Shown here: piece by piece, positions 1 through 64,000 of the stretch
How the letters are laid out: every line of letters starts with the position of its first letter
Position numbering within the stretch: the first letter of the stretch is position 1
The notes under the pieces: generated by a model
Seen by the model: the letters and a program-made list of their open reading frames with translations, nothing else
Databases searched by the model: none
What the model was told of the DNA's origin: nothing
Assembly: GCF_937863595.1 (NCBI RefSeq)
Contig: NZ_CALMGQ010000087.1
Span: 2,501 to 66,500, forward strand
Direction: 5' to 3'
Source: an uncultured Cytophaga sp.
GTDB lineage: Bacteria; Bacteroidota; Bacteroidia; Cytophagales; Cytophagaceae
DNA length: 64,000 nucleotides
Program-made: the position numbers and the translations under genes

Positions 1-1
1 G

Positions 2-172
2 CATTCGTTCAATCTGTTTTTAGTTGGTCAGGAGAATTCGTTATTGCAAGAGGCTTGTAAAAGCAGACCTAGGTGCTTCGGTCTCTATATTCCTCATAAC
101 AAAACCGACATTGATCTGAAATCATTCATGAACAGCGAGACCGGTCTCATGTATTGTACAATATTTTGTTAG
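2..172 (+). CDS. Possible 3' end of a gene cut by the window edge
   Basis: Frame 2 is open from the left edge to a TAG at 170-172, giving about 56 residues with no recognisable domain. Frame 1 is also open from the edge but stops at 60. Nothing identifies the product, and the region up to the tRNA terminator at 331 holds no other convincing gene. It may simply be chance open frame. Confidence 0.2.
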   Translation, partial: HSFNLFLVGQENSLLQEACKSRPRCFGLYIPHNKTDIDLKSFMNSETGLMYCTIFC

Positions 173-330
173 CGATATGTGTTTTAAAACAAGAGGGATC
201 CAAAAAGGTGTTTTTGATAAAATTGTTCGCCTAAAATAAAACGTTGCTCCAATCTGGATGTGCTACATAAAACGTTTATGTCTCAGGCTTTGAAAAATGC
301 ATTTAAAATTATACTTGCCATCAATATTTC

Positions 331-366
331 AAAAAAAAAAGTCCTTGATAATCAAGGACTTTTTTG
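331..366 (-). terminator. Rho-independent terminator after tRNA-Leu
   Basis: The arms AGTCCTTG (340-347) and CAAGGACT (353-360) form a hairpin flanked by an A-run on the left and a T-run on the right. It can therefore work on either strand. On the minus strand it lies just past the 3' end of tRNA-Leu. Confidence 0.8.
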
Positions 367-375
367 CATTACACG

Positions 376-461
376 TACTCAGAGTGGGACTTGAACCCAC
401 ACGAACTTTAAGGTTCACAGGATTTTAAGTCCTGCGTGTCTACCGATTCCACCATCCGAGC
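376..461 (-). tRNA. tRNA-Leu (anticodon TAA)
   Basis: The reverse complement folds as a class II tRNA of 86 nt. The 7-bp acceptor stem (5' GCTCGGA, 3' TCTGAGT, two wobble pairs) leaves discriminator A. The anticodon loop CTTAAAA carries TAA, the variable arm is long, and the T-loop reads GGTTCAAGTCC. CCA is not encoded. It lies downstream of tRNA-Gly on the same strand and has its own terminator. Confidence 0.95.
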
Positions 462-477
462 AATTCTGGACACTTTC

Positions 478-507
478 AAAAAAAGAACCTCTTCATTAAA
501 GAGGTTC
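478..507 (-). terminator. Terminator after tRNA-Gly
   Basis: GAACCTCTT (485-493) pairs with AAGAGGTTC (499-507) around a 5-nt loop. On the minus strand the stem is followed by seven T residues (478-484). It separates tRNA-Gly from tRNA-Leu, so tRNA-Leu either depends on readthrough or has a promoter I could not identify. Confidence 0.8.
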
Positions 508-517
508 AAATAAGAAG

Positions 518-590
<73 letters not shown>

Positions 591-613
591 ATTACAATAA
601 TTAATTGTGGATG

Positions 614-643
614 CAAAGGTAACACTTTGCTTTAATTATGCAA
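614..643 (-). promoter_or_regulatory. Bacteroidota-type promoter for tRNA-Gly
   Basis: On the minus strand TTG (643-641) is followed after 19 nt by TACCTTTG (621-614). This matches the Bacteroidota primary-sigma consensus TTG-N19-TAnnTTTG. The predicted transcription start, near 606, is about 16 nt upstream of the tRNA. Confidence 0.75.
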
Positions 644-723
644 CACTTGGATTCCATTTTTTTTGCTTTTTTTAAGCCTAATTGGCAATAAACTTCTTTT
701 ACAAGATGTTACAAGCAAAGTTT

Positions 724-753
724 TTTTTAATAAAAAGGGTTTTTTATTAAAAA
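724..753. repeat. A/T-only inverted repeat after mutS
   Basis: A 13-bp stem made only of A-T pairs (724-736 with 741-753) has a 4-nt loop and lies 9 nt beyond the mutS stop. It lacks a clear U-tract on the minus strand, so its use as a terminator is doubtful. Confidence 0.35.
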
Positions 754-762
754 TCTACCTAG

Positions 763-3369
763 TTATTTAATTAACTGTTTCAATTCGTTCAATTTTAGAA
801 GCGCTTCAACTGGAGAAATAATATTTACATCTGTTTGTGTCAATATTTTCTTTATAGAATCCCATGCCGGATCAGCCGCTTCAAACAAACTCATTTGCAA
901 GGTAGACTTCGGAATCTCTTTAAGCCTATCTTCATGCTGGTTGTTCAGATGGTCTTTTTCTAAATGCTGCATAATTTCATTTGCACGCAACACCAAACTA
1001 TTCGGCATACCTGCCATCTGTGCCACGTGAATACCAAAACTATGTTCGCTGCCGCCAGGCTTTAAAGTACGCATGAATATGACCTTATTGCCTGCTTCTT
1101 TAACGGATACATTATAGTTTTTTACCCGTTTCAAATCATCTGTCATTTGATTTAACTCGTGGTAATGCGTTGCAAATAATGTTTTCGGCCTAAAATCCAA
1201 GTGGTTGTGCAAGTGCTCAACAATTGCCCAGGCAATAGAAATTCCATCGTATGTACTCGTTCCACGACCAATTTCATCCATCAACACCAAACTTCTTCCA
1301 CTCAAGTTATTTAAGATGCTTGCGGTTTCGTTCATCTCAACCATAAAGGTTGATTCGCCTTTAGAAAGATTGTCCGAAGCACCAACGCGCGTAAAAACTT
1401 TGTCTACCGTACCTATAATAGCAGAACTTGCGGGTACAAAACAACCCGCTTGCGCCATCAATACGATTAAAGCGGTCTGTCTTAATAAGGCAGACTTACC
1501 GGCCATGTTAGGGCCCGTAATGATCATTACTTGTTGCGTTTCATCATCTAAAAAAATATCGTTCGGCACATACGTTTCTCCTAAGGGCAATTGCTTTTCA
1601 ATTACAGGGTGGCGGCCAGCTTTAATATCAATTAGAGCGCTATCTTCAATAATTGGTTTTACATAATGATTTTGAAGCGCAGCATGCGCAAAAGAACACA
1701 AACAATCTATGTGTGCAATTATTTTTGCATTCTGTAAAATGGGGTTTATATATTCTTCGGCTTCAAGCACCAAATCTTGAAACATTTTTTGTTCAATAAT
1801 ATTGATTTTATCTTCGGCCCCTAATATCTTTTCTTCATAGACTTTTAACTCCTCGGTGATGTATCGCTCGGCGCCAGTCAACGTTTGCTTACGTATCCAG
1901 TCTGCAGGCACTTTATCCTTATGAGTATTGGTAACTTCTAAATAATAGCCAAATACTTTATTGTAGGAAATCTTTAAAGAGCTAATACCTGTGCGTTCGA
2001 TTTCACGTTGTTGGATCTGCATCAAAAAATCCTTCCCCTTATACGCTATTGCACGCAGTTCGTCAAGTTCAGCGTTACAGCCATCTTTAATAATTCTGCC
2101 CAAATTGGTTAAAACAGGGGCATCCTCTTTCAACATGTTTAATATTCTGCCAGCCAAATACTCACAAGGATTTATTTGCTCTTCCAACTTTAGCAACACA
2201 TGCTGCCCTTGCTTTTTAAGTGCCTCTTTGATTGGATTCAAGCGCTCTAAGGCACGTTTGAGTTGTACCATTTCTCGTGGATTGACTCTTCTCGCTGCAA
2301 CCTTAGAAATCAATCGCTCTAAATCTCCAATCGGTTTTAATTCATCATTCAGCGTTGCAGCAAAATCTGCATCTTTTACCAATAGTTCAACCGTATCTAA
2401 ACGCTCTTGAATAGGGGTAATGTCTTTCAGGGGAAGAATCAGCCATTTCTTCAACATCCGAGCACCCATCGGTGTTTTGGTATGATCTAGAACATCGATC
2501 AATGGTACGCCTTCAATTTGTTGCGCATGAATCAACTCTAGATTTCGAATCGTGAACCGATCCAGCCAAACGTAACGCTCTTCTTCGATACGGTTTACAC
2601 GTGTAATATGACCTACTTCTCTGTGTTCCGTTTCATTTAAATAATGAAGAATCGCACCTGCTGAAGTAACTCCTTCGGTTAACTCTTCAATACCAAACCC
2701 TTTAAGGGAAGTTGTTTTAAAATGACGAATTAATAAATCATAGGTAAAATCATAGGTAAACACCCAATCTTCCAGCGTATAAATATTGTACCTGTCACCA
2801 AAATATTCAAGAAAGGTTTCTTTTTTGTTTTTGCAAAACAACACTTCCGACGGAGAAAAGCTTTGCAGCAATTTATCGATGTATTGTCTATTGCCTTGTG
2901 CCGTTAAAAACTCGCCGGTAGAAATATCTAAAAAAGAAATCCCAATAACGTCTTTTTGAAAATGAACGGAAGCTAAATAATTATTCTTTGTAACATCTAA
3001 TACGTGATCATTAAAGGAAACCCCAGGAGTGACTAATTCGGTCACTCCTCTTTTAACAATCCCTTTAACCGATTTAGGATCTTCCAATTGATCGCAAATA
3101 GCTACACGCAAACCGGAACGCACCAATCGAGGCAAATAGGTATCTAAGGAGTGGTGTGGAAAGCCCGCCAATGCGGTTTCAGAAGCAGTTCCATTACCTC
3201 TTTTGGTTAGTGTAATCCCTAGTATCTTCGCTGCTTTGACTGCATCGTCTGAAAATGTTTCATAAAAATCGCCTACTCGAAACAATAACATTGCGCCTGG
3301 ATATTTGGCCTTGATCGCATTGTATTGCTTCATTAAAGGCGTTTCTGTTGATTCTTTAGTCTTGCTCAA
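763..3369 (-). CDS. mutS: DNA mismatch repair protein MutS
   Basis: MutS finds mispaired or looped bases and, in its ATP-bound clamp state, recruits MutL. The 868-residue length is normal for MutS1. The mismatch-reading motif Phe-x-Glu appears as GDFYETF at residues 33-39 (Phe35, Glu37). The lever and clamp domains follow. The C-terminal ATPase has Walker A GPNMAGKS (619-626), the signature segment GESTFMVEM, and Walker B LVLMDEIG with Asp698-Glu699. The switch histidine lies in LFATHYHEL. The gene stands alone on the minus strand, divergent from the RNA methyltransferase gene. The ATG at 3369 gives a typical MutS N-terminus, with no competing start nearby. Identification is secure. Confidence 0.97.
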
Positions 3370-3459
3370 AACAAAATTGGATTTGGATACAGATTATACA
3401 ATTCGATGTTCGGGGTCAATCAAATAAAATAAACGCATCCGATTTAATTTCTAATTACG

Positions 3460-3467
3460 TACCTTTG
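3460..3467 (+). promoter_or_regulatory. Candidate -7 element upstream of the SpoU-type methyltransferase gene
   Basis: TACCTTTG fits the Bacteroidota -7 consensus TAnnTTTG and lies about 145 nt before the gene at 3611. No TTG is present at the right distance upstream, so this is a weak call. Confidence 0.35.
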
Positions 3468-3610
3468 ATTCGTTTGTAACAGATGTTTATATGTCACAAA
3501 TGAAGTTATTGGAACATATAAATTTAGGGATTGAGCCTCGGATTTGCCAATTGAGTTATTCACACCTTTGGTGCTTAACATATAGCGCTGTATTGATTAA
3601 TTGAAATCGC

Positions 3611-4141
3611 ATGAAAAAGCTATCTATGGATGAATTGAACCGCTTATCGGTTGAAGCATTCAAGGAAATTAAAAAAACGTCTATCATTGTTGTGTTGGAT
3701 AATGTGCGCAGCCTGCACAATGTGGGCTCTTTTTTTAGAACTGCAGATGCATTTCAGATTGAAAAAATATATTTGTGCGGAATAACAGGCACACCGCCTA
3801 ATAGAGAAATTCACAAAACAGCCTTAGGTGCTACGGAATCTATTGAATGGGAATATGCTGCATCCGCACTTGATTTTTTACCAGGTTTGAAAACGGAAGG
3901 ATATGAAATCCTTGCTATTGAACAAACGGATCAAAGTATCTCTTTAGAAAAATTCGACATTGAAAAAGAAGGTAAATTTGTATTGATATTCGGAAACGAA
4001 GTATATGGGGTAAGTGAAGCTGTAATTCAGCAAAGCGATCATGCCATTGAGGTGCCTCAGTTTGGCACAAAGCATTCTTTTAACGTTTCTGTTACAGGTG
4101 GTATTTTATTGTGGGAGTTTTTCAGAAGAATACATTTATAA
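3611..4141 (+). CDS. SpoU/TrmH-family RNA 2'-O-methyltransferase
   Basis: This is a 176-residue SPOUT-class enzyme expected to transfer a methyl group from S-adenosylmethionine to a ribose 2'-OH in tRNA or rRNA. The three family motifs are all visible. Motif 1 is DNVRSLHNVGSFFRT (residues 30-44, Arg43 probably catalytic). Motif 2 is LIFGNEVYGV (125-134). Motif 3 is VPQFGTKHSFNVSVTGG (148-164), which forms the trefoil knot and cofactor pocket. There is no N-terminal RNA-binding extension, so it resembles small TrmH/TrmL-type enzymes more than RlmB. The exact substrate cannot be read from the sequence. It is a single gene, transcribed away from mutS and closed by a hairpin at 4143. Confidence 0.88.
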   Translation: MKKLSMDELNRLSVEAFKEIKKTSIIVVLDNVRSLHNVGSFFRTADAFQIEKIYLCGITGTPPNREIHKTALGATESIEWEYAASALDFLPGLKTEGYEILAIEQTDQSISLEKFDIEKEGKFVLIFGNEVYGVSEAVIQQSDHAIEVPQFGTKHSFNVSVTGGILLWEFFRRIHL

Positions 4142-4142
4142 T

Positions 4143-4178
4143 AAAAAAATAACATATCAAGGATATGTTATTTTTTTA
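4143..4178. terminator. Bidirectional terminator between convergent genes
   Basis: AACATATC (4151-4158) pairs with GATATGTT (4162-4169), with A-runs before and a T-run after. It lies between the convergent methyltransferase gene and the DUF4230 gene and can serve both. Confidence 0.8.
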
Positions 4179-4189
4179 TTCCTTGCATA

Positions 4190-4795
4190 CTATTTAAACA
4201 CAACCTCTTTATCTGTTATCCCAGACAAAAAAGATTTTAAAATCAATTTTGCATTGTCTGCTGTTTGCTTTTCAATGCCCATTTTTGTCGCAGAGTTTAA
4301 AATTTCTTTTTCTGCAATTTTATATGCCTTATCAATGACGACTTTGTCGTCTTCAAAAAAACCTGTTTCTACATCGTAAATATTGGACGTTTGGTGATCA
4401 ATTTTAAATACGCATATCTCTGCTTTGGGAAGTGTAACAAAAACTTGCGTCTCAGTTATTTTTATGGAAGTAGAATCTATCTTTCTCAAGTCCATGCAGC
4501 CAACGGCTTCGCCAGAAATAATCAACACTACTTTTGAATCTTTATCGTACCAAGGCTTAATCTCTTTATGTTCTACAATGTCTTTAATGTAGAATTTACA
4601 CAACTCAAGCTTGCCTAGCATTTCGACTTTTTCTAAAATAACATTATTTGTAATTTCTGTTTTCCCTGCTTCACTTGAGCTATCAAAAAGTGAAAAGCGT
4701 GTAAAATAAATATACAATCCTAGTACACAAATTAAAATCCAAGGAATGGCTTTTAAGATAATTTTGAATCCCATGATGTTCTTTTTTTGTTTCAA
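4190..4795 (-). CDS. DUF4230 family membrane-anchored protein
   Basis: A 201-residue protein with one N-terminal membrane segment (about residues 9-27, rich in Ile/Leu/Trp) and an exported domain. The domain carries the pattern I associate with DUF4230: an opening block around ILEKVEMLGKLELCKFYIKD, a central SKVVLIISGEAVGCMDLRKI segment, and a VTLPKAEICVFKID strand. The family has no assigned biochemical function. A second ATG at 4774 (residue 8) would give a shorter and perhaps more natural signal-anchor start. It is separated from the upstream TPR gene by a terminator, so it is probably transcribed alone. Confidence 0.75.
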   Translation of the reverse strand: MKQKKNIMGFKIILKAIPWILICVLGLYIYFTRFSLFDSSSEAGKTEITNNVILEKVEMLGKLELCKFYIKDIVEHKEIKPWYDKDSKVVLIISGEAVGCMDLRKIDSTSIKITETQVFVTLPKAEICVFKIDHQTSNIYDVETGFFEDDKVVIDKAYKIAEKEILNSATKMGIEKQTADNAKLILKSFLSGITDKEVVFK

Positions 4796-4839
4796 TTAGA
4801 ATATACACAATATATGTAAATCAAAAAAACTCTGATTAA

Positions 4840-4875
4840 AAAAATAAAGCCTGCAGATGACTGACTGCAGGCTTT
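4840..4875 (-). terminator. Terminator of the scpB/pseudouridine synthase/TPR operon
   Basis: AAAGCCTGCAG (4846-4856) pairs with CTGCAGGCTTT (4865-4875) around an 8-nt loop. On the minus strand the stem runs into ATTTTTTTAA. It lies 22 nt past the TPR gene stop. Confidence 0.85.
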
Positions 4876-4896
4876 AAAACTATTTTTCAGAAGATA

Positions 4897-5328
4897 TTAT
4901 TCGGAAATTTCAATTTTACTTTTCAAGAACTCCAAATATTTCGGATCTTCTTCTTCAAAAATTTCTTCTCCTTCTATCGCATACGCTTCGTGCATGGCAT
5001 CTTCAGCTTCATCCATTTCGCCTAATTCAAAATGACATTGCCCAATTCTCAATAATAAATATGGGTTTTCTTCGCTATCAACACATCCAATAGCATGCTC
5101 AAAATGGCCAAGTGCTTCTTCGTATTTTTCATCAAAGAAGTGTACATCGCCAATAGATGAAATCAACCATGCAGAAGGCTCATACTCTTCAATTGGTTCT
5201 GGCAACAACGTTAATGCTTCGTTGTATTTAGCAATTGCTTCTTCACTTTTTTCATCTTCAAAAAGCAAATCTGCTTCTTCGCAAATGGAGTCGATACGAT
5301 CTAAAATTGCGTCTGATAATTCTTTCAT
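4897..5328 (-). CDS. Small acidic TPR-repeat protein
   Basis: A 143-residue, strongly acidic protein built from tetratricopeptide-like helices. Three repeats can be seen, around residues 16-38 (ADLLFEDEKSEEAIAKYNEA), 56-80 (FFDEKYEEALGHFEHAI) and 90-115 (LLRIGQCHFELGEMDEAEDA). There is no signal peptide, so it should be cytoplasmic. It is the last gene of the minus-strand run with scpB and the pseudouridine synthase, 23 nt after the latter, and is followed at once by a terminator. TPR proteins act as protein-binding scaffolds; no partner can be named from the sequence. Confidence 0.75.
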   Translation of the reverse strand: MKELSDAILDRIDSICEEADLLFEDEKSEEAIAKYNEALTLLPEPIEEYEPSAWLISSIGDVHFFDEKYEEALGHFEHAIGCVDSEENPYLLLRIGQCHFELGEMDEAEDAMHEAYAIEGEEIFEEEDPKYLEFLKSKIEISE

Positions 5329-5351
5329 ACGAAAATTTTTTATTTATTAAA

Positions 5352-7100
5352 TTAATCTAAATATTTCATTTTATTTACTTCTGTTGCAGTAAGATATCTC
5401 CAAGAGCCGCGCGTAACGTTTTTCTTTGTTAAACCTGCATACATTACACGATCCAATTTTTGAACATCATATCCAAGTGATTCGAAAATACGACGTACGA
5501 TACGGTTTCTACCTTCGTGGATTTCAATCCCAATCATTTTTTTATTCGGAGAAATGATTGCAATTTCATCTACTTTCACTGGACCATCAAACAAATGGAT
5601 TTTGCCTTCCGCAATTTTATCAAAATCTTCTGCAGTAAGTGGTTTATCCAATTCAACTTCGTAGATTTTTTTAATTTTATTGGAAGGGTGCGTTAACTTT
5701 TGAGCCAACTCCCCATCATTCGTAAACAACAAAAGACCTGTGGTATTTCTATCCAATCTCCCTACAGGGTAAATACGCTCCGTGGTAGCATTTGCAATTA
5801 GTTGCATTACCGTTTTACGTTCGTTTTCATCATCCATCGTGGTAATGAAATCTTTTGGTTTGTTTAATAATACATAAACCAATTTTTCCGGATTCAGAAC
5901 CTTGTTGTTGTATTTAACTGAATCACCTACTTTAACTTTATAGCCTAATTCAGTAACTACAACACCGTTAATTTTAACGGTGCCTTCTAAAATTAATTGG
6001 TCTGCTTCTCTTCTGGAACAAACTCCAGAATTTGCAATATATTTATTTAAGCGAATTTCAGACGGATCTGAAACACTTATCTTTGCTGCATTCGGTTTAT
6101 TCTTGCTTAAAATGTCTAATTTATTCGCATAAGATTTACGACCTCTTTTTACACTATCGCCATCAAATTTAGATTTTCCTTTAGATTCGGAATCTGAAAA
6201 ATCATCTTCAAAATCTTCGTCTTTTTTAGGTTTGGGTCTCGCAGAACGCGAATCCGTACTTTCAAATCTAGTTGGACGCGCATCTGATCTATTTTCTTTG
6301 AAAGCATCGCCTCTTGAGCCTGTGCTTTTTTTAACGCCACGAGGTTTACTTTCGTCTGAATCGCTTCTTTTACTTGATTTAAAGTCATCGTCTGATTTCG
6401 TAAATGAGCGCTTAGCAGTTGTAGGCCTTTCTCTGTCAGATGATGATCTACTTCTATCTGATGTAGGTCGTTCTCTATCTAAAGAAGGACGCTTTCTATC
6501 TGGAGAAGGTCTTTCTCTATCCGAAGAAACTCTTTTTCTATCTGATGCTGGTCTTTCTCTATCAGAAGAAGGGCGTCTTCTATCAGATGAGCCTTCTTTA
6601 TCTGGAAAAGTCCGATCTCTTGAAGGAGATTTACGCTCTCTACCTGGGCTCGTTCTGTCTCTTGAAGAAGCAGGTTTAGATTCACCTCTAGATCTCGGTT
6701 CTTCATTTGAACGATTTCCTCTAGGCGTGTACGGGCTTTTAGTATCATCCGAACGCAAATTGTACGGAATGAATTTTTCTTCTTTATCTGGGTAATTCGT
6801 CTTTGCAGGTTTACGTCCTGAAGGACCTCTACCTACTGTTCGTTTCGATGATTCGAATTTCTTAGGTGTTGATCTAGAGGATCGTTTTGCACCATATAAA
6901 TCTTTTTCTTCTTTCTTATTTCCTTTAGAACTTCCTTCGGAAGAACTCTTTTTTGAATAAGGCCCGCTGCTGCGAGTAGATGATTTTGAATTCGCTGATT
7001 TGGACGAACGACCTTCGCTGGTCGAATTGGATCTGCCTTTAGACGAAGTAGGCCTGCTACTAGCCGGCCTCTTGTTGTTATTCGCTCTTTGTTTGGTCAT
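5352..7100 (-). CDS. RluB/RsuA-family rRNA pseudouridine synthase with a long SR-rich tail
   Basis: The last ~234 of 582 residues are a standard RluB/RsuA enzyme, which isomerises a uridine in rRNA to pseudouridine. An S4 RNA-binding domain starts near residue 349 (IRLNKYIANSGVCSRREAD). The catalytic domain follows, with GRLDRNTTGLLLFTNDG and catalytic Asp450, then the closing motif EGRNRIVRRIFESLGY. The first ~348 residues are low complexity: Ser, Arg, Lys, Asp and Pro, with tandem SDRERP/SDRKRP-type units around residues 170-240. The longest open frame begins at 7190, but the ATG at 7100 (MTKQRANNNK) overlaps scpB by only 23 bp and is the likelier start. It could act on 23S or 16S rRNA; the substrate is not determined here. 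Confidence 0.88.
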   Translation of the reverse strand: MTKQRANNNKRPASSRPTSSKGRSNSTSEGRSSKSANSKSSTRSSGPYSKKSSSEGSSKGNKKEEKDLYGAKRSSRSTPKKFESSKRTVGRGPSGRKPAKTNYPDKEEKFIPYNLRSDDTKSPYTPRGNRSNEEPRSRGESKPASSRDRTSPGRERKSPSRDRTFPDKEGSSDRRRPSSDRERPASDRKRVSSDRERPSPDRKRPSLDRERPTSDRSRSSSDRERPTTAKRSFTKSDDDFKSSKRSDSDESKPRGVKKSTGSRGDAFKENRSDARPTRFESTDSRSARPKPKKDEDFEDDFSDSESKGKSKFDGDSVKRGRKSYANKLDILSKNKPNAAKISVSDPSEIRLNKYIANSGVCSRREADQLILEGTVKINGVVVTELGYKVKVGDSVKYNNKVLNPEKLVYVLLNKPKDFITTMDDENERKTVMQLIANATTERIYPVGRLDRNTTGLLLFTNDGELAQKLTHPSNKIKKIYEVELDKPLTAEDFDKIAEGKIHLFDGPVKVDEIAIISPNKKMIGIEIHEGRNRIVRRIFESLGYDVQKLDRVMYAGLTKKNVTRGSWRYLTATEVNKMKYLD

Positions 7101-7881
7101 TTTCTGTGCTTGTATCTTCTTCTGAAGAATCCGAATTGTCTGGAGACTCCTCTGGTTGTTCTTCTGATTGATCTTCTGAAATATATACAACTTGTTCTAC
7201 TAGCTCTTCTTCTACCAACTCTTCATCTGTTGATGCTTCATGAGTTGCGTCGGTAATTTCCAGTTGGTTGTTTGTTTCAGTAATTTCTGAAATAGCCTGA
7301 TTTGCTAATGCTTCATAATCAGGATCATTCACGTCACCAATCTCGTTCACTTCAGAAGTGAAATCTTTTGGCGAAGGTAAGTCTTTTATGTTGTTTATTC
7401 CGAAATATTCTAAAAACTTCTGACTTGTACCATACAGGATTGGTCTCCCTACCCCGTCAGATTTACCCTGAATTTCAACTAATTCCTTTTCCAGCAATTT
7501 CTGCATGGCGTAATCACAATTCACGCCTCTTATTTGCTCAATTTGCCCCTTCGTAATCGGCTGTTTATAGGCAACGATTGCCATTGTTTCCAAAGCAGAG
7601 GTAGATAATCGCTTCTTTGATTTTTGTTTTAAAAAAATCCCCAAACTAGACTGATATGCTGGCTTAGTCATGAATTGATACCCGCCGCCTATTTGTAATA
7701 TTTGGAAGGGGTACATTTCATCTTCATATTTCGAAAGCAACTCATCAACGGCATTTAGAATGTCATCTAAGGGAATTTCTGCTTCAAACATCTCCGACAT
7801 ACATTGACGAATTTCGTCAGGCTTTACAGGATCTGTTGCACAGAAAATAATGCTTTCAATATGATTTTGTAAGAAATTCAT
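7078..7881 (-). CDS. scpB: Segregation and condensation protein B (ScpB)
   Basis: ScpB forms the SMC-ScpA-ScpB complex that compacts and separates chromosomes; it dimerises and binds the kleisin ScpA. The N-terminal ~180 residues show the paired winged-helix fold. Key segments are IESIIFCATDPVKPDEI, a second helix block with STSALETMAIVAYKQPITKG (a hallmark of the family), and GRPILYGTSQKFLEYFGI. The last ~80 residues are an acidic Glu/Ser/Asp tail. No scpA or smc is in the window. The gene overlaps the start of the pseudouridine synthase gene, a pairing common in many bacteria, and begins 9 nt after the DksA-like gene. Confidence 0.92.
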   Translation of the reverse strand: MNFLQNHIESIIFCATDPVKPDEIRQCMSEMFEAEIPLDDILNAVDELLSKYEDEMYPFQILQIGGGYQFMTKPAYQSSLGIFLKQKSKKRLSTSALETMAIVAYKQPITKGQIEQIRGVNCDYAMQKLLEKELVEIQGKSDGVGRPILYGTSQKFLEYFGINNIKDLPSPKDFTSEVNEIGDVNDPDYEALANQAISEITETNNQLEITDATHEASTDEELVEEELVEQVVYISEDQSEEQPEESPDNSDSSEEDTSTENDQTKSE

Positions 7882-7890
7882 TTGGTATTA

Positions 7891-8766
7891 TTATTTTCTT
7901 TGTTCTTTTGCTTCAATTGTGTGTTGGGTATGTGGCACCAATTTCAATCGTTCTTTTGGTATTAATTTACCTGTAACAATACACACTCCATATGTGCCAT
8001 TTTGAATGCGTGCATGCGCATTTTCCAACTGAAGTATAAATTTTTGTTGACGTGCTGCAAATGAACTGAAACTTTCTTTTTCAAGAACATCCGCCCCGTC
8101 TTCCATCATTTTAACATTCCCAGTAGTATTATCCGTGCCTTCATCGTTTTTGCGATTCAACACATCCTTAGCAAATTGAAATTGTTTACGCGCAAGTTCT
8201 AACTTTTCAGATATAATTGCGTCAAATTCCATTAATTCCTCTTTAGAATAATGTGTTCTATCATCCTTTGGCGCATTCATAGTACGTTGAAGATATGCTG
8301 GCTCTTGTTTAAGCAAAGGCATATTTTTTTGCGCATTTGGTGTTGCATCTTTAGATGCATTTTCTTTGTCTTCTTTTTTCATTTCTTTCGTTTTTGAGAC
8401 AGACGTTGAAACGGCTTTTTTGTTAGTAGTTTTTAAAAGGGATTTTTTTTCTACTATTTTTTTCGTTGGCTGAACGATTTTTGTCTTTTTTATTGGTTCT
8501 TTTGAAAGCGCAACTTTTTTAGGCACTACTTTTTTTAACGTTTTTTTCGGCACTACTTTTTTAAGCGCTTTTTTCGCAACTACCTTAACTGCACTTTTTA
8601 TAGTGGGCTTCTTAGTCGTCGCTTTTTTAGAAACGACTTTTTTAACAACCGCCTTTTTAGCAAGGCTTTTTTTAGAAACGACTTTCGTTATTGCTTTTTT
8701 TGCTACTACTTTCGTTGCCTTTTTGCTTACTTTTTTTGTAACGGCTTTCTTTTTGTTCGTACCCAT
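7891..8766 (-). CDS. DksA/TraR-like protein with a lysine-rich histone H1-like N-terminus
   Basis: The C-terminal ~110 of 291 residues match Bacteroidota DksA/TraR-like proteins: the helical part runs from YSKEELMEFDAIISEKLELA and ends in YGVCIVTGKLIPKERLKLVP. DksA proteins enter the secondary channel of RNA polymerase. Only one Cys of the usual four-Cys zinc finger is left. The N-terminal ~150 residues are repeats of VVAKKA, KKVVPKK and KKATKV type, highly basic like histone H1 or AlgP tails and likely to bind DNA. The ATG at 8766 (MGTNKKKAV) removes an unlikely 31-residue extension. It heads the operon with scpB. Whether it acts on polymerase, on DNA or on both is not known. Confidence 0.8.
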   Translation of the reverse strand: MGTNKKKAVTKKVSKKATKVVAKKAITKVVSKKSLAKKAVVKKVVSKKATTKKPTIKSAVKVVAKKALKKVVPKKTLKKVVPKKVALSKEPIKKTKIVQPTKKIVEKKSLLKTTNKKAVSTSVSKTKEMKKEDKENASKDATPNAQKNMPLLKQEPAYLQRTMNAPKDDRTHYSKEELMEFDAIISEKLELARKQFQFAKDVLNRKNDEGTDNTTGNVKMMEDGADVLEKESFSSFAARQQKFILQLENAHARIQNGTYGVCIVTGKLIPKERLKLVPHTQHTIEAKEQRK

Positions 8767-8874
8767 AATAAAAGTATTTGAATAGATGCGTGTATTACGT
8801 AAAAGATCCTTTACAAAAATACTACAAAAAAGGTTAGATACATGCTTCGTTATCCACAAAATCCGTATATATTT

Positions 8875-11388
8875 TCAATACTGTGAAGTACTTATGGCAA
8901 TTTTAGACGTATTCACTTTGCCATCTGAAGTCCACCATTCAGCTACTGCAATGTATATTCCATCCGTTAAGATTTCGCCATTCTGTTTTAAGCCATTCCA
9001 TTTAAATGTATTTTCAAACCCAAGTAGTTGATTAACAAACAAATCGACTAAAATATGTCCATCTATTCCGTAGATCCGAAGTGTTCCAAATGCAGCTTGC
9101 GTATGTGGGTTTAAGTGTAATAAAACAAAATCATCTACACCATTTAAATTTGTTGAAGCATGGCATGGCGCACAGTAAAAATCCTTACTTTCAGGGGAAT
9201 TGTATCTGACTTGCTGTGAATTTTCATAACCAGGTGTAGCTCTATCTGCAGAACTCGTCCAGTTATCGGGCAAAAAAACAGGATTGATTGTATTTATTTT
9301 TTCTAAGGAATACCCTTCAGAATTGCGAAGTAATTTATTGTGAAAGTCGTCACGGTATTCAATGTAATCTAAGGTATCTCTACCATTACTAGCAACTAAA
9401 GCTAGGCTCCCTCCTCCATCTGGCAATGAGATCAAATTTTTAACTTGTATGAATGTATGGTCCTTTGCATTTGAATATTGTTGTTTTAACATAAGTGTAT
9501 CCGGTGTTAAAACAACAAAAGCATACGGAGGAATAACCATGTCACCTAGTAAAAAAGTATGCGAAATTTTATTTGAAGAAGTGTTGAATAAATGGCTTCC
9601 TCCCAATTGAACATAGGCATCCGAACTATTATATATCTCAACAAAATCAACTCCTCCAACACTCGGGTTATATAAGATTTCGTTCAAGTACAATTCGTTT
9701 TTTTGTGCTTGCTTCGGAAAAATAAGTGGGATTACAATGTCGACCGATTGTTGTTTATTTTTGCAATTAATGATAGAGTCAATAATGCATTCATAGGCTT
9801 TCCCTGCTTCAAAGCCATGTGTGCATGTAAATAAATAAGTCGTTTCAAATGCAGTACTTGTGTTTCTCATCGTCAGAATGTCCAGTGGATTGGAAATGAA
9901 ATTTTGATTCAAAGTAACAGCGCCATTTAAATTCAATCGCACCTCTCTATCCGATATAATTTGAGCCTTAAACATGATTGGTGGCGTATTGGTAAACATG
10001 GGTGCGATACCCGGGCTGCCTCCAGTTGCATCATCAGTAAATTTTAATTGTTGTGCAAAGGAACAATTTTCAGATATCGCTTTTCTTTCAATAGAGTAGC
10101 CTCCATCTAACTTATATCCTTTCCCTAGCAACGCAATATTATACTGAACATAATCCAACAGCAAAGTATCATTCGCCCAAACAAAAATAGAATCTGAGCT
10201 ATTATTTAAACTTGGCAATACAGGTACTTCAATACAATTTTCAATATGAAATAATGGGCACATATTTACGGAACATACTATCAATGCTGATTTAGGTTCT
10301 AGTATATATGCTGGCAATTTCACACTTGTAGAAGGATCTGAAATGCGAATATTTTTCACATCTATCGCTTTGTTCGAAGCATTTACAAGCTCAATCCACT
10401 CTACATCAGGCAAACCAGCACTGGGGCTGGGATCACTCATAAATTCAGAAATTCGTAGTTGACCAACATAATAATACATCTCCTTAACTAATTCTATTTT
10501 ATCGCTAAATGGTTCGTTTGAGCCAGCTGAAAATACATTTTGAAGTTTCGCTTTATACGTCTTCGCAAGAAGAGGTTTTTCAAAAGTTAATGTCAAAATT
10601 TTTAGTCCAAAAGCAACCTTGTAATTGATGCCGAAATCTTCGTCTAGTTGAATTTTATTGCAGGAATCAATCTCTTGATTGAAATAAAAAATAAGTGTCG
10701 AATCGTTTTCAAACTCATATCGATCTAAAGAAAAGGGTATCTGTATATGAATGTCATCCCAAAAGAACTTGTCTCTCCTTGTAGATGAATACACACAGCG
10801 TAATCCAGAGAAATGATAGCTCTGTGCCTGCCAATGCTGAGCTGTAGATTGCTCAGCAAAATTATACCCTCCTGTATTATCCGTATTCAATGTCCATACA
10901 CCTTGCGCATTTTTAATTACTTTTATTCTGCAGACGACCTTACTTGCCCCAACTACTCCCGTTAGACTTTCTAATATTTTATATTTAATATTTCCTTGTT
11001 GATAATACAACTCAATTTTATCACTATTACCTGCTACACCTCCAATTTTCAAGTAGTAGCTGCAGTTGTTTGCTGAATTAAAGTTTTCATGTGTTGAATA
11101 GAGATAGAATAATCCGTAATTAGTTGTAGATGCGGCAAAGTCATAGCGCACTAAAAACTCCCAACTACAATTTGTAGTGCTTAAACTAGGCCACACTACA
11201 GTTGATTGTGAAGCACCTACTGGAGCATTCAATTGCAATTGATTTTCAGTGGAGATTTTAAAGGCTACTACATCTCCGGACCAACTGGTTGGAATGCTAG
11301 CATTCTCAAAGTCAAACAATTGAGCACATAAAGGACTCGAAACAAGTAGTAATATACTTGTAAAAATTAGGGCGATACGGTTTTGCAT
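8875..11388 (-). CDS. Large secreted protein with two lamin-tail (LTD) domains
   Basis: This 837-residue exported protein starts at the ATG at 11388, which gives a clear signal peptide (MQNRIALIF...SSPLCAQ); the longer frame to 11496 adds an unlikely extension. Residues ~20-210 look like a beta-sandwich domain. Two lamin-tail domains follow, seen as RISEFMSDPSPS...DVEWIELVN (about 315-430) and LYLNEILYNPSVGGVDFVEI (about 590-700). A stretch between them resembles Ig-like modules. The end (FKWNGLKQNGEILTDGIYIA) resembles the FlgD-like fold seen at the end of many Bacteroidota surface proteins and may be a sorting or anchoring domain; a classic T9SS type A signal is not evident. No enzyme motif was found. 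Extracellular binding is the best guess. Confidence 0.7.
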   Translation of the reverse strand: MQNRIALIFTSILLLVSSPLCAQLFDFENASIPTSWSGDVVAFKISTENQLQLNAPVGASQSTVVWPSLSTTNCSWEFLVRYDFAASTTNYGLFYLYSTHENFNSANNCSYYLKIGGVAGNSDKIELYYQQGNIKYKILESLTGVVGASKVVCRIKVIKNAQGVWTLNTDNTGGYNFAEQSTAQHWQAQSYHFSGLRCVYSSTRRDKFFWDDIHIQIPFSLDRYEFENDSTLIFYFNQEIDSCNKIQLDEDFGINYKVAFGLKILTLTFEKPLLAKTYKAKLQNVFSAGSNEPFSDKIELVKEMYYYVGQLRISEFMSDPSPSAGLPDVEWIELVNASNKAIDVKNIRISDPSTSVKLPAYILEPKSALIVCSVNMCPLFHIENCIEVPVLPSLNNSSDSIFVWANDTLLLDYVQYNIALLGKGYKLDGGYSIERKAISENCSFAQQLKFTDDATGGSPGIAPMFTNTPPIMFKAQIISDREVRLNLNGAVTLNQNFISNPLDILTMRNTSTAFETTYLFTCTHGFEAGKAYECIIDSIINCKNKQQSVDIVIPLIFPKQAQKNELYLNEILYNPSVGGVDFVEIYNSSDAYVQLGGSHLFNTSSNKISHTFLLGDMVIPPYAFVVLTPDTLMLKQQYSNAKDHTFIQVKNLISLPDGGGSLALVASNGRDTLDYIEYRDDFHNKLLRNSEGYSLEKINTINPVFLPDNWTSSADRATPGYENSQQVRYNSPESKDFYCAPCHASTNLNGVDDFVLLHLNPHTQAAFGTLRIYGIDGHILVDLFVNQLLGFENTFKWNGLKQNGEILTDGIYIAVAEWWTSDGKVNTSKIAISTSQY

Positions 11389-11516
11389 TGCGAAAATAAA
11401 ATTATTGTGCTGAAAACAGCCAAAAAACATAGCTTGAATAAATGAAATTAGGAGAAAAAAAATGGTAAATTGCAACTCTTTTAAAAAAGTGTGCATTAAT
11501 TAACAAAAGTAAAGAA

Positions 11517-12509
11517 ATGAAAGTAGCTGTAGTTGGCGCTACCGGTTTGGTAGGAACGCAAATGCTTACTGTTCTTAAAGAACGTAACTTCCCTATAACA
11601 GAGCTCATACCAGTAGCATCTGAAAAATCCGTTGGTAAAGAAGTTGAATATAATGGTAAGAAGTATAAAATAGTATCTGCAGCAACAGCAATTTCTATGA
11701 AGCCAGATATTGCTGTATTCTCAGCAGGTGGTAGTACTTCGTTAGAACTTGCACCCATATTTGCAGCAGCAGGTACAACTGTCATTGACAACTCTTCTGC
11801 ATGGAGAATGGATCCTACGAAGAAATTGATCGTGCCTGAAGTAAACGCGCACGAATTGACTAAGGATGATAAAATTATTGCAAATCCAAATTGCTCTACT
11901 ATACAGATGGTAGTAGTATTGGAACCGTTGCATAAAAAATATAAAATCAAGCGCGTAGTTGTTTCTACGTATCAATCAGTAACAGGTACGGGTAAGAAAG
12001 CAGTTGATCAATTGTTTGATGAACGTAAGGGAGAAATGAATGGAGAAAAAGCATATCCATATCAAATTGATTTGAATTTGCTTCCTCATATAGATGTATT
12101 CCAAGAAAATGGATATACAAAAGAGGAAATGAAAATGATTTTAGAAACAAATAAAATCATGTCTGACGATACTATTAAAGTTACTGCTACTACTGTACGC
12201 GTACCTGTAATTGGCGGACACTCTGAATCTGTAAACATCGAATTTGAAAATGATTTTGATGTGAATGAAGTGAAAGAATTGCTTTCAAAATCCCCTGGCA
12301 TTATCGTTAAAGATAATCCAGCAAAATTAGAATATCCGACGCCGTTAGATGCGCATAATAAAGATGAAGTTTTTGTAGGTCGTATTCGTAGAGATGAATC
12401 TCAGCCAAAAACGCTAAACTTGTGGATTGTAGCTGATAACCTTCGGAAAGGAGCTGCGACCAATGCGGTGCAAATTGCAGAGTATTTAGTTTCTAAAAAA
12501 TTAGTATAA
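11517..12509 (+). CDS. asd: Aspartate-semialdehyde dehydrogenase
   Basis: This enzyme reduces aspartyl phosphate to aspartate semialdehyde with NADPH, the branch point to lysine/diaminopimelate, threonine and methionine. The 330-residue length is normal. The NADP-binding loop is VGATGLVGTQML (residues 6-17). The catalytic cysteine is Cys126 in NPNCST. The substrate-binding stretch includes VRVPVIGGHSESV. The products feed dapF and metX elsewhere in the window, though those are not in the same operon. It stands alone, divergent from the LTD gene and closed by a strong terminator. Confidence 0.96.
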   Translation: MKVAVVGATGLVGTQMLTVLKERNFPITELIPVASEKSVGKEVEYNGKKYKIVSAATAISMKPDIAVFSAGGSTSLELAPIFAAAGTTVIDNSSAWRMDPTKKLIVPEVNAHELTKDDKIIANPNCSTIQMVVVLEPLHKKYKIKRVVVSTYQSVTGTGKKAVDQLFDERKGEMNGEKAYPYQIDLNLLPHIDVFQENGYTKEEMKMILETNKIMSDDTIKVTATTVRVPVIGGHSESVNIEFENDFDVNEVKELLSKSPGIIVKDNPAKLEYPTPLDAHNKDEVFVGRIRRDESQPKTLNLWIVADNLRKGAATNAVQIAEYLVSKKLV

Positions 12510-12519
12510 ATATCACCCA

Positions 12520-12553
12520 TTAAATTAGGCGTCAGATTTGACGCCTAATTTAA
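12520..12553 (+). terminator. Terminator after asd
   Basis: A 15-bp perfect stem (12520-12534 with 12539-12553) around GATT starts 11 nt after the asd stop and runs into TTATTTTCTT. Confidence 0.85.
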
Positions 12554-12644
12554 TTATTTTCTTACACGCGTTGTAGCGCAGCATTGCCAAGCATACACGT
12601 TTCGTTTTTCTTTTCTATATTGCACAAAATACATATCCGCTCCC

Positions 12645-13523
12645 ATGATTAAATCAATGACAGGTTATGGTTCTCACACAGCCGAGAACGATAAAATTTC
12701 AGTTTCAGTAGAAATAAAATCATTAAATTCTAAATTTTTAGATTTGAATTTACGCTTGTCGAAAGAATATTCGGATCGTGAACTAGAGGTTCGAAATATT
12801 TTAAACAATACGATTGAACGTGGTAAAGTGGGTTTGAACATTGATGTTCAGTCTAAAGGTGGAGTAAAAGCCAAAGTTTTCATTAACAGAGAACTCGTAG
12901 CATTATATTACAAAGATTTAAAAGAAACAGCAGATGCAATTGGTGCATCAGACTCTGACCTTTTCAAACTTGCCCTTCAAATGCCTAAGGCTATGGAGTC
13001 TGAGGCTGAAACTGAAGATAGTTCAGAAGATTGGGCATTAATCCAAAAAGTACTTGTAGAGGCGATTGCGAAATGTAATGAATTTCGCAAAGATGAAGGA
13101 AAGACACTTTCGTTAAAATTTCAAGAGTATATTAAAAATATTGGAGATGCGCTTACTAAAGTTGAAGCGTTTGACCCACAACGCATAGAAGCGATTCGCA
13201 CACGTATCCGTCAGCATTTTGATGATTACAGTAAGTCTGAGCAACTAGATAATAGTAGATTTGAGCAAGAGCTTATTTTTTATATTGAGAAGCTAGATAT
13301 CAGCGAAGAAAAAGTTCGCTTACGTAGCCATTTAAGTTATTTTTTAGAAGCAATGGAAGGCGCAGAAGCGAATGGAAAAAAACTTGGCTTTATCGCACAG
13401 GAAATTGGAAGAGAAATCAATACAATTGGTTCAAAAGCAAATGATGCAAATATTCAACGTTCGGTTGTGCAAATGAAGGAAGAATTGGAAAAAATAAAAG
13501 AGCAGTCGCTGAATATTTTATAA
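12645..13523 (+). CDS. YicC-family protein (endoribonuclease-type)
   Basis: A 292-residue cytoplasmic protein with both YicC family regions. The N-terminus reads MIKSMTGYGS followed by VEIKSLNSKFLDLNLRLS. The C-terminus has the DUF1732 part, LRSHLSYFLEAMEG then KLGFIAQEIGREINTIGSKAN and a closing helix KEELEKIKEQ. Work on E. coli YicC points to an RNA endonuclease acting in small-RNA decay; this protein's substrate is unknown. In many bacteria it precedes gmk; here the next gene is a convergent membrane protein gene, whose stop overlaps its end by 6 bp. Confidence 0.9.
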   Translation: MIKSMTGYGSHTAENDKISVSVEIKSLNSKFLDLNLRLSKEYSDRELEVRNILNNTIERGKVGLNIDVQSKGGVKAKVFINRELVALYYKDLKETADAIGASDSDLFKLALQMPKAMESEAETEDSSEDWALIQKVLVEAIAKCNEFRKDEGKTLSLKFQEYIKNIGDALTKVEAFDPQRIEAIRTRIRQHFDDYSKSEQLDNSRFEQELIFYIEKLDISEEKVRLRSHLSYFLEAMEGAEANGKKLGFIAQEIGREINTIGSKANDANIQRSVVQMKEELEKIKEQSLNIL

Positions 13524-13910
13524 AGATTCCTCTTTATGTTTTAATCCAGTTGATTTTCCATAAACAACACCTATAAAAATGGAAATTACTCCTATATTAG
13601 AATGGAGGAAATTGTCATGTTTCGTAAATTGAAAAATGTCTTGAAGTGGTAATTGCAGCCAAGTTGAAACCACAAAGAATACCATCATCCAGCCCGTTGC
13701 AATTAAATATCCGCGCATAATGGTAATATTGTTACTAAGCAGAGTCATAATTGCTAATGCAGCGTAGTTTATACGGTACAGTTTTATCCCAACCCCTTCC
13801 GTAGCAAAAGGGATTTTATTTGGAATAAAATAAGTCGCCACTACTATTGCCGACATTATAATTATACAAACCAATAAGAACCAATAATTTGGGTTTTTAT
13901 ATTGAATCAT
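13518..13910 (-). CDS. Small four-helix membrane protein, unknown function
   Basis: A 130-residue hydrophobic protein with four likely membrane segments: residues 9-29 (WFLLVCIIIMSAIVVATYF), 48-65, 67-85 (LIATGWMMVFFVVSTW) and 102-118. A conserved-looking loop, KHDNFLHSNIG, precedes the last segment. I do not recognise the family. It converges on the yicC-type gene, overlapping its last 6 bases, and has no co-directional partner. Confidence 0.6.
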   Translation of the reverse strand: MIQYKNPNYWFLLVCIIIMSAIVVATYFIPNKIPFATEGVGIKLYRINYAALAIMTLLSNNITIMRGYLIATGWMMVFFVVSTWLQLPLQDIFQFTKHDNFLHSNIGVISIFIGVVYGKSTGLKHKEESL

Positions 13911-14190
13911 TTCCTAATTCTGTTCAACTTAAGAACACTGATTATAACTTGTTGAAGGTATTTCAATCTGCAATAAATGAATAATTTGCTAAAAATCAAT
14001 CAATTTATTCGCTTTAATACAATTCTTTAGTCTATTACGGCAGATTACTTTTAAAGTTGTTATATATCATCCTTTAGCGCTAGAGGCGAAATTTTCCACC
14101 CAACCCCCTAGTTATTAATAATATGAAGGTTGATATAAATGTAAAAGTTTAGTTTTTTTATGACGCAGTATGATTTTTCCGAATAATACT
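13911..14190. other. Intergenic region without a gene
   Basis: This A+T-rich stretch between the membrane protein gene and the metX promoter has stops in all frames and no hairpin I would call. It presumably contains the promoter of the minus-strand membrane protein gene. Confidence 0.5.
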
Positions 14191-14220
14191 TTGTTTTTCT
14201 AATTCGCATACTTATTTTTG
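14191..14220 (+). promoter_or_regulatory. Bacteroidota-type promoter for the SAM riboswitch-metX unit
   Basis: TTG (14191-14193), a 19-nt spacer and TATTTTTG (14213-14220) match TTG-N19-TAnnTTTG exactly. The predicted start, near 14227, lies about 20 nt before the first riboswitch helix. Confidence 0.75.
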
Positions 14221-14245
14221 TTTACTCAAAATCAGTTACAGTAGT

Positions 14246-14363
14246 AATTGATTTATAAAGAAGAGGGGAGAGAACGGGCTCTTTGAACCTCTAGCAACCT
14301 CTGGGAGCAAATCTAGAAAGGTGCTAATTCCTGACCTGAATAAACAGGGCATATAAATTAATT
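14246..14363 (+). ncRNA. SAM-I (S-box) riboswitch aptamer
   Basis: The region has the S-box layout. P1 is formed by AATTGATTTATA (14246-14257) and TATAAATTAATT (14352-14363), 12 pairs with one G-U. Inside are the conserved GAGGGGAGAGAACGGGCTC block, the TTTGAACCTCTAGCAACC segment equivalent to the usual ATGAAACC..GGCAACC, and GGTGCTAATTCC, the most diagnostic S-box string. The position is right: downstream of a promoter and 139 nt before the ATG of metX, a methionine-pathway gene. S-box aptamers bind S-adenosylmethionine and switch the downstream gene off. The call is from pattern recognition, not a covariance-model score. Confidence 0.92.
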
Positions 14364-14385
14364 AGCCAATGATTCGATTAACGAC

Positions 14386-14458
14386 TCTCGACCTTAACCG
14401 AGAACCTTTATTTTTATACCAAAATACCTCCTTTAAAGTTACTCCTTACAACTTTAAA
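14386..14458 (+). promoter_or_regulatory. Probable expression platform of the SAM riboswitch
   Basis: Two hairpins lie between aptamer and gene. The first, TCTCG (14386-14390) with CGAGA (14399-14403), is followed by CCTTTATTTTTAT and could be a weak terminator. The second is a perfect 9-bp stem, TTTAAAGTT (14432-14440) with AACTTTAAA (14450-14458). I could not decide which one responds to the aptamer. Confidence 0.45.
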
Positions 14459-14502
14459 ATTGAAGTTATAAATGTTAAACCCTTAACGTGTTTGCACTTA
14501 TA

Positions 14503-15519
14503 ATGGAATATCATATCTACACGCACAAACAACCAATTACTCTTGAGTCAGGCGTAATTTTGCCAGAGGTTCGAATTCAATATTCAACTGCAGGCAACCT
14601 TAATAAAGCGGAAGATAACGTTATCTGGGTTTGTCATGCCTTAACTGCAAACTCCGACGTAGAATCTTGGTGGCCGGGTTTGGTAGGTACCGATTATATA
14701 TACAACCCAGAAGAGCACTTTATTATTTGTGCCAATATATTGTCTTCCTGTTATGGCACAACTGGTCCGACGGAAACAAATCCAGAAACAAACAAACCAT
14801 ATTTTTTATCTTTTCCTATTGTTACCATTCGCGACATGGTGCAAATACATGACATCTTACGTAAGCACCTTGCCATACATACGATTCATACATTAATTGG
14901 TGGTTCCCTAGGTGGTCAGCAAGCGATGGAATGGGCGATTCAAGAACCTTCTATCTTTAAGCATTTAGTTTTATTGTCAACGAATGCATTCCATTCTCCA
15001 TGGGGCATAGCCTTTAATGAATCGCAACGCATGGCTATAGACATGGATCCTACCTGGAAAAATGCGTCCTTAGATGCCGGCAGAGAAGGATTAAAGACAG
15101 CCCGCGCAATTGCAATGTTATCTTACAGAAGCTATGAAACCTATGTTCAAACACAAAGCGAAGAAGATAGCAGTAAAGTAGATGACTATAGAGCGACCAC
15201 CTATCAGCATTACCAAGGTGACAAACTCGTAAAAAGATTTAATTGTCATTCCTATTGGTATCTTTCCAAGGCTATGGATAGTCATCATGTAGGCCGAAAT
15301 AGAAAAAGCATCCAAGATGCGTTTAACTGTATTCAATCCAAAACGTTGGTTATAGGTATTTCAACAGATATTTTATTCCCAGTTTGCGAACAAGAATTTT
15401 TAGCGAATTCGATTCCGAATGCTAAATATGTTTGTATCGATTCCTTATATGGCCACGATGGTTTTTTGACAGAAACCGAAAAAATCACAGATACCTTAAC
15501 CGAATTTTACAGCAAGTAA
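14503..15519 (+). CDS. metX: Homoserine O-acetyltransferase
   Basis: MetX acylates homoserine using acetyl-CoA (some relatives use succinyl-CoA), the first committed step to methionine. The 338-residue protein is an alpha/beta hydrolase. It has the family entry YSTAGNLNKAEDNVIWVCHALT with oxyanion-side residues, nucleophile Ser135 in GGSLGGQQ, the Asp-bearing GISTDILFPV strand and the His of YGHDGFL near the end. A GTG at 14488 would add five residues, but the ATG at 14503 matches family N-termini better. Expression should fall when S-adenosylmethionine is abundant, through the S-box upstream. Single gene. Confidence 0.94.
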   Translation: MEYHIYTHKQPITLESGVILPEVRIQYSTAGNLNKAEDNVIWVCHALTANSDVESWWPGLVGTDYIYNPEEHFIICANILSSCYGTTGPTETNPETNKPYFLSFPIVTIRDMVQIHDILRKHLAIHTIHTLIGGSLGGQQAMEWAIQEPSIFKHLVLLSTNAFHSPWGIAFNESQRMAIDMDPTWKNASLDAGREGLKTARAIAMLSYRSYETYVQTQSEEDSSKVDDYRATTYQHYQGDKLVKRFNCHSYWYLSKAMDSHHVGRNRKSIQDAFNCIQSKTLVIGISTDILFPVCEQEFLANSIPNAKYVCIDSLYGHDGFLTETEKITDTLTEFYSK

Positions 15520-15556
15520 AATCTCAAAGAAAGACACATTTTTTTGTTATAAAGAG

Positions 15557-15578
15557 ACGAAATTTATTTAAATTTCGT
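15557..15578. repeat. Inverted repeat between metX and the AsmA-like gene
   Basis: ACGAAATTT (15557-15565) pairs with AAATTTCGT (15570-15578) around ATTT. No T-run follows on the plus strand, so it is either a weak terminator for metX or a dyad in the leader of the next gene. Confidence 0.4.
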
Positions 15579-15637
15579 TAATTGTTATTATACACAAGCG
15601 AAATTCAATTCTTTATTACATTTCTTACTCTCAGGAC

Positions 15638-18600
15638 ATGAAAAAATTCTTCAAAATCTCTGGTATTACTATCGGGGTTTTATTGCTAGCCATGGTTTTA
15701 TTGCCATTTTTATTTAAAGACAAAATTAAGGGCATAATAGACGAGCAAATTCAAAAAAATATTAATGGTTCGGTTTGGTATAATTCAGAATCTTTCAGTT
15801 TATCCTTATTTTCCCACTTTCCTAATTTAAGTGTGTCTATACAAGACATTGGCTTAATGTCGAACGTGCAAGAATTTAAAGGTGATACTTTATTTGCGGC
15901 TAAAGAATTCAGTTTGACGCTTGATATTATGAGTGTAATCTCTGGAGACAAAATAAAAATCAAAGGTGTATTTTTAGACCAACCTAAAATTGTAACCATA
16001 TTCGACAAGAGTGGAAAAATGAGTTGGGACATTACCTACCCTGATACCACAACACAAACTACTCCTTCTGAAGAATCAAGTCCGTTGAATATTAGTATAG
16101 AAAAATGGGAAATTAAAGACGGTTTCATTATTTATGACGACCAGACCATGCCGATGTATGCAGAATTGAAACATTTTGACCATACAGGTAGTGGAGATAT
16201 TGCCTCCGATATTTATGATTTGAAAACCTATACAAAAACAACAAATGTATTGGTTGAATACGATGGTACAAGATATTTAAGCGGACAAACGTTTACAGCT
16301 GATGCTACGGTAAAAATCGACATGGCTAAATCTATTTATACATTTTTAGAAAACGAATTCGCCCTTAATGATTTCAAGTTAGGCTTTGACGGTTCTGTTG
16401 AAATGCCTGGTGATGACATCAAAATGAACATTACCTATAAAGCAAAAGAAACAGATTTCAAAAACCTTCTTTCTTTAGTGCCTGCAGTTTATAATAAAGA
16501 TTTTGAAAAAGTTAAAACAGATGGTTCTATCGGTTTTGATGGCTACGTAAAAGGGATTTATAATGAAAACACCTTGCCAGGTTTTGGATTAAACATGTTG
16601 ATTAAAAATGGTTTCTTTCAATATCCCGATTTGCCAGATGCCGTTAAAAATATTAATATGGATTTGTCTGTAGATGACAAAGATGGCATCATTGACAATG
16701 TAATTGTCAACTTAAAAGCATTTCACATGGAAATGGGCGCAAACCCTATTGACGCGCGTGTATTGATGAATGGCATGAACCCATATGATATTGATGCAAA
16801 TGTTTTGGCTAAAGTTAAATTAGAAGATGTTAGTAAATTCTATCCGATAGAAGGCACAACACTTAAAGGGTTATTTGGAATGGATGTTAAAGCTAAAGGC
16901 AAATACAGTGACAGTTTAAAACTGATGCCTATGGTTACTGCAAACATGAATTTAGCAAATGGATATGTAAAATCATCCGAGTTTCCTGAGCCTATTGAGA
17001 ATATCAACCTTTCCGCAGTTGCCACAAGCGATGGAAATATGAAAACATCTACATTTTTATTAGACTACTTCAAACTTATTCTTGATGGCGAACCATTTGA
17101 AATGAAAGCTTTTGTTAAAAACTTTGATGATCCAAACTATGAAGCAACGATCAAAGGAATTATTGACCTTGCGAAAATGACAAAAATATATCCTATTGAA
17201 GGCACAACCCTTACTGGACGTATGAATGCAGATATGACAACCAAAGGTATTTTGTCTGAAGTGCAAGCAGGGAATTATGTGAATACGCAAACAAGCGGCT
17301 CTTTAGATATTGATGATTTAATATATAAGAGCACGGATTTGCCACAAGGCTATACAATGAAGAAGGGGTATTTAACATTAACTCCGGAGCGCTTCAATAT
17401 TTCTACGATGCAGGGTATGCTTGGCAAAAGCGATTATAACATTACTGGTTTCATGTCTAATTATATGGGCTATATGTTTGGTGGTAAAGACACAACTATA
17501 CACGGTGTAATGACGATGAAATCTAATAAGTTTGATGTGAACGAGTGGATGGCAGATGAGCCAACAAGCACAACAGCAAGTACTCCTCCAGCTGAAGAAG
17601 TACCTATGGAAATTGTTGAAGTACCCAAAAACATTGATTTCACCTTCAATGCCGATATGAATCAAGTAATCTATAGCAATATGGATTTGGCAAATATGAA
17701 AGGCGCAATCATTGTTAAGAATGGTATTGTAACAATGGATAAATTAAACTTTAATTCATTGGGCGGTTCGTTCTTATTTAGTGGAGATTACAATACACAA
17801 GATATGGCGAAACCATCTTTCAAAATGGATATGGTCATGAAAGACGTTGCAGCGAAAGAAGCATACAAAACATTTAACTCCGTTAAAAAGATGGCTCCGA
17901 TTGCTAATTATGTTGACGGTAATGTTAACCTGTCTCTTGTTATGGGAGGCTTATTAGACAAGGAAATGATGCCTGTTTATGCAACACTTAACGGCAAGGG
18001 TTCTCTAGGATCAAGTTCATTAAAAGTATTAAGCAATCCTCTACTTGGTACCATTGCAACCTTGACGAGAATGAAAAATATGGATCCATTAGAGATTAAA
18101 GATTTATTATTAAACTTTAAAATCGAAAACGGTTCGTTGGTTGTTGCACCTTTTGACATCAAATCTGGAGAATCGAAAATTGCCATCACCAAAGGCTTGA
18201 ATAAATTAGATGGCAGTGTAGATTATGACATGCAATTAACAACCCCTTCTGGTGCGCTTGGTGATGAGGCAAACAAAGCCCTGTCTGGACTTATAGGAAC
18301 ATCGGCGATCTCTATGCCAAAAAATATTATCATAGACCTAAACGTTAAAGGGCCTTATGACAATACAAAGGTTTCGATTATTAAGACAAATTTTGGCGAA
18401 GTAAATAAAGCAGACATTAAAGATGCTGTTGTATCTGGAATTAAAAATAGTGAGCAAGGAAAACAAGTGCAGGCTGAAATAGATAAAACTAAAGCCCAAG
18501 CTGAAGCTGAGGTAGAAAAACAAAAAGCAGCAGCGCAAGCAGAATTGAAAAAGCAAGAAGATGCAGCAAATGCTGAAATTGCCAAACAGAAAGCAGCAGT

Positions 18601-18694
18601 ACAAGCAGAATTACAAAGAAAGCAAAAAGCAGCGGAAGATTCTATTAAGAAATCTGCAGCAGATGCCCTAAAAAATAAATTTAAAATGAAATAA
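15638..18694 (+). CDS. Large AsmA-like protein
   Basis: A 1,018-residue protein with one N-terminal membrane segment (about residues 7-27, ISGITIGVLLLAMVLLPFLF) and a very long beta-rich region with repeating motifs of AsmA/TamB type, such as FDKSGKMSWDI and two copies of KIYPIEGTTL-like strands (KFYPIEGTTLKG and KIYPIEGTTLTG). AsmA-like proteins are thought to bridge inner and outer membranes and help lipid transport or outer membrane assembly; that role is inferred from the family. The last ~95 residues are an Ala/Gln/Lys/Glu coiled coil (EVEKQKAAAQAELKKQE and similar units). The gene stands alone between metX and an unusually long hairpin terminator. Confidence 0.8.
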   Translation: MKKFFKISGITIGVLLLAMVLLPFLFKDKIKGIIDEQIQKNINGSVWYNSESFSLSLFSHFPNLSVSIQDIGLMSNVQEFKGDTLFAAKEFSLTLDIMSVISGDKIKIKGVFLDQPKIVTIFDKSGKMSWDITYPDTTTQTTPSEESSPLNISIEKWEIKDGFIIYDDQTMPMYAELKHFDHTGSGDIASDIYDLKTYTKTTNVLVEYDGTRYLSGQTFTADATVKIDMAKSIYTFLENEFALNDFKLGFDGSVEMPGDDIKMNITYKAKETDFKNLLSLVPAVYNKDFEKVKTDGSIGFDGYVKGIYNENTLPGFGLNMLIKNGFFQYPDLPDAVKNINMDLSVDDKDGIIDNVIVNLKAFHMEMGANPIDARVLMNGMNPYDIDANVLAKVKLEDVSKFYPIEGTTLKGLFGMDVKAKGKYSDSLKLMPMVTANMNLANGYVKSSEFPEPIENINLSAVATSDGNMKTSTFLLDYFKLILDGEPFEMKAFVKNFDDPNYEATIKGIIDLAKMTKIYPIEGTTLTGRMNADMTTKGILSEVQAGNYVNTQTSGSLDIDDLIYKSTDLPQGYTMKKGYLTLTPERFNISTMQGMLGKSDYNITGFMSNYMGYMFGGKDTTIHGVMTMKSNKFDVNEWMADEPTSTTASTPPAEEVPMEIVEVPKNIDFTFNADMNQVIYSNMDLANMKGAIIVKNGIVTMDKLNFNSLGGSFLFSGDYNTQDMAKPSFKMDMVMKDVAAKEAYKTFNSVKKMAPIANYVDGNVNLSLVMGGLLDKEMMPVYATLNGKGSLGSSSLKVLSNPLLGTIATLTRMKNMDPLEIKDLLLNFKIENGSLVVAPFDIKSGESKIAITKGLNKLDGSVDYDMQLTTPSGALGDEANKALSGLIGTSAISMPKNIIIDLNVKGPYDNTKVSIIKTNFGEVNKADIKDAVVSGIKNSEQGKQVQAEIDKTKAQAEAEVEKQKAAAQAELKKQEDAANAEIAKQKAAVQAELQRKQKAAEDSIKKSAADALKNKFKMK

Positions 18695-18699
18695 TTTAG

Positions 18700-18756
18700 A
18701 TGTATTTTAAATGCAAAAAAGGTGGCGATGCTGCCTTTTTTGCATTTAAAATACAT
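18700..18756 (+). terminator. Very long hairpin terminator after the AsmA-like gene
   Basis: A 27-bp stem (18700-18726 with 18730-18756, only two G-U pairs) closes over GAT. The inner part, an A-run, GG-rich top and T-run, looks like an ordinary terminator that has been extended outward by perfect pairing. Confidence 0.8.
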
Positions 18757-18842
18757 TTGGATTGTAATATTGGTATAAAAATTGAAATACATTTCTTAAA
18801 TTCATACTAAATAATAGCATACAATAAACCCGTACTATAATC

Positions 18843-20267
18843 ATGAATTCAATTAAATCCTATGTATTCATTTGCCTGTCGACTCTCGCTAGTATATACT
18901 ATTGCAATGCAGCAGGCAAACCTTTAGGCTATGATATTAAAGTGCAAATAAAAGGTTTAAAGCAAGCAGATACTGTTTTCCTTGCTAGATATCAAGCCGA
19001 CAAGCGCTACTATCAAGATACAGCACTTGTTGATTCGAAAGGAATGGTTTCTTTTGCAGATACAACCCATCTTAAAGAAGGTATGTATTTTTTATTATTA
19101 CCTGGCCAACGCATATTTGATTTCATTTTAAAGCCCAATACATTAAGCTTTTCTATAGATGAAGCAGATATGGTTAAATCTGCCCAATTCAAAAACTCAC
19201 CTGACAATACTGCATTTTATGCGTATCAGAATTTCTTCTTAAGCCAAAAAGAATTGGCAGACACCTTGAATGCGCAAATAAAAACTGCAAGTGGTGCAAA
19301 AAAAGAAAAACTAACAAAACAATTGTCCGGCATTGATTCGACCATGTTGGTGTACATACAAAGTTATTTAGCATCTAATCCGACGAGTCTATTTACTGCC
19401 ATTTTAAAAACGTCTAAAGAAGTTGAAGTTCCGCCTGCACCGAAACGCGCAGATGGAACCATTGATTCTACGTGGCAGTATCATTATTACAAAAAACATT
19501 ATTTTGACAATGTTGACTTTTCGGATGATCGACTCCTGCGCACACCAGTTCTTGTTGCAAAGGTTGACACGTATTTTAAAAATTTAGTGGTACAACGCCC
19601 AGACTCTCTCATCAAAGAAATCGACATGATCTTAACGAAGACGAAAGCTTCTAAAGATTTATTCGAATATTTTGTTAGAGACTTTACCTATAAATATGAA
19701 ACATCTCAAGTAATGGGTATGGATGCCGTATTTGTTCATTTAGGAAAAGAATATTATATGAAGGGCAAATGTTTTTGGGCAACACCAGAAACCGTTACAA
19801 AAATTAAAGAGCGCGTAGAATTACTTGACCCTTTATTATTAGGCAAAAAAGCACCGAACTTATACATGACCGACACATCGGGAACGTATCGCTATTTGCA
19901 TGATGTAAATGCAAATTACACCATCTTATTTTTCTGGGATTCTCAATGTGGTCATTGTCAAAAAGAAACTCCTAAGCTATACGAATGGTGGCTCAAAAAT
20001 AAATCAAAAGGCATACAAGTATATGCGGCAAGTATAGAACGCAAAGATGAAGATTGGATGAAATTTATCCGCGCAAACAATATTCGTGGATGGTTAAATG
20101 TGCGTGATTCTAAAAACCATACCGATTTCAAAATTACCTACGACATCTATGCAACGCCTGTATTGTATGTGCTTGATAAAAATAAAGTAATTATAGCAAA
20201 ACGCATTGGCTATGAAAACCTAGATGATTTTTTAATTCAATATGAAAAATCATTAAAAACAAAATAA
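18843..20267 (+). CDS. TlpA/ResA-like thioredoxin-fold protein with DUF4369/DUF5106-type N-terminus
   Basis: A 474-residue exported protein with a signal peptide ending near YYCNAAG. Residues ~30-130 resemble DUF4369 (IKGLKQADTVFLARYQ...), a beta domain common ahead of Bacteroidota thioredoxins. A helical DUF5106-like middle follows. The C-terminal ~150 residues are a thioredoxin fold with ILFFWDSQCGHCQKETP, redox pair Cys369 and Cys372, and the cis-proline strand IYATPVLYVLD. Proteins of this kind reduce or isomerise disulfides in the periplasm; the substrate is unknown. Its stop codon overlaps the ATG of the DUF1802 gene by one base, so the two are probably translated together. Confidence 0.83.
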   Translation: MNSIKSYVFICLSTLASIYYCNAAGKPLGYDIKVQIKGLKQADTVFLARYQADKRYYQDTALVDSKGMVSFADTTHLKEGMYFLLLPGQRIFDFILKPNTLSFSIDEADMVKSAQFKNSPDNTAFYAYQNFFLSQKELADTLNAQIKTASGAKKEKLTKQLSGIDSTMLVYIQSYLASNPTSLFTAILKTSKEVEVPPAPKRADGTIDSTWQYHYYKKHYFDNVDFSDDRLLRTPVLVAKVDTYFKNLVVQRPDSLIKEIDMILTKTKASKDLFEYFVRDFTYKYETSQVMGMDAVFVHLGKEYYMKGKCFWATPETVTKIKERVELLDPLLLGKKAPNLYMTDTSGTYRYLHDVNANYTILFFWDSQCGHCQKETPKLYEWWLKNKSKGIQVYAASIERKDEDWMKFIRANNIRGWLNVRDSKNHTDFKITYDIYATPVLYVLDKNKVIIAKRIGYENLDDFLIQYEKSLKTK

Positions 20268-20782
20268 TGGCTTTAGCATTTAAAGAATGGGCTTGCATTG
20301 TAGATGCTTTGGGCAAAGGCAAGCAAAGTATTATACTTCGCAAAGGAGGTATCGACGAAGATGGCTCTGGAGACTTTGAGTTAAAAGGCAAACAATTCGT
20401 CTTGTACCCTACCCTATTTCATCAATCGGATGAAATGATAAAGCCAAGCTGGAAGCCTTTTTTAAGCGATGCGCGTTTTCATACCATACCTGATAAAGTT
20501 GAAATAAAATATTATGTACACGTAGCCGATGTACAAGTGATAACGGATTGGGAGCAAGTAAAAAAGCTAGATGCATTTCATGCATGGAATGAAGAAGTGA
20601 TTAAAGAACGCTTCGAACGCTGGGGTAACAGCATCCATTTAATGATTGTTCAAGTATGCGAATTCGGAGCATCTTTTAGCCTTGATATATTGCCAGAATA
20701 TGGTGGATGTAAATCTTGGTTGGAGATTGATAAACCTATTGAATTCATTGGCAGGCCAATTGTAAATAAAAGTATTATTTAA
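20267..20782 (+). CDS. DUF1802 family protein
   Basis: A 171-residue soluble protein. The start [20 protein letters not shown] and the segment ILRKGGIDE...[17 protein letters not shown] are the features by which I recognise DUF1802. The family has no established activity. No membrane segment or signal is present. The ATG overlaps the upstream stop (TAATG), and the VF530-like gene follows after 20 nt, so the three genes form one likely transcript. Confidence 0.78.
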
Positions 20783-20802
20783 TCTCCCACCCTTCTGGTT
20801 TC

Positions 20803-21018
20803 ATGTCTACACAAGTAAACAATCCGCTGCATGGCAAAACGCTCGAAATGGTTTTAAACGAGCTAGTTGATGAATATGGATGGGAAGAATTGGGGCAAAT
20901 AATTAATGTAAATTGCTTTAATATTGACCCGAGTATAAAATCAAGTTTGACTTTTTTGCGAAAAACGCCTTGGGCTAGAAAAAAGGTTGAGGATTTGTAT
21001 GTGAGAATGGTGGGATAA
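20803..21018 (+). CDS. VF530-like (DUF2132) small protein
   Basis: A 71-residue protein that aligns end to end with the VF530/DUF2132 family: [25 protein letters not shown], then [28 protein letters not shown] structure of a family member showed a small helical fold suggested to bind DNA; the function is not settled. Last gene of the three-gene plus-strand group. Confidence 0.85.
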
Positions 21019-21120
21019 TTTCAGACACATTCATCAATAAAACATTGTTGAATATTGAGGATGATTGAATGAAAAGCATCGCACAGATAAAGTAAAATAA
21101 GGAATCACCTTCGGTTCAAA

Positions 21121-22314
21121 TTACTTCGCCTTCAACTCCTCCAACGCCAACCAAGCCATCAATCCTGTGCCTGTCTGCAAAGCAGTCTCATCAATATCAA
21201 AATTCGCTGTGTGAACCCCGGCAGTAATGCCTTTTGCTTCGTTGCGAATACCTAAACGATAAAACCCTGCATCAATTTTTTGTGAGTAGTATGCAAAATC
21301 TTCTGCTGCCATCCACAAGTCAAGATCCAACACATTGTCTTCTCCTAAAAAATCTACAGCTGCAGCACGCATACGTTTTGCTAAAGCTGGAGCATTTTTC
21401 AAAAATGGATAACCGTCTTTAATATCAATATCACAGGTTGCCCCCATAGATTCAGCAATACCTACAGCCATTTTACGAATGCGTTGCTTTGCTTCTGCAC
21501 GCCACTCTTCATTGAGGGTGCGAAAAGTGCCTTCTATATGTACTTCGTCTGGAATAACATTTGTTGCACCCATACCTATGATTTTACCAAAAGATAAAAC
21601 AGCAGGTATACGTGGATCGCAATTCCGGCTAATAACTTGTTGCAAGGCAATAATGATATGTGATGCTATTAAAATGGGATCTATATTCTTGTCTGGCATG
21701 GCTGCATGTCCGCCTTTGCCTTTAACTGTAATGTAAATTTCATCGGCACTTGCCATGTACATGCCTTCTCTAAAACCTACTTTACCAGCAGGAATTAAGT
21801 TCATGACATGCTGCCCCATGATATTTACAGGTGCAGGGTTTTCAAGAACACCCGCGTCAATCATAAGTGATGCCCCGCCAGGAAATTTTTCTTCGCCTGG
21901 TTGAAAAATGAGTTTTATTGTACCTTCAAATTGATCCGTAACTTGACTTAATATTTTTGCAGTACCTAACAAAGAGGAAGTATGTACATCATGTCCACAA
22001 GCATGCATCACCCCAATATTGGTAGACTTATACGGAACGTTATTTTTTTCTTCGATGGGTAATGCGTCCATATCCGCACGCAATGCAATGACTTTTGAAG
22101 ATGGATTCTTACCTTCAATCAATGCAACAATACCCGTACCTGCAATACCTGTCTCATGCTTTACTCCAAAAGAATGAAGCAATTGTGAAATATATGCACT
22201 GGTATTGTACTCTTCAAAAGACAGCTCTGGATTGGCATGTATATGTCTTCTATAACCAATCACATCCGAAGAAATATCTGCTGCTAATTGCTGTATGTGT
22301 TTTTTCAATTCCAT
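21121..22314 (-). CDS. M20-family amidohydrolase (N-acyl amino acid type)
   Basis: A 397-residue metallopeptidase-like hydrolase of the M20D/amidohydrolase class, which removes acyl groups from amino acids. Metal-site segments are visible: ALRADMDALPIEEKN, GVMHACGHDVHTSSLLG, the IFQPGEEKFPGGASLMIDAG loop with the general-base Glu, and the late WMAAEDFAYYSQKIDAGFYRLG block. The dimerisation domain sits in the middle (TVKGKGGHAAMPDKNIDPI). There is no signal peptide. The ATG at 22314 (MELKKHIQQL) follows the SPOR gene's stop with a 1-nt gap. A longer frame to 22347 would overlap it. Confidence 0.9.
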   Translation of the reverse strand: MELKKHIQQLAADISSDVIGYRRHIHANPELSFEEYNTSAYISQLLHSFGVKHETGIAGTGIVALIEGKNPSSKVIALRADMDALPIEEKNNVPYKSTNIGVMHACGHDVHTSSLLGTAKILSQVTDQFEGTIKLIFQPGEEKFPGGASLMIDAGVLENPAPVNIMGQHVMNLIPAGKVGFREGMYMASADEIYITVKGKGGHAAMPDKNIDPILIASHIIIALQQVISRNCDPRIPAVLSFGKIIGMGATNVIPDEVHIEGTFRTLNEEWRAEAKQRIRKMAVGIAESMGATCDIDIKDGYPFLKNAPALAKRMRAAAVDFLGEDNVLDLDLWMAAEDFAYYSQKIDAGFYRLGIRNEAKGITAGVHTANFDIDETALQTGTGLMAWLALEELKAK

Positions 22315-22315
22315 A

Positions 22316-22846
22316 TTAATGCAGCAAATTGATTTGATCTGGGACAATCATCGCATTTGGAAAACTTTGCTTCAAATCATTTAAGATATAATGCGCTTCT
22401 ACGCGATTGGTAAAATCGCCTACCTTCACTCTAAAGCTTGGTTGCTTATATTGTGTATACACATTCAAGTCTGAGTTGTAATTATAAACGGATTGCCTAT
22501 TACGTTGCGCATCGTCACTACTAGCGCCTGTATACACCAAGATTCGATAACCTTGCATCGTTGAGTAAGCCTTATTGATAGTAGCTAACGAATCAATCCG
22601 TGCATTCAGTGGCTTGCTCACATCACTTTGAAAAGGTGGCATTACTGTGGGAGTTTTCACTTTCCCTGATTTAGAATCGAGCGTATCTGGATTTATAAAT
22701 TGTGGACGTACAAGGCTTAAATCTTCATAGTAGGAAACAACATTGGATTTATGTTTTTGAGACATAGCCGCACATGAGCTCAATAATATGATGCTCATTA
22801 CAAAGCCAGTCTTAATACTATTTTTAATCCAAGGACGCATATTCAT
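22316..22846 (-). CDS. SPOR-domain lipoprotein
   Basis: A 176-residue probable lipoprotein. The leader ends in SIILLSSCAAM, a lipobox with Cys25. The C-terminal ~75 residues are a SPOR domain (YRILVYTGASSDDAQRNRQS ... FRVKVGDFTNRVEAHYILNDL). SPOR domains bind peptidoglycan stripped of stem peptides at sites of division or remodelling. In the cell it should sit on the periplasmic face of a membrane. It lies between secA (15 nt upstream of its start) and the M20 gene, all on the minus strand. Confidence 0.85.
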   Translation of the reverse strand: MNMRPWIKNSIKTGFVMSIILLSSCAAMSQKHKSNVVSYYEDLSLVRPQFINPDTLDSKSGKVKTPTVMPPFQSDVSKPLNARIDSLATINKAYSTMQGYRILVYTGASSDDAQRNRQSVYNYNSDLNVYTQYKQPSFRVKVGDFTNRVEAHYILNDLKQSFPNAMIVPDQINLLH

Positions 22847-22861
22847 ACTTCAGTTAAATTC

Positions 22862-25800
22862 TTATTCTTCAATTAATACACATTTGTTGTTTACGATATC
22901 CTCTTCAACAGATTTGTATTTAATATCACGCTTTACGCTTCCATCCACGTATTGTACAGAAACTTTATCGTTTCTATTCGCTACTTTTTGCGAACGAATG
23001 GGTTCTAGTTTTGGCGCTTCTTGTTTTTCTTCAGATTGAGTTGAAGTGCCTCCGCCAAACGCAGAACCTGCTTCATCTTTCGTCTCTTTGTATTTAGGTT
23101 GTTGTACTTGCTGTTGTTTCACTTCCCTAACAGGGACAGTATTGTCTTGTTTAGGTATATCTGCCTTAAATAAGAAGGAAACAATATCTACGTTAACCGT
23201 ATAAATAAACTTTTTAAACAATTCAAACCCTTCGAATTTGTAAATTAATAAAGGATCTTTTTGTTCGTATGCAGCATTTTGAACCGATTGCTTCAATTCA
23301 TCCATTTCACGCAAATGGTCTTTCCAATGCATGTCAATAACAGCAAGTGTTATATAACGTTCAATAGATTGTTCTAACGTATGTGACTCCTTTTTCGCCA
23401 ATTCTTTTAGAGGTGCGATTACATTCACACTACGTTTACCATCTGTAAATGGAATGACAATATTTTCGATTGCCTCACCACGAGTTAAAAATAAATCGTT
23501 GAAAGTGGGTTGCGTTTTCTCTTTAGCAAAAGCAATTTTTTGTTCGTAATGTTTAAATACCTCATCGTATAAGGATTTCACAGAAACGGCAACAGGTTGC
23601 TTTTCGAATTGTTCTTTTGTAAGGTCTGGTATCACTCCAAAAATAGTGATGGCACGTAATTTTAGATTGTCATAATCTTTCATTGGGTGTGCGCTGAAAA
23701 TCATATCTTCACACAAATCATAGATCATGTTTAGAATATCCAATTTTAATCGTTCCCCATACAAGGCATTTTTACGACGCTTATAAATTACAACGCGTTG
23801 TGCATTCATTACGTTATCGTATTCAAGCAAACGCTTACGTTGACCAAAGTTGTTTTCTTCAACTTTTTTCTGTGCACGTTCAATTGAATTTGAAATCATA
23901 GAATGCTGAATCACTTCACCTTCTTTATAACCCATTCGGTCCATAAATTTAGCGATGCGATCTGATCCAAATAAACGCATTAAGTTGTCTTCCAAACTCA
24001 CGAAGAATTGAGAAGAGCCTGGATCACCTTGACGACCTGCACGACCACGAAGCTGTCTATCTACACGTCTTGATTCATGTCGCTCTGTACCAATGATTGC
24101 TAAACCACCCGAAGCTTTAGACTCAGGAGTTAATTTAATATCTGTACCTCTACCCGCCATGTTTGTTGCAATTGTAACTGTACCTGGCATACCAGCTTCA
24201 GCAACAACATCTGCTTCCTTTGCGTGTAGTTTTGCATTCAATACTTGGTGCTTGATATTACGCATCTTAAGCATTCTGCTTAATAATTCTGAAATGTCTA
24301 CCGAAGTAGTACCAACCAATACAGGTCTACCCTTTTCAGTTAATTCCACAATTTCGTCGGCTACCGCATTGTATTTTTCACGCGTCGTTTTGTATACTTT
24401 ATCTTGTTCATCCAAACGTGCAAGAGGCCTGTTAGAAGGCACAACAACAACGTCTAATGTATATATCTGATGAAATTCTGCTTCTTCTGTTTCTGCAGTA
24501 CCGGTCATGCCTGAAAGCTTGTGGTACATTCTGAAATAGTTTTGCAATGTAATCGTAGCATATGTTTGTGTTGCTTCTTCAACACGCACATTTTCTTTTG
24601 CTTCAAGTGCTTGGTGTAAACCGTCTGAGTAACGACGACCATCCATGATACGGCCTGTTTGCTCATCTACAATTTTAACTTTGCTGTCCATGATTACATA
24701 ATCCGTATCCTTTTCAAATAAGGTATAGGCTTTAAGTAATTGCTGTAGTGTATGGATGCGTTCTTGTTTCATAGAGTATTCGCTCAGCAAATGCTCCGTT
24801 TTTTCCATGCGCTCTTGATCTGTAATCGACTTATCTTTCTCAATCTTCGCCAATTCAGAACCGATATCTGGTAAAATAAATAGATTGGAATCTTCTTGTT
24901 CGCCCGTTATAAAATCAACGCCTTTTTCTGTAAGGTCAACTTGGTTGTGCTTTTCATCAATAACAAAAAACAAAGGAGCATCTGCTTCAGGCATACGCTT
25001 ATTATTTTCTGCCATGTATTCATTTTCTGCTTTTTGCAAAATAGTCTTCGCACCCAATTCGCTCAATTGCTTAATCAAAGGCTTGTAACCAGGGTATGCA
25101 CGGTGCGCTCTCAATAATTCTAAACCTGCTTCTTTTTCTTTTCCTGCAGCTATGTATTTTTTTGCTTCAACTAAAAACCCGTTGATTAATTTCTTTTGTT
25201 CTTCAAGGATACGCTGAATACGTGGCTTCAATTCAGCAAACTCATGTTGATCGCCTTTTGGTACCGGACCAGAAATAATTAATGGCGTACGTGCATCATC
25301 AATCAAGACTGAATCGACCTCATCAATCATAGCATAATGGTACCCACGTTGAACAAGATCGTCTTTATTTGTAGCCATGTTATCGCGAAGATAATCAAAG
25401 CCAAATTCGTTATTTGTTCCGTATGTAATATCTGCAGCGTATGCTTTTTTACGTTCATCTGAATTTGGCTGATATTTATCGATACAGTCAACAGTCATGC
25501 CATGAAACTCAAGCAAGGGTGCCATCCACTCACTATCTCGTTTCGCTAAGTAATCATTCACTGTAACAATATGAACTCCTCTACGTGCTAATGCATTTAA
25601 GTAAGCAGGTAAGGTTGCAACAAGTGTTTTACCTTCCCCTGTTGCCATCTCAGAAATCTTTCCGCTATGCAATACCATACCACCAATCAACTGAACATCG
25701 AAGTGCATCATTTCCCATGTCACTTCTGTACCTGCAGCCAACCACTTGCTACTCCATTCAGCTTTATTTCCTATGATTTGAACATTTTGCTTTTTAGAAG

Positions 25801-26218
25801 CAATTTCAATATCCATAGGTGTTGCAGTAACGGAAAGTTTGCCTTTCTCTTTCCATCTACGTGCTGTTTCTTTAACTACAGCAAATGCTTGAGGCAACAC
25901 TTTTTCTAATACTTTTTCTAATTCTTTATTGCGATCTAATTCTAATTTATCAATCGTTTGAAAAATAATTTCTTTGTCGTCGATGCTTAAATCAGGATTT
26001 GCTGCAACCTTGTCGTGCTCCGCTTTTATTTGGATATCAATCGGACTTAAATCTAAGTCAATGATGTCTTTTATTTTTTTAGTCTGCCCTCTTAATTCAT
26101 CATCCGACAAAGAAGACATTCTTCTAAATTCGTCATTGATAAGTTCTACTACAGGTTGTAATTTTTTGATATCGCGATCAGACTTTGATCCGAACAGTTT
26201 TGCTAAAATTCCTAACAT
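22862..26218 (-). CDS. secA: Protein translocase ATPase SecA
   Basis: SecA drives preproteins through SecYEG with ATP. Nucleotide-binding domain 1 has Walker A ATGEGKTLVATLP and the DEAD-type Walker B MIDEVDSVLIDDARTPLIISG. Domain 2 has VGTTSVDISELLS and RGRAGRQGDPGSSQF. At 1,118 residues it is about 200 longer than E. coli SecA; most of the extra length is a helical insertion after LIISGPVPKG (about residues 325-420), known from other Bacteroidota. The C-terminus is charged and lacks the zinc-binding Cys/His motif of the proteobacterial protein. With secDF at 38517 it accounts for the energetics of export of the many signal-peptide proteins here. Confidence 0.97.
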   Translation of the reverse strand: MLGILAKLFGSKSDRDIKKLQPVVELINDEFRRMSSLSDDELRGQTKKIKDIIDLDLSPIDIQIKAEHDKVAANPDLSIDDKEIIFQTIDKLELDRNKELEKVLEKVLPQAFAVVKETARRWKEKGKLSVTATPMDIEIASKKQNVQIIGNKAEWSSKWLAAGTEVTWEMMHFDVQLIGGMVLHSGKISEMATGEGKTLVATLPAYLNALARRGVHIVTVNDYLAKRDSEWMAPLLEFHGMTVDCIDKYQPNSDERKKAYAADITYGTNNEFGFDYLRDNMATNKDDLVQRGYHYAMIDEVDSVLIDDARTPLIISGPVPKGDQHEFAELKPRIQRILEEQKKLINGFLVEAKKYIAAGKEKEAGLELLRAHRAYPGYKPLIKQLSELGAKTILQKAENEYMAENNKRMPEADAPLFFVIDEKHNQVDLTEKGVDFITGEQEDSNLFILPDIGSELAKIEKDKSITDQERMEKTEHLLSEYSMKQERIHTLQQLLKAYTLFEKDTDYVIMDSKVKIVDEQTGRIMDGRRYSDGLHQALEAKENVRVEEATQTYATITLQNYFRMYHKLSGMTGTAETEEAEFHQIYTLDVVVVPSNRPLARLDEQDKVYKTTREKYNAVADEIVELTEKGRPVLVGTTSVDISELLSRMLKMRNIKHQVLNAKLHAKEADVVAEAGMPGTVTIATNMAGRGTDIKLTPESKASGGLAIIGTERHESRRVDRQLRGRAGRQGDPGSSQFFVSLEDNLMRLFGSDRIAKFMDRMGYKEGEVIQHSMISNSIERAQKKVEENNFGQRKRLLEYDNVMNAQRVVIYKRRKNALYGERLKLDILNMIYDLCEDMIFSAHPMKDYDNLKLRAITIFGVIPDLTKEQFEKQPVAVSVKSLYDEVFKHYEQKIAFAKEKTQPTFNDLFLTRGEAIENIVIPFTDGKRSVNVIAPLKELAKKESHTLEQSIERYITLAVIDMHWKDHLREMDELKQSVQNAAYEQKDPLLIYKFEGFELFKKFIYTVNVDIVSFLFKADIPKQDNTVPVREVKQQQVQQPKYKETKDEAGSAFGGGTSTQSEEKQEAPKLEPIRSQKVANRNDKVSVQYVDGSVKRDIKYKSVEEDIVNNKCVLIEE

Positions 26219-26315
26219 CTTATTTATGAATACGTAATATTGAATATCGTTTATAATGCCCCTGCACGATTAAACAATGCATTCGGGCGTATTAAATGTA
26301 CAAATTAATCCTGAC

Positions 26316-27104
26316 TTACACGTTAAAATTTGCATCAATTTGTCCTTCGAACACGCGTTTTGCAGGTCCAATCAGATAAATATTTATATACTGGTTTTCG
26401 CTCTTTTGGTCAAAAGAAACCTTCAAATTGCCACCTAAGGTTTTTATTGAAACTGGGTTGGAAGCGCCAAGTTTTACCGCTGTAATTGCGGCAGCAGTAA
26501 CGCCTGTTCCACAAGAATAGGTTTCATCCTCAACGCCACGCTCATAAGTGCGAACAAACAACGTATCTCCTTGCATTTCCATAAAATTGACATTGGTGCC
26601 ACCTGGCGCAAATGCATCGCTGTAGCGGATTTTTTTTCCTTTTTCAAAAATAGGATACGAATCCAACTGCTCAACACCTTTTACATAATGTGGTGAGCCA
26701 GTATTTAAGAAATAGGCGCTCCCTCCTAAATCCTTAACTTCTCCAACATCGCTCATATGTAAGTGCACCAAGCCATCTTTTACTTCTGCGTCATGCCCAC
26801 CATCAATAGCCAAGAAATGCGTCTTATCTCCGATCACCCCTAGGTCATAAGCGAATTGCACAATACATCTACCACCATTTCCGCACATGGTACTTTCATT
26901 TCCATCTGCATTGTAATAAACCATTTCGAAATCATAGCCTTCTTTATTTTGCAATAAAATAAAGCCATCTGCGCCAATGCCAAATCTTCTATGGCACATT
27001 TTCTCTACAATATCTCTGCGATTCCGATCAAAAATACATGTACGATTATCAATCAATACGAAATCATTTCCCGTTCCTTGGTATTTATAAAAAGGTATTT
27101 TCAT
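26316..27104 (-). CDS. dapF: Diaminopimelate epimerase
   Basis: DapF converts LL- to meso-diaminopimelate for lysine and peptidoglycan synthesis. The 262-residue protein has both catalytic cysteines: one in STMCGNGGRCIVQFAYDLG and one in ETYSCGTGVTAAAITAV. The N-terminus MKIPFYKYQGTGNDFVLID is typical of the family. It uses aspartate semialdehyde-derived precursors, so it acts in the pathway that asd begins. Minus strand, between secA and purM, with 98-nt gaps on either side, so co-transcription is uncertain. Confidence 0.96.
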   Translation of the reverse strand: MKIPFYKYQGTGNDFVLIDNRTCIFDRNRRDIVEKMCHRRFGIGADGFILLQNKEGYDFEMVYYNADGNESTMCGNGGRCIVQFAYDLGVIGDKTHFLAIDGGHDAEVKDGLVHLHMSDVGEVKDLGGSAYFLNTGSPHYVKGVEQLDSYPIFEKGKKIRYSDAFAPGGTNVNFMEMQGDTLFVRTYERGVEDETYSCGTGVTAAAITAVKLGASNPVSIKTLGGNLKVSFDQKSENQYINIYLIGPAKRVFEGQIDANFNV

Positions 27105-27202
27105 GAATTCTAAATTTTAAAATCTACTGAATAAGCTTCACTTTTTAAACAATAACACGTTTTAAGCTTAATTCGTGCATTCTCTAATTAATCGAAATAA
27201 CA

Positions 27203-28387
27203 TTAAGCATACGTATAAATTGTCCCCTGCGGACCAGTAATAGTAAGTCTTTTACCTTCTACTGGCGCTTCAACACGACCAATTATTTTAGCATTTATAT
27301 TAAATTTCTTCGCAATTTCAATCATGCCGTTTGCATTGGCAGCATCTGTATAAATTTCAAGACGATGCCCCATATTGAATACTTTATACATCTCTTCCCA
27401 AGGCGTATTGCTTTGTGCTTGTATTAATTGAAATAGCGGTGGCACATCAAACAAGTCGTCTTTAATGATGTGTGTGCTCGCATCCGTAAAGTGAAGCACC
27501 TTCGTTTGTCCGCCGCCACTGCAATGCACCACTCCATCCATCTTACCTTTGTATTGAGCAATCATTTCTTTCATTAATGGCGCATATGTTCTTGTTGGGG
27601 ACAATACCAATTTGCCCGCATCTAAAGGTAGATTCAAGTACGAATCCGTTAAATTCATTTCACCTGAATAGACCAAGTCCTCTGGCACATGCGGATCGTA
27701 ACTTTCAGGATATTTTTTTGCCAAGCTTCTATTAAATACATCATGTCGTGCAGATGTTAAGCCATTGCTTCCCATTCCGCCATTATATTCTGTTTCGTAG
27801 CTGGTTTGTCCATCAGAAGCAAAACCTATAATTACATTGCCTGGCTTAATGTGTTCGTTTGAAATTACGTCTTCACGCTTCATACGACAGGTTACCGTAC
27901 TATCTACAATGATGGTGCGAACTAAGTCGCCTACATCTGCTGTTTCACCGCCAGTGCTATAAATGCCTATGCCATTATCGCGTAACATCTGCAATACTTC
28001 TTCTGTACCGTTAATGATCGCTGCAAGTACCTCACCGGGGATTAAATTTTTATTTCTTCCAATTGTTGAAGAAAGTAAAATATTATCTACTGCACCAACA
28101 CAGATCAAATCATCGATGTTCATGATGACAGCGTCCTGAGCAATTCCTTTCCAAACAGAAATATCTCCTGTTTCTTTCCAATATATATACGCTAATGAGG
28201 ATTTTGTACCTGCACCATCTGCATGCATGATGTTGCAATATGCAGGATCACCACCTAATATATCTGGTATTATTTTACAAAACGCTCTTGGGTAAATACC
28301 TTTATCAATGGACTTTATGGCTTTATGTACATCTTCTTTTTGAGAAGAAACACCGCGCTGCATATAACGATCGCTACTAGTACTCAT
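27203..28387 (-). CDS. purM: Phosphoribosylformylglycinamidine cyclo-ligase (AIR synthase)
   Basis: PurM closes the imidazole ring in purine synthesis, using ATP. The protein is 394 residues, longer than the ~345 of E. coli PurM, and belongs to the divergent Bacteroidota form. Recognisable pieces are YMQRGVSSQKEDVHKAIKS, the substrate loop MHADGAGTKSSLAYIYWKET, the nucleotide-site stretch VMNIDDLICVGAVDNILLSS, and IYSTGGETADVGDLVRTIIVD. The C-terminal AIRS domain contains VVHCSGGGQTKVLHF and FNMGHRLEIY. Being divergent, another PurM-like ATP-dependent ligase cannot be fully ruled out. Confidence 0.85.
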   Translation of the reverse strand: MSTSSDRYMQRGVSSQKEDVHKAIKSIDKGIYPRAFCKIIPDILGGDPAYCNIMHADGAGTKSSLAYIYWKETGDISVWKGIAQDAVIMNIDDLICVGAVDNILLSSTIGRNKNLIPGEVLAAIINGTEEVLQMLRDNGIGIYSTGGETADVGDLVRTIIVDSTVTCRMKREDVISNEHIKPGNVIIGFASDGQTSYETEYNGGMGSNGLTSARHDVFNRSLAKKYPESYDPHVPEDLVYSGEMNLTDSYLNLPLDAGKLVLSPTRTYAPLMKEMIAQYKGKMDGVVHCSGGGQTKVLHFTDASTHIIKDDLFDVPPLFQLIQAQSNTPWEEMYKVFNMGHRLEIYTDAANANGMIEIAKKFNINAKIIGRVEAPVEGKRLTITGPQGTIYTYA

Positions 28388-28417
28388 GAGTATGTTTTGG
28401 TTTAATATGTAAAAATA

Positions 28418-28448
28418 AAAAAGTCTCCCGATTAATCGGGAGACTTTT
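28418..28448. terminator. Bidirectional terminator between purM leader and the PorE-like gene
   Basis: A perfect palindrome of AAAAGTCTCCCGATT and its complement (about 28419-28448), with A-rich sequence before and T-rich after. On the minus strand it lies 22 nt past the stop of the OmpA/PorE-like gene. Confidence 0.85.
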
Positions 28449-28470
28449 CATTTTATGTATGAAAATAATT

Positions 28471-30444
28471 TTATTTTTGTTGAATTTCAACATCGTCACT
28501 AAAGTGATTCAACACTTTAAATGTAGTACGACGGTTTGTTTGATGTTCCGCTTCTGTTTTAGCACCTCTAATTGCAGGTTCGTCTTCACCATATCCTTTA
28601 GCTATAATTCTGCTTTTCTCAATTCCATGGTTAACCATATAATCTACAGCAGCTTGAGCACGTTTTTGAGCAAGCACTCTATTGTATTCTGCTGCACCAC
28701 GCTCATCCGTGTGAGAACCTAATTCAATATTGATTTCTGGATTGTCTTTCATCAACATTACCATAGTATCTAATTCTACAGCTGCATCAGGACGGATATT
28801 CCATTTATCGTAATCATACAAGATGTTACGTACAATAATAATACGTTCCTTTTTAACCAACAGAACGACAGCGCTTTTCTTAATTTCGTTTTCTCCTATT
28901 TCCAGTTTCTTCAATGGAACCGTTGGTATGGTTACTTTAGCCCATTCAGATTTTGGCATTGCAAAATATTTGTCCATTTGTGCTGCAATGTAATAACATG
29001 AATCTGGTTTCAATTGAAACTGGAATTTAGCCTCTGAATCAGCAACTACTGTTTTTAGTGTATCCCCTTTGCAGTTTAATAAATAGACAAGTGCGTTTGG
29101 AAGAATGTATTGTGGATTCTTTTTGTTCTTTCCAAAAACTGTTCCGTCTACAGTATAAGTAGCCGTTCTATCCCAGTATGTATTCTTAACTTCATAGATA
29201 TCGTCATCGCCTTGTGCACCATCTGTTACACGGTTTGAAGTAAAATAACCTGTCAAGCTGTCTTTCCAAACCAAACCAAAGTCATCATAACTTGTGTTGA
29301 TTGGCTGTCCAATATTTTTAATATTCAATTTGCCGCCTTCATTTTTGATATAGAAAACATCTAAAGATCCTAAAGATGGGTGTCCGTCCGAAGAGAAATA
29401 AAATGTCCCATCAGAAGCAACATTTGGATACATATCGTTTCCTCTTGTATTGATTGGTGCACCAACGTTTACTGGGTTAGACCATTCGCCATTTTCATCT
29501 AATGTAGCTTTGTAAATATCAACGTTACCAAGAGCTCCGTCTGCATCTCTGTTTGATGCAAAAAATAATGTTTTTTCATCCAATGAAAATGCAGGACATG
29601 CATCCCAAGCTTTATCATCACTGATAGCAAGCATTACAGGTTCTGTCCATTTACCATCTGCATCTAAGGTAGTTTTGTACAAATCTACATCTTTAGGCCC
29701 TTTTTTGGCGCCCGTGTTACCACGTGCAAAAATCATTGTTTTACCATCTTTGGTAAAGATACAAGAAGCCTCGTGTGCACCGTCTGTATTGATATCACCA
29801 GCAATTGGCATTGCTTGTCCTGTAAATTGCTCTACATTATCGAAAACAAACTCATAGATATTTGTAAAGCCAGTACCCGTTGCGGAGTGCATTTTCTCAG
29901 CATCTCTTGAAGTAGTGAAATACAATTTATCTTTAAAGAAGAATGGTGCATATTCCGCTTCAGAAGTATTTAAAGCGCTTATGTTTGAAACTTTGTAGTA
30001 ATTTTTCTCTTCAACAATTGCTTGAAGTGCAGTTAAGTTTTCCAGCTCTTTTTTAGCTCTATTGATTAAATCGAAGTTCGATCCATTTTTAATGTATTTT
30101 TTATACTCCGCAGCAGCGCCTTCATAGTTGCCAACAGATTGCATTGCTTTTCCATAAAAGAAATATGCCTCTTCGTCTTTAACGCCAGCTTCAACTGCTT
30201 TCTTGTAAAAAGGTTCTGCTTCTTGAATACGATTAGATCGTCTGTAACATTCTGCAATACGATAATTACATTGTGCAGGATCTCCACCTTCGCTGAGCGC
30301 TTGTTGATAATTTTCAATTGCGTCTTGATACTCAGCCTGAGTATATTGAACTTCTGCTTTAGCAAAATACTTTGCACTTTTAGGGCTACAAGCAGTTGCT
30401 ACTGCGAGACCCAAGATAAAAATTGCCTTGATGAACCTTGTCAT
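28471..30444 (-). CDS. PorE-like OmpA-family lipoprotein (TPR, beta-propeller, CRD-like, OmpA_C)
   Basis: A 657-residue lipoprotein; the leader ends in AVATACS with lipidated Cys19. Four domains follow in order. First come TPR helices (about 24-135; EYQDAIENYQQALSEGG, NRIQEAEPFYKKAVEAG). Next is a beta-propeller of PD40/WD40-like blades (about 150-440; YFTTSRDAEK, IFARGNTGAKKG, FFASNRDADGALGNVDIY, YFSSDGHPSLGSLDVFYI). A carboxypeptidase-regulatory-like beta domain comes next (about 450-530). Last is an OmpA peptidoglycan-binding domain (about 545-645; IELGSHTDERGAAEYN). This order is that described for PorE, a T9SS component of Porphyromonas gingivalis that ties the secretion ring to the cell wall. 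Similar OmpA proteins occur in several copies per genome, so the T9SS role is an inference. Confidence 0.85.
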   Translation of the reverse strand: MTRFIKAIFILGLAVATACSPKSAKYFAKAEVQYTQAEYQDAIENYQQALSEGGDPAQCNYRIAECYRRSNRIQEAEPFYKKAVEAGVKDEEAYFFYGKAMQSVGNYEGAAAEYKKYIKNGSNFDLINRAKKELENLTALQAIVEEKNYYKVSNISALNTSEAEYAPFFFKDKLYFTTSRDAEKMHSATGTGFTNIYEFVFDNVEQFTGQAMPIAGDINTDGAHEASCIFTKDGKTMIFARGNTGAKKGPKDVDLYKTTLDADGKWTEPVMLAISDDKAWDACPAFSLDEKTLFFASNRDADGALGNVDIYKATLDENGEWSNPVNVGAPINTRGNDMYPNVASDGTFYFSSDGHPSLGSLDVFYIKNEGGKLNIKNIGQPINTSYDDFGLVWKDSLTGYFTSNRVTDGAQGDDDIYEVKNTYWDRTATYTVDGTVFGKNKKNPQYILPNALVYLLNCKGDTLKTVVADSEAKFQFQLKPDSCYYIAAQMDKYFAMPKSEWAKVTIPTVPLKKLEIGENEIKKSAVVLLVKKERIIIVRNILYDYDKWNIRPDAAVELDTMVMLMKDNPEINIELGSHTDERGAAEYNRVLAQKRAQAAVDYMVNHGIEKSRIIAKGYGEDEPAIRGAKTEAEHQTNRRTTFKVLNHFSDDVEIQQK

Positions 30445-30586
30445 GAATGTTATTCTGATAAGTTTAGTTTATAAACCAATGTATTTAATTTAAGCAATTT
30501 AAGGTATTTTTTATATTAAAATGCAACTTTGTAATAGAAAAATATAACTTATTTGCACATTCCTGCCTAATAACCCCTTTGCTCTA

Positions 30587-31081
30587 CTATTTTACTAAGA
30601 TAAAATATCTATGTAACCATGTATTTTGTGCTTGTTTCATCCACTCTTTTTTATACTTTTCAATAGAAGTGACCGTGTTGTCAAAAACTTGACTTTCAGC
30701 CTTTAAATCTCCATTTTGAACAGCATTTGGCACATTATTAATGGACAACGTTTTAATCGAATCTCCCTCTAAGGCATAGACAACCATGCGGTCCATAAGA
30801 TTTATATTGAACTGAGATTCAATATTTTTAATTACTTGAACAGATTTATCAATGGAACATCCACTTGGTGCATGATGCTGCTCGTCAACCCCAATTATGA
30901 TAAAATGATTGTGCTTTATTTCAAAAGAAGCCTTCAATTCTACACCATGTGCCTGCCATGTATCTGTAAAATGTGTTAATATTTCTGATATTCCTGATTG
31001 TTGATTTTCAGAAAAAGGAGTCTTCGAAGCGTATATCCACACTTTAGAGGATGCCGATAATTGATTAAATGGTATATACAT
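30587..31081 (-). CDS. Conserved Bacteroidota protein often mislabelled 'ABC transporter ATPase'
   Basis: A 164-residue cytoplasmic protein starting MYIPFNQLSASSKVWIYASK, with a central FEIKHNHFIIIGVDEQ stretch and the motif SGCSIDKSVQVIKNIE. I recognise this as a Bacteroidota family that databases often call ABC transporter ATPase. There is no Walker A, signature motif or Walker B, so that name is unsupported. The start at 31081 follows the CCG gene by 4 nt and removes nine residues of overlap. Close linkage to two Fe-S proteins suggests a redox or cluster-related role, but this is a guess from position. The Cys in SGCSID is the only obvious candidate functional residue. Confidence 0.75.
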   Translation of the reverse strand: MYIPFNQLSASSKVWIYASKTPFSENQQSGISEILTHFTDTWQAHGVELKASFEIKHNHFIIIGVDEQHHAPSGCSIDKSVQVIKNIESQFNINLMDRMVVYALEGDSIKTLSINNVPNAVQNGDLKAESQVFDNTVTSIEKYKKEWMKQAQNTWLHRYFILVK

Positions 31082-31085
31082 ATCT

Positions 31086-31874
31086 TTATAAACCTTGAGA
31101 TTGAGCAATTAGTTCTGCTAGATCAAACACTTTTACGGAGTGTTCCTTCTCTTTGTTCTTAACCCCATCCGATAGCATCGTCATACAGAAAGGGCAGTTT
31201 GATGCAATAATCGTTGCGCCAGTATTGATCGCCTCTTCTGCACGTTCAACATTTATTTCTTTATTTCCCTTTTCAGCTTCCTTAAACATTTGTGCACCAC
31301 CCGCACCGCAACATAAGCCCGTAGTCTTACAACGTTTCATTTCAACCAACTCCGCATCTAATATTTCCAACACGCTACGAGGCGCCTCATAAATATTATT
31401 CGCTCTGCCAATATAACAAGAGTCGTGATAAGTAATTTTCTTCCCTTTAAACTCTCCTCCTTCAATCATTTTGATTTTGCCGTCATTGATAAATTCTTGC
31501 AGCAATTGAGAATGGTGAATGACGTCATAATTACCACCTAGTTCAGGATATTCATTTTTCAATGTATTGAAACAATGCGGACACGTAGTAACAATCTTTT
31601 GAATGCCATATCCATTTAAAACTTGAATATTTGACATTGCTTGCATTTGAAACAAAAATTCATTCCCCGCGCGTTTTGCAGGATCTCCCGTACAAGATTC
31701 TTCTGTACCTAATACTGCAAAATTTATCTTCAAATGATTCAATATTTTAACAAATGCTACCGTAACAGACTTTGCACGTTCATCAAATGATCCTGCACAT
31801 CCTATCCAGAATACGATTTCGGGGCTAAGGCCTTGTGCTTTTAATTCAGCAACTGTGGGTACTTTATATTCCAT
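31086..31874 (-). CDS. CCG-domain Fe-S protein (HdrB/LutA/GlpC-like)
   Basis: A 262-residue protein with two cysteine-rich CCG domains, as in heterodisulfide reductase subunit B, LutA and the C-terminal part of GlpC. The first has CAGSF, ESCTGDPAKR and CPHCFNTLKNEYPELGG; the second has YHDSCYIGRANN, CKTTGLCCGAGGAQMF and ASNCPFCMTML. CCG domains bind non-cubane or [4Fe-4S] clusters and pass electrons to or from thiols or organic acids. It is downstream of the Fe-S membrane protein gene (81 nt). Together they look like the HdrC/HdrB halves of a membrane oxidoreductase. The substrate is not evident. The start at 31874 (MEYKVPTVAEL) avoids an unlikely leader. Confidence 0.85.
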   Translation of the reverse strand: MEYKVPTVAELKAQGLSPEIVFWIGCAGSFDERAKSVTVAFVKILNHLKINFAVLGTEESCTGDPAKRAGNEFLFQMQAMSNIQVLNGYGIQKIVTTCPHCFNTLKNEYPELGGNYDVIHHSQLLQEFINDGKIKMIEGGEFKGKKITYHDSCYIGRANNIYEAPRSVLEILDAELVEMKRCKTTGLCCGAGGAQMFKEAEKGNKEINVERAEEAINTGATIIASNCPFCMTMLSDGVKNKEKEHSVKVFDLAELIAQSQGL

Positions 31875-31955
31875 ATTTTTATAGCTTAAAGCAGAAGGCA
31901 TAATGCCTAAGGCGCGTTTTTCTAGGTTTAATTTTAATTTATTTTGAAAAGCATT

Positions 31956-33278
31956 TTAGTTTTTTAGCTTTTCAACCCAATTGAATCGATCGGCAGGTGA
32001 AAATTTCCAAGGCGCCATATTGTTTTCAATATTAGATAACATTGCATTCCATGCTGCAGGTGCTTGAGACTCTTCCATCAATCTAAATCTGCGTAATTGT
32101 AAAATAATACTCACAGGGTCAATCATTACTGGGCAAGCTTCGACGCAGGCATTACATGTAGTACAAGCCAGTATTTCTTCATCCGTAATATAATCACCTA
32201 ATAATGATTTTCCATCATCATATGCATCTCCCTGTTTTTTAATATTCTTACCAACTTCTTCTAATCGGTCGCGTGTGTCCATCATGACTTTGCGCGGACT
32301 TAACTTCTTGCCTGTAAGATTTGCAGGACATTGTTGTGTGCATCTACCGCACTCAGTGCAACTATATGCGTCCAATAAATTTTTCCAACTTAAATCACGT
32401 ACATCCTTTGCTCCAAATCTACTTGGTGCTGCATCGGTTGCACTTTCCTCTACAGGTAAATTTAACATTAATTTAACTTCCTTTGTTACCTCTGGCATGT
32501 TTGTAAATTTACCTGGGGCGCTTAATCGTGCATAATAGGTATTTATAAATGCCATAAATATATGTAAGTGCTTTGAATTATAGAAAACATAATTTGCAAA
32601 GAACATAACACCAATAATGTGAAACCACCAACACGAGCGTTCTAATGTGATTAAAAAGCTTTCTGAAGATCCAATATAAAGCCCTTTTAAGAATGAACTA
32701 AAGAAAAATGGCTCCAACACTGCATAATGTGTACTACCCATGCCCTGCAATACTTGATCTAAGGCATTCATATTTAAGAATGCCAGCATTAATAAAATTT
32801 CAATCACCAAAATAATATTCGCATCTAAGGATGGCCATTTAGTCATTTCAAGACCCGATAAACGTTTGACATGAATAAAATTTCTTCTGATTAAGAATAC
32901 AACACACGCAACAATTACCGTCAAAGCAAAAAATTCAAATACATTGATTAGTATCGGATATAAGCTCCCAAGATAGGGTGCAAATAATCTGTGCGTTCCC
33001 AATATACCATCGAGTACAATTTCTAACATTTCGATATTGACGATTAAAAAGCCAACATATACGAAAAAGTGGAGGATAGCAGGAAGTGGCTTTTTAAACA
33101 TTTTCTTTTGACCAAGAGCCAAAAGAACCATATTTTTAATTCTAAGCATTTTATTGTCTGAGCGATCTTCATCCCTTCCCAATAAAATATTTTTTCGGAT
33201 TCTACTGATACTCAAATAAATTCCCACTGCTGCAATACCAAGTAAGATTGCAAAAACGATTTGTGCGACTAGGTGCAT
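31956..33278 (-). CDS. Membrane-bound 4Fe-4S dicluster protein (electron transfer)
   Basis: A 440-residue integral membrane protein with about five hydrophobic segments in its first 250 residues (for example 4-22, 67-88, 112-130, 150-170 and 218-236). A ferredoxin-like domain follows with two cluster motifs, CTECGRCTQQCP (about 305-316) and CTTCNACVEACP (about 370-381). The layout resembles HdrC fused to a NarI/DsrM-like quinone or heme-binding membrane part. Scattered His residues in the helices (HFFVYVG, WWFHIIG) could hold heme. It should move electrons between the quinone pool and the CCG partner encoded next. The exact complex is not one I can name. Confidence 0.83.
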   Translation of the reverse strand: MHLVAQIVFAILLGIAAVGIYLSISRIRKNILLGRDEDRSDNKMLRIKNMVLLALGQKKMFKKPLPAILHFFVYVGFLIVNIEMLEIVLDGILGTHRLFAPYLGSLYPILINVFEFFALTVIVACVVFLIRRNFIHVKRLSGLEMTKWPSLDANIILVIEILLMLAFLNMNALDQVLQGMGSTHYAVLEPFFFSSFLKGLYIGSSESFLITLERSCWWFHIIGVMFFANYVFYNSKHLHIFMAFINTYYARLSAPGKFTNMPEVTKEVKLMLNLPVEESATDAAPSRFGAKDVRDLSWKNLLDAYSCTECGRCTQQCPANLTGKKLSPRKVMMDTRDRLEEVGKNIKKQGDAYDDGKSLLGDYITDEEILACTTCNACVEACPVMIDPVSIILQLRRFRLMEESQAPAAWNAMLSNIENNMAPWKFSPADRFNWVEKLKN

Positions 33279-33308
33279 AATTAATATTTAATTTTTTAAT
33301 GAACTTAT

Positions 33309-33340
33309 TTGCAAATAAACGAAATTTTTAGCTACATTTG
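33309..33340 (+). promoter_or_regulatory. Bacteroidota-type promoter for tRNA-Phe
   Basis: TTG (33309-33311), a 21-nt spacer and TACATTTG (33333-33340) fit the consensus, with predicted transcription start about 10 nt before the tRNA. Confidence 0.7.
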
Positions 33341-33357
33341 CACTCCTAATAACGGAA

Positions 33358-33430
33358 GGTGATGTAGCTCAGTCGGTAGAGCAAAGGACTGAAAATCCTT
33401 GTGTCGGTGGTTCGATCCCACTCATCACCA
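33358..33430 (+). tRNA. tRNA-Phe (anticodon GAA)
   Basis: A 73-nt cloverleaf. Acceptor GGTGATG pairs with CATCACC, with discriminator A. D-arm GCTCAGTCGGTAGAGC, anticodon loop CTGAAAA with GAA, T-loop GGTTCGATCCC. The genomic sequence does not encode CCA. It has its own promoter and terminator. Confidence 0.97.
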
Positions 33431-33437
33431 CTCGAGT

Positions 33438-33470
33438 AAAGCCTTCGGTAACAACCGGAGGCTTTTTTAT
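33438..33470 (+). terminator. Terminator after tRNA-Phe
   Basis: AAAGCCTTCGGT (33438-33449) pairs with ACCGGAGGCTTT (33454-33465), followed by a T-run to 33468. It lies 8 nt past the tRNA. Confidence 0.88.
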
Positions 33471-33492
33471 TTGAACTAATTGTAACTGTACC

Positions 33493-34245
33493 ATGATCGA
33501 TAACAAGAAGATTATTATTGTTATGCCTGCTTACAACGCAGCAAAAACAGTAGAGCAGACTTTTAAAGAAATCCCTTTTAATATTGTTGACGAAGTTATC
33601 TTGGTAGATGACCATTCTAAGGATGAAACGTATGATGTTGCAAAAAAGTTAGGCATCCATACAGTTATTAGACATGATAAAAATAAAGGGTACGGTGGAA
33701 ATCAAAAAACCTGTTACGAGGCAGCGCTTAAAAATGGCGCTGACATCGTAGTAATGCTTCACCCCGATTATCAATATACTCCATTATTATTAGAGGCAAT
33801 GATTTACCCAATAGCACGCGGATTGTTTCCTGTTATGTTGGGTTCTAGGATACTTGGTAAAGGCGCACTTCGTGGCGGCATGCCTATGTATAAATATATT
33901 GCAAATCGTTTTTTAACCTTATTTCAAAATATTATGATGGGGCAAAAGCTTGCCGAATATCATACTGGTTACAGAGCGTTCAGTAAAGAAATTTTAGAGC
34001 GATTGCCATTGGAAAAAAATTCAGACGATTTTGTTTTTGATAATGAAATGCTCGGACAAATAGCTTTCGCAGGATACGAAATCGGAGAGGTTACATGCCC
34101 TACGAAGTATTTTGATGACGCTAGTAGCATTAATTTCAAACGTAGCGTTCAATATGGCCTAGGCGTTTTGCGTGTATCTGTTTGCTTCAGATTACAACGT
34201 TGGGGCATCGCTAAATTTAAGATATTTGAAGGAATGGGGAATTAG
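33493..34245 (+). CDS. Family 2 glycosyltransferase (dolichyl/polyprenyl-phosphate type)
   Basis: A 250-residue GT2 enzyme with no membrane helices, like soluble polyprenyl-phosphate sugar synthases. It shows the nucleotide-sugar entry IIIVMPAYNAAKTVEQTFKE, the acidic VDEVILVDDHSKDET, the RHDKNKGYGGNQKTC loop, the DPDY-type metal site as MLHPDYQYTP (DxD-like position reads HPD), and the acceptor motif EYHTGYRAFSKEILE. Such enzymes load a sugar onto a lipid carrier for envelope glycan synthesis. The sugar is unknown. Single gene between the tRNA-Phe terminator and a shared terminator with rplS. Confidence 0.86.
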   Translation: MIDNKKIIIVMPAYNAAKTVEQTFKEIPFNIVDEVILVDDHSKDETYDVAKKLGIHTVIRHDKNKGYGGNQKTCYEAALKNGADIVVMLHPDYQYTPLLLEAMIYPIARGLFPVMLGSRILGKGALRGGMPMYKYIANRFLTLFQNIMMGQKLAEYHTGYRAFSKEILERLPLEKNSDDFVFDNEMLGQIAFAGYEIGEVTCPTKYFDDASSINFKRSVQYGLGVLRVSVCFRLQRWGIAKFKIFEGMGN

Positions 34246-34270
34246 TAAAAATATCCCTCCTTTTAAAATT

Positions 34271-34319
34271 ATACAAATAAAAAAGTCTCGTAAAATTTAC
34301 GAGACTTTTTTATTTGTAT
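34271..34319. terminator. Bidirectional terminator with a 24-bp perfect stem
   Basis: Positions 34271-34294 are the exact reverse complement of 34296-34319 around a single central A. The core AAAAAAGTCTCGTAAA and its complement is a classic A-stem-T terminator. It serves the glycosyltransferase gene and the convergent rplS. Confidence 0.9.
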
Positions 34320-34335
34320 ATCAATCTGAGTTGAA

Positions 34336-34710
34336 CTACTTAGCAATTTGCTCAACTGGTTTTTTCTTTTCTTTGATACGTGCATTTTTACCCGTCTTAT
34401 CACGTAGGTAAAATAAACGTGCTCTACGAACTGCTCCAGAACGCAATACTTCAATTTTATCAATGAATGGAGACATTGTAGGGAAGATACGCTCTACTGC
34501 AATACCTGCAGAAATTTTACGTACTGTAAAAGAAGCTCCGTTGCCAGTATTTCTTTTTTGGATTACAAGTCCTTGGTATTGCTGAATACGCTCTTTAGCA
34601 CCTTCTTTAATCTTCACGTGTACATTCACTGTATCACCTGCCTTGAATACAGGAAGCGCTTTCTGTACCGCTAAATATTCCTGTTCAACTATTTTAAGTA
34701 AATTACTCAT
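34336..34710 (-). CDS. rplS: Ribosomal protein L19
   Basis: L19 sits at the 30S-50S interface. The 124-residue sequence is typical: [53 protein letters not shown] and [15 protein letters not shown]. The extra tail ends in Lys-rich [12 protein letters not shown]. It follows trmD on the minus strand after 98 nt, and a good -7 element sits in that gap, so it may have its own promoter as well as readthrough from rpsP. Confidence 0.97.
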
Positions 34711-34756
34711 ATATGTAAGTAGTTAATGTCTTTATATCTTTTCCAATAAAGGACTG

Positions 34757-34764
34757 CAAAGTTA
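34757..34764 (-). promoter_or_regulatory. Candidate -7 element for rplS
   Basis: TAACTTTG on the minus strand matches TAnnTTTG, 47 nt before the rplS start. I find no TTG at the proper distance, so the promoter call is tentative. Confidence 0.4.
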
Positions 34765-34808
34765 GCAATTAAAATCTATTTATCTATATCTAGAACGAAT
34801 AAGTTTTA

Positions 34809-35513
34809 TTAATCCTTCAGATCTGGATCTGAGGTAAATTTATCGTAAAGATCTGGCCTTCTTTCTTTTGTACGTTTTAGGGCATTTTCGATGCGCCATT
34901 TTTCAATTTCTTTTTCATTTCCTGACAATAAAACTTCCGGAACTTTCAAGCCTTTGTACTCAGCAGGTCGCGTATAAACAGCTGGCGCCAAAAGATTGTC
35001 CTGAAAAGAGTCGGTTAAAGCAGAAGTCTCATCGGATAGAACACCTGGCAATAATCGAATCAACGCATCGGAAACAACAGCAGCGGCGAGCTCGCCTCCT
35101 GATAATACGTAATCCCCAATACTTATTTCGTGTGTTATAAACGCTTCTCGTGCACGCTCATCTACGCCTTTGTAGTGTCCACACAAAATAATGATGTTTT
35201 TAAATAACGAAAAGTGGTTTGCTGTTTGTTGATTAAATGTTTTGCCATCCGGACTCATATACATTACAGCATCGTAGTCGCGTTCTGCTTTTAATGCTGT
35301 AATACAACGATCAATCGGCTCAATCATTAAGACCATACCCGCACTTCCACCATATGAATAGTCGTCGATTTGCTTGTGTTTAAACAAGGTGTAATCTCTA
35401 ATATCATGCACATGCACTTCTACCAGTCCTTTGTCTTGCGCACGCTTTAAAATAGAATGTGCAAAAAAACTATCTAATAATTTGGGTAAACAGGTAATGA
35501 TATCAATTCTCAT
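34809..35513 (-). CDS. trmD: tRNA (guanine-37-N1)-methyltransferase
   Basis: TrmD methylates N1 of G37 next to the anticodon, preventing +1 frameshifting. The 234-residue protein has the SPOUT trefoil-knot segments [29 protein letters not shown] and [23 protein letters not shown] cut by normal spacing. The N-terminus [16 protein letters not shown] is characteristic. It overlaps the end of rimM by 11 bp, the usual gene order for this group. Confidence 0.97.
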
Positions 35514-36057
35514 CCGACTCAGATACGTCTTCGTTCAGGTATATTTCGATTAAGCCATCGGGTAATGTTGTAAATATTTGCTTGGTAGTAATATCAACCG
35601 ATGTAACAACTTCATCCGTTACAGGTATTAATATTTCAGCCTCTTTATAATCCATCATCAACAAGTCTTGACCTGTTTTTTGAAAGAAGTTAGAGATTAT
35701 TCCCAGTTCGCCTTGTATTGAATCAACAACTGTAAAGCCCATCAATACTTGATAGGAGAATCTACTTTCGTCTGCTTCTGCCATTTCAGAAATAGGGATA
35801 TAAATATCAGCACCAACTATACTTTTGGCTGCTTCAACAGATTCAATATCTTCAAAGGAAAGTATGCAACGCTTTTGGGTAGCGAAGTTAAAAGAAGTTA
35901 AAAAAAAAGGAATCTGTTTTTGTTTAATTTCAACAAAAACAGATTCCAATGTTTCGTAATCGGTTAAGTCGTCAGAAAATACCTGAACCAATACTGCCCC
36001 TTTTACACCATGAGTCTTAATAATATTACCCCAAAGGATGTTATTTTCTGAACTCAT
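35503..36057 (-). CDS. rimM: 16S rRNA maturation factor RimM
   Basis: RimM binds S19 and helps assemble the 30S head. The 184-residue protein has the N-terminal barrel ([20 protein letters not shown]) and a C-terminal PRC-barrel ending in [11 protein letters not shown]. The family is poorly conserved, but the position between rpsP (17 nt) and trmD (overlap) confirms it. Confidence 0.93.
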
Positions 36058-36074
36058 AATTTAAATGTACTTAA

Positions 36075-36611
36075 TTATTCTGCTGCTGGTTCTTCTGCTG
36101 CTGGTGCTTCAGCTGCTTCTGCAAGATCCGCTGCTGCTACTGGATTTTCAGCAACGATTTTTTTAGCGCGAACTTGTTCTGCTTTTGCTTCTTTAACTTT
36201 AACCTCTGCTGCTAAACGAGCTTTTTTATCTGCTTCTTTTTTGCCAGCCAATGCATCGCTAGAACTTGTCTTAGCTGCATGTTTTTGGTTAACCCAAGCT
36301 GAATATTTTTGATCTGCTGCTTCTTGAGTAATTGCTCCTTTGTCAACACCTATTTGTAAGTGTTTTTTGAACATAACACCACGCTCAGATAATATTGTGC
36401 GAGCTGTATCAGTTGGCAAAGCGCCTTTCATAACCCAGTCAAATGTCAATTCATCATTTAATACCACAGTAGCAGGGTTGGTATTAGGGTTGTAAGTACC
36501 CAATTTTTGGATGAATTTACCATCACGTGGAGATCTTGAATCTGAAACCACGATGTCATAAAGAGCTAATTTTCTTCTACCTCTTTTGCTTAAACGAATT
36601 CTAACTGCCAT
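36075..36611 (-). CDS. rpsP: Ribosomal protein S16 with long C-terminal extension
   Basis: The first ~85 residues are S16: MAVRIRLSKRGRRKLALYDI, DSRSPRDGKFIQKLGTYNP and MKGALPTDTARTILSERGV. The other ~90 residues are a charged helical stretch (KKEADKKARLAAEVKVKEAKAE) and an Ala/Glu/Pro tail (AEAPAAEEPAAE). S16 of E. coli has 82 residues; long tails are common in Bacteroidota. First gene of the minus-strand group rpsP-rimM-trmD-(rplS), with a good promoter upstream. Confidence 0.95.
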   Translation of the reverse strand: MAVRIRLSKRGRRKLALYDIVVSDSRSPRDGKFIQKLGTYNPNTNPATVVLNDELTFDWVMKGALPTDTARTILSERGVMFKKHLQIGVDKGAITQEAADQKYSAWVNQKHAAKTSSSDALAGKKEADKKARLAAEVKVKEAKAEQVRAKKIVAENPVAAADLAEAAEAPAAEEPAAE

Positions 36612-36675
36612 AGAACATTATATTTTTTGTTGTGAAACAAGTCGATGGAACACGTCCATCTTTTTTAACGAACTG

Positions 36676-36706
36676 CAAACTTACACATAAATTTGACGCC
36701 AGCCAA
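36676..36706 (-). promoter_or_regulatory. Bacteroidota-type promoter for the rpsP group
   Basis: On the minus strand TTG (36706-36704), a 20-nt spacer and TAAGTTTG (36683-36676) fit the consensus. The resulting leader of about 57 nt contains a small hairpin (GATGGA at 36644-36649 with TCCATC at 36655-36660). Confidence 0.7.
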
Positions 36707-36775
36707 GTTTATCAACAACTATAATATACTTGCTCACTTATTGGAAAAATGGATTTCAATTAAAGGATTTCACTG

Positions 36776-36783
36776 TAATTTTG
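36776..36783 (+). promoter_or_regulatory. Candidate -7 element for rdgB-udk
   Basis: TAATTTTG matches TAnnTTTG, 46 nt before the rdgB ATG. The -33 side is poor (TTTC at 36754), so this is tentative. Confidence 0.4.
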
Positions 36784-36829
36784 GGAATTTGGTGAAAGAA
36801 TGTAGAATTTAGCAAAAAAGCCCGAATTT

Positions 36830-37408
36830 ATGATTTCAATCTGTTTTGCAACAAATAATAAGAACAAAATAGCCGAAGTACGCTCAAAAGTTGGAGAGGA
36901 GATATCCATTTTAAGCCTTGAAGATATTGGTTGCTTTGAGGAATTGCCAGAAACATCTCCCACTCTTGAAGGAAATTCAGCTCAAAAAGCACGTTTTGTA
37001 GCAGATAAATACAAGGTGAACTGTTTTGCAGACGATACCGGACTTGAGGTAGATGCCTTGAATGGTGCGCCTGGTGTTTATTCTGCACGTTATGCCGGAC
37101 CAGCATGCAATCCAGAAGACAATATGAATAAATTACTTTTAAGCATGGAAGGTCAAAATAACCGCTCTGCTCAATTTAAAACATGCATTACACTTATTAT
37201 AGACGGAAAAGAAACGGTATTTCATGGTGCGGTAAAAGGTACAATCCTTACTGAACGGCATGGGAAGGAAGGATTTGGATATGACCCTATTTTTCAACCA
37301 GAAGGGTATTTAGTTTCATTTGCTGAGATGCCCTTATCAGAAAAAAATACTATAAGTCACAGAGCATTAGCAGTAGAAAAACTGATCGACTATTTAAAAA
37401 CAATATGA
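36830..37408 (+). CDS. rdgB: Non-canonical purine NTP pyrophosphatase (RdgB/HAM1)
   Basis: The enzyme hydrolyses ITP, dITP and XTP to monophosphates, keeping damaged purines out of nucleic acids. The 192-residue protein has the substrate loop CFATNNKNKIAEVRSK (residues 4-19), the catalytic stretch CFADDTGLEVDALNGAPG with the acidic metal residues, and FGYDPIFQPEGY plus SHRALAVEKL near the end. It overlaps udk by 4 bp (ATGA), so the two are probably translationally coupled. Confidence 0.95.
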   Translation: MISICFATNNKNKIAEVRSKVGEEISILSLEDIGCFEELPETSPTLEGNSAQKARFVADKYKVNCFADDTGLEVDALNGAPGVYSARYAGPACNPEDNMNKLLLSMEGQNNRSAQFKTCITLIIDGKETVFHGAVKGTILTERHGKEGFGYDPIFQPEGYLVSFAEMPLSEKNTISHRALAVEKLIDYLKTI

Positions 37409-38016
37409 AACCGCCATTAGTCATCGGTATTTGTGGAGGGAGCGGCTCAGGAAAAACGTATTTGTCCCAAAAGCTCATTGAAAATAGCCCAACAGCCAAA
37501 GTATGCTCGTTTCCACTAGATAGCTATTATTTACCAAGAGATTGGCAAAAGGAAGATTCTTTAGGCTATTTAAACTTTGACCTGCCGGAAGCTTTTAACA
37601 CGCAAAAAATGCTGTACGACTTCCTAGACCTCAGTTCTGGATTTTCGATTGAACAACCTATATATAAGTATAATATTTCTCCGCCAAGTATTGACTTTAC
37701 AATAATTGAACCCCGCCCCGTCATTATTGTGGAAGGCATCTTTGTATTCCATTACAAAGAAATTTTTAATCGATTAGATATTAAGGTTTTAATAGATGCG
37801 CCAACAGATTTGAAACGTCAACGAAGAATTGAACGGGATATAAAAGAGCGTGGATATGAATTGGACCAAATCCTCTATCGGTTTGATAATCATGCTGAAG
37901 ATTCTTTTAAAAAATATGTATTGCCCTATAAAAAAGATGCAGATTTTTTAATCGAGACACCTTTGAAGTTTGAATCTGCATACAATATACTCCTTGATCA
38001 AATTCGTGAACATTAA
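37405..38016 (+). CDS. udk: Uridine kinase
   Basis: Udk phosphorylates uridine and cytidine in pyrimidine salvage. The 203-residue P-loop protein has Walker A GICGGSGSGKTYLSQ (residues 8-22), the substrate region FPLDSYYLPRDWQKED, the acidic IIVEGIFVFHYKEIF and the lid RQRRIERDIKERGYE. ATP- and nucleoside-binding positions fit udk better than phosphoribulokinase. Confidence 0.92.
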   Translation: MKPPLVIGICGGSGSGKTYLSQKLIENSPTAKVCSFPLDSYYLPRDWQKEDSLGYLNFDLPEAFNTQKMLYDFLDLSSGFSIEQPIYKYNISPPSIDFTIIEPRPVIIVEGIFVFHYKEIFNRLDIKVLIDAPTDLKRQRRIERDIKERGYELDQILYRFDNHAEDSFKKYVLPYKKDADFLIETPLKFESAYNILLDQIREH

Positions 38017-38065
38017 ATTAAATTTGTGTTCTACAATGATTTATTTAGCTTTGCAAGCTAGTAAC

Positions 38066-38428
38066 ATGAAAAAAAATAGTTCTACATATAGATGTCTCAT
38101 ACTTTTCGCATTGGTTTTTACCATGCTCGGAGCGCTATGCTATTCGCCCATTCTTAAAGCGCATTCAAAAACTATTGTCTCAAATACTAAGGAAAATGAC
38201 AAATCAAATAAGAATGTTGCATCTGAACATTTCATTACAATTGATCATCACTTAGCAAATTCAATCTCTTTTTCATTTGATGCGAATGGAAGTTGGTTAC
38301 TTACACCCTTTAAAAAAATTCTCTTTGCATTGCCTTTTGAATTTGAACATGTTGTAACATCTGCAACGTTTCAAAGCTCCTATTTAAAAAATATTTTCCC
38401 TTTTGCAATTTCAGCACAGGCTCCATAA
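38066..38428 (+). CDS. Small exported hypothetical protein before secDF
   Basis: With the ATG at 38066 (MKKNSSTYRC) this is 120 residues with one hydrophobic segment (about 11-28, LILFALVFTMLGALCYS), a signal peptide or anchor. The rest has no recognised domain. A longer frame from 37970 overlaps udk and is less likely. It lies 49 nt after udk and 88 nt before secDF. I do not recognise the family. Confidence 0.5.
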   Translation: MKKNSSTYRCLILFALVFTMLGALCYSPILKAHSKTIVSNTKENDKSNKNVASEHFITIDHHLANSISFSFDANGSWLLTPFKKILFALPFEFEHVVTSATFQSSYLKNIFPFAISAQAP

Positions 38429-38516
38429 TTTTTTTTATACTTCTTTAATTCCCCCTGCGTAGCATTTTGCCTTCGCTTTAAATTGTTTACCAAAAAATTA
38501 CCTATTTATAAAACCA

Positions 38517-41495
38517 ATGAGAAATAAGAATTTAATTATCGTACTCACGGCAATTGTAACAGCGCTGTGTTTCTTTTACATCTCGTTTACCTTTGTTGCC
38601 AGAGGAATTGAGAAAGATGCGCTAGAGTTTGCATCTAAAGAAGATGGCAAAGTCAATCCAAACTTAAAACAACTTTATATTGACTCCATTTATAATGAGC
38701 CAGTATACAACTTTTTAGGTGCAGAATTTACCTACAAAAAGGTAAAAGAACTTGAATTGGCTTTAGGCTTAGATTTACAAGGTGGTATGCACGTTGTGCT
38801 TGAAGTTTCACCCGTTGAAATCTTACAAGCAATGGCAGCATCTAACGCAAGTGATGCAAATTTCAAACAAGCAATTGAAAATGCAAAATTAAAGCAACGT
38901 AGTAGTCAAAAAGCTTTTCAAGAAACGTTCTTTGAAGAATACATTGCTTTGGCTGGCAAAGATCAATTAAGCAAAATTTTTGCTAATGCATCGAATAAAG
39001 CAAGCATTGACATCCGTTCAACAGATAGCGAAGTTGAAAAAGTAATCAATGAAGAAATTAATTTATCAGTAGATCGTTCATTCAACATTCTTCGTAATCG
39101 TATTGATAAATTTGGTGTATTGCAACCAAACATTCAACGTGTAAGAGGTACGGGCCGCATTGTGGTTGAATTGCCAGGCGTTGAAAATACACAACGTGTA
39201 CGTAACCTATTACAAGGTACAGCAAAACTTGAATTCCTTGAAGTATACCAAACGTATGAAATTTTTGATAAGACAAACCGCATCAATGATTATTTAGTTA
39301 GCCTTGACAAAGAAAAAACATCTTCTGATGTTGATGCAGTTGTTGCTCCAAAAGCTGCTGCAAATTCACTATTGGTAGATGACGGCGACTCAAGTAAGGT
39401 AGCTGCGGCAGATACATCTGCCGCAAAACAAGATACAACTAATGTATCTGCATTCTACCGTTTGCTACGTGCACAAGGCACGTTGATGTATGAAACAAAA
39501 GATACAGCAACGATCAATGCTATTTTACACATGGATCGCGTTAAAACGATCATTGGTTCTGACTTACGTTTTGTATGGGAAAGAAAAGCAAACGAACTTG
39601 ACAACGGAATTTCATTGATTGAATTGGTTCCATTAAAAGTAGGTAGAGATGGCAAGCCTGCGTTAAGTGGCGATGTAATCACTAATGTAAGTTATGGCTT
39701 ATCTCCAGGTGGCAAAGGCTATGAAGTGTCTATGCAAATGAACGCTTCTGGTGCTAAAGAGTGGAGAAAAATTACAAAAATTGCAGCCGACGCAACAGCA
39801 AGAAATCCAAATGATGTTAGAAGAATTGCAATTGTATTAGACAATGCAGTATATTCTGCACCACAAGTTAGAAATGAAATACCAAATGGTAGTTCTTCTA
39901 TTTCTGGCAATTTCTCCTTAGAAGAATCAAAAGATTTATCCAATATTCTGAAAGCGGGTAAATTACCTGCTCCAGTTCGTATTGTTGAAGAAGTTGTAAT
40001 TGGGCCAACCTTAGGTTTTGAAGCAATCATGGATGGTATGATTTCATTGGCTGCGGGTGTTGTAGTGGTAATGTTATTAATTATTATGTACTACAATAAA
40101 GGTGGTTTAATTGCTGATATTGCATTGTTATTCAACATCATCTTTACATTAGGGATTTTAGCTTCGTTCAACTCTGTATTGACATTGCCTGGCATTGCAG
40201 GTATCGTATTGACAATTGGTATGTCAGTCGATGCGAACGTTTTGATTTTTGAACGTATCAAAGAAGAATTGGCAAATGGCAAATCATTATCGGCTGCAAT
40301 TGTTACAGGTTATGACAAAGCATTTAGTTCTATATTTGATGCCAACGTAACAACCGTATTAACAGGTGTGATTCTATTTGTTTTGGGTGAGGGTCCAATT
40401 AAAGGATTCGCTACAACCTTAATTATTGGTGTACTTTGTTCGTTCTTTACAGCTATTTATATCTCTAAAGTTATTTTGCTTTGGATGACTGAAGGCAAGG
40501 ATGAAAAATCTGTTTCGTTCTCTACAAGACTTTCTAGAAATCTTTTCCAGAACATGAATTTTGATTTCATCGCTAAACGTAAAATTGCTTACGTTGTCTC
40601 TTCAGCAATCATAATAATTGGATTTGTCTCAATATTTATTCAAGGAGGATTAAACTTAGGTGTTGATTTTAAAGGTGGTCGTTCATATATCATCCAATTC
40701 GAAAACCCAGTTGCTGCAAGTGAATTGAAAAACACATTGGCGGAAGCATTCAATGGTGAAGGTACTGAAGTTAAAACGTACGGTTCAGATCTGAAAATGA
40801 AAGTAACGACTAGTTACTTAGTAGAAGATGAATCAGCGAATGGAGATAAAATAGTAACTACAGCATTGAATAAAGGGTTAACAACTTTTGCTCCTGACAA
40901 TAAACACGAAATTTTGAGTTCTTCAAAAGTTGGTGCTACCGTTGCAGATGATATCAAAGACTCATCTTGGAAATCAATGATTGCATCTTTAATAGGAATC
41001 TTTATTTATGTATTGATTCGATTTAAGAAATGGCAATTCTCTTTAGGAAGTGTTGTTGCTTTGTTCCATGATACCTTAATCATTGTTGCAATCTTTGCAA
41101 TTTTACGCTTCTTTAATATCGACTTTGAAATTGATCAAGTAATTATTGCAGCCTTGTTAACAATAATTGGTTTCTCTATTAACGATACAGTTATTGTATT
41201 TGACCGTGTTCGTGAATTTGATGGGGAGTTTTCTAAATTAGACACGAAGACAATGCTTAATAAGTCAATTAATAGCACATTGAGCAGAACAATCATGACA
41301 ACAGTAACCGTATTGGTTACGGTATTGATCTTGTTCATCTTTGGTGGTGAAACATTAAGAGGCTTCTCCTTTGCCTTATTGATTGGTGTTGTATTTGGCT
41401 CTTACTCTACTATCTTCATAGCAGTACCAATGGTATTAGATTTAAGATCTAGAGATGACAAAGAAAAAGACGATAAAATTTTAGCTGGGAAATAA
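38517..41495 (+). CDS. secDF: Fused protein translocase subunit SecDF
   Basis: SecDF uses the proton gradient to pull preproteins out of the SecYEG channel. The 992 residues contain both halves. SecD shows LALGLDLQGGMHVVLEV near residue 80, the large periplasmic P1 domain, VELPGVENTQRV, and helices including PGIAGIVLTIGMSVDANVLI. SecF shows LGVDFKGGRSYIIQF, IGFSINDTVIVFDRVRE and GFSFALLIGVVFGSYSTIF. The TM4-type Asp (SVDANV) and the second half's NDTVIV motif, linked to proton movement, are kept. It contains a Ser/Ala/Asp-rich insertion near residues 265-310. It partners SecA at 22862, though not in one operon. Confidence 0.97.
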   Translation: MRNKNLIIVLTAIVTALCFFYISFTFVARGIEKDALEFASKEDGKVNPNLKQLYIDSIYNEPVYNFLGAEFTYKKVKELELALGLDLQGGMHVVLEVSPVEILQAMAASNASDANFKQAIENAKLKQRSSQKAFQETFFEEYIALAGKDQLSKIFANASNKASIDIRSTDSEVEKVINEEINLSVDRSFNILRNRIDKFGVLQPNIQRVRGTGRIVVELPGVENTQRVRNLLQGTAKLEFLEVYQTYEIFDKTNRINDYLVSLDKEKTSSDVDAVVAPKAAANSLLVDDGDSSKVAAADTSAAKQDTTNVSAFYRLLRAQGTLMYETKDTATINAILHMDRVKTIIGSDLRFVWERKANELDNGISLIELVPLKVGRDGKPALSGDVITNVSYGLSPGGKGYEVSMQMNASGAKEWRKITKIAADATARNPNDVRRIAIVLDNAVYSAPQVRNEIPNGSSSISGNFSLEESKDLSNILKAGKLPAPVRIVEEVVIGPTLGFEAIMDGMISLAAGVVVVMLLIIMYYNKGGLIADIALLFNIIFTLGILASFNSVLTLPGIAGIVLTIGMSVDANVLIFERIKEELANGKSLSAAIVTGYDKAFSSIFDANVTTVLTGVILFVLGEGPIKGFATTLIIGVLCSFFTAIYISKVILLWMTEGKDEKSVSFSTRLSRNLFQNMNFDFIAKRKIAYVVSSAIIIIGFVSIFIQGGLNLGVDFKGGRSYIIQFENPVAASELKNTLAEAFNGEGTEVKTYGSDLKMKVTTSYLVEDESANGDKIVTTALNKGLTTFAPDNKHEILSSSKVGATVADDIKDSSWKSMIASLIGIFIYVLIRFKKWQFSLGSVVALFHDTLIIVAIFAILRFFNIDFEIDQVIIAALLTIIGFSINDTVIVFDRVREFDGEFSKLDTKTMLNKSINSTLSRTIMTTVTVLVTVLILFIFGGETLRGFSFALLIGVVFGSYSTIFIAVPMVLDLRSRDDKEKDDKILAGK

Positions 41496-41511
41496 TACTT
41501 CTCAAATATTT

Positions 41512-41552
41512 AAAGAAAGCCTCTTTGTTGTTTTAACAGAGAGGCTTTCTTT
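41512..41552 (+). terminator. Terminator after secDF
   Basis: AAAGAAAGCCTCT (41512-41524) pairs with AGAGGCTTTCTTT (41540-41552), followed by more T residues. It isolates secDF from the sigma factor operon. Confidence 0.85.
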
Positions 41553-41621
41553 TTTTGAAATTATTTTTCTTAGCCTGTAACTTTTAATTCATTCGCTTCG
41601 TCTCACGTAAAATTCCAAAGA

Positions 41622-42095
41622 TTGAAAGAAAAGGAGTTTAATATAGTAGTAGAACAAACCTCACAAAGAATATATAGGTTTGTATTTAAAAATTTAAAAA
41701 GCGACGCTGATACAAAAGACGTGGTACAGGAAACCTATATCAAATTTTGGACAAAGAAAGATGACCTCGAAAAAGAGAAGGTTACAGCTTGGTTGTTTAC
41801 GACAGCATACCGAACTATGATTGACTTTATTCGCAAACGTAAACCTCAATTTAATATTGATGAAGAAGTTGTTGCTGAATATACGGACACGCGAGTTGAC
41901 ACAACCAACATGGTGCATCAGTATTTGGATCTGCTTTCGCCCGTTTTTAAATCTACAATTTTACTGAGAGATATAGAAGGTTATAACTACGCGGAAATAG
42001 GTAACATCTTAAACTTATCTGAAAGTCAAGTGAAGGTGTATTTATTCAGAGCACGAAAAAAATTAAAATCCATCATTGAATTGAACGAGATATAA
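41622..42095 (+). CDS. ECF-type RNA polymerase sigma factor
   Basis: A 157-residue sigma-70 family protein with only regions 2 and 4. Region 2 includes RIYRFVFKNLKSDADTKDVV and ETYIKFWTKKDDL; region 4 includes LSPVFKSTILLRDIEGYNYA and the helix-turn-helix IGNILNLSESQVKVYLFRARKK. It begins with TTG at 41622: the frame has no ATG or GTG between the upstream stop at 41571 and that codon. Two bases separate it from the anti-sigma-like gene, and the two barrel genes follow, all co-directional. It probably drives its own operon and possibly envelope or secretion genes elsewhere; its target promoters are unknown. Confidence 0.9.
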   Translation: MKEKEFNIVVEQTSQRIYRFVFKNLKSDADTKDVVQETYIKFWTKKDDLEKEKVTAWLFTTAYRTMIDFIRKRKPQFNIDEEVVAEYTDTRVDTTNMVHQYLDLLSPVFKSTILLRDIEGYNYAEIGNILNLSESQVKVYLFRARKKLKSIIELNEI

Positions 42096-42097
42096 TC

Positions 42098-42748
42098 ATG
42101 AACATAACTACGGATAATATAGAAGAGTGGTGTTTTCGATATCTTGAAAAAGATCTTGATTCAACTGAGCAAAAGTTTTTTGAGAGCGAATTAACTTCTA
42201 ATAAAGCCTTGCAAAAAGAATATGCCTTATGGAAAAAAACGAAGATTACAGATTTAGTTATTGATTTTCCAACACAATTAAACACTCCGCTATTACGATA
42301 TAATATGCAATTGTTGTGGTTGTGCATTGAATTATCCATCGTTGTTGGCTTGTCCTTGTTAAGTGTATGCTTTCCTTCAACAACACCTATTGTAAAAGAT
42401 GTACTGCCAACAAAAACGTATATCACAATCGATACCATCAAAAAGGATATTCAACAAGAGTATGTTACTTATAGCAAACATGAAGTAGTCAAAGAGGCCA
42501 ACGTATCTACATCAGAAACGCCACTTAATGCCCCCATTATTCAACCTTATATTGATTCAACAAACAGTGTAACTGCATTTCCTAAATCTGAAGAGCCGAT
42601 TTTGCCAACGACAAATCCAACATCTATTGACAGCATAAAAACACCAAAGGATTCAACAGTGAAAATTGCTACTCCCAAAAAAATAAAACCGACCAATAGA
42701 AAACGCAGAACAGGATCAAGCTTAATCCCCATAAACAATGATTTATAA
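42098..42748 (+). CDS. Membrane anti-sigma-like protein
   Basis: A 216-residue protein. Residues 1-60 are a small helical acidic domain (NIEEWCFRYLEKDLDSTEQK) like the cytoplasmic sigma-binding part of Bacteroidota anti-sigma proteins. A membrane segment lies near 70-90 (LLWLCIELSIVVGLSLLSV). The remaining ~120 residues are outside the cytoplasm and rich in Thr, Pro, Ser and Lys. No zinc motif (HxxxCxxC) is present. The call as anti-sigma rests on topology and position 2 nt after an ECF sigma gene. Its end overlaps the first porP/sprF-like gene by 11 bp. Confidence 0.65.
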   Translation: MNITTDNIEEWCFRYLEKDLDSTEQKFFESELTSNKALQKEYALWKKTKITDLVIDFPTQLNTPLLRYNMQLLWLCIELSIVVGLSLLSVCFPSTTPIVKDVLPTKTYITIDTIKKDIQQEYVTYSKHEVVKEANVSTSETPLNAPIIQPYIDSTNSVTAFPKSEEPILPTTNPTSIDSIKTPKDSTVKIATPKKIKPTNRKRRTGSSLIPINNDL

Positions 42749-43790
42749 ATTTTTATCCTTCCTATTTTTCTGTGGTGTTTGCATTTCTACCTTCGGGCAG
42801 GAATTGCAATCGCCGCAAATCAGTCAAAATGCAATCTTTGCTAATCCAGGATTGGCGGGATCTAAGGGACAGACGCGAATTTGCGCTTCAGCGGGTGTGA
42901 TAACTAAGCGTATTGGCGAACGTTCTTTCCAAAGTCCTTTCCACTCAAATACGCATTCCAATCTTACTCTTAGTGCAGATGGCGCCATTTTAAAGAAAAG
43001 TATTGGAATTGGTGGCTATATTACTAATACTAGCTATACAGTATTAAGTGAAGCAAATTCTACTCACTCCTTTTCAACTTCAAGCTTATTGAAAGCAAAA
43101 AATTTATCTCAATATAATTCACTCGGATTGGGATTTATAGTAGCACCAAAATTTTATTTAAACTCTACTGTCGATCCTGAGAAAAGCCATTGTCTTTCTC
43201 CAAGTATCAGTATTGGCATGAGAGAATCTAGCTATAAGATATCTTCTGATTCGAATCTTAGAAATTATCAAGGACAACTCAATGATGTCTCACATTCCGA
43301 AAAAAACTCTTATGTTACATTTGATCATATTTCTGCTGGTTTATTATACAATACAACCACGGGGTATTATGGCTTAAAAATAAATTATTTAAAAAGTGCA
43401 TTGTATAGACATGATATTAGTTTTGGCTTTGTAGGTGCACATTCGTTTTATAATAAAAAAATAACCAATCCAAAATTTTCATTTAACCCACAAATATATG
43501 TGGCCTTTTACTTAAAAACTTTTCAAAAAAATGTTGACCTACTACAAGCACCTTATTTTGTTAATCAAGGTGCTACATGCAATATTAATTTAGATTTTAA
43601 ATATAGAAAGTTTGTTTTTGGGGGCTTTTTGTATGCCACAAAATATATAGAAACTTCAATGGGCATAACAGCTGGCATTCAATATAATTCTACAAGAATT
43701 GTATTGAATTATATGGCTGCTCTTTTAAATACACCGGGCGGAATTTATTTGTCTGTTAATTTTTTATTAAAAAACAAAAAAGACGCTTAA
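42738..43790 (+). CDS. PorP/SprF-family outer membrane barrel, copy 1
   Basis: A 350-residue protein with signal peptide ending at CISTFGQ. The mature start ELQSPQISQNAIFANPGLAG is the family hallmark (the usual pattern is Q..PQFSQYM.N....NPAYAG). The rest alternates hydrophobic beta strands and loops, as in PorV/PorP-type barrels. PorP anchors the T9SS machinery, and SprF is needed for SprB adhesin secretion; many genomes carry orphan copies next to particular cargo. No cargo is adjacent here; the partners are a sigma and anti-sigma-like pair. A 92-bp block is identical to copy 2. Confidence 0.82.
   Translation: MIYKFLSFLFFCGVCISTFGQELQSPQISQNAIFANPGLAGSKGQTRICASAGVITKRIGERSFQSPFHSNTHSNLTLSADGAILKKSIGIGGYITNTSYTVLSEANSTHSFSTSSLLKAKNLSQYNSLGLGFIVAPKFYLNSTVDPEKSHCLSPSISIGMRESSYKISSDSNLRNYQGQLNDVSHSEKNSYVTFDHISAGLLYNTTTGYYGLKINYLKSALYRHDISFGFVGAHSFYNKKITNPKFSFNPQIYVAFYLKTFQKNVDLLQAPYFVNQGATCNINLDFKYRKFVFGGFLYATKYIETSMGITAGIQYNSTRIVLNYMAALLNTPGGIYLSVNFLLKNKKDA
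42778..42869 (+). repeat. 92-bp exact direct repeat, copy A
   Basis: Identical base for base to 43852-43943, offset 1,074 bp. It covers the end of the signal peptide and first ~25 mature residues of porP/sprF-like copy 1. The flanks differ at once on both sides. Confidence 0.95.
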
Positions 43791-43811
43791 ACACCTTTTT
43801 TAGCTATTACT

Positions 43812-44897
43812 ATGACTTATAAAAATTCAATAATTATCTTATTTTGTTTTATTTGCATTTCTACCTTCGGGCAGGAATTGCAATCGCCGCAAATCAGTCA
43901 AAATGCAATCTTTGCTAATCCAGGATTGGCGGGATCTAAGGGAGAAACTCGAATTAGTACGGCATTGTTGGCATATAAGTGGAAGCGTCAATATTCTGAT
44001 AATGCTGACAATAATGGCTATAATTACACATCCATTTCAAAGAGAAATGTATATAATGGTTTAATTAGCATAGATGGGCTCATTCTAAAAAACAAACTTG
44101 GTATTGCAGGATATTTAAAAAATGAATCATTGAATTGTACAGACATTTACAATTCTTATCAATACAATTCGTTAACCAATGCGCGTCACATTACCTATCA
44201 ATACACTAATATAAATATGGGGTTCATGATAGCTCCTAAATTTCAAATAACTGCACGCAATAATAAGAAGCAAGACCATGTTTTATCACCCGCGTTTTCA
44301 ATTGGCTTTAAAGAGACTCAATCTGAATACACAGGGCCAACTATATACACCTACCACCATCAAGACAGCACAGTAAGTGGCAAACAAAAAAGCTCCTTTG
44401 GGCTTGACTACGTGTCCGCAAGCTTATTGTATAGTTCGCCCAATAGTTATACTGGCATAAAGTTAAATTTTGGAAATTATGCAAATAACTTTATTCTTTA
44501 TGATGTTAGTTTTCTGTATGCTAAAACATATTCAAATAAAAAAATAGCAGAACCCAAATTCTCATTTACCCATCAATTTCAATTCACGTTCCCTACATTT
44601 GCATTACATGAAAATGCAGTATACTATAGCTATTATGACAGAATAAACAGAGACGTTTTAACGAATTATTTCAACGCCAATCTAGACTTCAGGTACGATA
44701 AATTTATTTTAGGAACCTTCGCTGGTTTCAATGGATATTATGGTGTTTATGGTGGATTCACAGGTGGGATTCAACTAGAAAAAATGAAAATAATTGTAAA
44801 TTATTCCCCTAGATTTTCTCCAAAAGATCATGGCAGTAGTGGACTCTTCCTTTCAGCCAATTTTTATTTAAAAGGAAAGAAAGAGCGATATAAATAA
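43812..44897 (+). CDS. PorP/SprF-family outer membrane barrel, copy 2
   Basis: A 361-residue paralogue of the preceding gene, 21 nt downstream. The signal-peptide end and the mature N-terminus are identical to copy 1 at the DNA level, while the rest has clearly diverged: the strands share spacing and phrases such as FSIGFKE/ISIGMRE and NKKIAEPKFSF/NKKITNPKFSF but few long matches. It is rich in Tyr and Asn in the loops. Same proposed role in the outer membrane. It is the last gene before the convergent radical SAM gene, with 5 nt between stops. Confidence 0.82.
   Translation: MTYKNSIIILFCFICISTFGQELQSPQISQNAIFANPGLAGSKGETRISTALLAYKWKRQYSDNADNNGYNYTSISKRNVYNGLISIDGLILKNKLGIAGYLKNESLNCTDIYNSYQYNSLTNARHITYQYTNINMGFMIAPKFQITARNNKKQDHVLSPAFSIGFKETQSEYTGPTIYTYHHQDSTVSGKQKSSFGLDYVSASLLYSSPNSYTGIKLNFGNYANNFILYDVSFLYAKTYSNKKIAEPKFSFTHQFQFTFPTFALHENAVYYSYYDRINRDVLTNYFNANLDFRYDKFILGTFAGFNGYYGVYGGFTGGIQLEKMKIIVNYSPRFSPKDHGSSGLFLSANFYLKGKKERYK
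43852..43943 (+). repeat. 92-bp exact direct repeat, copy B
   Basis: Second copy of the block at 42778-42869, in the same place within porP/sprF-like copy 2. Confidence 0.95.
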
Positions 44898-44902
44898 GCG
44901 TA

Positions 44903-47083
44903 TTAGAAACGAATCAACAACAAACCAGCATCACGAATTGCACTCCACGTTTCGGAATGCAATAGATGTTCTTGCGGAAAATTTGTTTCGTTCGTAAACT
45001 CCGTTAAAAAATCTGAAAGCTTGGGTAATGACTTAGGCGCATTGGTTAAGGATATTATTTTGCGTTCTAAAAATTGCGCCGACTTTACATCCAGTTTTGT
45101 TTGGATAATCCCATGCGGTGTTTCAATACCTACCTTTATATTTTTACCATGTGGTGTAAACGAAGGCATATTCCCTAGCCAACAAATCTTATAGGCTAAT
45201 TTTGCTTCATCGTCTAGTAAATCTTCTTGAATATAGGATTGTATCAGATTGGGAGGCAACAACGTTTTTGGAGTTTTGAAATCAAACCAATCTTGCACTG
45301 GCCAATCCAAACAATTCTCCATCATAAAATTATATAATGATTTACGAAGACCTTCCGAAAACAAATCGTGATCGCAGCCTTTTGGGTCTTCATGAATCAA
45401 ATCGTTATACGCAAATGGACCTTGATCGGGACCAATTTTTACAACTTCATATTTAGCAGGATTCAATCCAATCGGGCTATGTGCAGTCATAGAGAAGCGA
45501 TGCCAAAAACCCGATTGCAATACACGCGCTTCAAAAAGTTGTCGCACTACTTCTAACGAGTCCATCGTTTCTTGTATTGTTTGTGTAGGGAATCCATACA
45601 TCAGATATGCGTGTACCATAATGCCCGCTTGGGTGAAATTAGATGCAACTTGAGAAACTTGCCCAACACTCACACCCTTTTCCATCAGTTTCAACAAGCG
45701 GTCTGATGCTACCTCTAAACCGCCCGTCACTGCGATGCATCCAGATGCAGCGAGTAACTTACATAAATCATCTGAAAATGTTTTTTCAAAACGAATATTT
45801 GCCCACCAAGTAATATCGAGTTTGCGCTCTAAAATCTCTAAAGCTAAATCGCGCATCACTAAAGGCGGTGCGGCTTCATCCACAAAATGAAAACCTGTTG
45901 TGCCCGTTTGTTCAATAATGGTTTCAATTTTATCTACTAAGATGCTTGCAGCTGCAGGTTCATAGCGACCAATATAATCCAAAGAGATATCGCAAAAAGA
46001 ACATTTCTTCCAATAGCATCCATGGGCTATCGTCATTTTATTCCATCTACCATCGCCCCACAAGCGATGCATCGGGTTTGCCATTTCCAACATAGAAATG
46101 TAACTATCCAATAACAAGCCTCTATAATCTGGCGTACCTGTTTTGCTATGTGCTACTTCTGGTTCTTTGCTACCATTGATATAGACCACTTCACCTTCTT
46201 CTCTTACAAAAGTTCTTTTTAGTAGCGACTTGTCACGTTTGCCTTGCAGAAATTCCAACATATTTAATACCGGCCGTTCTCCGTCGTCTAACGAAATAAA
46301 ATCGGTAAAATCAAACACGCGAGAGTCTGACAAACCTCTTAATTCCGTATTCGGAAATCCACCACCCATTGCAATTTTAATGTGCGGGTACATTGCTTTA
46401 ATATGTTGTCCAGCCTTAAATGCACCATACACATTGCCTGGGAACGGAATGGTTAAAAGTACAAAGTCAGGCTTTTCTTCAGCAATGTGTCTATCTATAA
46501 CAGAAATCAGTATGGTATCTATGCTGCTGTTCTTTTGTTGAAGTAATTTCAACAAAGGGTCGAAGGTTGTTGCAGAGCGTGCGATGTCTTCCGCATAGCG
46601 ACTGAATCCGAAGTAGGGGGAAATACATTCAATAATTAAATCACCAATGTCTTCGATAAATAAGGTGCAAAGCATTTTTGCTTTATCAAAAATACCCATG
46701 CTTCCAAAAAGCCAATCTACTTCTTCATTCAGCGCATCAAAACGAGAGGCTTGAGGAAGATAATCGCCTGCACAAATTTTATGCGCGAGTGTTGTGTTTT
46801 TATTTTGCAGAAAACGAATCACGGCATCAACACAAAACTCATAGCGATGACGTTGACTTAAAATATGTGAAACATTTTCTGAAACATTCTTCTTTAAAGA
46901 TGCTTCGTCAAATAATTGTGCGAGTGTTTTTTTATTGAAAATCCCCAATATTAATTCCAAACCCAAATCTGCTTGAGAACAATCTGTATAACCTACTTCA
47001 TTCAGAAACCCTTTCAGGTATGCTGTTGCTGGGTACGGCGTATTTATCTGCGTAAGTGGTGGTATGAATAAGGAGATTTTCAA
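44903..47083 (-). CDS. B12-binding-type radical SAM protein
   Basis: A 726-residue enzyme. The N-terminal part (to about residue 310) resembles a cobalamin-binding Rossmann domain (KPDFVLLTIPFPGNVYGAFK, IKIAMGGGFPN). The radical SAM core has the cluster motif Cys356-x3-Cys360-x2-Cys363 in HGCYWKKCSFCDIS, followed by HFVDEAAPP and the ITGGLEVASDR-like strand. These proteins use S-adenosylmethionine to start radical chemistry; many of this class are methyltransferases or cyclases, and the substrate is unknown. It starts MKISLFIPPLTQ, usual for the class. It stands alone, convergent with the barrel genes. Confidence 0.85.
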   Translation of the reverse strand: MKISLFIPPLTQINTPYPATAYLKGFLNEVGYTDCSQADLGLELILGIFNKKTLAQLFDEASLKKNVSENVSHILSQRHRYEFCVDAVIRFLQNKNTTLAHKICAGDYLPQASRFDALNEEVDWLFGSMGIFDKAKMLCTLFIEDIGDLIIECISPYFGFSRYAEDIARSATTFDPLLKLLQQKNSSIDTILISVIDRHIAEEKPDFVLLTIPFPGNVYGAFKAGQHIKAMYPHIKIAMGGGFPNTELRGLSDSRVFDFTDFISLDDGERPVLNMLEFLQGKRDKSLLKRTFVREEGEVVYINGSKEPEVAHSKTGTPDYRGLLLDSYISMLEMANPMHRLWGDGRWNKMTIAHGCYWKKCSFCDISLDYIGRYEPAAASILVDKIETIIEQTGTTGFHFVDEAAPPLVMRDLALEILERKLDITWWANIRFEKTFSDDLCKLLAASGCIAVTGGLEVASDRLLKLMEKGVSVGQVSQVASNFTQAGIMVHAYLMYGFPTQTIQETMDSLEVVRQLFEARVLQSGFWHRFSMTAHSPIGLNPAKYEVVKIGPDQGPFAYNDLIHEDPKGCDHDLFSEGLRKSLYNFMMENCLDWPVQDWFDFKTPKTLLPPNLIQSYIQEDLLDDEAKLAYKICWLGNMPSFTPHGKNIKVGIETPHGIIQTKLDVKSAQFLERKIISLTNAPKSLPKLSDFLTEFTNETNFPQEHLLHSETWSAIRDAGLLLIRF

Positions 47084-47150
47084 ATGATTTAACTTAAAGA
47101 ACGCTAAGTGGAACTAATTTAACTTTTGTAAAATTGACGGGAATTCTCAA

Positions 47151-47188
47151 AAGCATGAAAGCCCCGTTTTCACGAGGCTTTCATGCTT
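47151..47188. terminator. Hairpin terminator overlapping the stop of the small membrane gene
   Basis: AAGCATGAAAGCC (47151-47163) pairs with GGCTTTCATGCTT (47176-47188), with an inner CGT/ACG pairing. The T-tract on the minus strand is only four bases. Its right arm touches the last base of the stop codon of the gene at 47188. Confidence 0.65.
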
Positions 47189-47589
47189 TACAATTCAATA
47201 TTATTCTCAATCTCTTTGTTTTTAAATTGCCATTCTTTGAAGCCTAGTACTAATGCATAAGCAGTAACAGCAATTCCAAGGAATAAATAATTATCAAGCA
47301 AATCAAATGTAGATCTATCCATCTCTTTATATAACATTATTGTTAAACAGATTATGATAATCAACCCTAACAAAACAGGATAAAATGGATGAAAGAAAGT
47401 CCAAACCATAATGCCAATTAAAACCAATCCAGTTATAAGCAAGTAAACGCCTAGTTCAATTTCACTACTGTCGACACTTTCAAAACATCCTACAGCCCAT
47501 ATTATGGAAACTATTGCAGCAAATAAAAAGATTGTTGAAGCAAATCTAAATGCTCGCTCTTTATCTTTTTTAGGGCTTAATTTTCCCAT
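47188..47589 (-). CDS. Small membrane protein, unknown function
   Basis: A 133-residue protein with a charged N-terminus (MGKLSPKKDKERAFRF) and four hydrophobic segments: about 19-36, 48-66 (LLITGLVLIGIMVWTF), 68-86 (YPVLLGLIIIICLTIML) and 100-118. There is no recognisable motif. It is 5 nt after aspS on the same strand and is probably co-transcribed with it. Confidence 0.6.
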   Translation of the reverse strand: MGKLSPKKDKERAFRFASTIFLFAAIVSIIWAVGCFESVDSSEIELGVYLLITGLVLIGIMVWTFFHPFYPVLLGLIIIICLTIMLYKEMDRSTFDLLDNYLFLGIAVTAYALVLGFKEWQFKNKEIENNIEL

Positions 47590-47594
47590 GCTAT

Positions 47595-49361
47595 TTAAGC
47601 CTTAACTGCAACCTTCACATCAATGCTTAATTCTTTCAATTGCTTTTCATCAATTACAGATGGCGAATCAATCATAACATCTCTACCTGAATTATTTTTA
47701 GGGAACGCAATGAAATCGCGAATTGAATCTACACCACCAAATATAGAACACAAGCGATCGAAACCAAATGCAAGACCAGCATGTGGTGGTGCACCATATT
47801 CAAATGCCTCCAATAAGAAACCAAATTGCGCTTTCGCTTCTTCTTCCGTAAAGCCTAACACTTCAAACATTTTATTTTGTACGGTTCTATCGTAAATACG
47901 AATAGATCCACCACCTACTTCAACACCATTGATTACTAAATCGTATGCATTTGCATTTACACTACCCAATTGATCGAAAGGCAGTTTCATAAATGCATCA
48001 ATATCTTTAGGAGAAGTAAACGGATGGTGCATCGCAAACCAACGTTGATCTTCTTCTCCAAACTCTAATAATGGAAAATCAATTACCCAAAGTGCGGCAA
48101 ATTGATCTTTAGGACGTAAGCCTAAACGGTTACCTATCTCAAGACGCAAGTCGTTTAATTGTCCGCGCACTTTATTTCCGTTACCCGAAAGCACCAACAT
48201 TAAATCGCCAGGTTTTGCATTAAAACGTTCTGCGATTTTTTTCAAATCATCTGCAGAATAAAATTTATCAACCGAAGATTTCAATGTCCCATCCGCTGCA
48301 TAGCGAATCCAAATCATACCTTTCGCTCCTACCTGCGGACGTTTAACAAACTCCGTTAAAGCATCAATTTCTTTACGTGTATATTCAGCACAGCCTTCTG
48401 CATTGATACCAACAACTAAATTTGCTTCATCAAAAATAGCAAAACCTTGTGATTGTACGATGTCTGTCAATTCAACAAACTTCATCCCAAAACGAATATC
48501 TGGTTTGTCACTGCCATAAAATTTCATTGCATCAGAAAATAACATACGCGGTACTTCTGGCAAATCAAATTCTTTCACTGTTTTAAACAAGTGGCGCACC
48601 AAGCCTTCAAACATATTCAAAATATCTTCTTGTTCAACAAAAGACATTTCGCAATCTATTTGCGTAAACTCAGGCTGACGATCTGCGCGTAAATCTTCAT
48701 CGCGGAAACATTTTACGATTTGATAATAGCGATCAAAGCCTGCAACCATCAACAATTGCTTGAAGGTTTGCGGCGATTGTGGCAATGCGTAAAATTGACC
48801 CGGATTCATTCTTGAAGGCACAACAAAGTCGCGTGCACCTTCCGGTGTAGACTTTATTAATACAGGCGTCTCAACTTCAAGAAAATTATTTGTATCTAAA
48901 TAGGTTCTTGTTTCCTTTGAAACCTTATGACGTAATTCTAAATTTTTACGTACGATATCTCTTCTTAAATCTAAGTAGCGATACTTCATACGTGTTTCGT
49001 CACCACCATCTGTTTCGTCTTCGATTAAGAATGGAGGTGTTTTGGATTCGTTTAAAATGGTAAGTGCAGAAATTTTAACTTCAACATCACCCGTTGCCAT
49101 TTTAGGATTTTTTGCTAAGCGTTCGATAACAACACCTGTAGCTTTAATCACAAATTCACGACCAAGCGTACGAGATGTTTCTAACAATTCGGAAGAAGAT
49201 TTTCCTTCTTCAAGCATTAATTGTGTCATGCCGTAGCGATCGCGCAAATCAACCCAAATCATGCCGCCCTTATCGCGTACACGTGCAACCCAACCACAAA
49301 GAGTTACCTCTTTATTTACATCCGATATTCTTAATTCACCACACGTTTGAGAACGTAACAT
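47595..49361 (-). CDS. aspS: Aspartyl-tRNA synthetase
   Basis: AspRS loads tRNA-Asp. The 588 residues contain the OB-fold anticodon-binding domain ([20 protein letters not shown]), class II motif 2 ([18 protein letters not shown]), the bacterial GAD insertion and motif 3 ([15 protein letters not shown]). The length and bacterial insertion mark the discriminating bacterial type. First gene of a two-gene unit with the small membrane protein. Confidence 0.97.
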
Positions 49362-49619
49362 AGCTTCTCTTAATTTAGTATTTTAAACAGGCTTACAATT
49401 TAGTCGTTTTTTATAAAATTTCCGTGATTATTTAATTTTAAAGAATGAACCTTTTTTACCAGACGAACTTCAATAACTAAAAAAAGCTGCTTATTTACAG
49501 CCATTTAAGAGTTATTTTAAACATAAAGGATGCCAGAGGATAAATAAGCATATTTTTATATCCTTCAAATTACCTCCGACAAGGCTATTTTCGTACCTTG
49601 CTTACTTAATTGAATTCAC

Positions 49620-50300
49620 ATGAAAAATATTGTATTCGTTGCTTTGGCTTTTGTTTTCTTGTCTGCAAGTGGCCCAAAATTGAAAGTTCAGAAAATGGTT
49701 GATGGCATAACAGTGGCTATGCCTAAGGATTATACGCAAATGTCGGATGAAGATGTTGCAAGCAAATACCCTTCAACCAAAAAGCCCGTTTCGATGTTTA
49801 CGAATTTAGACCGTACGGTTGATTTTGGACTCAACATTAGTAAATCGCGTTGGGGAGGCTTGGATCTAAAAATTCTAAAAGACGTATTCCGTTCAACCAT
49901 TATCCAATCCTATGATACGGTCATGTTTATTCAAGAGGATATTATATCCATCAATGGCAGACCTTATGTTCGCTACGAATACAACTCTTTGTTTGACAAT
50001 ACACAGGGCTACCACTATTTATTGATTTCAATATTAGCAAAAACAGTTGGTGAAGCTGAAGTGAACACGGAGAAATTAGCTCCTGATAATGCGAACCACT
50101 TATTGATATTTAATTTCTATTGTGCTAAAGCATTCCAAGCTGCCAATCAACCAATTGCGCGTGCAATGATGGAAACGATTCACGTAAACACAAATCAGGC
50201 GTGTAAAGCAATACCCGTTGCTGAAAGGCCTGCTGCCAAAGGATTGGTAAGTCCGCAACAAGTTTTGGAAGATCAGAAAAAGCGCGCTAACAAAAAATAA
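49620..50300 (+). CDS. Exported protein of unknown function
   Basis: A 226-residue protein with a signal peptide (MKNIVFVALAFVFLSASG). The body opens VDGITVAMPKDYTQMSDEDV and contains NISKSRWGGLDLKILKDVF and INGRPYVRYEYNS. This reads like the small family of periplasmic proteins that resemble DcrB/DUF1795, but I cannot name it. The gene at 62223 has a similar layout. It is 2 nt before tadA and probably in the same transcript. Confidence 0.6.
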   Translation: MKNIVFVALAFVFLSASGPKLKVQKMVDGITVAMPKDYTQMSDEDVASKYPSTKKPVSMFTNLDRTVDFGLNISKSRWGGLDLKILKDVFRSTIIQSYDTVMFIQEDIISINGRPYVRYEYNSLFDNTQGYHYLLISILAKTVGEAEVNTEKLAPDNANHLLIFNFYCAKAFQAANQPIARAMMETIHVNTNQACKAIPVAERPAAKGLVSPQQVLEDQKKRANKK

Positions 50301-50302
50301 GT

Positions 50303-50749
50303 ATGCTTTCCATTCATAGCGACGAGCATTTTATGCGGGAAGCATTAAAGGAGGCAAAAAAGGCTTTTGATTTAGGAGAAATCCCTGTTGGTGCAGTAGT
50401 TGTGTGTAACAATCAAATCATTTCAAGAGCATACAATCAAACGGAATTGTTAAAGGATGTAACGGCACATGCAGAAATGCTTGCCATTACCGCTGCTTCC
50501 AACTTCTTAGGAGGTAAATACCTGATTGATTGCACGCTTTACGTAACGTTAGAGCCCTGTGTAATGTGTGCTGGCGCCTTAACATGGTCTCAAATAAGCA
50601 ATGTCGTCTACGCAGCTAAAGATATCAAACGTGGATATAGTTCAATACCTAACTTGAAAATGCACCCAAAAACCTCTGTGAAGCAAGGAGCCTTTTCTGA
50701 AGAAAGTGAAAAGCTATTACTCGATTTCTTTCGTAAACTCAGAAATTAA
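50303..50749 (+). CDS. tadA: tRNA-specific adenosine deaminase
   Basis: TadA turns A34 to inosine in the wobble position of tRNA-Arg. The 148-residue zinc deaminase has the catalytic HAEMLAI (zinc His and proton-shuttling Glu) and PCVMCAGAL (two zinc Cys). The start HSDEHFMREALKEAKKAFDL and GEIPVGAVVV are typical. Closely follows the exported protein gene. Confidence 0.95.
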   Translation: MLSIHSDEHFMREALKEAKKAFDLGEIPVGAVVVCNNQIISRAYNQTELLKDVTAHAEMLAITAASNFLGGKYLIDCTLYVTLEPCVMCAGALTWSQISNVVYAAKDIKRGYSSIPNLKMHPKTSVKQGAFSEESEKLLLDFFRKLRN

Positions 50750-50803
50750 TTTTATCTTATATATTATTAGAACAATTTATCCATTTTAAACACATATACA
50801 ATT

Positions 50804-51409
50804 ATGGCATTTGAATTACCTGCATTACCGTATGCAACCAACGCATTAGAACCAAATATCGATCAAGCTACTATGGAAATTCACCATGGTAAGCATCACA
50901 ATGCATATGTCACCAATTTGAATAACGCAATTAAAGGAACAGATGCAGAATCATTAACAATCGAAGAGATTTGTAAAAACATCAGCAAATATACTCCTGC
51001 AATCCGCAATAATGGTGGTGGCCATTTCAACCATTCTCTATTCTGGACAATCATGGCACCAAACGCTGGTGGAAAACCATCAGGTGATTTAGCAACTGCG
51101 ATTGATAAAGCATTTGGATCATTCGATTCATTCAAAGAACAATTTGCGGCTGCTGGCGCAACGCGTTTTGGCTCTGGTTGGGCTTGGTTGATTGTTGCAA
51201 ATGGCGAATTAAAAATCACATCTACTCCAAATCAAGACAACCCTTTAATGGACATCGCTGAAGTAAAAGGCACTCCAATTTTAGGACTTGATGTTTGGGA
51301 ACATGCTTACTATTTGAAATATCAAAACAAAAGACCAGACTACATCTCTGCATTCTGGAATGTTATTGACTGGAATAAAGTTGCTGCATTATACAGTTCA
51401 GCAAAATAA
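50804..51409 (+). CDS. Superoxide dismutase (Fe/Mn type)
   Basis: The enzyme dismutates superoxide in the cytoplasm. The 201-residue protein has the four metal ligands: His in [15 protein letters not shown], His in [12 protein letters not shown], and Asp and His in [16 protein letters not shown]. Its N-terminus ([16 protein letters not shown]) and lack of a signal peptide fit SodA/SodB. Metal choice (Fe, Mn or either) cannot be settled by eye. Single gene with a strong terminator. Confidence 0.95.
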
Positions 51410-51432
51410 TTTCATTCAAATATCGAAAATAA

Positions 51433-51460
51433 AAAAAGCTACATATTCATGTAGCTTTTT
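51433..51460 (+). terminator. Terminator after the superoxide dismutase gene
   Basis: AAAAAGCTACAT (51433-51444) pairs with ATGTAGCTTTTT (51449-51460) around ATTC, followed by further T residues. Confidence 0.88.
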
Positions 51461-51462
51461 TT

Positions 51463-51660
51463 ATGAAATCATACTATTTAATTCTTCAGATAAGGGAGAC
51501 AGTAGCCAAATTAAATGTTACAACATGGTTTATTAGATTATCTTATGTTAATAAAAACATTCACGCGCAGTATTTGGTGTACTATAATTTGCCAGATCAT
51601 ATATTTAGCCGTATCCTTGTGAACTATTCGACGGGGATTTTTTTCGAAAAGAATTTTTAA
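51463..51660 (+). CDS. Doubtful small ORF between two terminators
   Basis: A 65-codon ATG frame that begins inside the T-tract of the previous terminator and has no recognised domain. It would be transcribed only from an internal promoter, which I do not see. The hairpin at 51680 does have a plus-strand T-run, which keeps the possibility open. Confidence 0.15.
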   Translation: MKSYYLILQIRETVAKLNVTTWFIRLSYVNKNIHAQYLVYYNLPDHIFSRILVNYSTGIFFEKNF

Positions 51661-51679
51661 ATCAATCTTTCAAACAGCA

Positions 51680-51709
51680 AAAGCGGAGGAGCAATCCTCC
51701 GCTTTTTTA
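51680..51709. terminator. Hairpin terminator of ppk2
   Basis: AAAGCGGAGGA (51680-51690) pairs with TCCTCCGCTTT (51695-51705) around GCAA. It lies just past the ppk2 stop on the minus strand, but the better T-run is on the plus strand. Confidence 0.75.
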
Positions 51710-51717
51710 TTACAGTA

Positions 51718-52623
51718 TTATTCTGAATCAAGCTCTTTTTTTGCCGTTGCAAGCTTTTCCTTTTGTTCATCAGAGACAACAGGATATTTAAGGTTTAACT
51801 TTTCAAATTCATTGCATATCACACCTGCAATGCACAATCGGGTAAACCATTTATCATCCGCTGGCACTACAAACCACGGAGCGCATTTTGTTGAGGTATT
51901 TGAAAGCATGTCTTCATAAGCTTTTTGATAGTCTTTCCAGCAACTTCTTTCCTTTAAATCTGCTGTTGAAAATTTCCAATTCTTTGTATCGTTCTCAATA
52001 CGTTCAATAAACCGTTTCTTTTGCTCCTTTTTAGAAACATGTAAGAAGAACTTTAAAACGAGTGTACCATTATCAGAGATGTGTTCTTCAAAATTATTTA
52101 TCTGTTTAAACCGGGTGTCCCAAAACTGTTGATCAATATCTTTTACACTAGTCACATTGGGAATGTGCTCATTTAAGATATACTCTGGATGCACACGAGT
52201 AACCAATACATTTTCATAATGCGAGCGGTTAAAAATTGCTATTTCTCCCGCTGCAGGTAGGGCAATATAATGCCTCCACAAATAATCGTGCGCCAACTCA
52301 TTACTACTAGGCACTTTAAAACTTGTAACTTTAACGCCTTGGGGATTTAAGCCCGTCATAATATTTTTAATGGCACTATCTTTCCCAGCAGCATCCATGG
52401 CTTGCAAAATTATCAATACACTATGTTTTCCACTTGCGTACAATTTATCTTGCATCTCTGACAAAAGATCGATTCCGGTTTGAAGCAAGGCTTCCCCTTC
52501 TTCTTTACTTAAGATTTTATCGTCATAGTCTGTTTTAAAATCATCTTTCAAATCAACTGACTTGTTTGGCTTTACCCTAAGGGTTTCCAAGTAGGGTTGT
52601 AGTTTAGAATATTCAGGATGCAT
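51718..52623 (-). CDS. ppk2: Polyphosphate kinase 2 family protein
   Basis: PPK2 enzymes move phosphate between polyphosphate and nucleotides. The 301-residue protein has Walker A QAMDAAGKDSAIKNIM (about 89-104), the lid region and the acidic FNRSHYENVLVTRVHPEY, followed by RFIERIENDTKNWKFS. The length and single domain place it in the group that uses polyphosphate to phosphorylate AMP or ADP; I cannot assign the class (I, II or III) by eye. Single gene on the minus strand. Confidence 0.9.
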   Translation of the reverse strand: MHPEYSKLQPYLETLRVKPNKSVDLKDDFKTDYDDKILSKEEGEALLQTGIDLLSEMQDKLYASGKHSVLIILQAMDAAGKDSAIKNIMTGLNPQGVKVTSFKVPSSNELAHDYLWRHYIALPAAGEIAIFNRSHYENVLVTRVHPEYILNEHIPNVTSVKDIDQQFWDTRFKQINNFEEHISDNGTLVLKFFLHVSKKEQKKRFIERIENDTKNWKFSTADLKERSCWKDYQKAYEDMLSNTSTKCAPWFVVPADDKWFTRLCIAGVICNEFEKLNLKYPVVSDEQKEKLATAKKELDSE

Positions 52624-52835
52624 AACTATAAAATCTTTTTTTTATTTACGGTATTACATAAATCTACAAAATTTAAATAAGCCATTTTTTAAATACCTTA
52701 TTTAATTATCAGGGTCCATTGAGTCCGATTTCTTTTAAATGAAATACTCTTACTACCTAATTGATTGGCTATTAATTAAAATCTAAGGGAAATGTGTGCA
52801 TAAATCTATAGTTATTATTTATATTTAATAAAGTT

Positions 52836-52855
52836 GATGCATTTTTTAGATGCAT
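52836..52855 (+). repeat. Two GATGCAT boxes ahead of the sensor kinase gene
   Basis: GATGCAT occurs at 52836-52842 and again at 52849-52855, 13 nt apart start to start. Each contains the palindrome ATGCAT. They lie 36-55 nt before the kinase start and could be an operator or a hairpin. Confidence 0.35.
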
Positions 52856-52890
52856 AGTTTTAAACGGAACGTATTAAAAAGATTGGAGCT

Positions 52891-54783
52891 TTGAGATCAA
52901 AAAAACATTTTCGTTTTGTAAATACCTTAACCATTTCTACAAAACTTTCTATTTCTTATTTACTCATTGGGGTTGTAACCCTGCTTACTGTTTCCAGTAT
53001 ATTGTATCTGATTTTTAAAAATACAATAATTGAGAAAACCACCAATCAACTTGTTGCAGTAAATGTAATTAAGAAAAAATCCATAGAAGATTTTTTATCA
53101 GGTATTGTTAGAGATGTGCGCGACGATGAATTTCAATTGAATGCATTACATAGCATGCATGATTTGCACATATTAGACAATACCTATAAAATCAATAGTA
53201 ATGATTCCTTATTTAATCCATCGATACGGTCTTCCTATAAAGACATTGTGTTTATGGATTCACTTGGGAAGATTATTCAGCATGAAGCGTTCAACAATAT
53301 ACTCCCAGATTCAACATTGCATATACTTCATAAAGAATTGAGAAGTACTCACACATCGCATAATAATGAAATCTTCTTTGTTGATATTACCTATTTGTTT
53401 GCCGAGGCGCATGCGCAATTACTTTGTGTTTTCAAACTAAAGAATGCTTCCGTTTGGGGCTTATATTTTATTGACCATACTTATCTGGAAGATATTTTAG
53501 AAATACGCTCTGGAATGGGCTCTACAGGGGAGTCTTATTTGGTGGGTACTGATTATTATATGCGTAGTAAATCGCGCTTCTTACAAAATACTAGACCCAA
53601 TAGTATCTTAGTAAAAACCGACGCAACCTTAAACCCAAACAAAGGCGATATATATTCCGAGAGCAAATTGATTAAAGATTACAGAGGGGTTGATGTAATT
53701 AGTGTGCAAAGCGAAATTGGTTATGCAGGAATTCAATGGTTATTGATTTCTGAAATCGATTTAGAGGAAGCCATGGCCACCGTCAATACAATTCGAAATT
53801 ATATGATAGGTATTGCATTGCTCATTTCTGTTGCATTAATGATTGTTACGCTCATACTTGTTAAAAGAATTATTAATCCCATTGAAAATTTAACCCGGCT
53901 TATTGATACTATTTCAATAGGGAAATTCAATCAGCCTTTTAGAAAACAAAATTTTTCAAAAGATGAGATTGGAAAGATTGAAGATGCAATTATAAATTTA
54001 CAACAACGTATTTCTGCTACCGCTTCTTTTGCCAACGCAATAGGCCAGGGCGATTATACTTCTGAATATAAAACACTGAGCCCCGAAGACACGCTAGGCA
54101 GCGCATTATTAAAGATGAGAGCGGATATAGTAACTGGTAAGCAAAAAGAAAAAGTGCTAACCAAGCAGAAAACAAGTGCATTAATAGAAGGTCAAGAAAA
54201 AGAACGAGAGCGACTAGCCAGAGAGCTTCACGACGGATTAGGCCAAATGTTAACTGCAATAAGACTTCGTATAGGATTGCTTAAAGAAGATACCCAAAGT
54301 AAAAAAGATATTCAGAAAATTATTGACGATACGATCAGTGAATTAAGAAGGATTTCGAACAATGTTATGCCTGCAGTATTGATTGATTTTGGACTTGAAG
54401 CTGGATTAAAATCCTTAGTAGATTACTCTGGTAAATTATATCAATTACCGATACAATTAAGCTATATCTCATACCCATACAAATCCATTGCAAAAAATAA
54501 ATTTGACATTACAATAAGTTTGTATCGTATTGCACAAGAAGCAATAAATAATGCGGTAAAATATTCAAATATGACACGCATTGATATTTATGTAGAAGAA
54601 ACAGAAGATGAATTAATAATGTCTATTGAGGATGATGGTGTTGGTTTTGACATAAATAAAAAAAATACGGGGAAAGGGCTTGGAAATATGAGTGAGCGTG
54701 CCAAATTAATTGATGGCAAATTTCAAATAGAATCAAATAGTGATGGCACGTCTATAACAATTTGCGTACCTTTAACTTTTTAA
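52891..54783 (+). CDS. Sensor histidine kinase, NarL/NreB-type (HisKA_3)
   Basis: A 630-residue membrane sensor. There are TM segments at about 22-46 and 305-325, enclosing a ~255-residue extracytoplasmic region that looks like a Cache sensor (SYKDIVFMDSLGKIIQHEAF, GSTGESYLVGTDYYMRSK). A HAMP follows, then the dimerisation helix with phospho-His447 in ARELHDGLGQMLTAIRL and a HATPase with NNAVKYSN and DDGVGFDI. The start is TTG at 52891; upstream in frame there is only a stop at 52861. The response regulator gene begins 12 nt after it. The signal is unknown. Confidence 0.9.
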   Translation: MRSKKHFRFVNTLTISTKLSISYLLIGVVTLLTVSSILYLIFKNTIIEKTTNQLVAVNVIKKKSIEDFLSGIVRDVRDDEFQLNALHSMHDLHILDNTYKINSNDSLFNPSIRSSYKDIVFMDSLGKIIQHEAFNNILPDSTLHILHKELRSTHTSHNNEIFFVDITYLFAEAHAQLLCVFKLKNASVWGLYFIDHTYLEDILEIRSGMGSTGESYLVGTDYYMRSKSRFLQNTRPNSILVKTDATLNPNKGDIYSESKLIKDYRGVDVISVQSEIGYAGIQWLLISEIDLEEAMATVNTIRNYMIGIALLISVALMIVTLILVKRIINPIENLTRLIDTISIGKFNQPFRKQNFSKDEIGKIEDAIINLQQRISATASFANAIGQGDYTSEYKTLSPEDTLGSALLKMRADIVTGKQKEKVLTKQKTSALIEGQEKERERLARELHDGLGQMLTAIRLRIGLLKEDTQSKKDIQKIIDDTISELRRISNNVMPAVLIDFGLEAGLKSLVDYSGKLYQLPIQLSYISYPYKSIAKNKFDITISLYRIAQEAINNAVKYSNMTRIDIYVEETEDELIMSIEDDGVGFDINKKNTGKGLGNMSERAKLIDGKFQIESNSDGTSITICVPLTF

Positions 54784-54795
54784 TGAATAGTTGTT

Positions 54796-55440
54796 ATGAA
54801 AAAGATACAAATTGTAATAGCGGATGACCATGTACTAATTAGAGATGGCATTAAGGCTCTGTTGCAATCTATAGAGGAGTTTGAGGTTGTTGGTGAGGCA
54901 GCTGATGGCGAAGAGCTTATTAAACTCATTGATACACTAAATCCTGAGATTGTATTGCTAGATATAACGATGCCTAAAAAAACAGGCATTGAAGTTATAA
55001 GTGAAGTAAAACAATATAATCATACCGTTAAATTTATCATGTTATCCATGCATGATAATCCTGAATATGTATTAAAAAGTGTTCAAGCAGGGGCGCTTTC
55101 CTATTTACTTAAAAATACAGATCACGAAGAAATTATTAAAGCGGTAAAGGCTGTAAGCATAGGTCAAAAATATTTTTCACCGGATATTTACTCCATAATT
55201 TTAAATGGACTTGCAAACCCGGATATTATTAAAGGCTCTCAACTAAGTGACTCATTAACAAAACGTGAAAAAGAGATTTTGAAAGAAGTTTCAATGGGCC
55301 TTAGCACAAAATTAATAGCAGATAAGCTTCATATTAGCGTTCGGACAGTCGAAACGCATCGTATAAACCTTATGAAGAAAATGCAAGTCCACAATTCAGC
55401 CGAACTGATTAAAAAGGCGATGGACTTGAACATAATCTAA
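54796..55440 (+). CDS. LuxR/NarL-family response regulator
   Basis: A 214-residue regulator. The receiver has Asp10/Asp11 (IADDHVLIRDG), phospho-acceptor Asp56 in IVLLDITMP and the switch Lys in SYLLKNTDHEE. The output domain is a LuxR helix-turn-helix (LTKREKEILKEVSMGLSTK, LHISVRTVETHRINLMKKMQ). The partner is the kinase directly upstream. Targets are unknown. The next gene, with a dyad just before its start, is a natural candidate. Confidence 0.93.
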   Translation: MKKIQIVIADDHVLIRDGIKALLQSIEEFEVVGEAADGEELIKLIDTLNPEIVLLDITMPKKTGIEVISEVKQYNHTVKFIMLSMHDNPEYVLKSVQAGALSYLLKNTDHEEIIKAVKAVSIGQKYFSPDIYSIILNGLANPDIIKGSQLSDSLTKREKEILKEVSMGLSTKLIADKLHISVRTVETHRINLMKKMQVHNSAELIKKAMDLNII

Positions 55441-55528
55441 GTGTTTTAACGGATATTTTAATGTTTAAATACTGTTAAATCACTAAGGAAATAACGGTAT
55501 TCCCAATACTTATAATAAAACGTATACT

Positions 55529-55554
55529 TGTATAGTTCGTTATAAAACTATACA
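55529..55554 (+). promoter_or_regulatory. Dyad directly before the small secreted protein gene
   Basis: TGTATAGTT (55529-55537) and AACTATACA (55546-55554) form a 9-bp inverted repeat with an 8-nt centre, ending 3 nt before the ATG. It could bind a regulator or hide the ribosome start. A -7-like TATACTTG (55523-55530) overlaps its left edge. Confidence 0.5.
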
Positions 55555-55557
55555 GAT

Positions 55558-55857
55558 ATGAAAAATATAATGGTTTTCGTAGTGGTTACCTTATTAGGTT
55601 TAAGTGTTGCTTTTGCTCAAAATAACAGCAATGATCCGCAAGTTTCTATAAACAATTATAAGCACGCAAATAAAAGATTAGCTGCTAAGAGTGTTGATAT
55701 GCACCAAAATTTAACTGGGCAGGAGATTTCCTTAAGATCTCAACGAACAAATAAAACTGTAAAAAGAGATTATGTAATTGCTCCATCCAATACATCATCT
55801 TCTGCAAATGTTCAAGGACGTAAGACTAAAGCAAACTATAAAAATCAATTTAATTAA
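55558..55857 (+). CDS. Small secreted protein of unknown function
   Basis: A 99-residue protein with a clear signal peptide (MKNIMVFVVVTLLGLSVAFAQ). The mature ~78 residues are polar and basic, rich in Asn, Lys, Ser and Arg, with no recognised domain and no cysteine. It lies 117 nt after the response regulator and has its own terminator. Probably periplasmic or extracellular. Confidence 0.65.
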   Translation: MKNIMVFVVVTLLGLSVAFAQNNSNDPQVSINNYKHANKRLAAKSVDMHQNLTGQEISLRSQRTNKTVKRDYVIAPSNTSSSANVQGRKTKANYKNQFN

Positions 55858-55875
55858 TACTATTTCAAACGAATT

Positions 55876-55908
55876 AAAAGCCTTACAGAATATGTAAGGC
55901 TTTTTTTT
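55876..55908 (+). terminator. Terminator after the small secreted protein gene
   Basis: AAAAGCCTTACA (55876-55887) pairs with TGTAAGGCTTTT (55893-55904), followed by more T residues to 55908. Confidence 0.88.
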
Positions 55909-55982
55909 AATGTCATTTTTAAATTAATTCCGCTCTTGTAATTTTAACACTAATTTGCGCATATCTAAATTGATGTTAATTA

Positions 55983-57116
55983 TTAAAAGATAACTTTAAA
56001 CGTCGAGCCTGCATTTACGGTGCTTTCCACCTCTATTTTACCTCCTTTGCTTTCAATTAATTTATGAATAATATACAATCCAATTCCGGACCCTTCAATA
56101 TGTTCATGAAATCGTTTGAATAGATTAAATATTTTGTCTCTGTACAGATTCAAGTCTATACCCAATCCATTATCTTTGACTTTAATTTCATTTCGTTTTG
56201 TGAATGCGTTGTAGTTGGAATGTACTTCAATCATAGGGTCGCGATCAGGTGATCTATATTTTATAGCATTGATTATTAAATTGTACAAAATACTTTTTAG
56301 CGCTTGCTTACTATACGCTATCCTTTCAATATTTAAAGTAAATATTATAATCGCTTTATTTTCTCTAACGAGTATTTCGTTTTCAAATAAAATTTCTTTT
56401 ATTATTTCTCGGATTTCCACTTCTTCAATATCCTGGTAAGGATTGGATTGTAATTTCACGATATCCGTTAAACTTACTATTGTGGTTTTTGCTTTTGTTG
56501 TAGATGCATATATTCGATCTATTAAATCATTAATATCTTCCTTATTGCTATCGTTATTTATTTCTGTTTTTAATAAATTCATTAGCCCCTCTATGTTATT
56601 TAGTGGCGACTTTAAATCATGCGATGCAGAATAAATAAAATTATCCATGTCTTTGTTAAGACGGGTGAGATTATCATTAGCAACCGCTAATTGTTTTGTC
56701 CGTTCCGTAACAATTGCATCTAATTGATTCGGGGATTTTAATGTTAACGCTTCCGGTATAACTTTAAACAAAGCAATTACGGTGATCCATGATATGATTG
56801 ATGTAAAAAAAAGAGCAAGCGCACTAATCCGATAAATGGGGTGCCAAAAAATAATAGCATCAATTAGGTGTGTTGATCCGCAACTTAAAATGAATAAAAT
56901 AAATAGCCCAAATACTCTCTGAAAAGGTATTGAATCTTTACGCTTATACAATAGGCATATTAATATGAGTGGAATTGCGAAATAGGCAGCCCAAATTGCG
57001 ATACTCGATGAAATATAAAGCCAACCATGAAAATCGCTCCATTGACCGCAAAACCATCTAGCAGGCCAAGATTCTGTGCCAAAAAGTTGCGTTATAAATT
57101 CTTTTACTTGTTCCAT
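55983..57116 (-). CDS. Histidine kinase with ethylene-receptor-like membrane domain
   Basis: A 377-residue orphan kinase. Residues ~32-120 form three membrane helices that closely resemble the ethylene-binding domain of plant ETR1 and cyanobacterial SynEtr1. Matching features are AYFAIPL (Tyr45), FILSCGSTHLI with Ile76, Cys79 and His83 at the copper-ligand positions, and FKVIPEALTLKSPNQLD leading into the coiled coil. Where ETR1 has the essential Asp25, Ser38 is found. The kinase core has His166 in SASHDLKSPL, Asn283 in NLIINAIKY, DNGLGID and GSGIGLYII. There is no receiver domain and no regulator gene nearby. Ligand binding is unproven. Confidence 0.87.
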   Translation of the reverse strand: MEQVKEFITQLFGTESWPARWFCGQWSDFHGWLYISSSIAIWAAYFAIPLILICLLYKRKDSIPFQRVFGLFILFILSCGSTHLIDAIIFWHPIYRISALALFFTSIISWITVIALFKVIPEALTLKSPNQLDAIVTERTKQLAVANDNLTRLNKDMDNFIYSASHDLKSPLNNIEGLMNLLKTEINNDSNKEDINDLIDRIYASTTKAKTTIVSLTDIVKLQSNPYQDIEEVEIREIIKEILFENEILVRENKAIIIFTLNIERIAYSKQALKSILYNLIINAIKYRSPDRDPMIEVHSNYNAFTKRNEIKVKDNGLGIDLNLYRDKIFNLFKRFHEHIEGSGIGLYIIHKLIESKGGKIEVESTVNAGSTFKVIF

Positions 57117-57522
57117 ATAGCTGTAAAAATGAAAATGATGAAAATTACTTCTGTATTAATATACTATAATTACTATGAAAAAGTTGTTTGAAACCTTTCA
57201 GCATCCAATAATATTTTATTAAAAAATGCAGTTATTTCAATAAAAAGTAAGAATTTTTATTTGAAAGTCGTTTGAAAGCTCGAAAACAAAAAGAATTTAT
57301 TACACAAAAAAATTGCATTTTTTTTACTTAAAGAGGATTTTTTCAATATTTATGGATTTTTTATGGAAAACACCTACATTTACGTACGTGAAAATAAGTA
57401 TGTTAAAATGATTTTTATCATTTGTTTTATAGAATTGAATATTTGGCTGTAGTAATAATTTGACGCATCATGTACAATAGCATATCCTCGACGTGTTAAT
57501 TAATTATAATAAATAAAATCTA
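57117..57522. other. Intergenic region, divergent promoters presumed
   Basis: This 406-bp A+T-rich gap separates two divergent genes. All frames are broken by stops. Two GTTTGAAA boxes occur (near 57188 and 57269), and ACGTACGT lies near 57383. No hairpin terminator or RNA structure is evident. Confidence 0.5.
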
Positions 57523-58227
57523 ATGACTAAACGTCTAACTTGGCTTGTTGGCTATTGCATAATTTTAGGTGCCCTTTTTTCTTGTTTTGAAATTAAAGAG
57601 AATATTGTTCTAAAAAATGATGGTTCTGGAACCTACTCCTTTTTAATGGACCTTTCGCAAATAAAGCCACTATTTACAATGAGTCGCGATTTTAATCGCT
57701 CTTTTAATGATTCAACTTCGAAATTAAAAACCAATCTGTCCGCTCCCAATCCTCTTTTGCAGATGAAGGTTAAATTTGATGCGCTGCAACAAACCCTTGA
57801 GGCAGTTGATGGTATTTCAAACTACAAAACGGTATGTGATACAACTTCCTACATTATTGGTGCAACATACTCTTTTAAAAATATAGAATCGCTTAATAAA
57901 TCCATTAACGTACTTCGAAGTTCTAGCGAAAATCCTAGTAATGGAGCGGCAACACACTATACATACGACTCGAAACATTTTTCAAAAATAAATGATATTT
58001 CTAAGGCAGACATAACTGGGCCTTCCAGTAAGAACGACAGCCTAACCACAGAGTTATTCAAAACTGCCCGCTATACCTTAACCTGTACGTTTGAAAAGAA
58101 AATAAAAGACGTTAGCAACCCTTTATACTTTATTAGTGCAGATGGCAAAACCTTGTTTTATTCTGGTTCCATGCTGGATATTATGACTCAGAAAAACAAC
58201 ATTGGCAACGAGGTTATTTTACAATAA
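57523..58227 (+). CDS. Lipoprotein of unknown function
   Basis: A 234-residue probable lipoprotein with lipobox LFSC at Cys21. The first mature stretch, ENIVLKNDGSGTYSFLMDLS, opens a beta-rich domain of unknown family. The middle is rich in Ser, Asn and Lys. It starts the plus-strand run that includes the large T9SS cargo, 6 nt upstream of it, and is probably transcribed with it. Confidence 0.65.
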   Translation: MTKRLTWLVGYCIILGALFSCFEIKENIVLKNDGSGTYSFLMDLSQIKPLFTMSRDFNRSFNDSTSKLKTNLSAPNPLLQMKVKFDALQQTLEAVDGISNYKTVCDTTSYIIGATYSFKNIESLNKSINVLRSSSENPSNGAATHYTYDSKHFSKINDISKADITGPSSKNDSLTTELFKTARYTLTCTFEKKIKDVSNPLYFISADGKTLFYSGSMLDIMTQKNNIGNEVILQ

Positions 58228-58233
58228 ACAATC

Positions 58234-61200
58234 ATGAAAAAAATATTATTTTTAGCTTTTGTACTTTTAATTGGTTTTGCAAACATCGGTAAGGCACAAT
58301 GGGTAAGCAACGGAAGCACTCAAAGCATTTCGTTGGGTTCCTCTATCGCTCGTGATGGTTCAGGGAATGTTTATGGAACAGGCATTTTCACCTGTGATTT
58401 GAATATTCAAAATGACACGTTACACAACCCTTCATGTGGAACGCCAACAACCTTGCCACTTCCTATAGCGCGCTTTGATGGATATTTAGTAAAATATAAT
58501 GCTTTAGGAAAATTACTTTGGTCGAAACAAATAATTGGGAACGAAAACAATTCCTTGTTCGAAGTAAAAAGTGTTTCAACATCATTGTCCACCGTTATTG
58601 TTACGGGTCATTATAAAGGCTCACTTACTTTTGGAAATACAACGATTACCAATACCGCTTCTTTAAGCGACGTGTTCATTGCGGCCTTTGATTTAAATGG
58701 AAATTTCATTTGGGTGAAATCAAATTTTACGCGCAACGCATCCAGCGAAATTACGGCTTCATCTATTTCAGCTGCTACAGATGGCAGCATGGTACTAACG
58801 GGTAAATATAAAGGTTCCGTTATTTCCTTAAATGACGCAGATACGATTTCATCAACAACCTACGCGCTTTATGTATTGAAGTTGAATGCTTCAGGAAATT
58901 ATCTGTGGATTAAATCTTCTAAAGGGAAAAATGCTGTATCTAAAGCTGAAGGCAAAGATCTTTGGCAGGATACTGATGGAAATATATTTTTAACGGGAAA
59001 TATTATTGACACCGTTATTGTTCAACAAGAAACAATAAAATTCCCTGCAGGAACATCGGGTGTTTTCATTTCAAAATTCAACACTAACGGAGCCTTGCTT
59101 TGGCTTAAAAAAGAAAGTCTTGCCAATGTAAATTCTATAGAACTTGAAAAAGATCAAAAACATATACTTTTAGGCGGTGGGTTTAAAAACAAAAATGTAA
59201 TTGGTGGTGATACAGTAAAAACGATTGCAAATTATGGTGGTTATGTAGCACGATATGATACAGCTGGTGTCATGGATTGGGTTAAAATCCTTACCGTGCC
59301 TGCTGCAGATTCGGCAGCGGCCGTTTTAGGTGTATCTGGCGATATAGATGGAAACGTATATACTACCGGTGTCTTTGGAAAAAAATCATCCTCTGGCGCA
59401 GTTCTTTCGACAGGAAATAAAAGTATAACTGCAAAGGCTGGTCTTTCATTATATGTTGCGAAATACAAACAAGATGGTACACCGCAATGGTTGCAGGTAT
59501 ATGCAGATGGTAAATTAGATTCAGGAAATGATATTGTTGCATACGATTCTTCCCAAGTATTTTTTACTGGTTATTTTAATACCATCATGCGCGTAGATAG
59601 TTCGGTCGCCATCAATGGCAGTTTAGGACTGAATTCTTTTGTAGCACGTATAGATCCCTGCCCATATTTTCAATCAACCATTCAAAAGCCAACCACAACT
59701 ACTACTTGTAAAAGAGATTCCATACTATTGAAAGCTGTAACGGGAACGGGGTTGAATTATCAATGGCAGAAAAATGGTGTTGATATTGCTGGTGCTACGA
59801 CATCAAATTTTTATGCAACAGATTCTGCCTTGTATAGAATTATTGTTCGCTCAAACAATCCTGCCATTGCATGTGTAAAATATTCTCCCGGTGTTTTTAT
59901 TACTATAAACCCGTTGCCAGACACAACCATTAGTATTCTAGGGAAGTTAACGTTTTGTGATACTGCTGGTGTTACAATTACTGCGCGATTTGGAAATACC
60001 TATCAATGGCAACTATCTAATGCTGCTATTGCAACAGAAACAAAATCGAATTTTACTGCTAAATCTTCTGGTGCGTATCGTGTTGTTCTAACAAATAATA
60101 AAGGATGTGTAGATACATCGCGAACATTAGCTGTTGTATCTGTACCCATCCCTGTATCGATAATTGCACCCGCTGGGAAATTTATTATTTGTCAAGACGA
60201 CAGTCTTGAAATGCAAGCGTCTGTAACTCCATCATCTTTCTACCAATGGTACAAAGATGATGTCCTTCTAGCTGCAGATACTCTTTCAAGTTACAAAGCA
60301 TCCTCTACGGGTTTCTATAAAGTATTTGTGAAAAATAAACTTGGTTGTGGCACGTATTCTCTCCAAGATACCATCGGTGTAAACTCTGCACCAAATGCGC
60401 CACTTACCAATAGTGGCAACTTAATTTCCTGTTCCTATCAATTGCCTACATTGAGCACATCTGCTAACGCTTCTATCAATACAATTGAATGGTTTAAAAA
60501 CGGGACTTTGTTGCCCATTGCAAATACGAATGTATTCACTCCTACTGAAAGTGGCTTATATAAGATAAAAGTTACGAATGCTATAAATTGCAGCAGAGTT
60601 TCCTCAACACTTGATGTAACAATATACCCACAACCAGTAGCCGTTGCAACCCAGACAGGAAATAGCTCTTTCTGCGCAAATGACTCTGTAGGTATCCATG
60701 CTTCTCCAGGCAACTATACATTTATATGGCAACGAAATGGAACAACTATACCTGCCGCTCAATCTTCTACCTATTATGGAAAACAATCGGGTACGTACCG
60801 TGTAATTATCTCTGACATAAATCAATGTAAAGACACGTCCTCCGTTTTTACACTTTCATCTTTTGCGGTTCCTTTAGCGAATCTACAGGTGACAGGGAAT
60901 CTAACCTTCTGCACAGGCGATTCTGTGCGTTTAAATGCAACTCCTGGTACAGGCCTAGCTTATGAATGGTTTCGAAATAATGTATCCATAACATCAATGA
61001 TAAATCGTGTGGAGATAATTAAAACAAGTGGCGACTATAATGTACGGGTATATAATTCTATAGGTTGCTCGGATACATCCGCAGTACAAAAAATTCAAGT
61101 TTATTCTGTTCCGCCAAATACGATAACAAATTCAAGTCCTTTGGAATTTTGTACTGGTGGACAAGTTATTTTATCAGCCGTTGCCAATCCCGTATTCTTA

Positions 61201-62223
61201 TATCAATGGAGAAAAAACAATGTAGCCATTCCTACCGGTGGAAATAACTCGGATTATATTGTTACTGCATCTGGAATTTACAATGTAGTTGTTTCAATCA
61301 ATGAAAAATGTACCAATACTTCTTCTGGAATTAGTGTAAATGTAAAGCCTGTTTTAAAACCCGTTATTACAGTAGATAAAGAATTTATTTCTACCGCGTC
61401 TTTTCTTACATATCAATGGTTCAAAAATGGATCGGCTATTGTTGGAGCAATAAATCAAATTTATAAAGTTACAGAAAATGGTCAATACTCTATACAAGTT
61501 TCAGACCCCAATGGTTGTAGCGTGCAAGCAGATCCTGTTGTTGTTTGTATTCCTGTTCCTCATATAGAAGCAAATGGGAATGTATTGAATTCAACGCCGG
61601 GAACTTTTTATCAATGGTATGTAAATAATGTAGCCATTTCTGATGCCACAAGCCAAAATTATCTTGTGAATGCAACAGGCGATTATAAAATAAAAGTGCT
61701 ACGTGCAGATGGGTGTGCATCCTTTTCAAATATCATTCATGTTTGCATTCCTCCCCCAGTAATAACAGTAGGTGACAATAACGTTCTTAATGCTTCCGCA
61801 GGCTTAACATATCAATGGTTTTTAAATAACAGTGCGTTGCCAAGTGCAGATACACGCATTATCGTTGCAGAACAAAGCGGAGATTATACCGTCCAGGTAG
61901 AAGATTTGTCTGGGTGTATTTCTATCTCTGCTCCGGTAACAATTTTTGTAAATGCGTTATCTATAACTCAAGGCTTGAAAAAATCGACTTTTATTTGTTA
62001 TCCAAATCCATTTGAAAATTCTGTTACTATTGAAATGGAATCCTATGTAGATCCTGTAACAGCTTATGTGTACGACGTGAATGGGATTCTGTTATTGAAA
62101 ACTGATATTCTAACTACTTCACAAAATATAATTCTTGATGCACTTCCCCCTGGCTCTTACATCTTGATGTTAACAACAGATATGGATCGGTTTTATTGTA
62201 AGCTTTTAAAAATGCCTAAGTAA
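58234..62223 (+). CDS. T9SS type A cargo with ten Ig-like repeats
   Basis: A 1,329-residue secreted protein. A signal peptide (MKKILFLAFVLLIGFANIGKAQ) is followed by ~450 residues with SBBP/propeller-like repeats (blades such as GNVYGTGIFTCDL, GNIFLTGNIID, GNVYTTGVFG). Ten Ig-like modules follow, each with a YQWxxNxxxI-type core: NYQWQKNGVDI, YQWQLSNAAI, YQWYKDDVLL, IEWFKNGTLL, FIWQRNGTTI, YEWFRNNVSI, YQWRKNNVAI, YQWFKNGSAI, YQWYVNNVAI, YQWFLNNSAL. It ends in a typical T9SS sorting domain (FICYPNPFENSVTIEME ... PPGSYILMLTTD). It should be exported by T9SS and fixed to, or shed from, the surface. A long adhesin-like stalk is the likeliest role; no catalytic motif is seen. Confidence 0.88.
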   Translation: MKKILFLAFVLLIGFANIGKAQWVSNGSTQSISLGSSIARDGSGNVYGTGIFTCDLNIQNDTLHNPSCGTPTTLPLPIARFDGYLVKYNALGKLLWSKQIIGNENNSLFEVKSVSTSLSTVIVTGHYKGSLTFGNTTITNTASLSDVFIAAFDLNGNFIWVKSNFTRNASSEITASSISAATDGSMVLTGKYKGSVISLNDADTISSTTYALYVLKLNASGNYLWIKSSKGKNAVSKAEGKDLWQDTDGNIFLTGNIIDTVIVQQETIKFPAGTSGVFISKFNTNGALLWLKKESLANVNSIELEKDQKHILLGGGFKNKNVIGGDTVKTIANYGGYVARYDTAGVMDWVKILTVPAADSAAAVLGVSGDIDGNVYTTGVFGKKSSSGAVLSTGNKSITAKAGLSLYVAKYKQDGTPQWLQVYADGKLDSGNDIVAYDSSQVFFTGYFNTIMRVDSSVAINGSLGLNSFVARIDPCPYFQSTIQKPTTTTTCKRDSILLKAVTGTGLNYQWQKNGVDIAGATTSNFYATDSALYRIIVRSNNPAIACVKYSPGVFITINPLPDTTISILGKLTFCDTAGVTITARFGNTYQWQLSNAAIATETKSNFTAKSSGAYRVVLTNNKGCVDTSRTLAVVSVPIPVSIIAPAGKFIICQDDSLEMQASVTPSSFYQWYKDDVLLAADTLSSYKASSTGFYKVFVKNKLGCGTYSLQDTIGVNSAPNAPLTNSGNLISCSYQLPTLSTSANASINTIEWFKNGTLLPIANTNVFTPTESGLYKIKVTNAINCSRVSSTLDVTIYPQPVAVATQTGNSSFCANDSVGIHASPGNYTFIWQRNGTTIPAAQSSTYYGKQSGTYRVIISDINQCKDTSSVFTLSSFAVPLANLQVTGNLTFCTGDSVRLNATPGTGLAYEWFRNNVSITSMINRVEIIKTSGDYNVRVYNSIGCSDTSAVQKIQVYSVPPNTITNSSPLEFCTGGQVILSAVANPVFLYQWRKNNVAIPTGGNNSDYIVTASGIYNVVVSINEKCTNTSSGISVNVKPVLKPVITVDKEFISTASFLTYQWFKNGSAIVGAINQIYKVTENGQYSIQVSDPNGCSVQADPVVVCIPVPHIEANGNVLNSTPGTFYQWYVNNVAISDATSQNYLVNATGDYKIKVLRADGCASFSNIIHVCIPPPVITVGDNNVLNASAGLTYQWFLNNSALPSADTRIIVAEQSGDYTVQVEDLSGCISISAPVTIFVNALSITQGLKKSTFICYPNPFENSVTIEMESYVDPVTAYVYDVNGILLLKTDILTTSQNIILDALPPGSYILMLTTDMDRFYCKLLKMPK

Positions 62224-62714
62224 TGAATAAACTTTTGTGCCTTGTCATTTTGATCCTTACTGCCGCATATGTGCATGCTCAGAATTCAAATCAATATTTG
62301 AAATCTGAACGTTTTACATTTCCAGATAATGGAACGAGTATTCAAGCACCTCAACATTTTGACACCACTTATTTATTCAATGGTCTGTTACATAAAGCTA
62401 CATCAAGCTCTATTACATCTTTTATTGCAAAAGATAGAAATCCCATTGCGTTTAACTTAAGTTTGACTAAAGAATATTTTAGTACACAAAATTTGATTTT
62501 AATAAAGACTGAAAAAATCGTCACTCCTACTTGGGAGGGAGTCCTTTACTATCTGACGTTTGTTGTAAGTGATATAAAAATGCAACGAATGATGCTTGTA
62601 ACAGGTACCTATAACGACACGGATATTATTATGGCCAACTTCCCAGATATGTTCTCCTCACAATTAGTTGTACCGATACGAGAAAGTATGTTTACGTTAT
62701 TGTTTAAAAAATGA
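62223..62714 (+). CDS. Secreted protein of unknown function
   Basis: A 163-residue exported protein with a signal peptide (MNKLLCLVILILTAAYVHAQ). The body (FTFPDNGTSIQAPQHFD, TPTWEGVLYYLTFVVSD) resembles the small periplasmic protein at 49620 in layout. Its ATG overlaps the stop of the cargo gene by one base (TAATG), and it overlaps the next gene by 4 bp, so translation is probably coupled. Confidence 0.65.
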   Translation: MNKLLCLVILILTAAYVHAQNSNQYLKSERFTFPDNGTSIQAPQHFDTTYLFNGLLHKATSSSITSFIAKDRNPIAFNLSLTKEYFSTQNLILIKTEKIVTPTWEGVLYYLTFVVSDIKMQRMMLVTGTYNDTDIIMANFPDMFSSQLVVPIRESMFTLLFKK

Positions 62715-64000
62715 ACATGTTAAAAAAAGAACTCTTAAGCAAACTCTGCTCTGGTATTGCTTTTCTAACATTCATAATTGTATTTAGCATTCATGCTCAC
62801 GCGCAAACTAAAATAGTAGAGCATGATGTGGTATTTGAAACTGACTCATTGCAATCCATGTGGGGCCCAGGGGAAGGATTTCAATTAAATAGAACTACAA
62901 ATTTCTTCGATCGCGTAGGCAGTGATTTTTCTTTTGATACGCGTCCAGGTTCTATTTTAACAGTTGCTAAACTTAAATTCGGGGTAGGTATTTGGGGTAG
63001 GTTCGCATTTGGTCTTGGTCCTTTAGCATTTAAAGTTAGTGGCTTTGAAGGTGGTGGGATTGGTGTTAAGTATCCAATTAAAACAACTCTTACACTGCCA
63101 GAAGACTCTACGTTTAATGCTGGTGAAACCATAATTATGAAGACCGACTATGTCGTGAAGGATGATTATGAATTGACTACTGCATATCCTGCAACTGGTG
63201 AAATAGCATTGGATATGCCCATTATGTTTGATATGCAAGTAGGTATTGATGTATGTCTTTTTGATTGTTTCAGTGTAAAGATATTTCCCCCAGATTTTGC
63301 TGGTGGCGCTATTCCAAGTCCATTAGTAGATTTTAATTGGGTAATCCTTAAAGTAAATAAAGATGAGTTTGTTTATCCCTGTTTGGATATTCCACCTGTA
63401 TGCAACGGCTCCATGCCTTCGGGTGGTGGCGGTGCTTCGCTTCCTCCAAGTTCTCCGTTAAGTGGTTCGGTTAAAATTCCAAACGTAGTTACTACAGCAA
63501 GTTTATCAGGAAAAGATCTGATAGCAACAGGCAGTGATCCGTATTTAATTCCCAGCCTTGATATTATTCAATTGCTTAGTTTTGCACCACCACCAATTGG
63601 TACTTTTTTCGCTATACTTAGTTCTGGTTTTAAAATTCCACCTGCAGGCATTAAAGACTTAGGTGGCACACGTCGTTTCATTGAATTGAACTGGACCTTA
63701 TTTACAATGAATTTGAATTTGCCTGTATCGCAGTCGCAAAAATTCACTTTTCATCCTACCGTTAATCTTAAATTAAGAACGCCCGTAATCGTTGGCTATT
63801 CCTATAAGAATACAACAACGGGGTCTATTTCAGAAGGCAGAGATTCCATAATTGACGTGCCCTTGGGAGCAGATTTAAATATTCAATATCCTTGCAATAT
63901 GTCTCAAATGGACATTCATGCTAGCTATGCTATTTCAACAAATAAATTTACAAACAGAACATACGATCGTGTTGATGTGGAACTCGTTTTTGAAGCATTT
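62711..64000 (+). CDS. Large exported protein, cut by the window edge
   Basis: Open from the ATG at 62711 to the window end: 430 codons with no stop. The leader MNMLKKELLSKLCSGIAFLT is followed by a hydrophobic stretch ending HAHAQ, a clear signal peptide. The mature part has many beta-strand-like segments and a Gly/Ser/Pro-rich linker (CNGSMPSGGGGASLPPSSP). It contains cysteines in VGIDVCLFDCFSV, so disulfides are possible. I recognise no family. Last visible gene of the secreted-protein operon. Confidence 0.75.
   Translation, partial: MNMLKKELLSKLCSGIAFLTFIIVFSIHAHAQTKIVEHDVVFETDSLQSMWGPGEGFQLNRTTNFFDRVGSDFSFDTRPGSILTVAKLKFGVGIWGRFAFGLGPLAFKVSGFEGGGIGVKYPIKTTLTLPEDSTFNAGETIIMKTDYVVKDDYELTTAYPATGEIALDMPIMFDMQVGIDVCLFDCFSVKIFPPDFAGGAIPSPLVDFNWVILKVNKDEFVYPCLDIPPVCNGSMPSGGGGASLPPSSPLSGSVKIPNVVTTASLSGKDLIATGSDPYLIPSLDIIQLLSFAPPPIGTFFAILSSGFKIPPAGIKDLGGTRRFIELNWTLFTMNLNLPVSQSQKFTFHPTVNLKLRTPVIVGYSYKNTTTGSISEGRDSIIDVPLGADLNIQYPCNMSQMDIHASYAISTNKFTNRTYDRVDVELVFEAF

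Follow-up and report, generated by a model that had tools for sequence, protein, structure and literature searches.

A probable split relative of the Dma and Reo systems: a Cytophaga operon of an ECF sigma factor, a tethered anti-sigma factor and two PorP/SprF-like barrels as a possible cell-surface signalling unit

Introduction

Can an outer membrane barrel control an ECF sigma factor when the barrel and the anti-sigma factor are separate proteins? The question is raised by a four-gene operon in a 64,000-nucleotide stretch of DNA from an uncultured Cytophaga sp., called the window in the following. Single-chain versions of such a device are known from gut Bacteroides. Dma is described as consisting of an N-terminal anti-sigma domain, a transmembrane helix, a long disordered tether and a C-terminal beta-barrel, and its gene lies beside that of an ECF21 sigma factor (PMC13088901). 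Reo also extends to the cell surface and is presumed to be a sensor of outer-membrane stress (PMC13114119; PMC9308784), and the sigma gene of a Phocaeicola Reo-type system is itself induced under envelope stress (PMC9308784). Neither the split form nor fusions of an anti-sigma factor to a PorP/SprF barrel were found described in the literature searched, which left most subscription papers outside its reach.

Results

The four genes form a conserved unit

All four genes are on the + strand: the first two lie 2 nt apart, the second and third overlap by 11 bp, and 21 nt separate the last two, exactly as the original prediction had stated. The first gene (41622..42095) starts with TTG and encodes an ECF sigma factor of 157 residues with the Pfam domains Sigma70_r2 (2e-13) and Sigma70_r4_2 (3e-12). 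It is followed by the gene of the 216-residue anti-sigma factor (42098..42748) and by those of two outer membrane barrels of the PorP/SprF-like type, barrel 1 with 350 residues (42738..43790) and barrel 2 with 361 residues (43812..44897). Upstream of the operon lies secDF, which is closed on the + strand by a terminator-like hairpin at 41512..41552 (19-bp stem, -25.7 kcal/mol, followed by T-rich DNA). The downstream neighbour is a convergent radical-SAM gene. With these two neighbours there is no cargo gene beside the barrels, and on this point, too, the prediction was right.

The sigma factor is 73% identical to that of Cytophaga aurantiaca DSM 3654, the nearest named locus, where the gene likewise starts with TTG. 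A search of relatives with the sigma sequence gave 14 loci including the window, all with sigma factor, anti-sigma factor and barrel in this order and in widely differing genomic surroundings. Nine further split loci, among them those of Rhodocytophaga and Cesiribacter, came from an order-wide anti-sigma profile search and from named loci. After likely duplicates were taken out, 23 distinct split loci remained, all retrieved by the sigma or anti-sigma sequence and never by the barrel. At 22 of them the gene that follows the anti-sigma gene encodes a PorP-like barrel; the sole exception, L243, has no barrel within 1.5 kb. The number of barrels per locus is one or two, and L240 is truncated by its contig at the sigma end. 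The order on whose conservation the prediction had made itself depend is therefore kept in relatives. The operon is accessory, since a genome of the same genus (G002) has no match to the anti-sigma factor or the barrels.

The best named NCBIfam match of the sigma factor is NF058625 (GFO_1088/PG0214). Membership was rejected because the score is below the cut-off and 24 loci of this family have a small anti-sigma factor and other neighbours. A PorP-like barrel was found at none of these 24 loci. Since the gene order is kept at the split loci and such a barrel is missing from the NF058625 loci, the arrangement is more than chance, and we conclude that the four genes form a real unit.

A promoter motif precedes the sigma gene

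A predicted ECF promoter is located at 41576..41605 (+ strand), with the -35 element TGTAAC at 41576-41581 and the -10 element GTCTCA at 41600-41605, which predicts a very short leader ahead of the TTG start. The motif TGTAAC-N17/18-GTC, with N18 in the window, is found directly 5' of the sigma gene at most loci; in the Flavobacteriales the -10 part is often GTT instead of GTC. A match at 8-9 of the 9 positions is present at 70 of 79 related sigma loci, compared with 12 among 540 other genes on these sequences. In its own genome, a draft of 3.97 Mb, the strict motif occurs in promoter position only at the sigma operon. The motif has the shape of an ECF promoter, and because of its enrichment upstream of the sigma genes and this single promoter-positioned match, autoregulation of the sigma factor is likely on sequence grounds.

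A larger regulon was also considered and dropped, as the remaining strict matches in the same genome fall inside open reading frames. When the -10 part was loosened to GTY, two extra intergenic matches appeared, both beside unrelated genes. In the C. aurantiaca-like genome G001, the motif lies 25 nt 5' of a gene for a lipoprotein-like protein of 352 residues (L096, G001:C2:235574), which is a candidate second target. In G007, TGTAACTTTAATACTTTGTTATCAGTC is found in five identical copies and is probably part of a repeated element.

A subset of loci has a lipoprotein-like gene directly 5' of the sigma gene (L055:6355-7395, L064-L066, L244:2630-3580, L248:30-917 and L249:2471-3361). At L055 the promoter motif precedes this gene rather than the sigma gene. 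The three upstream lipoprotein-like proteins that were tested gave no Pfam match.

The anti-sigma protein has a predicted anti-sigma fold and a long periplasmic tether

The 216-residue protein has no Pfam match, and its assignment was approached with an AlphaFold2 model (m203caa9c605d, built from 42 sequences). Residues 1-60 (42098..42277) are modelled as an N-terminal domain with helices at 8-16, 22-34 and 36-48 (pLDDT >90). When ten solved chains were aligned to the model, the four top entries were all anti-sigma domains: RslA with SigL (Z 5.7), RsiW with SigW (5.5) and two MucA-AlgU complexes (4.7 and 4.6). Such Z values are modest, as with any small helical domain, yet the outcome that all four are anti-sigma factors is telling for a predicted fold. 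A sequence search with the barrel and anti-sigma profiles led to no convincing solved structure. The domain is followed by a single transmembrane helix at residues 69-91 (42302..42370), indicated by the model and by hydropathy. The proposal of a membrane anti-sigma factor thus gains from the predicted fold and from this one helix.

Beyond residue 92 the model is without structure (pLDDT ~55). This Thr/Pro-rich part, residues 92-216 (42371..42745), has 19 Thr and 14 Pro among its 125 residues and could be long enough to span the periplasm. Its end, SLIPINNDL (42719..42745), stands out in the family alignment and is proposed as a docking peptide. The mean column identity is 0.40 in the 25 columns of the tail end, 0.16 in the linker and 0.35 in the N-terminal domain. 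The ends differ by split family, with KGNxPYVVPxDxxxF in many, PVNxNF-like ends in others and SLIPINNDL in the window. In many family members a free hydrophobic residue stands at the end (NF, DL).

The barrels are divergent and PorP/SprF-like

Barrel 1, which has a signal peptide, reached 25.2 bits against PF11751 (PorP_SprF), just above the cut-off of 22.3, and 31 bits against TIGR03519, where the cut-off is 90.55. Its placement in the PorP/SprF family by sequence is therefore weak. The AlphaFold2 model of barrel 1 has 14 strands (pTM 0.77), and its PDB matches include FadL and PorV; PorP-like proteins are 14-strand barrels of the FadL family (PMC9143113). Barrel 2 alone gave no Pfam or NCBIfam match. 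It is 37% identical to barrel 1, and its closest counterpart is the one barrel encoded in the C. aurantiaca operon (L054, 56%). A joint profile of the barrels matches canonical PorP/SprF proteins, and the barrel of the split relative L182 is a clear PorP_SprF protein (157 bits).

The two barrel genes share 92 identical nucleotides (42778-42869 and 43852-43943) that encode the end of the signal peptide and an NPGLAG motif. Given the protein identity of 37%, this points to either recent gene conversion or strong constraint.

In most relatives the anti-sigma factor is fused to a barrel

At 65 of the 80 nearest sigma relatives (GTDB species) the sigma gene is followed by a long, fused-type anti-sigma gene of 480-650 codons. 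The fused proteins have the same N-terminal domain and transmembrane helix as the split form, followed by a long linker that leads to a barrel at the C-terminus. This barrel matches Pfam PorP_SprF in 51 of the 64 complete proteins (in L144 at residues 281-551, E 5e-30) and OMP_b-brl_2 in one. The Flavobacteriales fusions (L117, L118, L144, L147 and others) share with the window a homologous sigma factor, the N-terminal domain, the barrel family and the promoter motif. They differ in that anti-sigma factor and barrel are joined in one chain, often with a separate PorP/SprF-like gene next to it; such a gene is complete at 43 of the 65 loci.

Four fused loci have a further gene in the order sigma factor, fused anti-sigma factor, PorP gene and a gene for a type B T9SS cargo-like protein. 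The latter matches TIGR04131 above the cut-off in L152 and just below it in L130, L134 and L156. At other loci the separate barrel is of the OMP_b-brl_2 type in place of the PorP type (L119, L173, L197, L199, L201 and L204). As split, PorP_SprF-fused and OMP_b-brl_2 loci all have it, the lasting association at the level of sequence is that of a sigma factor, a tethered anti-sigma factor and an outer membrane barrel, while the barrel family and the covalent joining vary.

The distant relatives L197, L199, L204 and L207 have a separate downstream barrel (OMP_b-brl_2 in L197, L199 and L204) and a longer anti-sigma protein with the transmembrane helix near residue 140. In some of them the N-domain profile matches at two separate places, which suggests a doubled anti-sigma domain.

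In the sigma tree, three changes between split and fused are required by parsimony. The support is weak and compatible with one origin, and we argue for neither fusion nor fission as the direction of change. A search of 395 genomes with the fused profile, in which three candidates per genome were scored, returned mostly ordinary PorP/SprF proteins and informs only on relatives of the C-terminal half of the fusion.

Discussion

The scheme that accounts for these observations, and which we hold to be probable, is that the operon signals from the cell surface as a self-contained unit and is a split relative of Dma/Reo, with the end of the tail docked on a barrel. It builds on the observed gene order and its conservation, the promoter motif and the domain layout, on the predicted folds and on the fusions in relatives. 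The ECF sigma factor would transcribe its own operon and would be held by the cytoplasmic N-terminal domain of the anti-sigma factor. The single transmembrane helix would continue into a flexible tether of ~125 residues across the periplasm, and the conserved end would dock on the co-encoded barrel or barrels, replacing the covalent bond of the fused proteins. A change of the barrel, such as binding of a ligand or cargo, mis-assembly or loss in envelope stress, could then alter the tether and free the sigma factor. More sigma factor, anti-sigma factor and barrels would follow, and the output would mainly be the operon itself, as a feedback on barrel supply. If the unit behaves like Reo, a disturbed outer membrane may release the sigma factor; if it behaves like PorP/SprF, the signal may be a surface protein that occupies the barrel. 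Binding of the sigma factor, docking of the tail on a barrel, the signal and the direction of the response are the inferred parts of this scheme.

The anti-sigma::barrel fusions in most relatives are, as sequences, direct evidence of the two parts working together. They fall short of proving contact of the split tail with the barrel; in the split form, docking probably stands in for the covalent link. Against docking, the tail ends are unlike between the split families (PYVVP..., PVNxNF, IPINNDL), and L243 has no barrel within 1.5 kb.

The window shares with Dma/Reo of Bacteroides the adjoining cognate ECF sigma gene, 2 nt upstream of the anti-sigma gene, the N-terminal anti-sigma domain (a predicted fold with Z 4.6-5.7) and the one transmembrane helix at 69-91 followed by 125 unstructured residues. 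It differs in that the chain ends at residue 216 and the barrel is encoded by a separate, overlapping gene; there are two such separate barrels of the PorP/SprF type, both with signal peptides, and the conserved end of the tether is free. The likeness to Das/Dma and Reo is one of described layout. The window is thus filed as a split variant and not as a Dma, and may work like one.

The original prediction had taken FecI-FecR-FecA as its reference. Sigma factor, membrane anti-sigma factor and outer membrane barrel are clustered there as well and the signal comes from the surface, as is proposed here, but the four proteins of the operon contain no TonB-dependent receptor or FecR domain by Pfam. 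Dma/Das and Reo/EcfO, with anti-sigma factor and barrel in one chain, are closer. The idea that the barrels take the place of the TonB receptor itself has gained ground through homology and the natural anti-sigma::PorP/SprF fusions.

The barrels could instead be an output of the sigma factor, with the anti-sigma factor responding to a signal in the periplasm or inner membrane and making no contact with the barrels through its tail. They are separate proteins with their own signal peptides in the window, and lying within the operon they are probably transcribed by the sigma factor, so that co-regulation alone would explain the linkage. A mere output, however, needs no fusion, and most relatives have the anti-sigma factor and a PorP/SprF barrel in one chain; the tail end is also conserved although the tail is disordered. 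We regard this explanation as unlikely. We are more doubtful still of a reader other than a barrel. PDZ domains bind free hydrophobic C-terminal ends, and membrane anti-sigma factors usually release their sigma factor through regulated proteolysis. A PDZ-type periplasmic protease or chaperone might therefore read the conserved tail end, often F or L, in a DegS-RseA-like manner, and free ends such as NF and DL do occur in many family members. The fused relatives have the barrel at this position and lack such an end, no protease gene is linked to the operon, and the protease that controls RseA recognises the ends of misfolded porins rather than that of the anti-sigma factor. Reading of the tail by such a protein thus seems improbable.

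The docking scheme leaves room for a role of the T9SS. Type B CTD proteins are bound at the surface by PorP-like barrels (PMC9143113), and if the barrels of the operon still dock such proteins, the tail might report the presence or absence of cargo. The four fused relatives with a TIGR04131-matching gene after sigma factor, fused anti-sigma factor and PorP gene speak for this; the divergence of the window's barrels, their lack of a neighbouring cargo gene and the absence of adjacent cargo at most related loci speak against it, and cargo sensing is quite unlikely in our estimate. A wider version, that a PorP/SprF docking barrel has turned into an ECF outer-membrane sensor and the docked tail reads the binding of a protein at the surface, perhaps a type B cargo of the T9SS, is a tentative and rather unlikely reading. 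Porphyromonas, too, has an ECF sigma factor that is linked to T9SS-type proteins (SigP with PorX/PorY); unlike here, a two-component system drives SigP and there is no operon with anti-sigma factor and barrels (PMC4800418). The T9SS link that the prediction had drawn for the operon is accordingly weak: the divergent barrels without cargo tell against it, and the cargo-like gene in the four fused relatives is what stands in its favour.

Anti-sigma factors of the Dma/Reo kind have reportedly been described only recently. The docking scheme would bring this type of signalling to the Cytophagales, the Flavobacteriales and the family of PorP/SprF barrels. In the split version barrel, tether and anti-sigma factor are separate, so that each can be deleted or swapped singly and control of a sigma factor by a barrel becomes directly testable. 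Through such a scheme, surface docking proteins might also act on transcription. If the reading of the barrel as a sensor is true, the cell would tune its transcription to the occupants of its surface docks.
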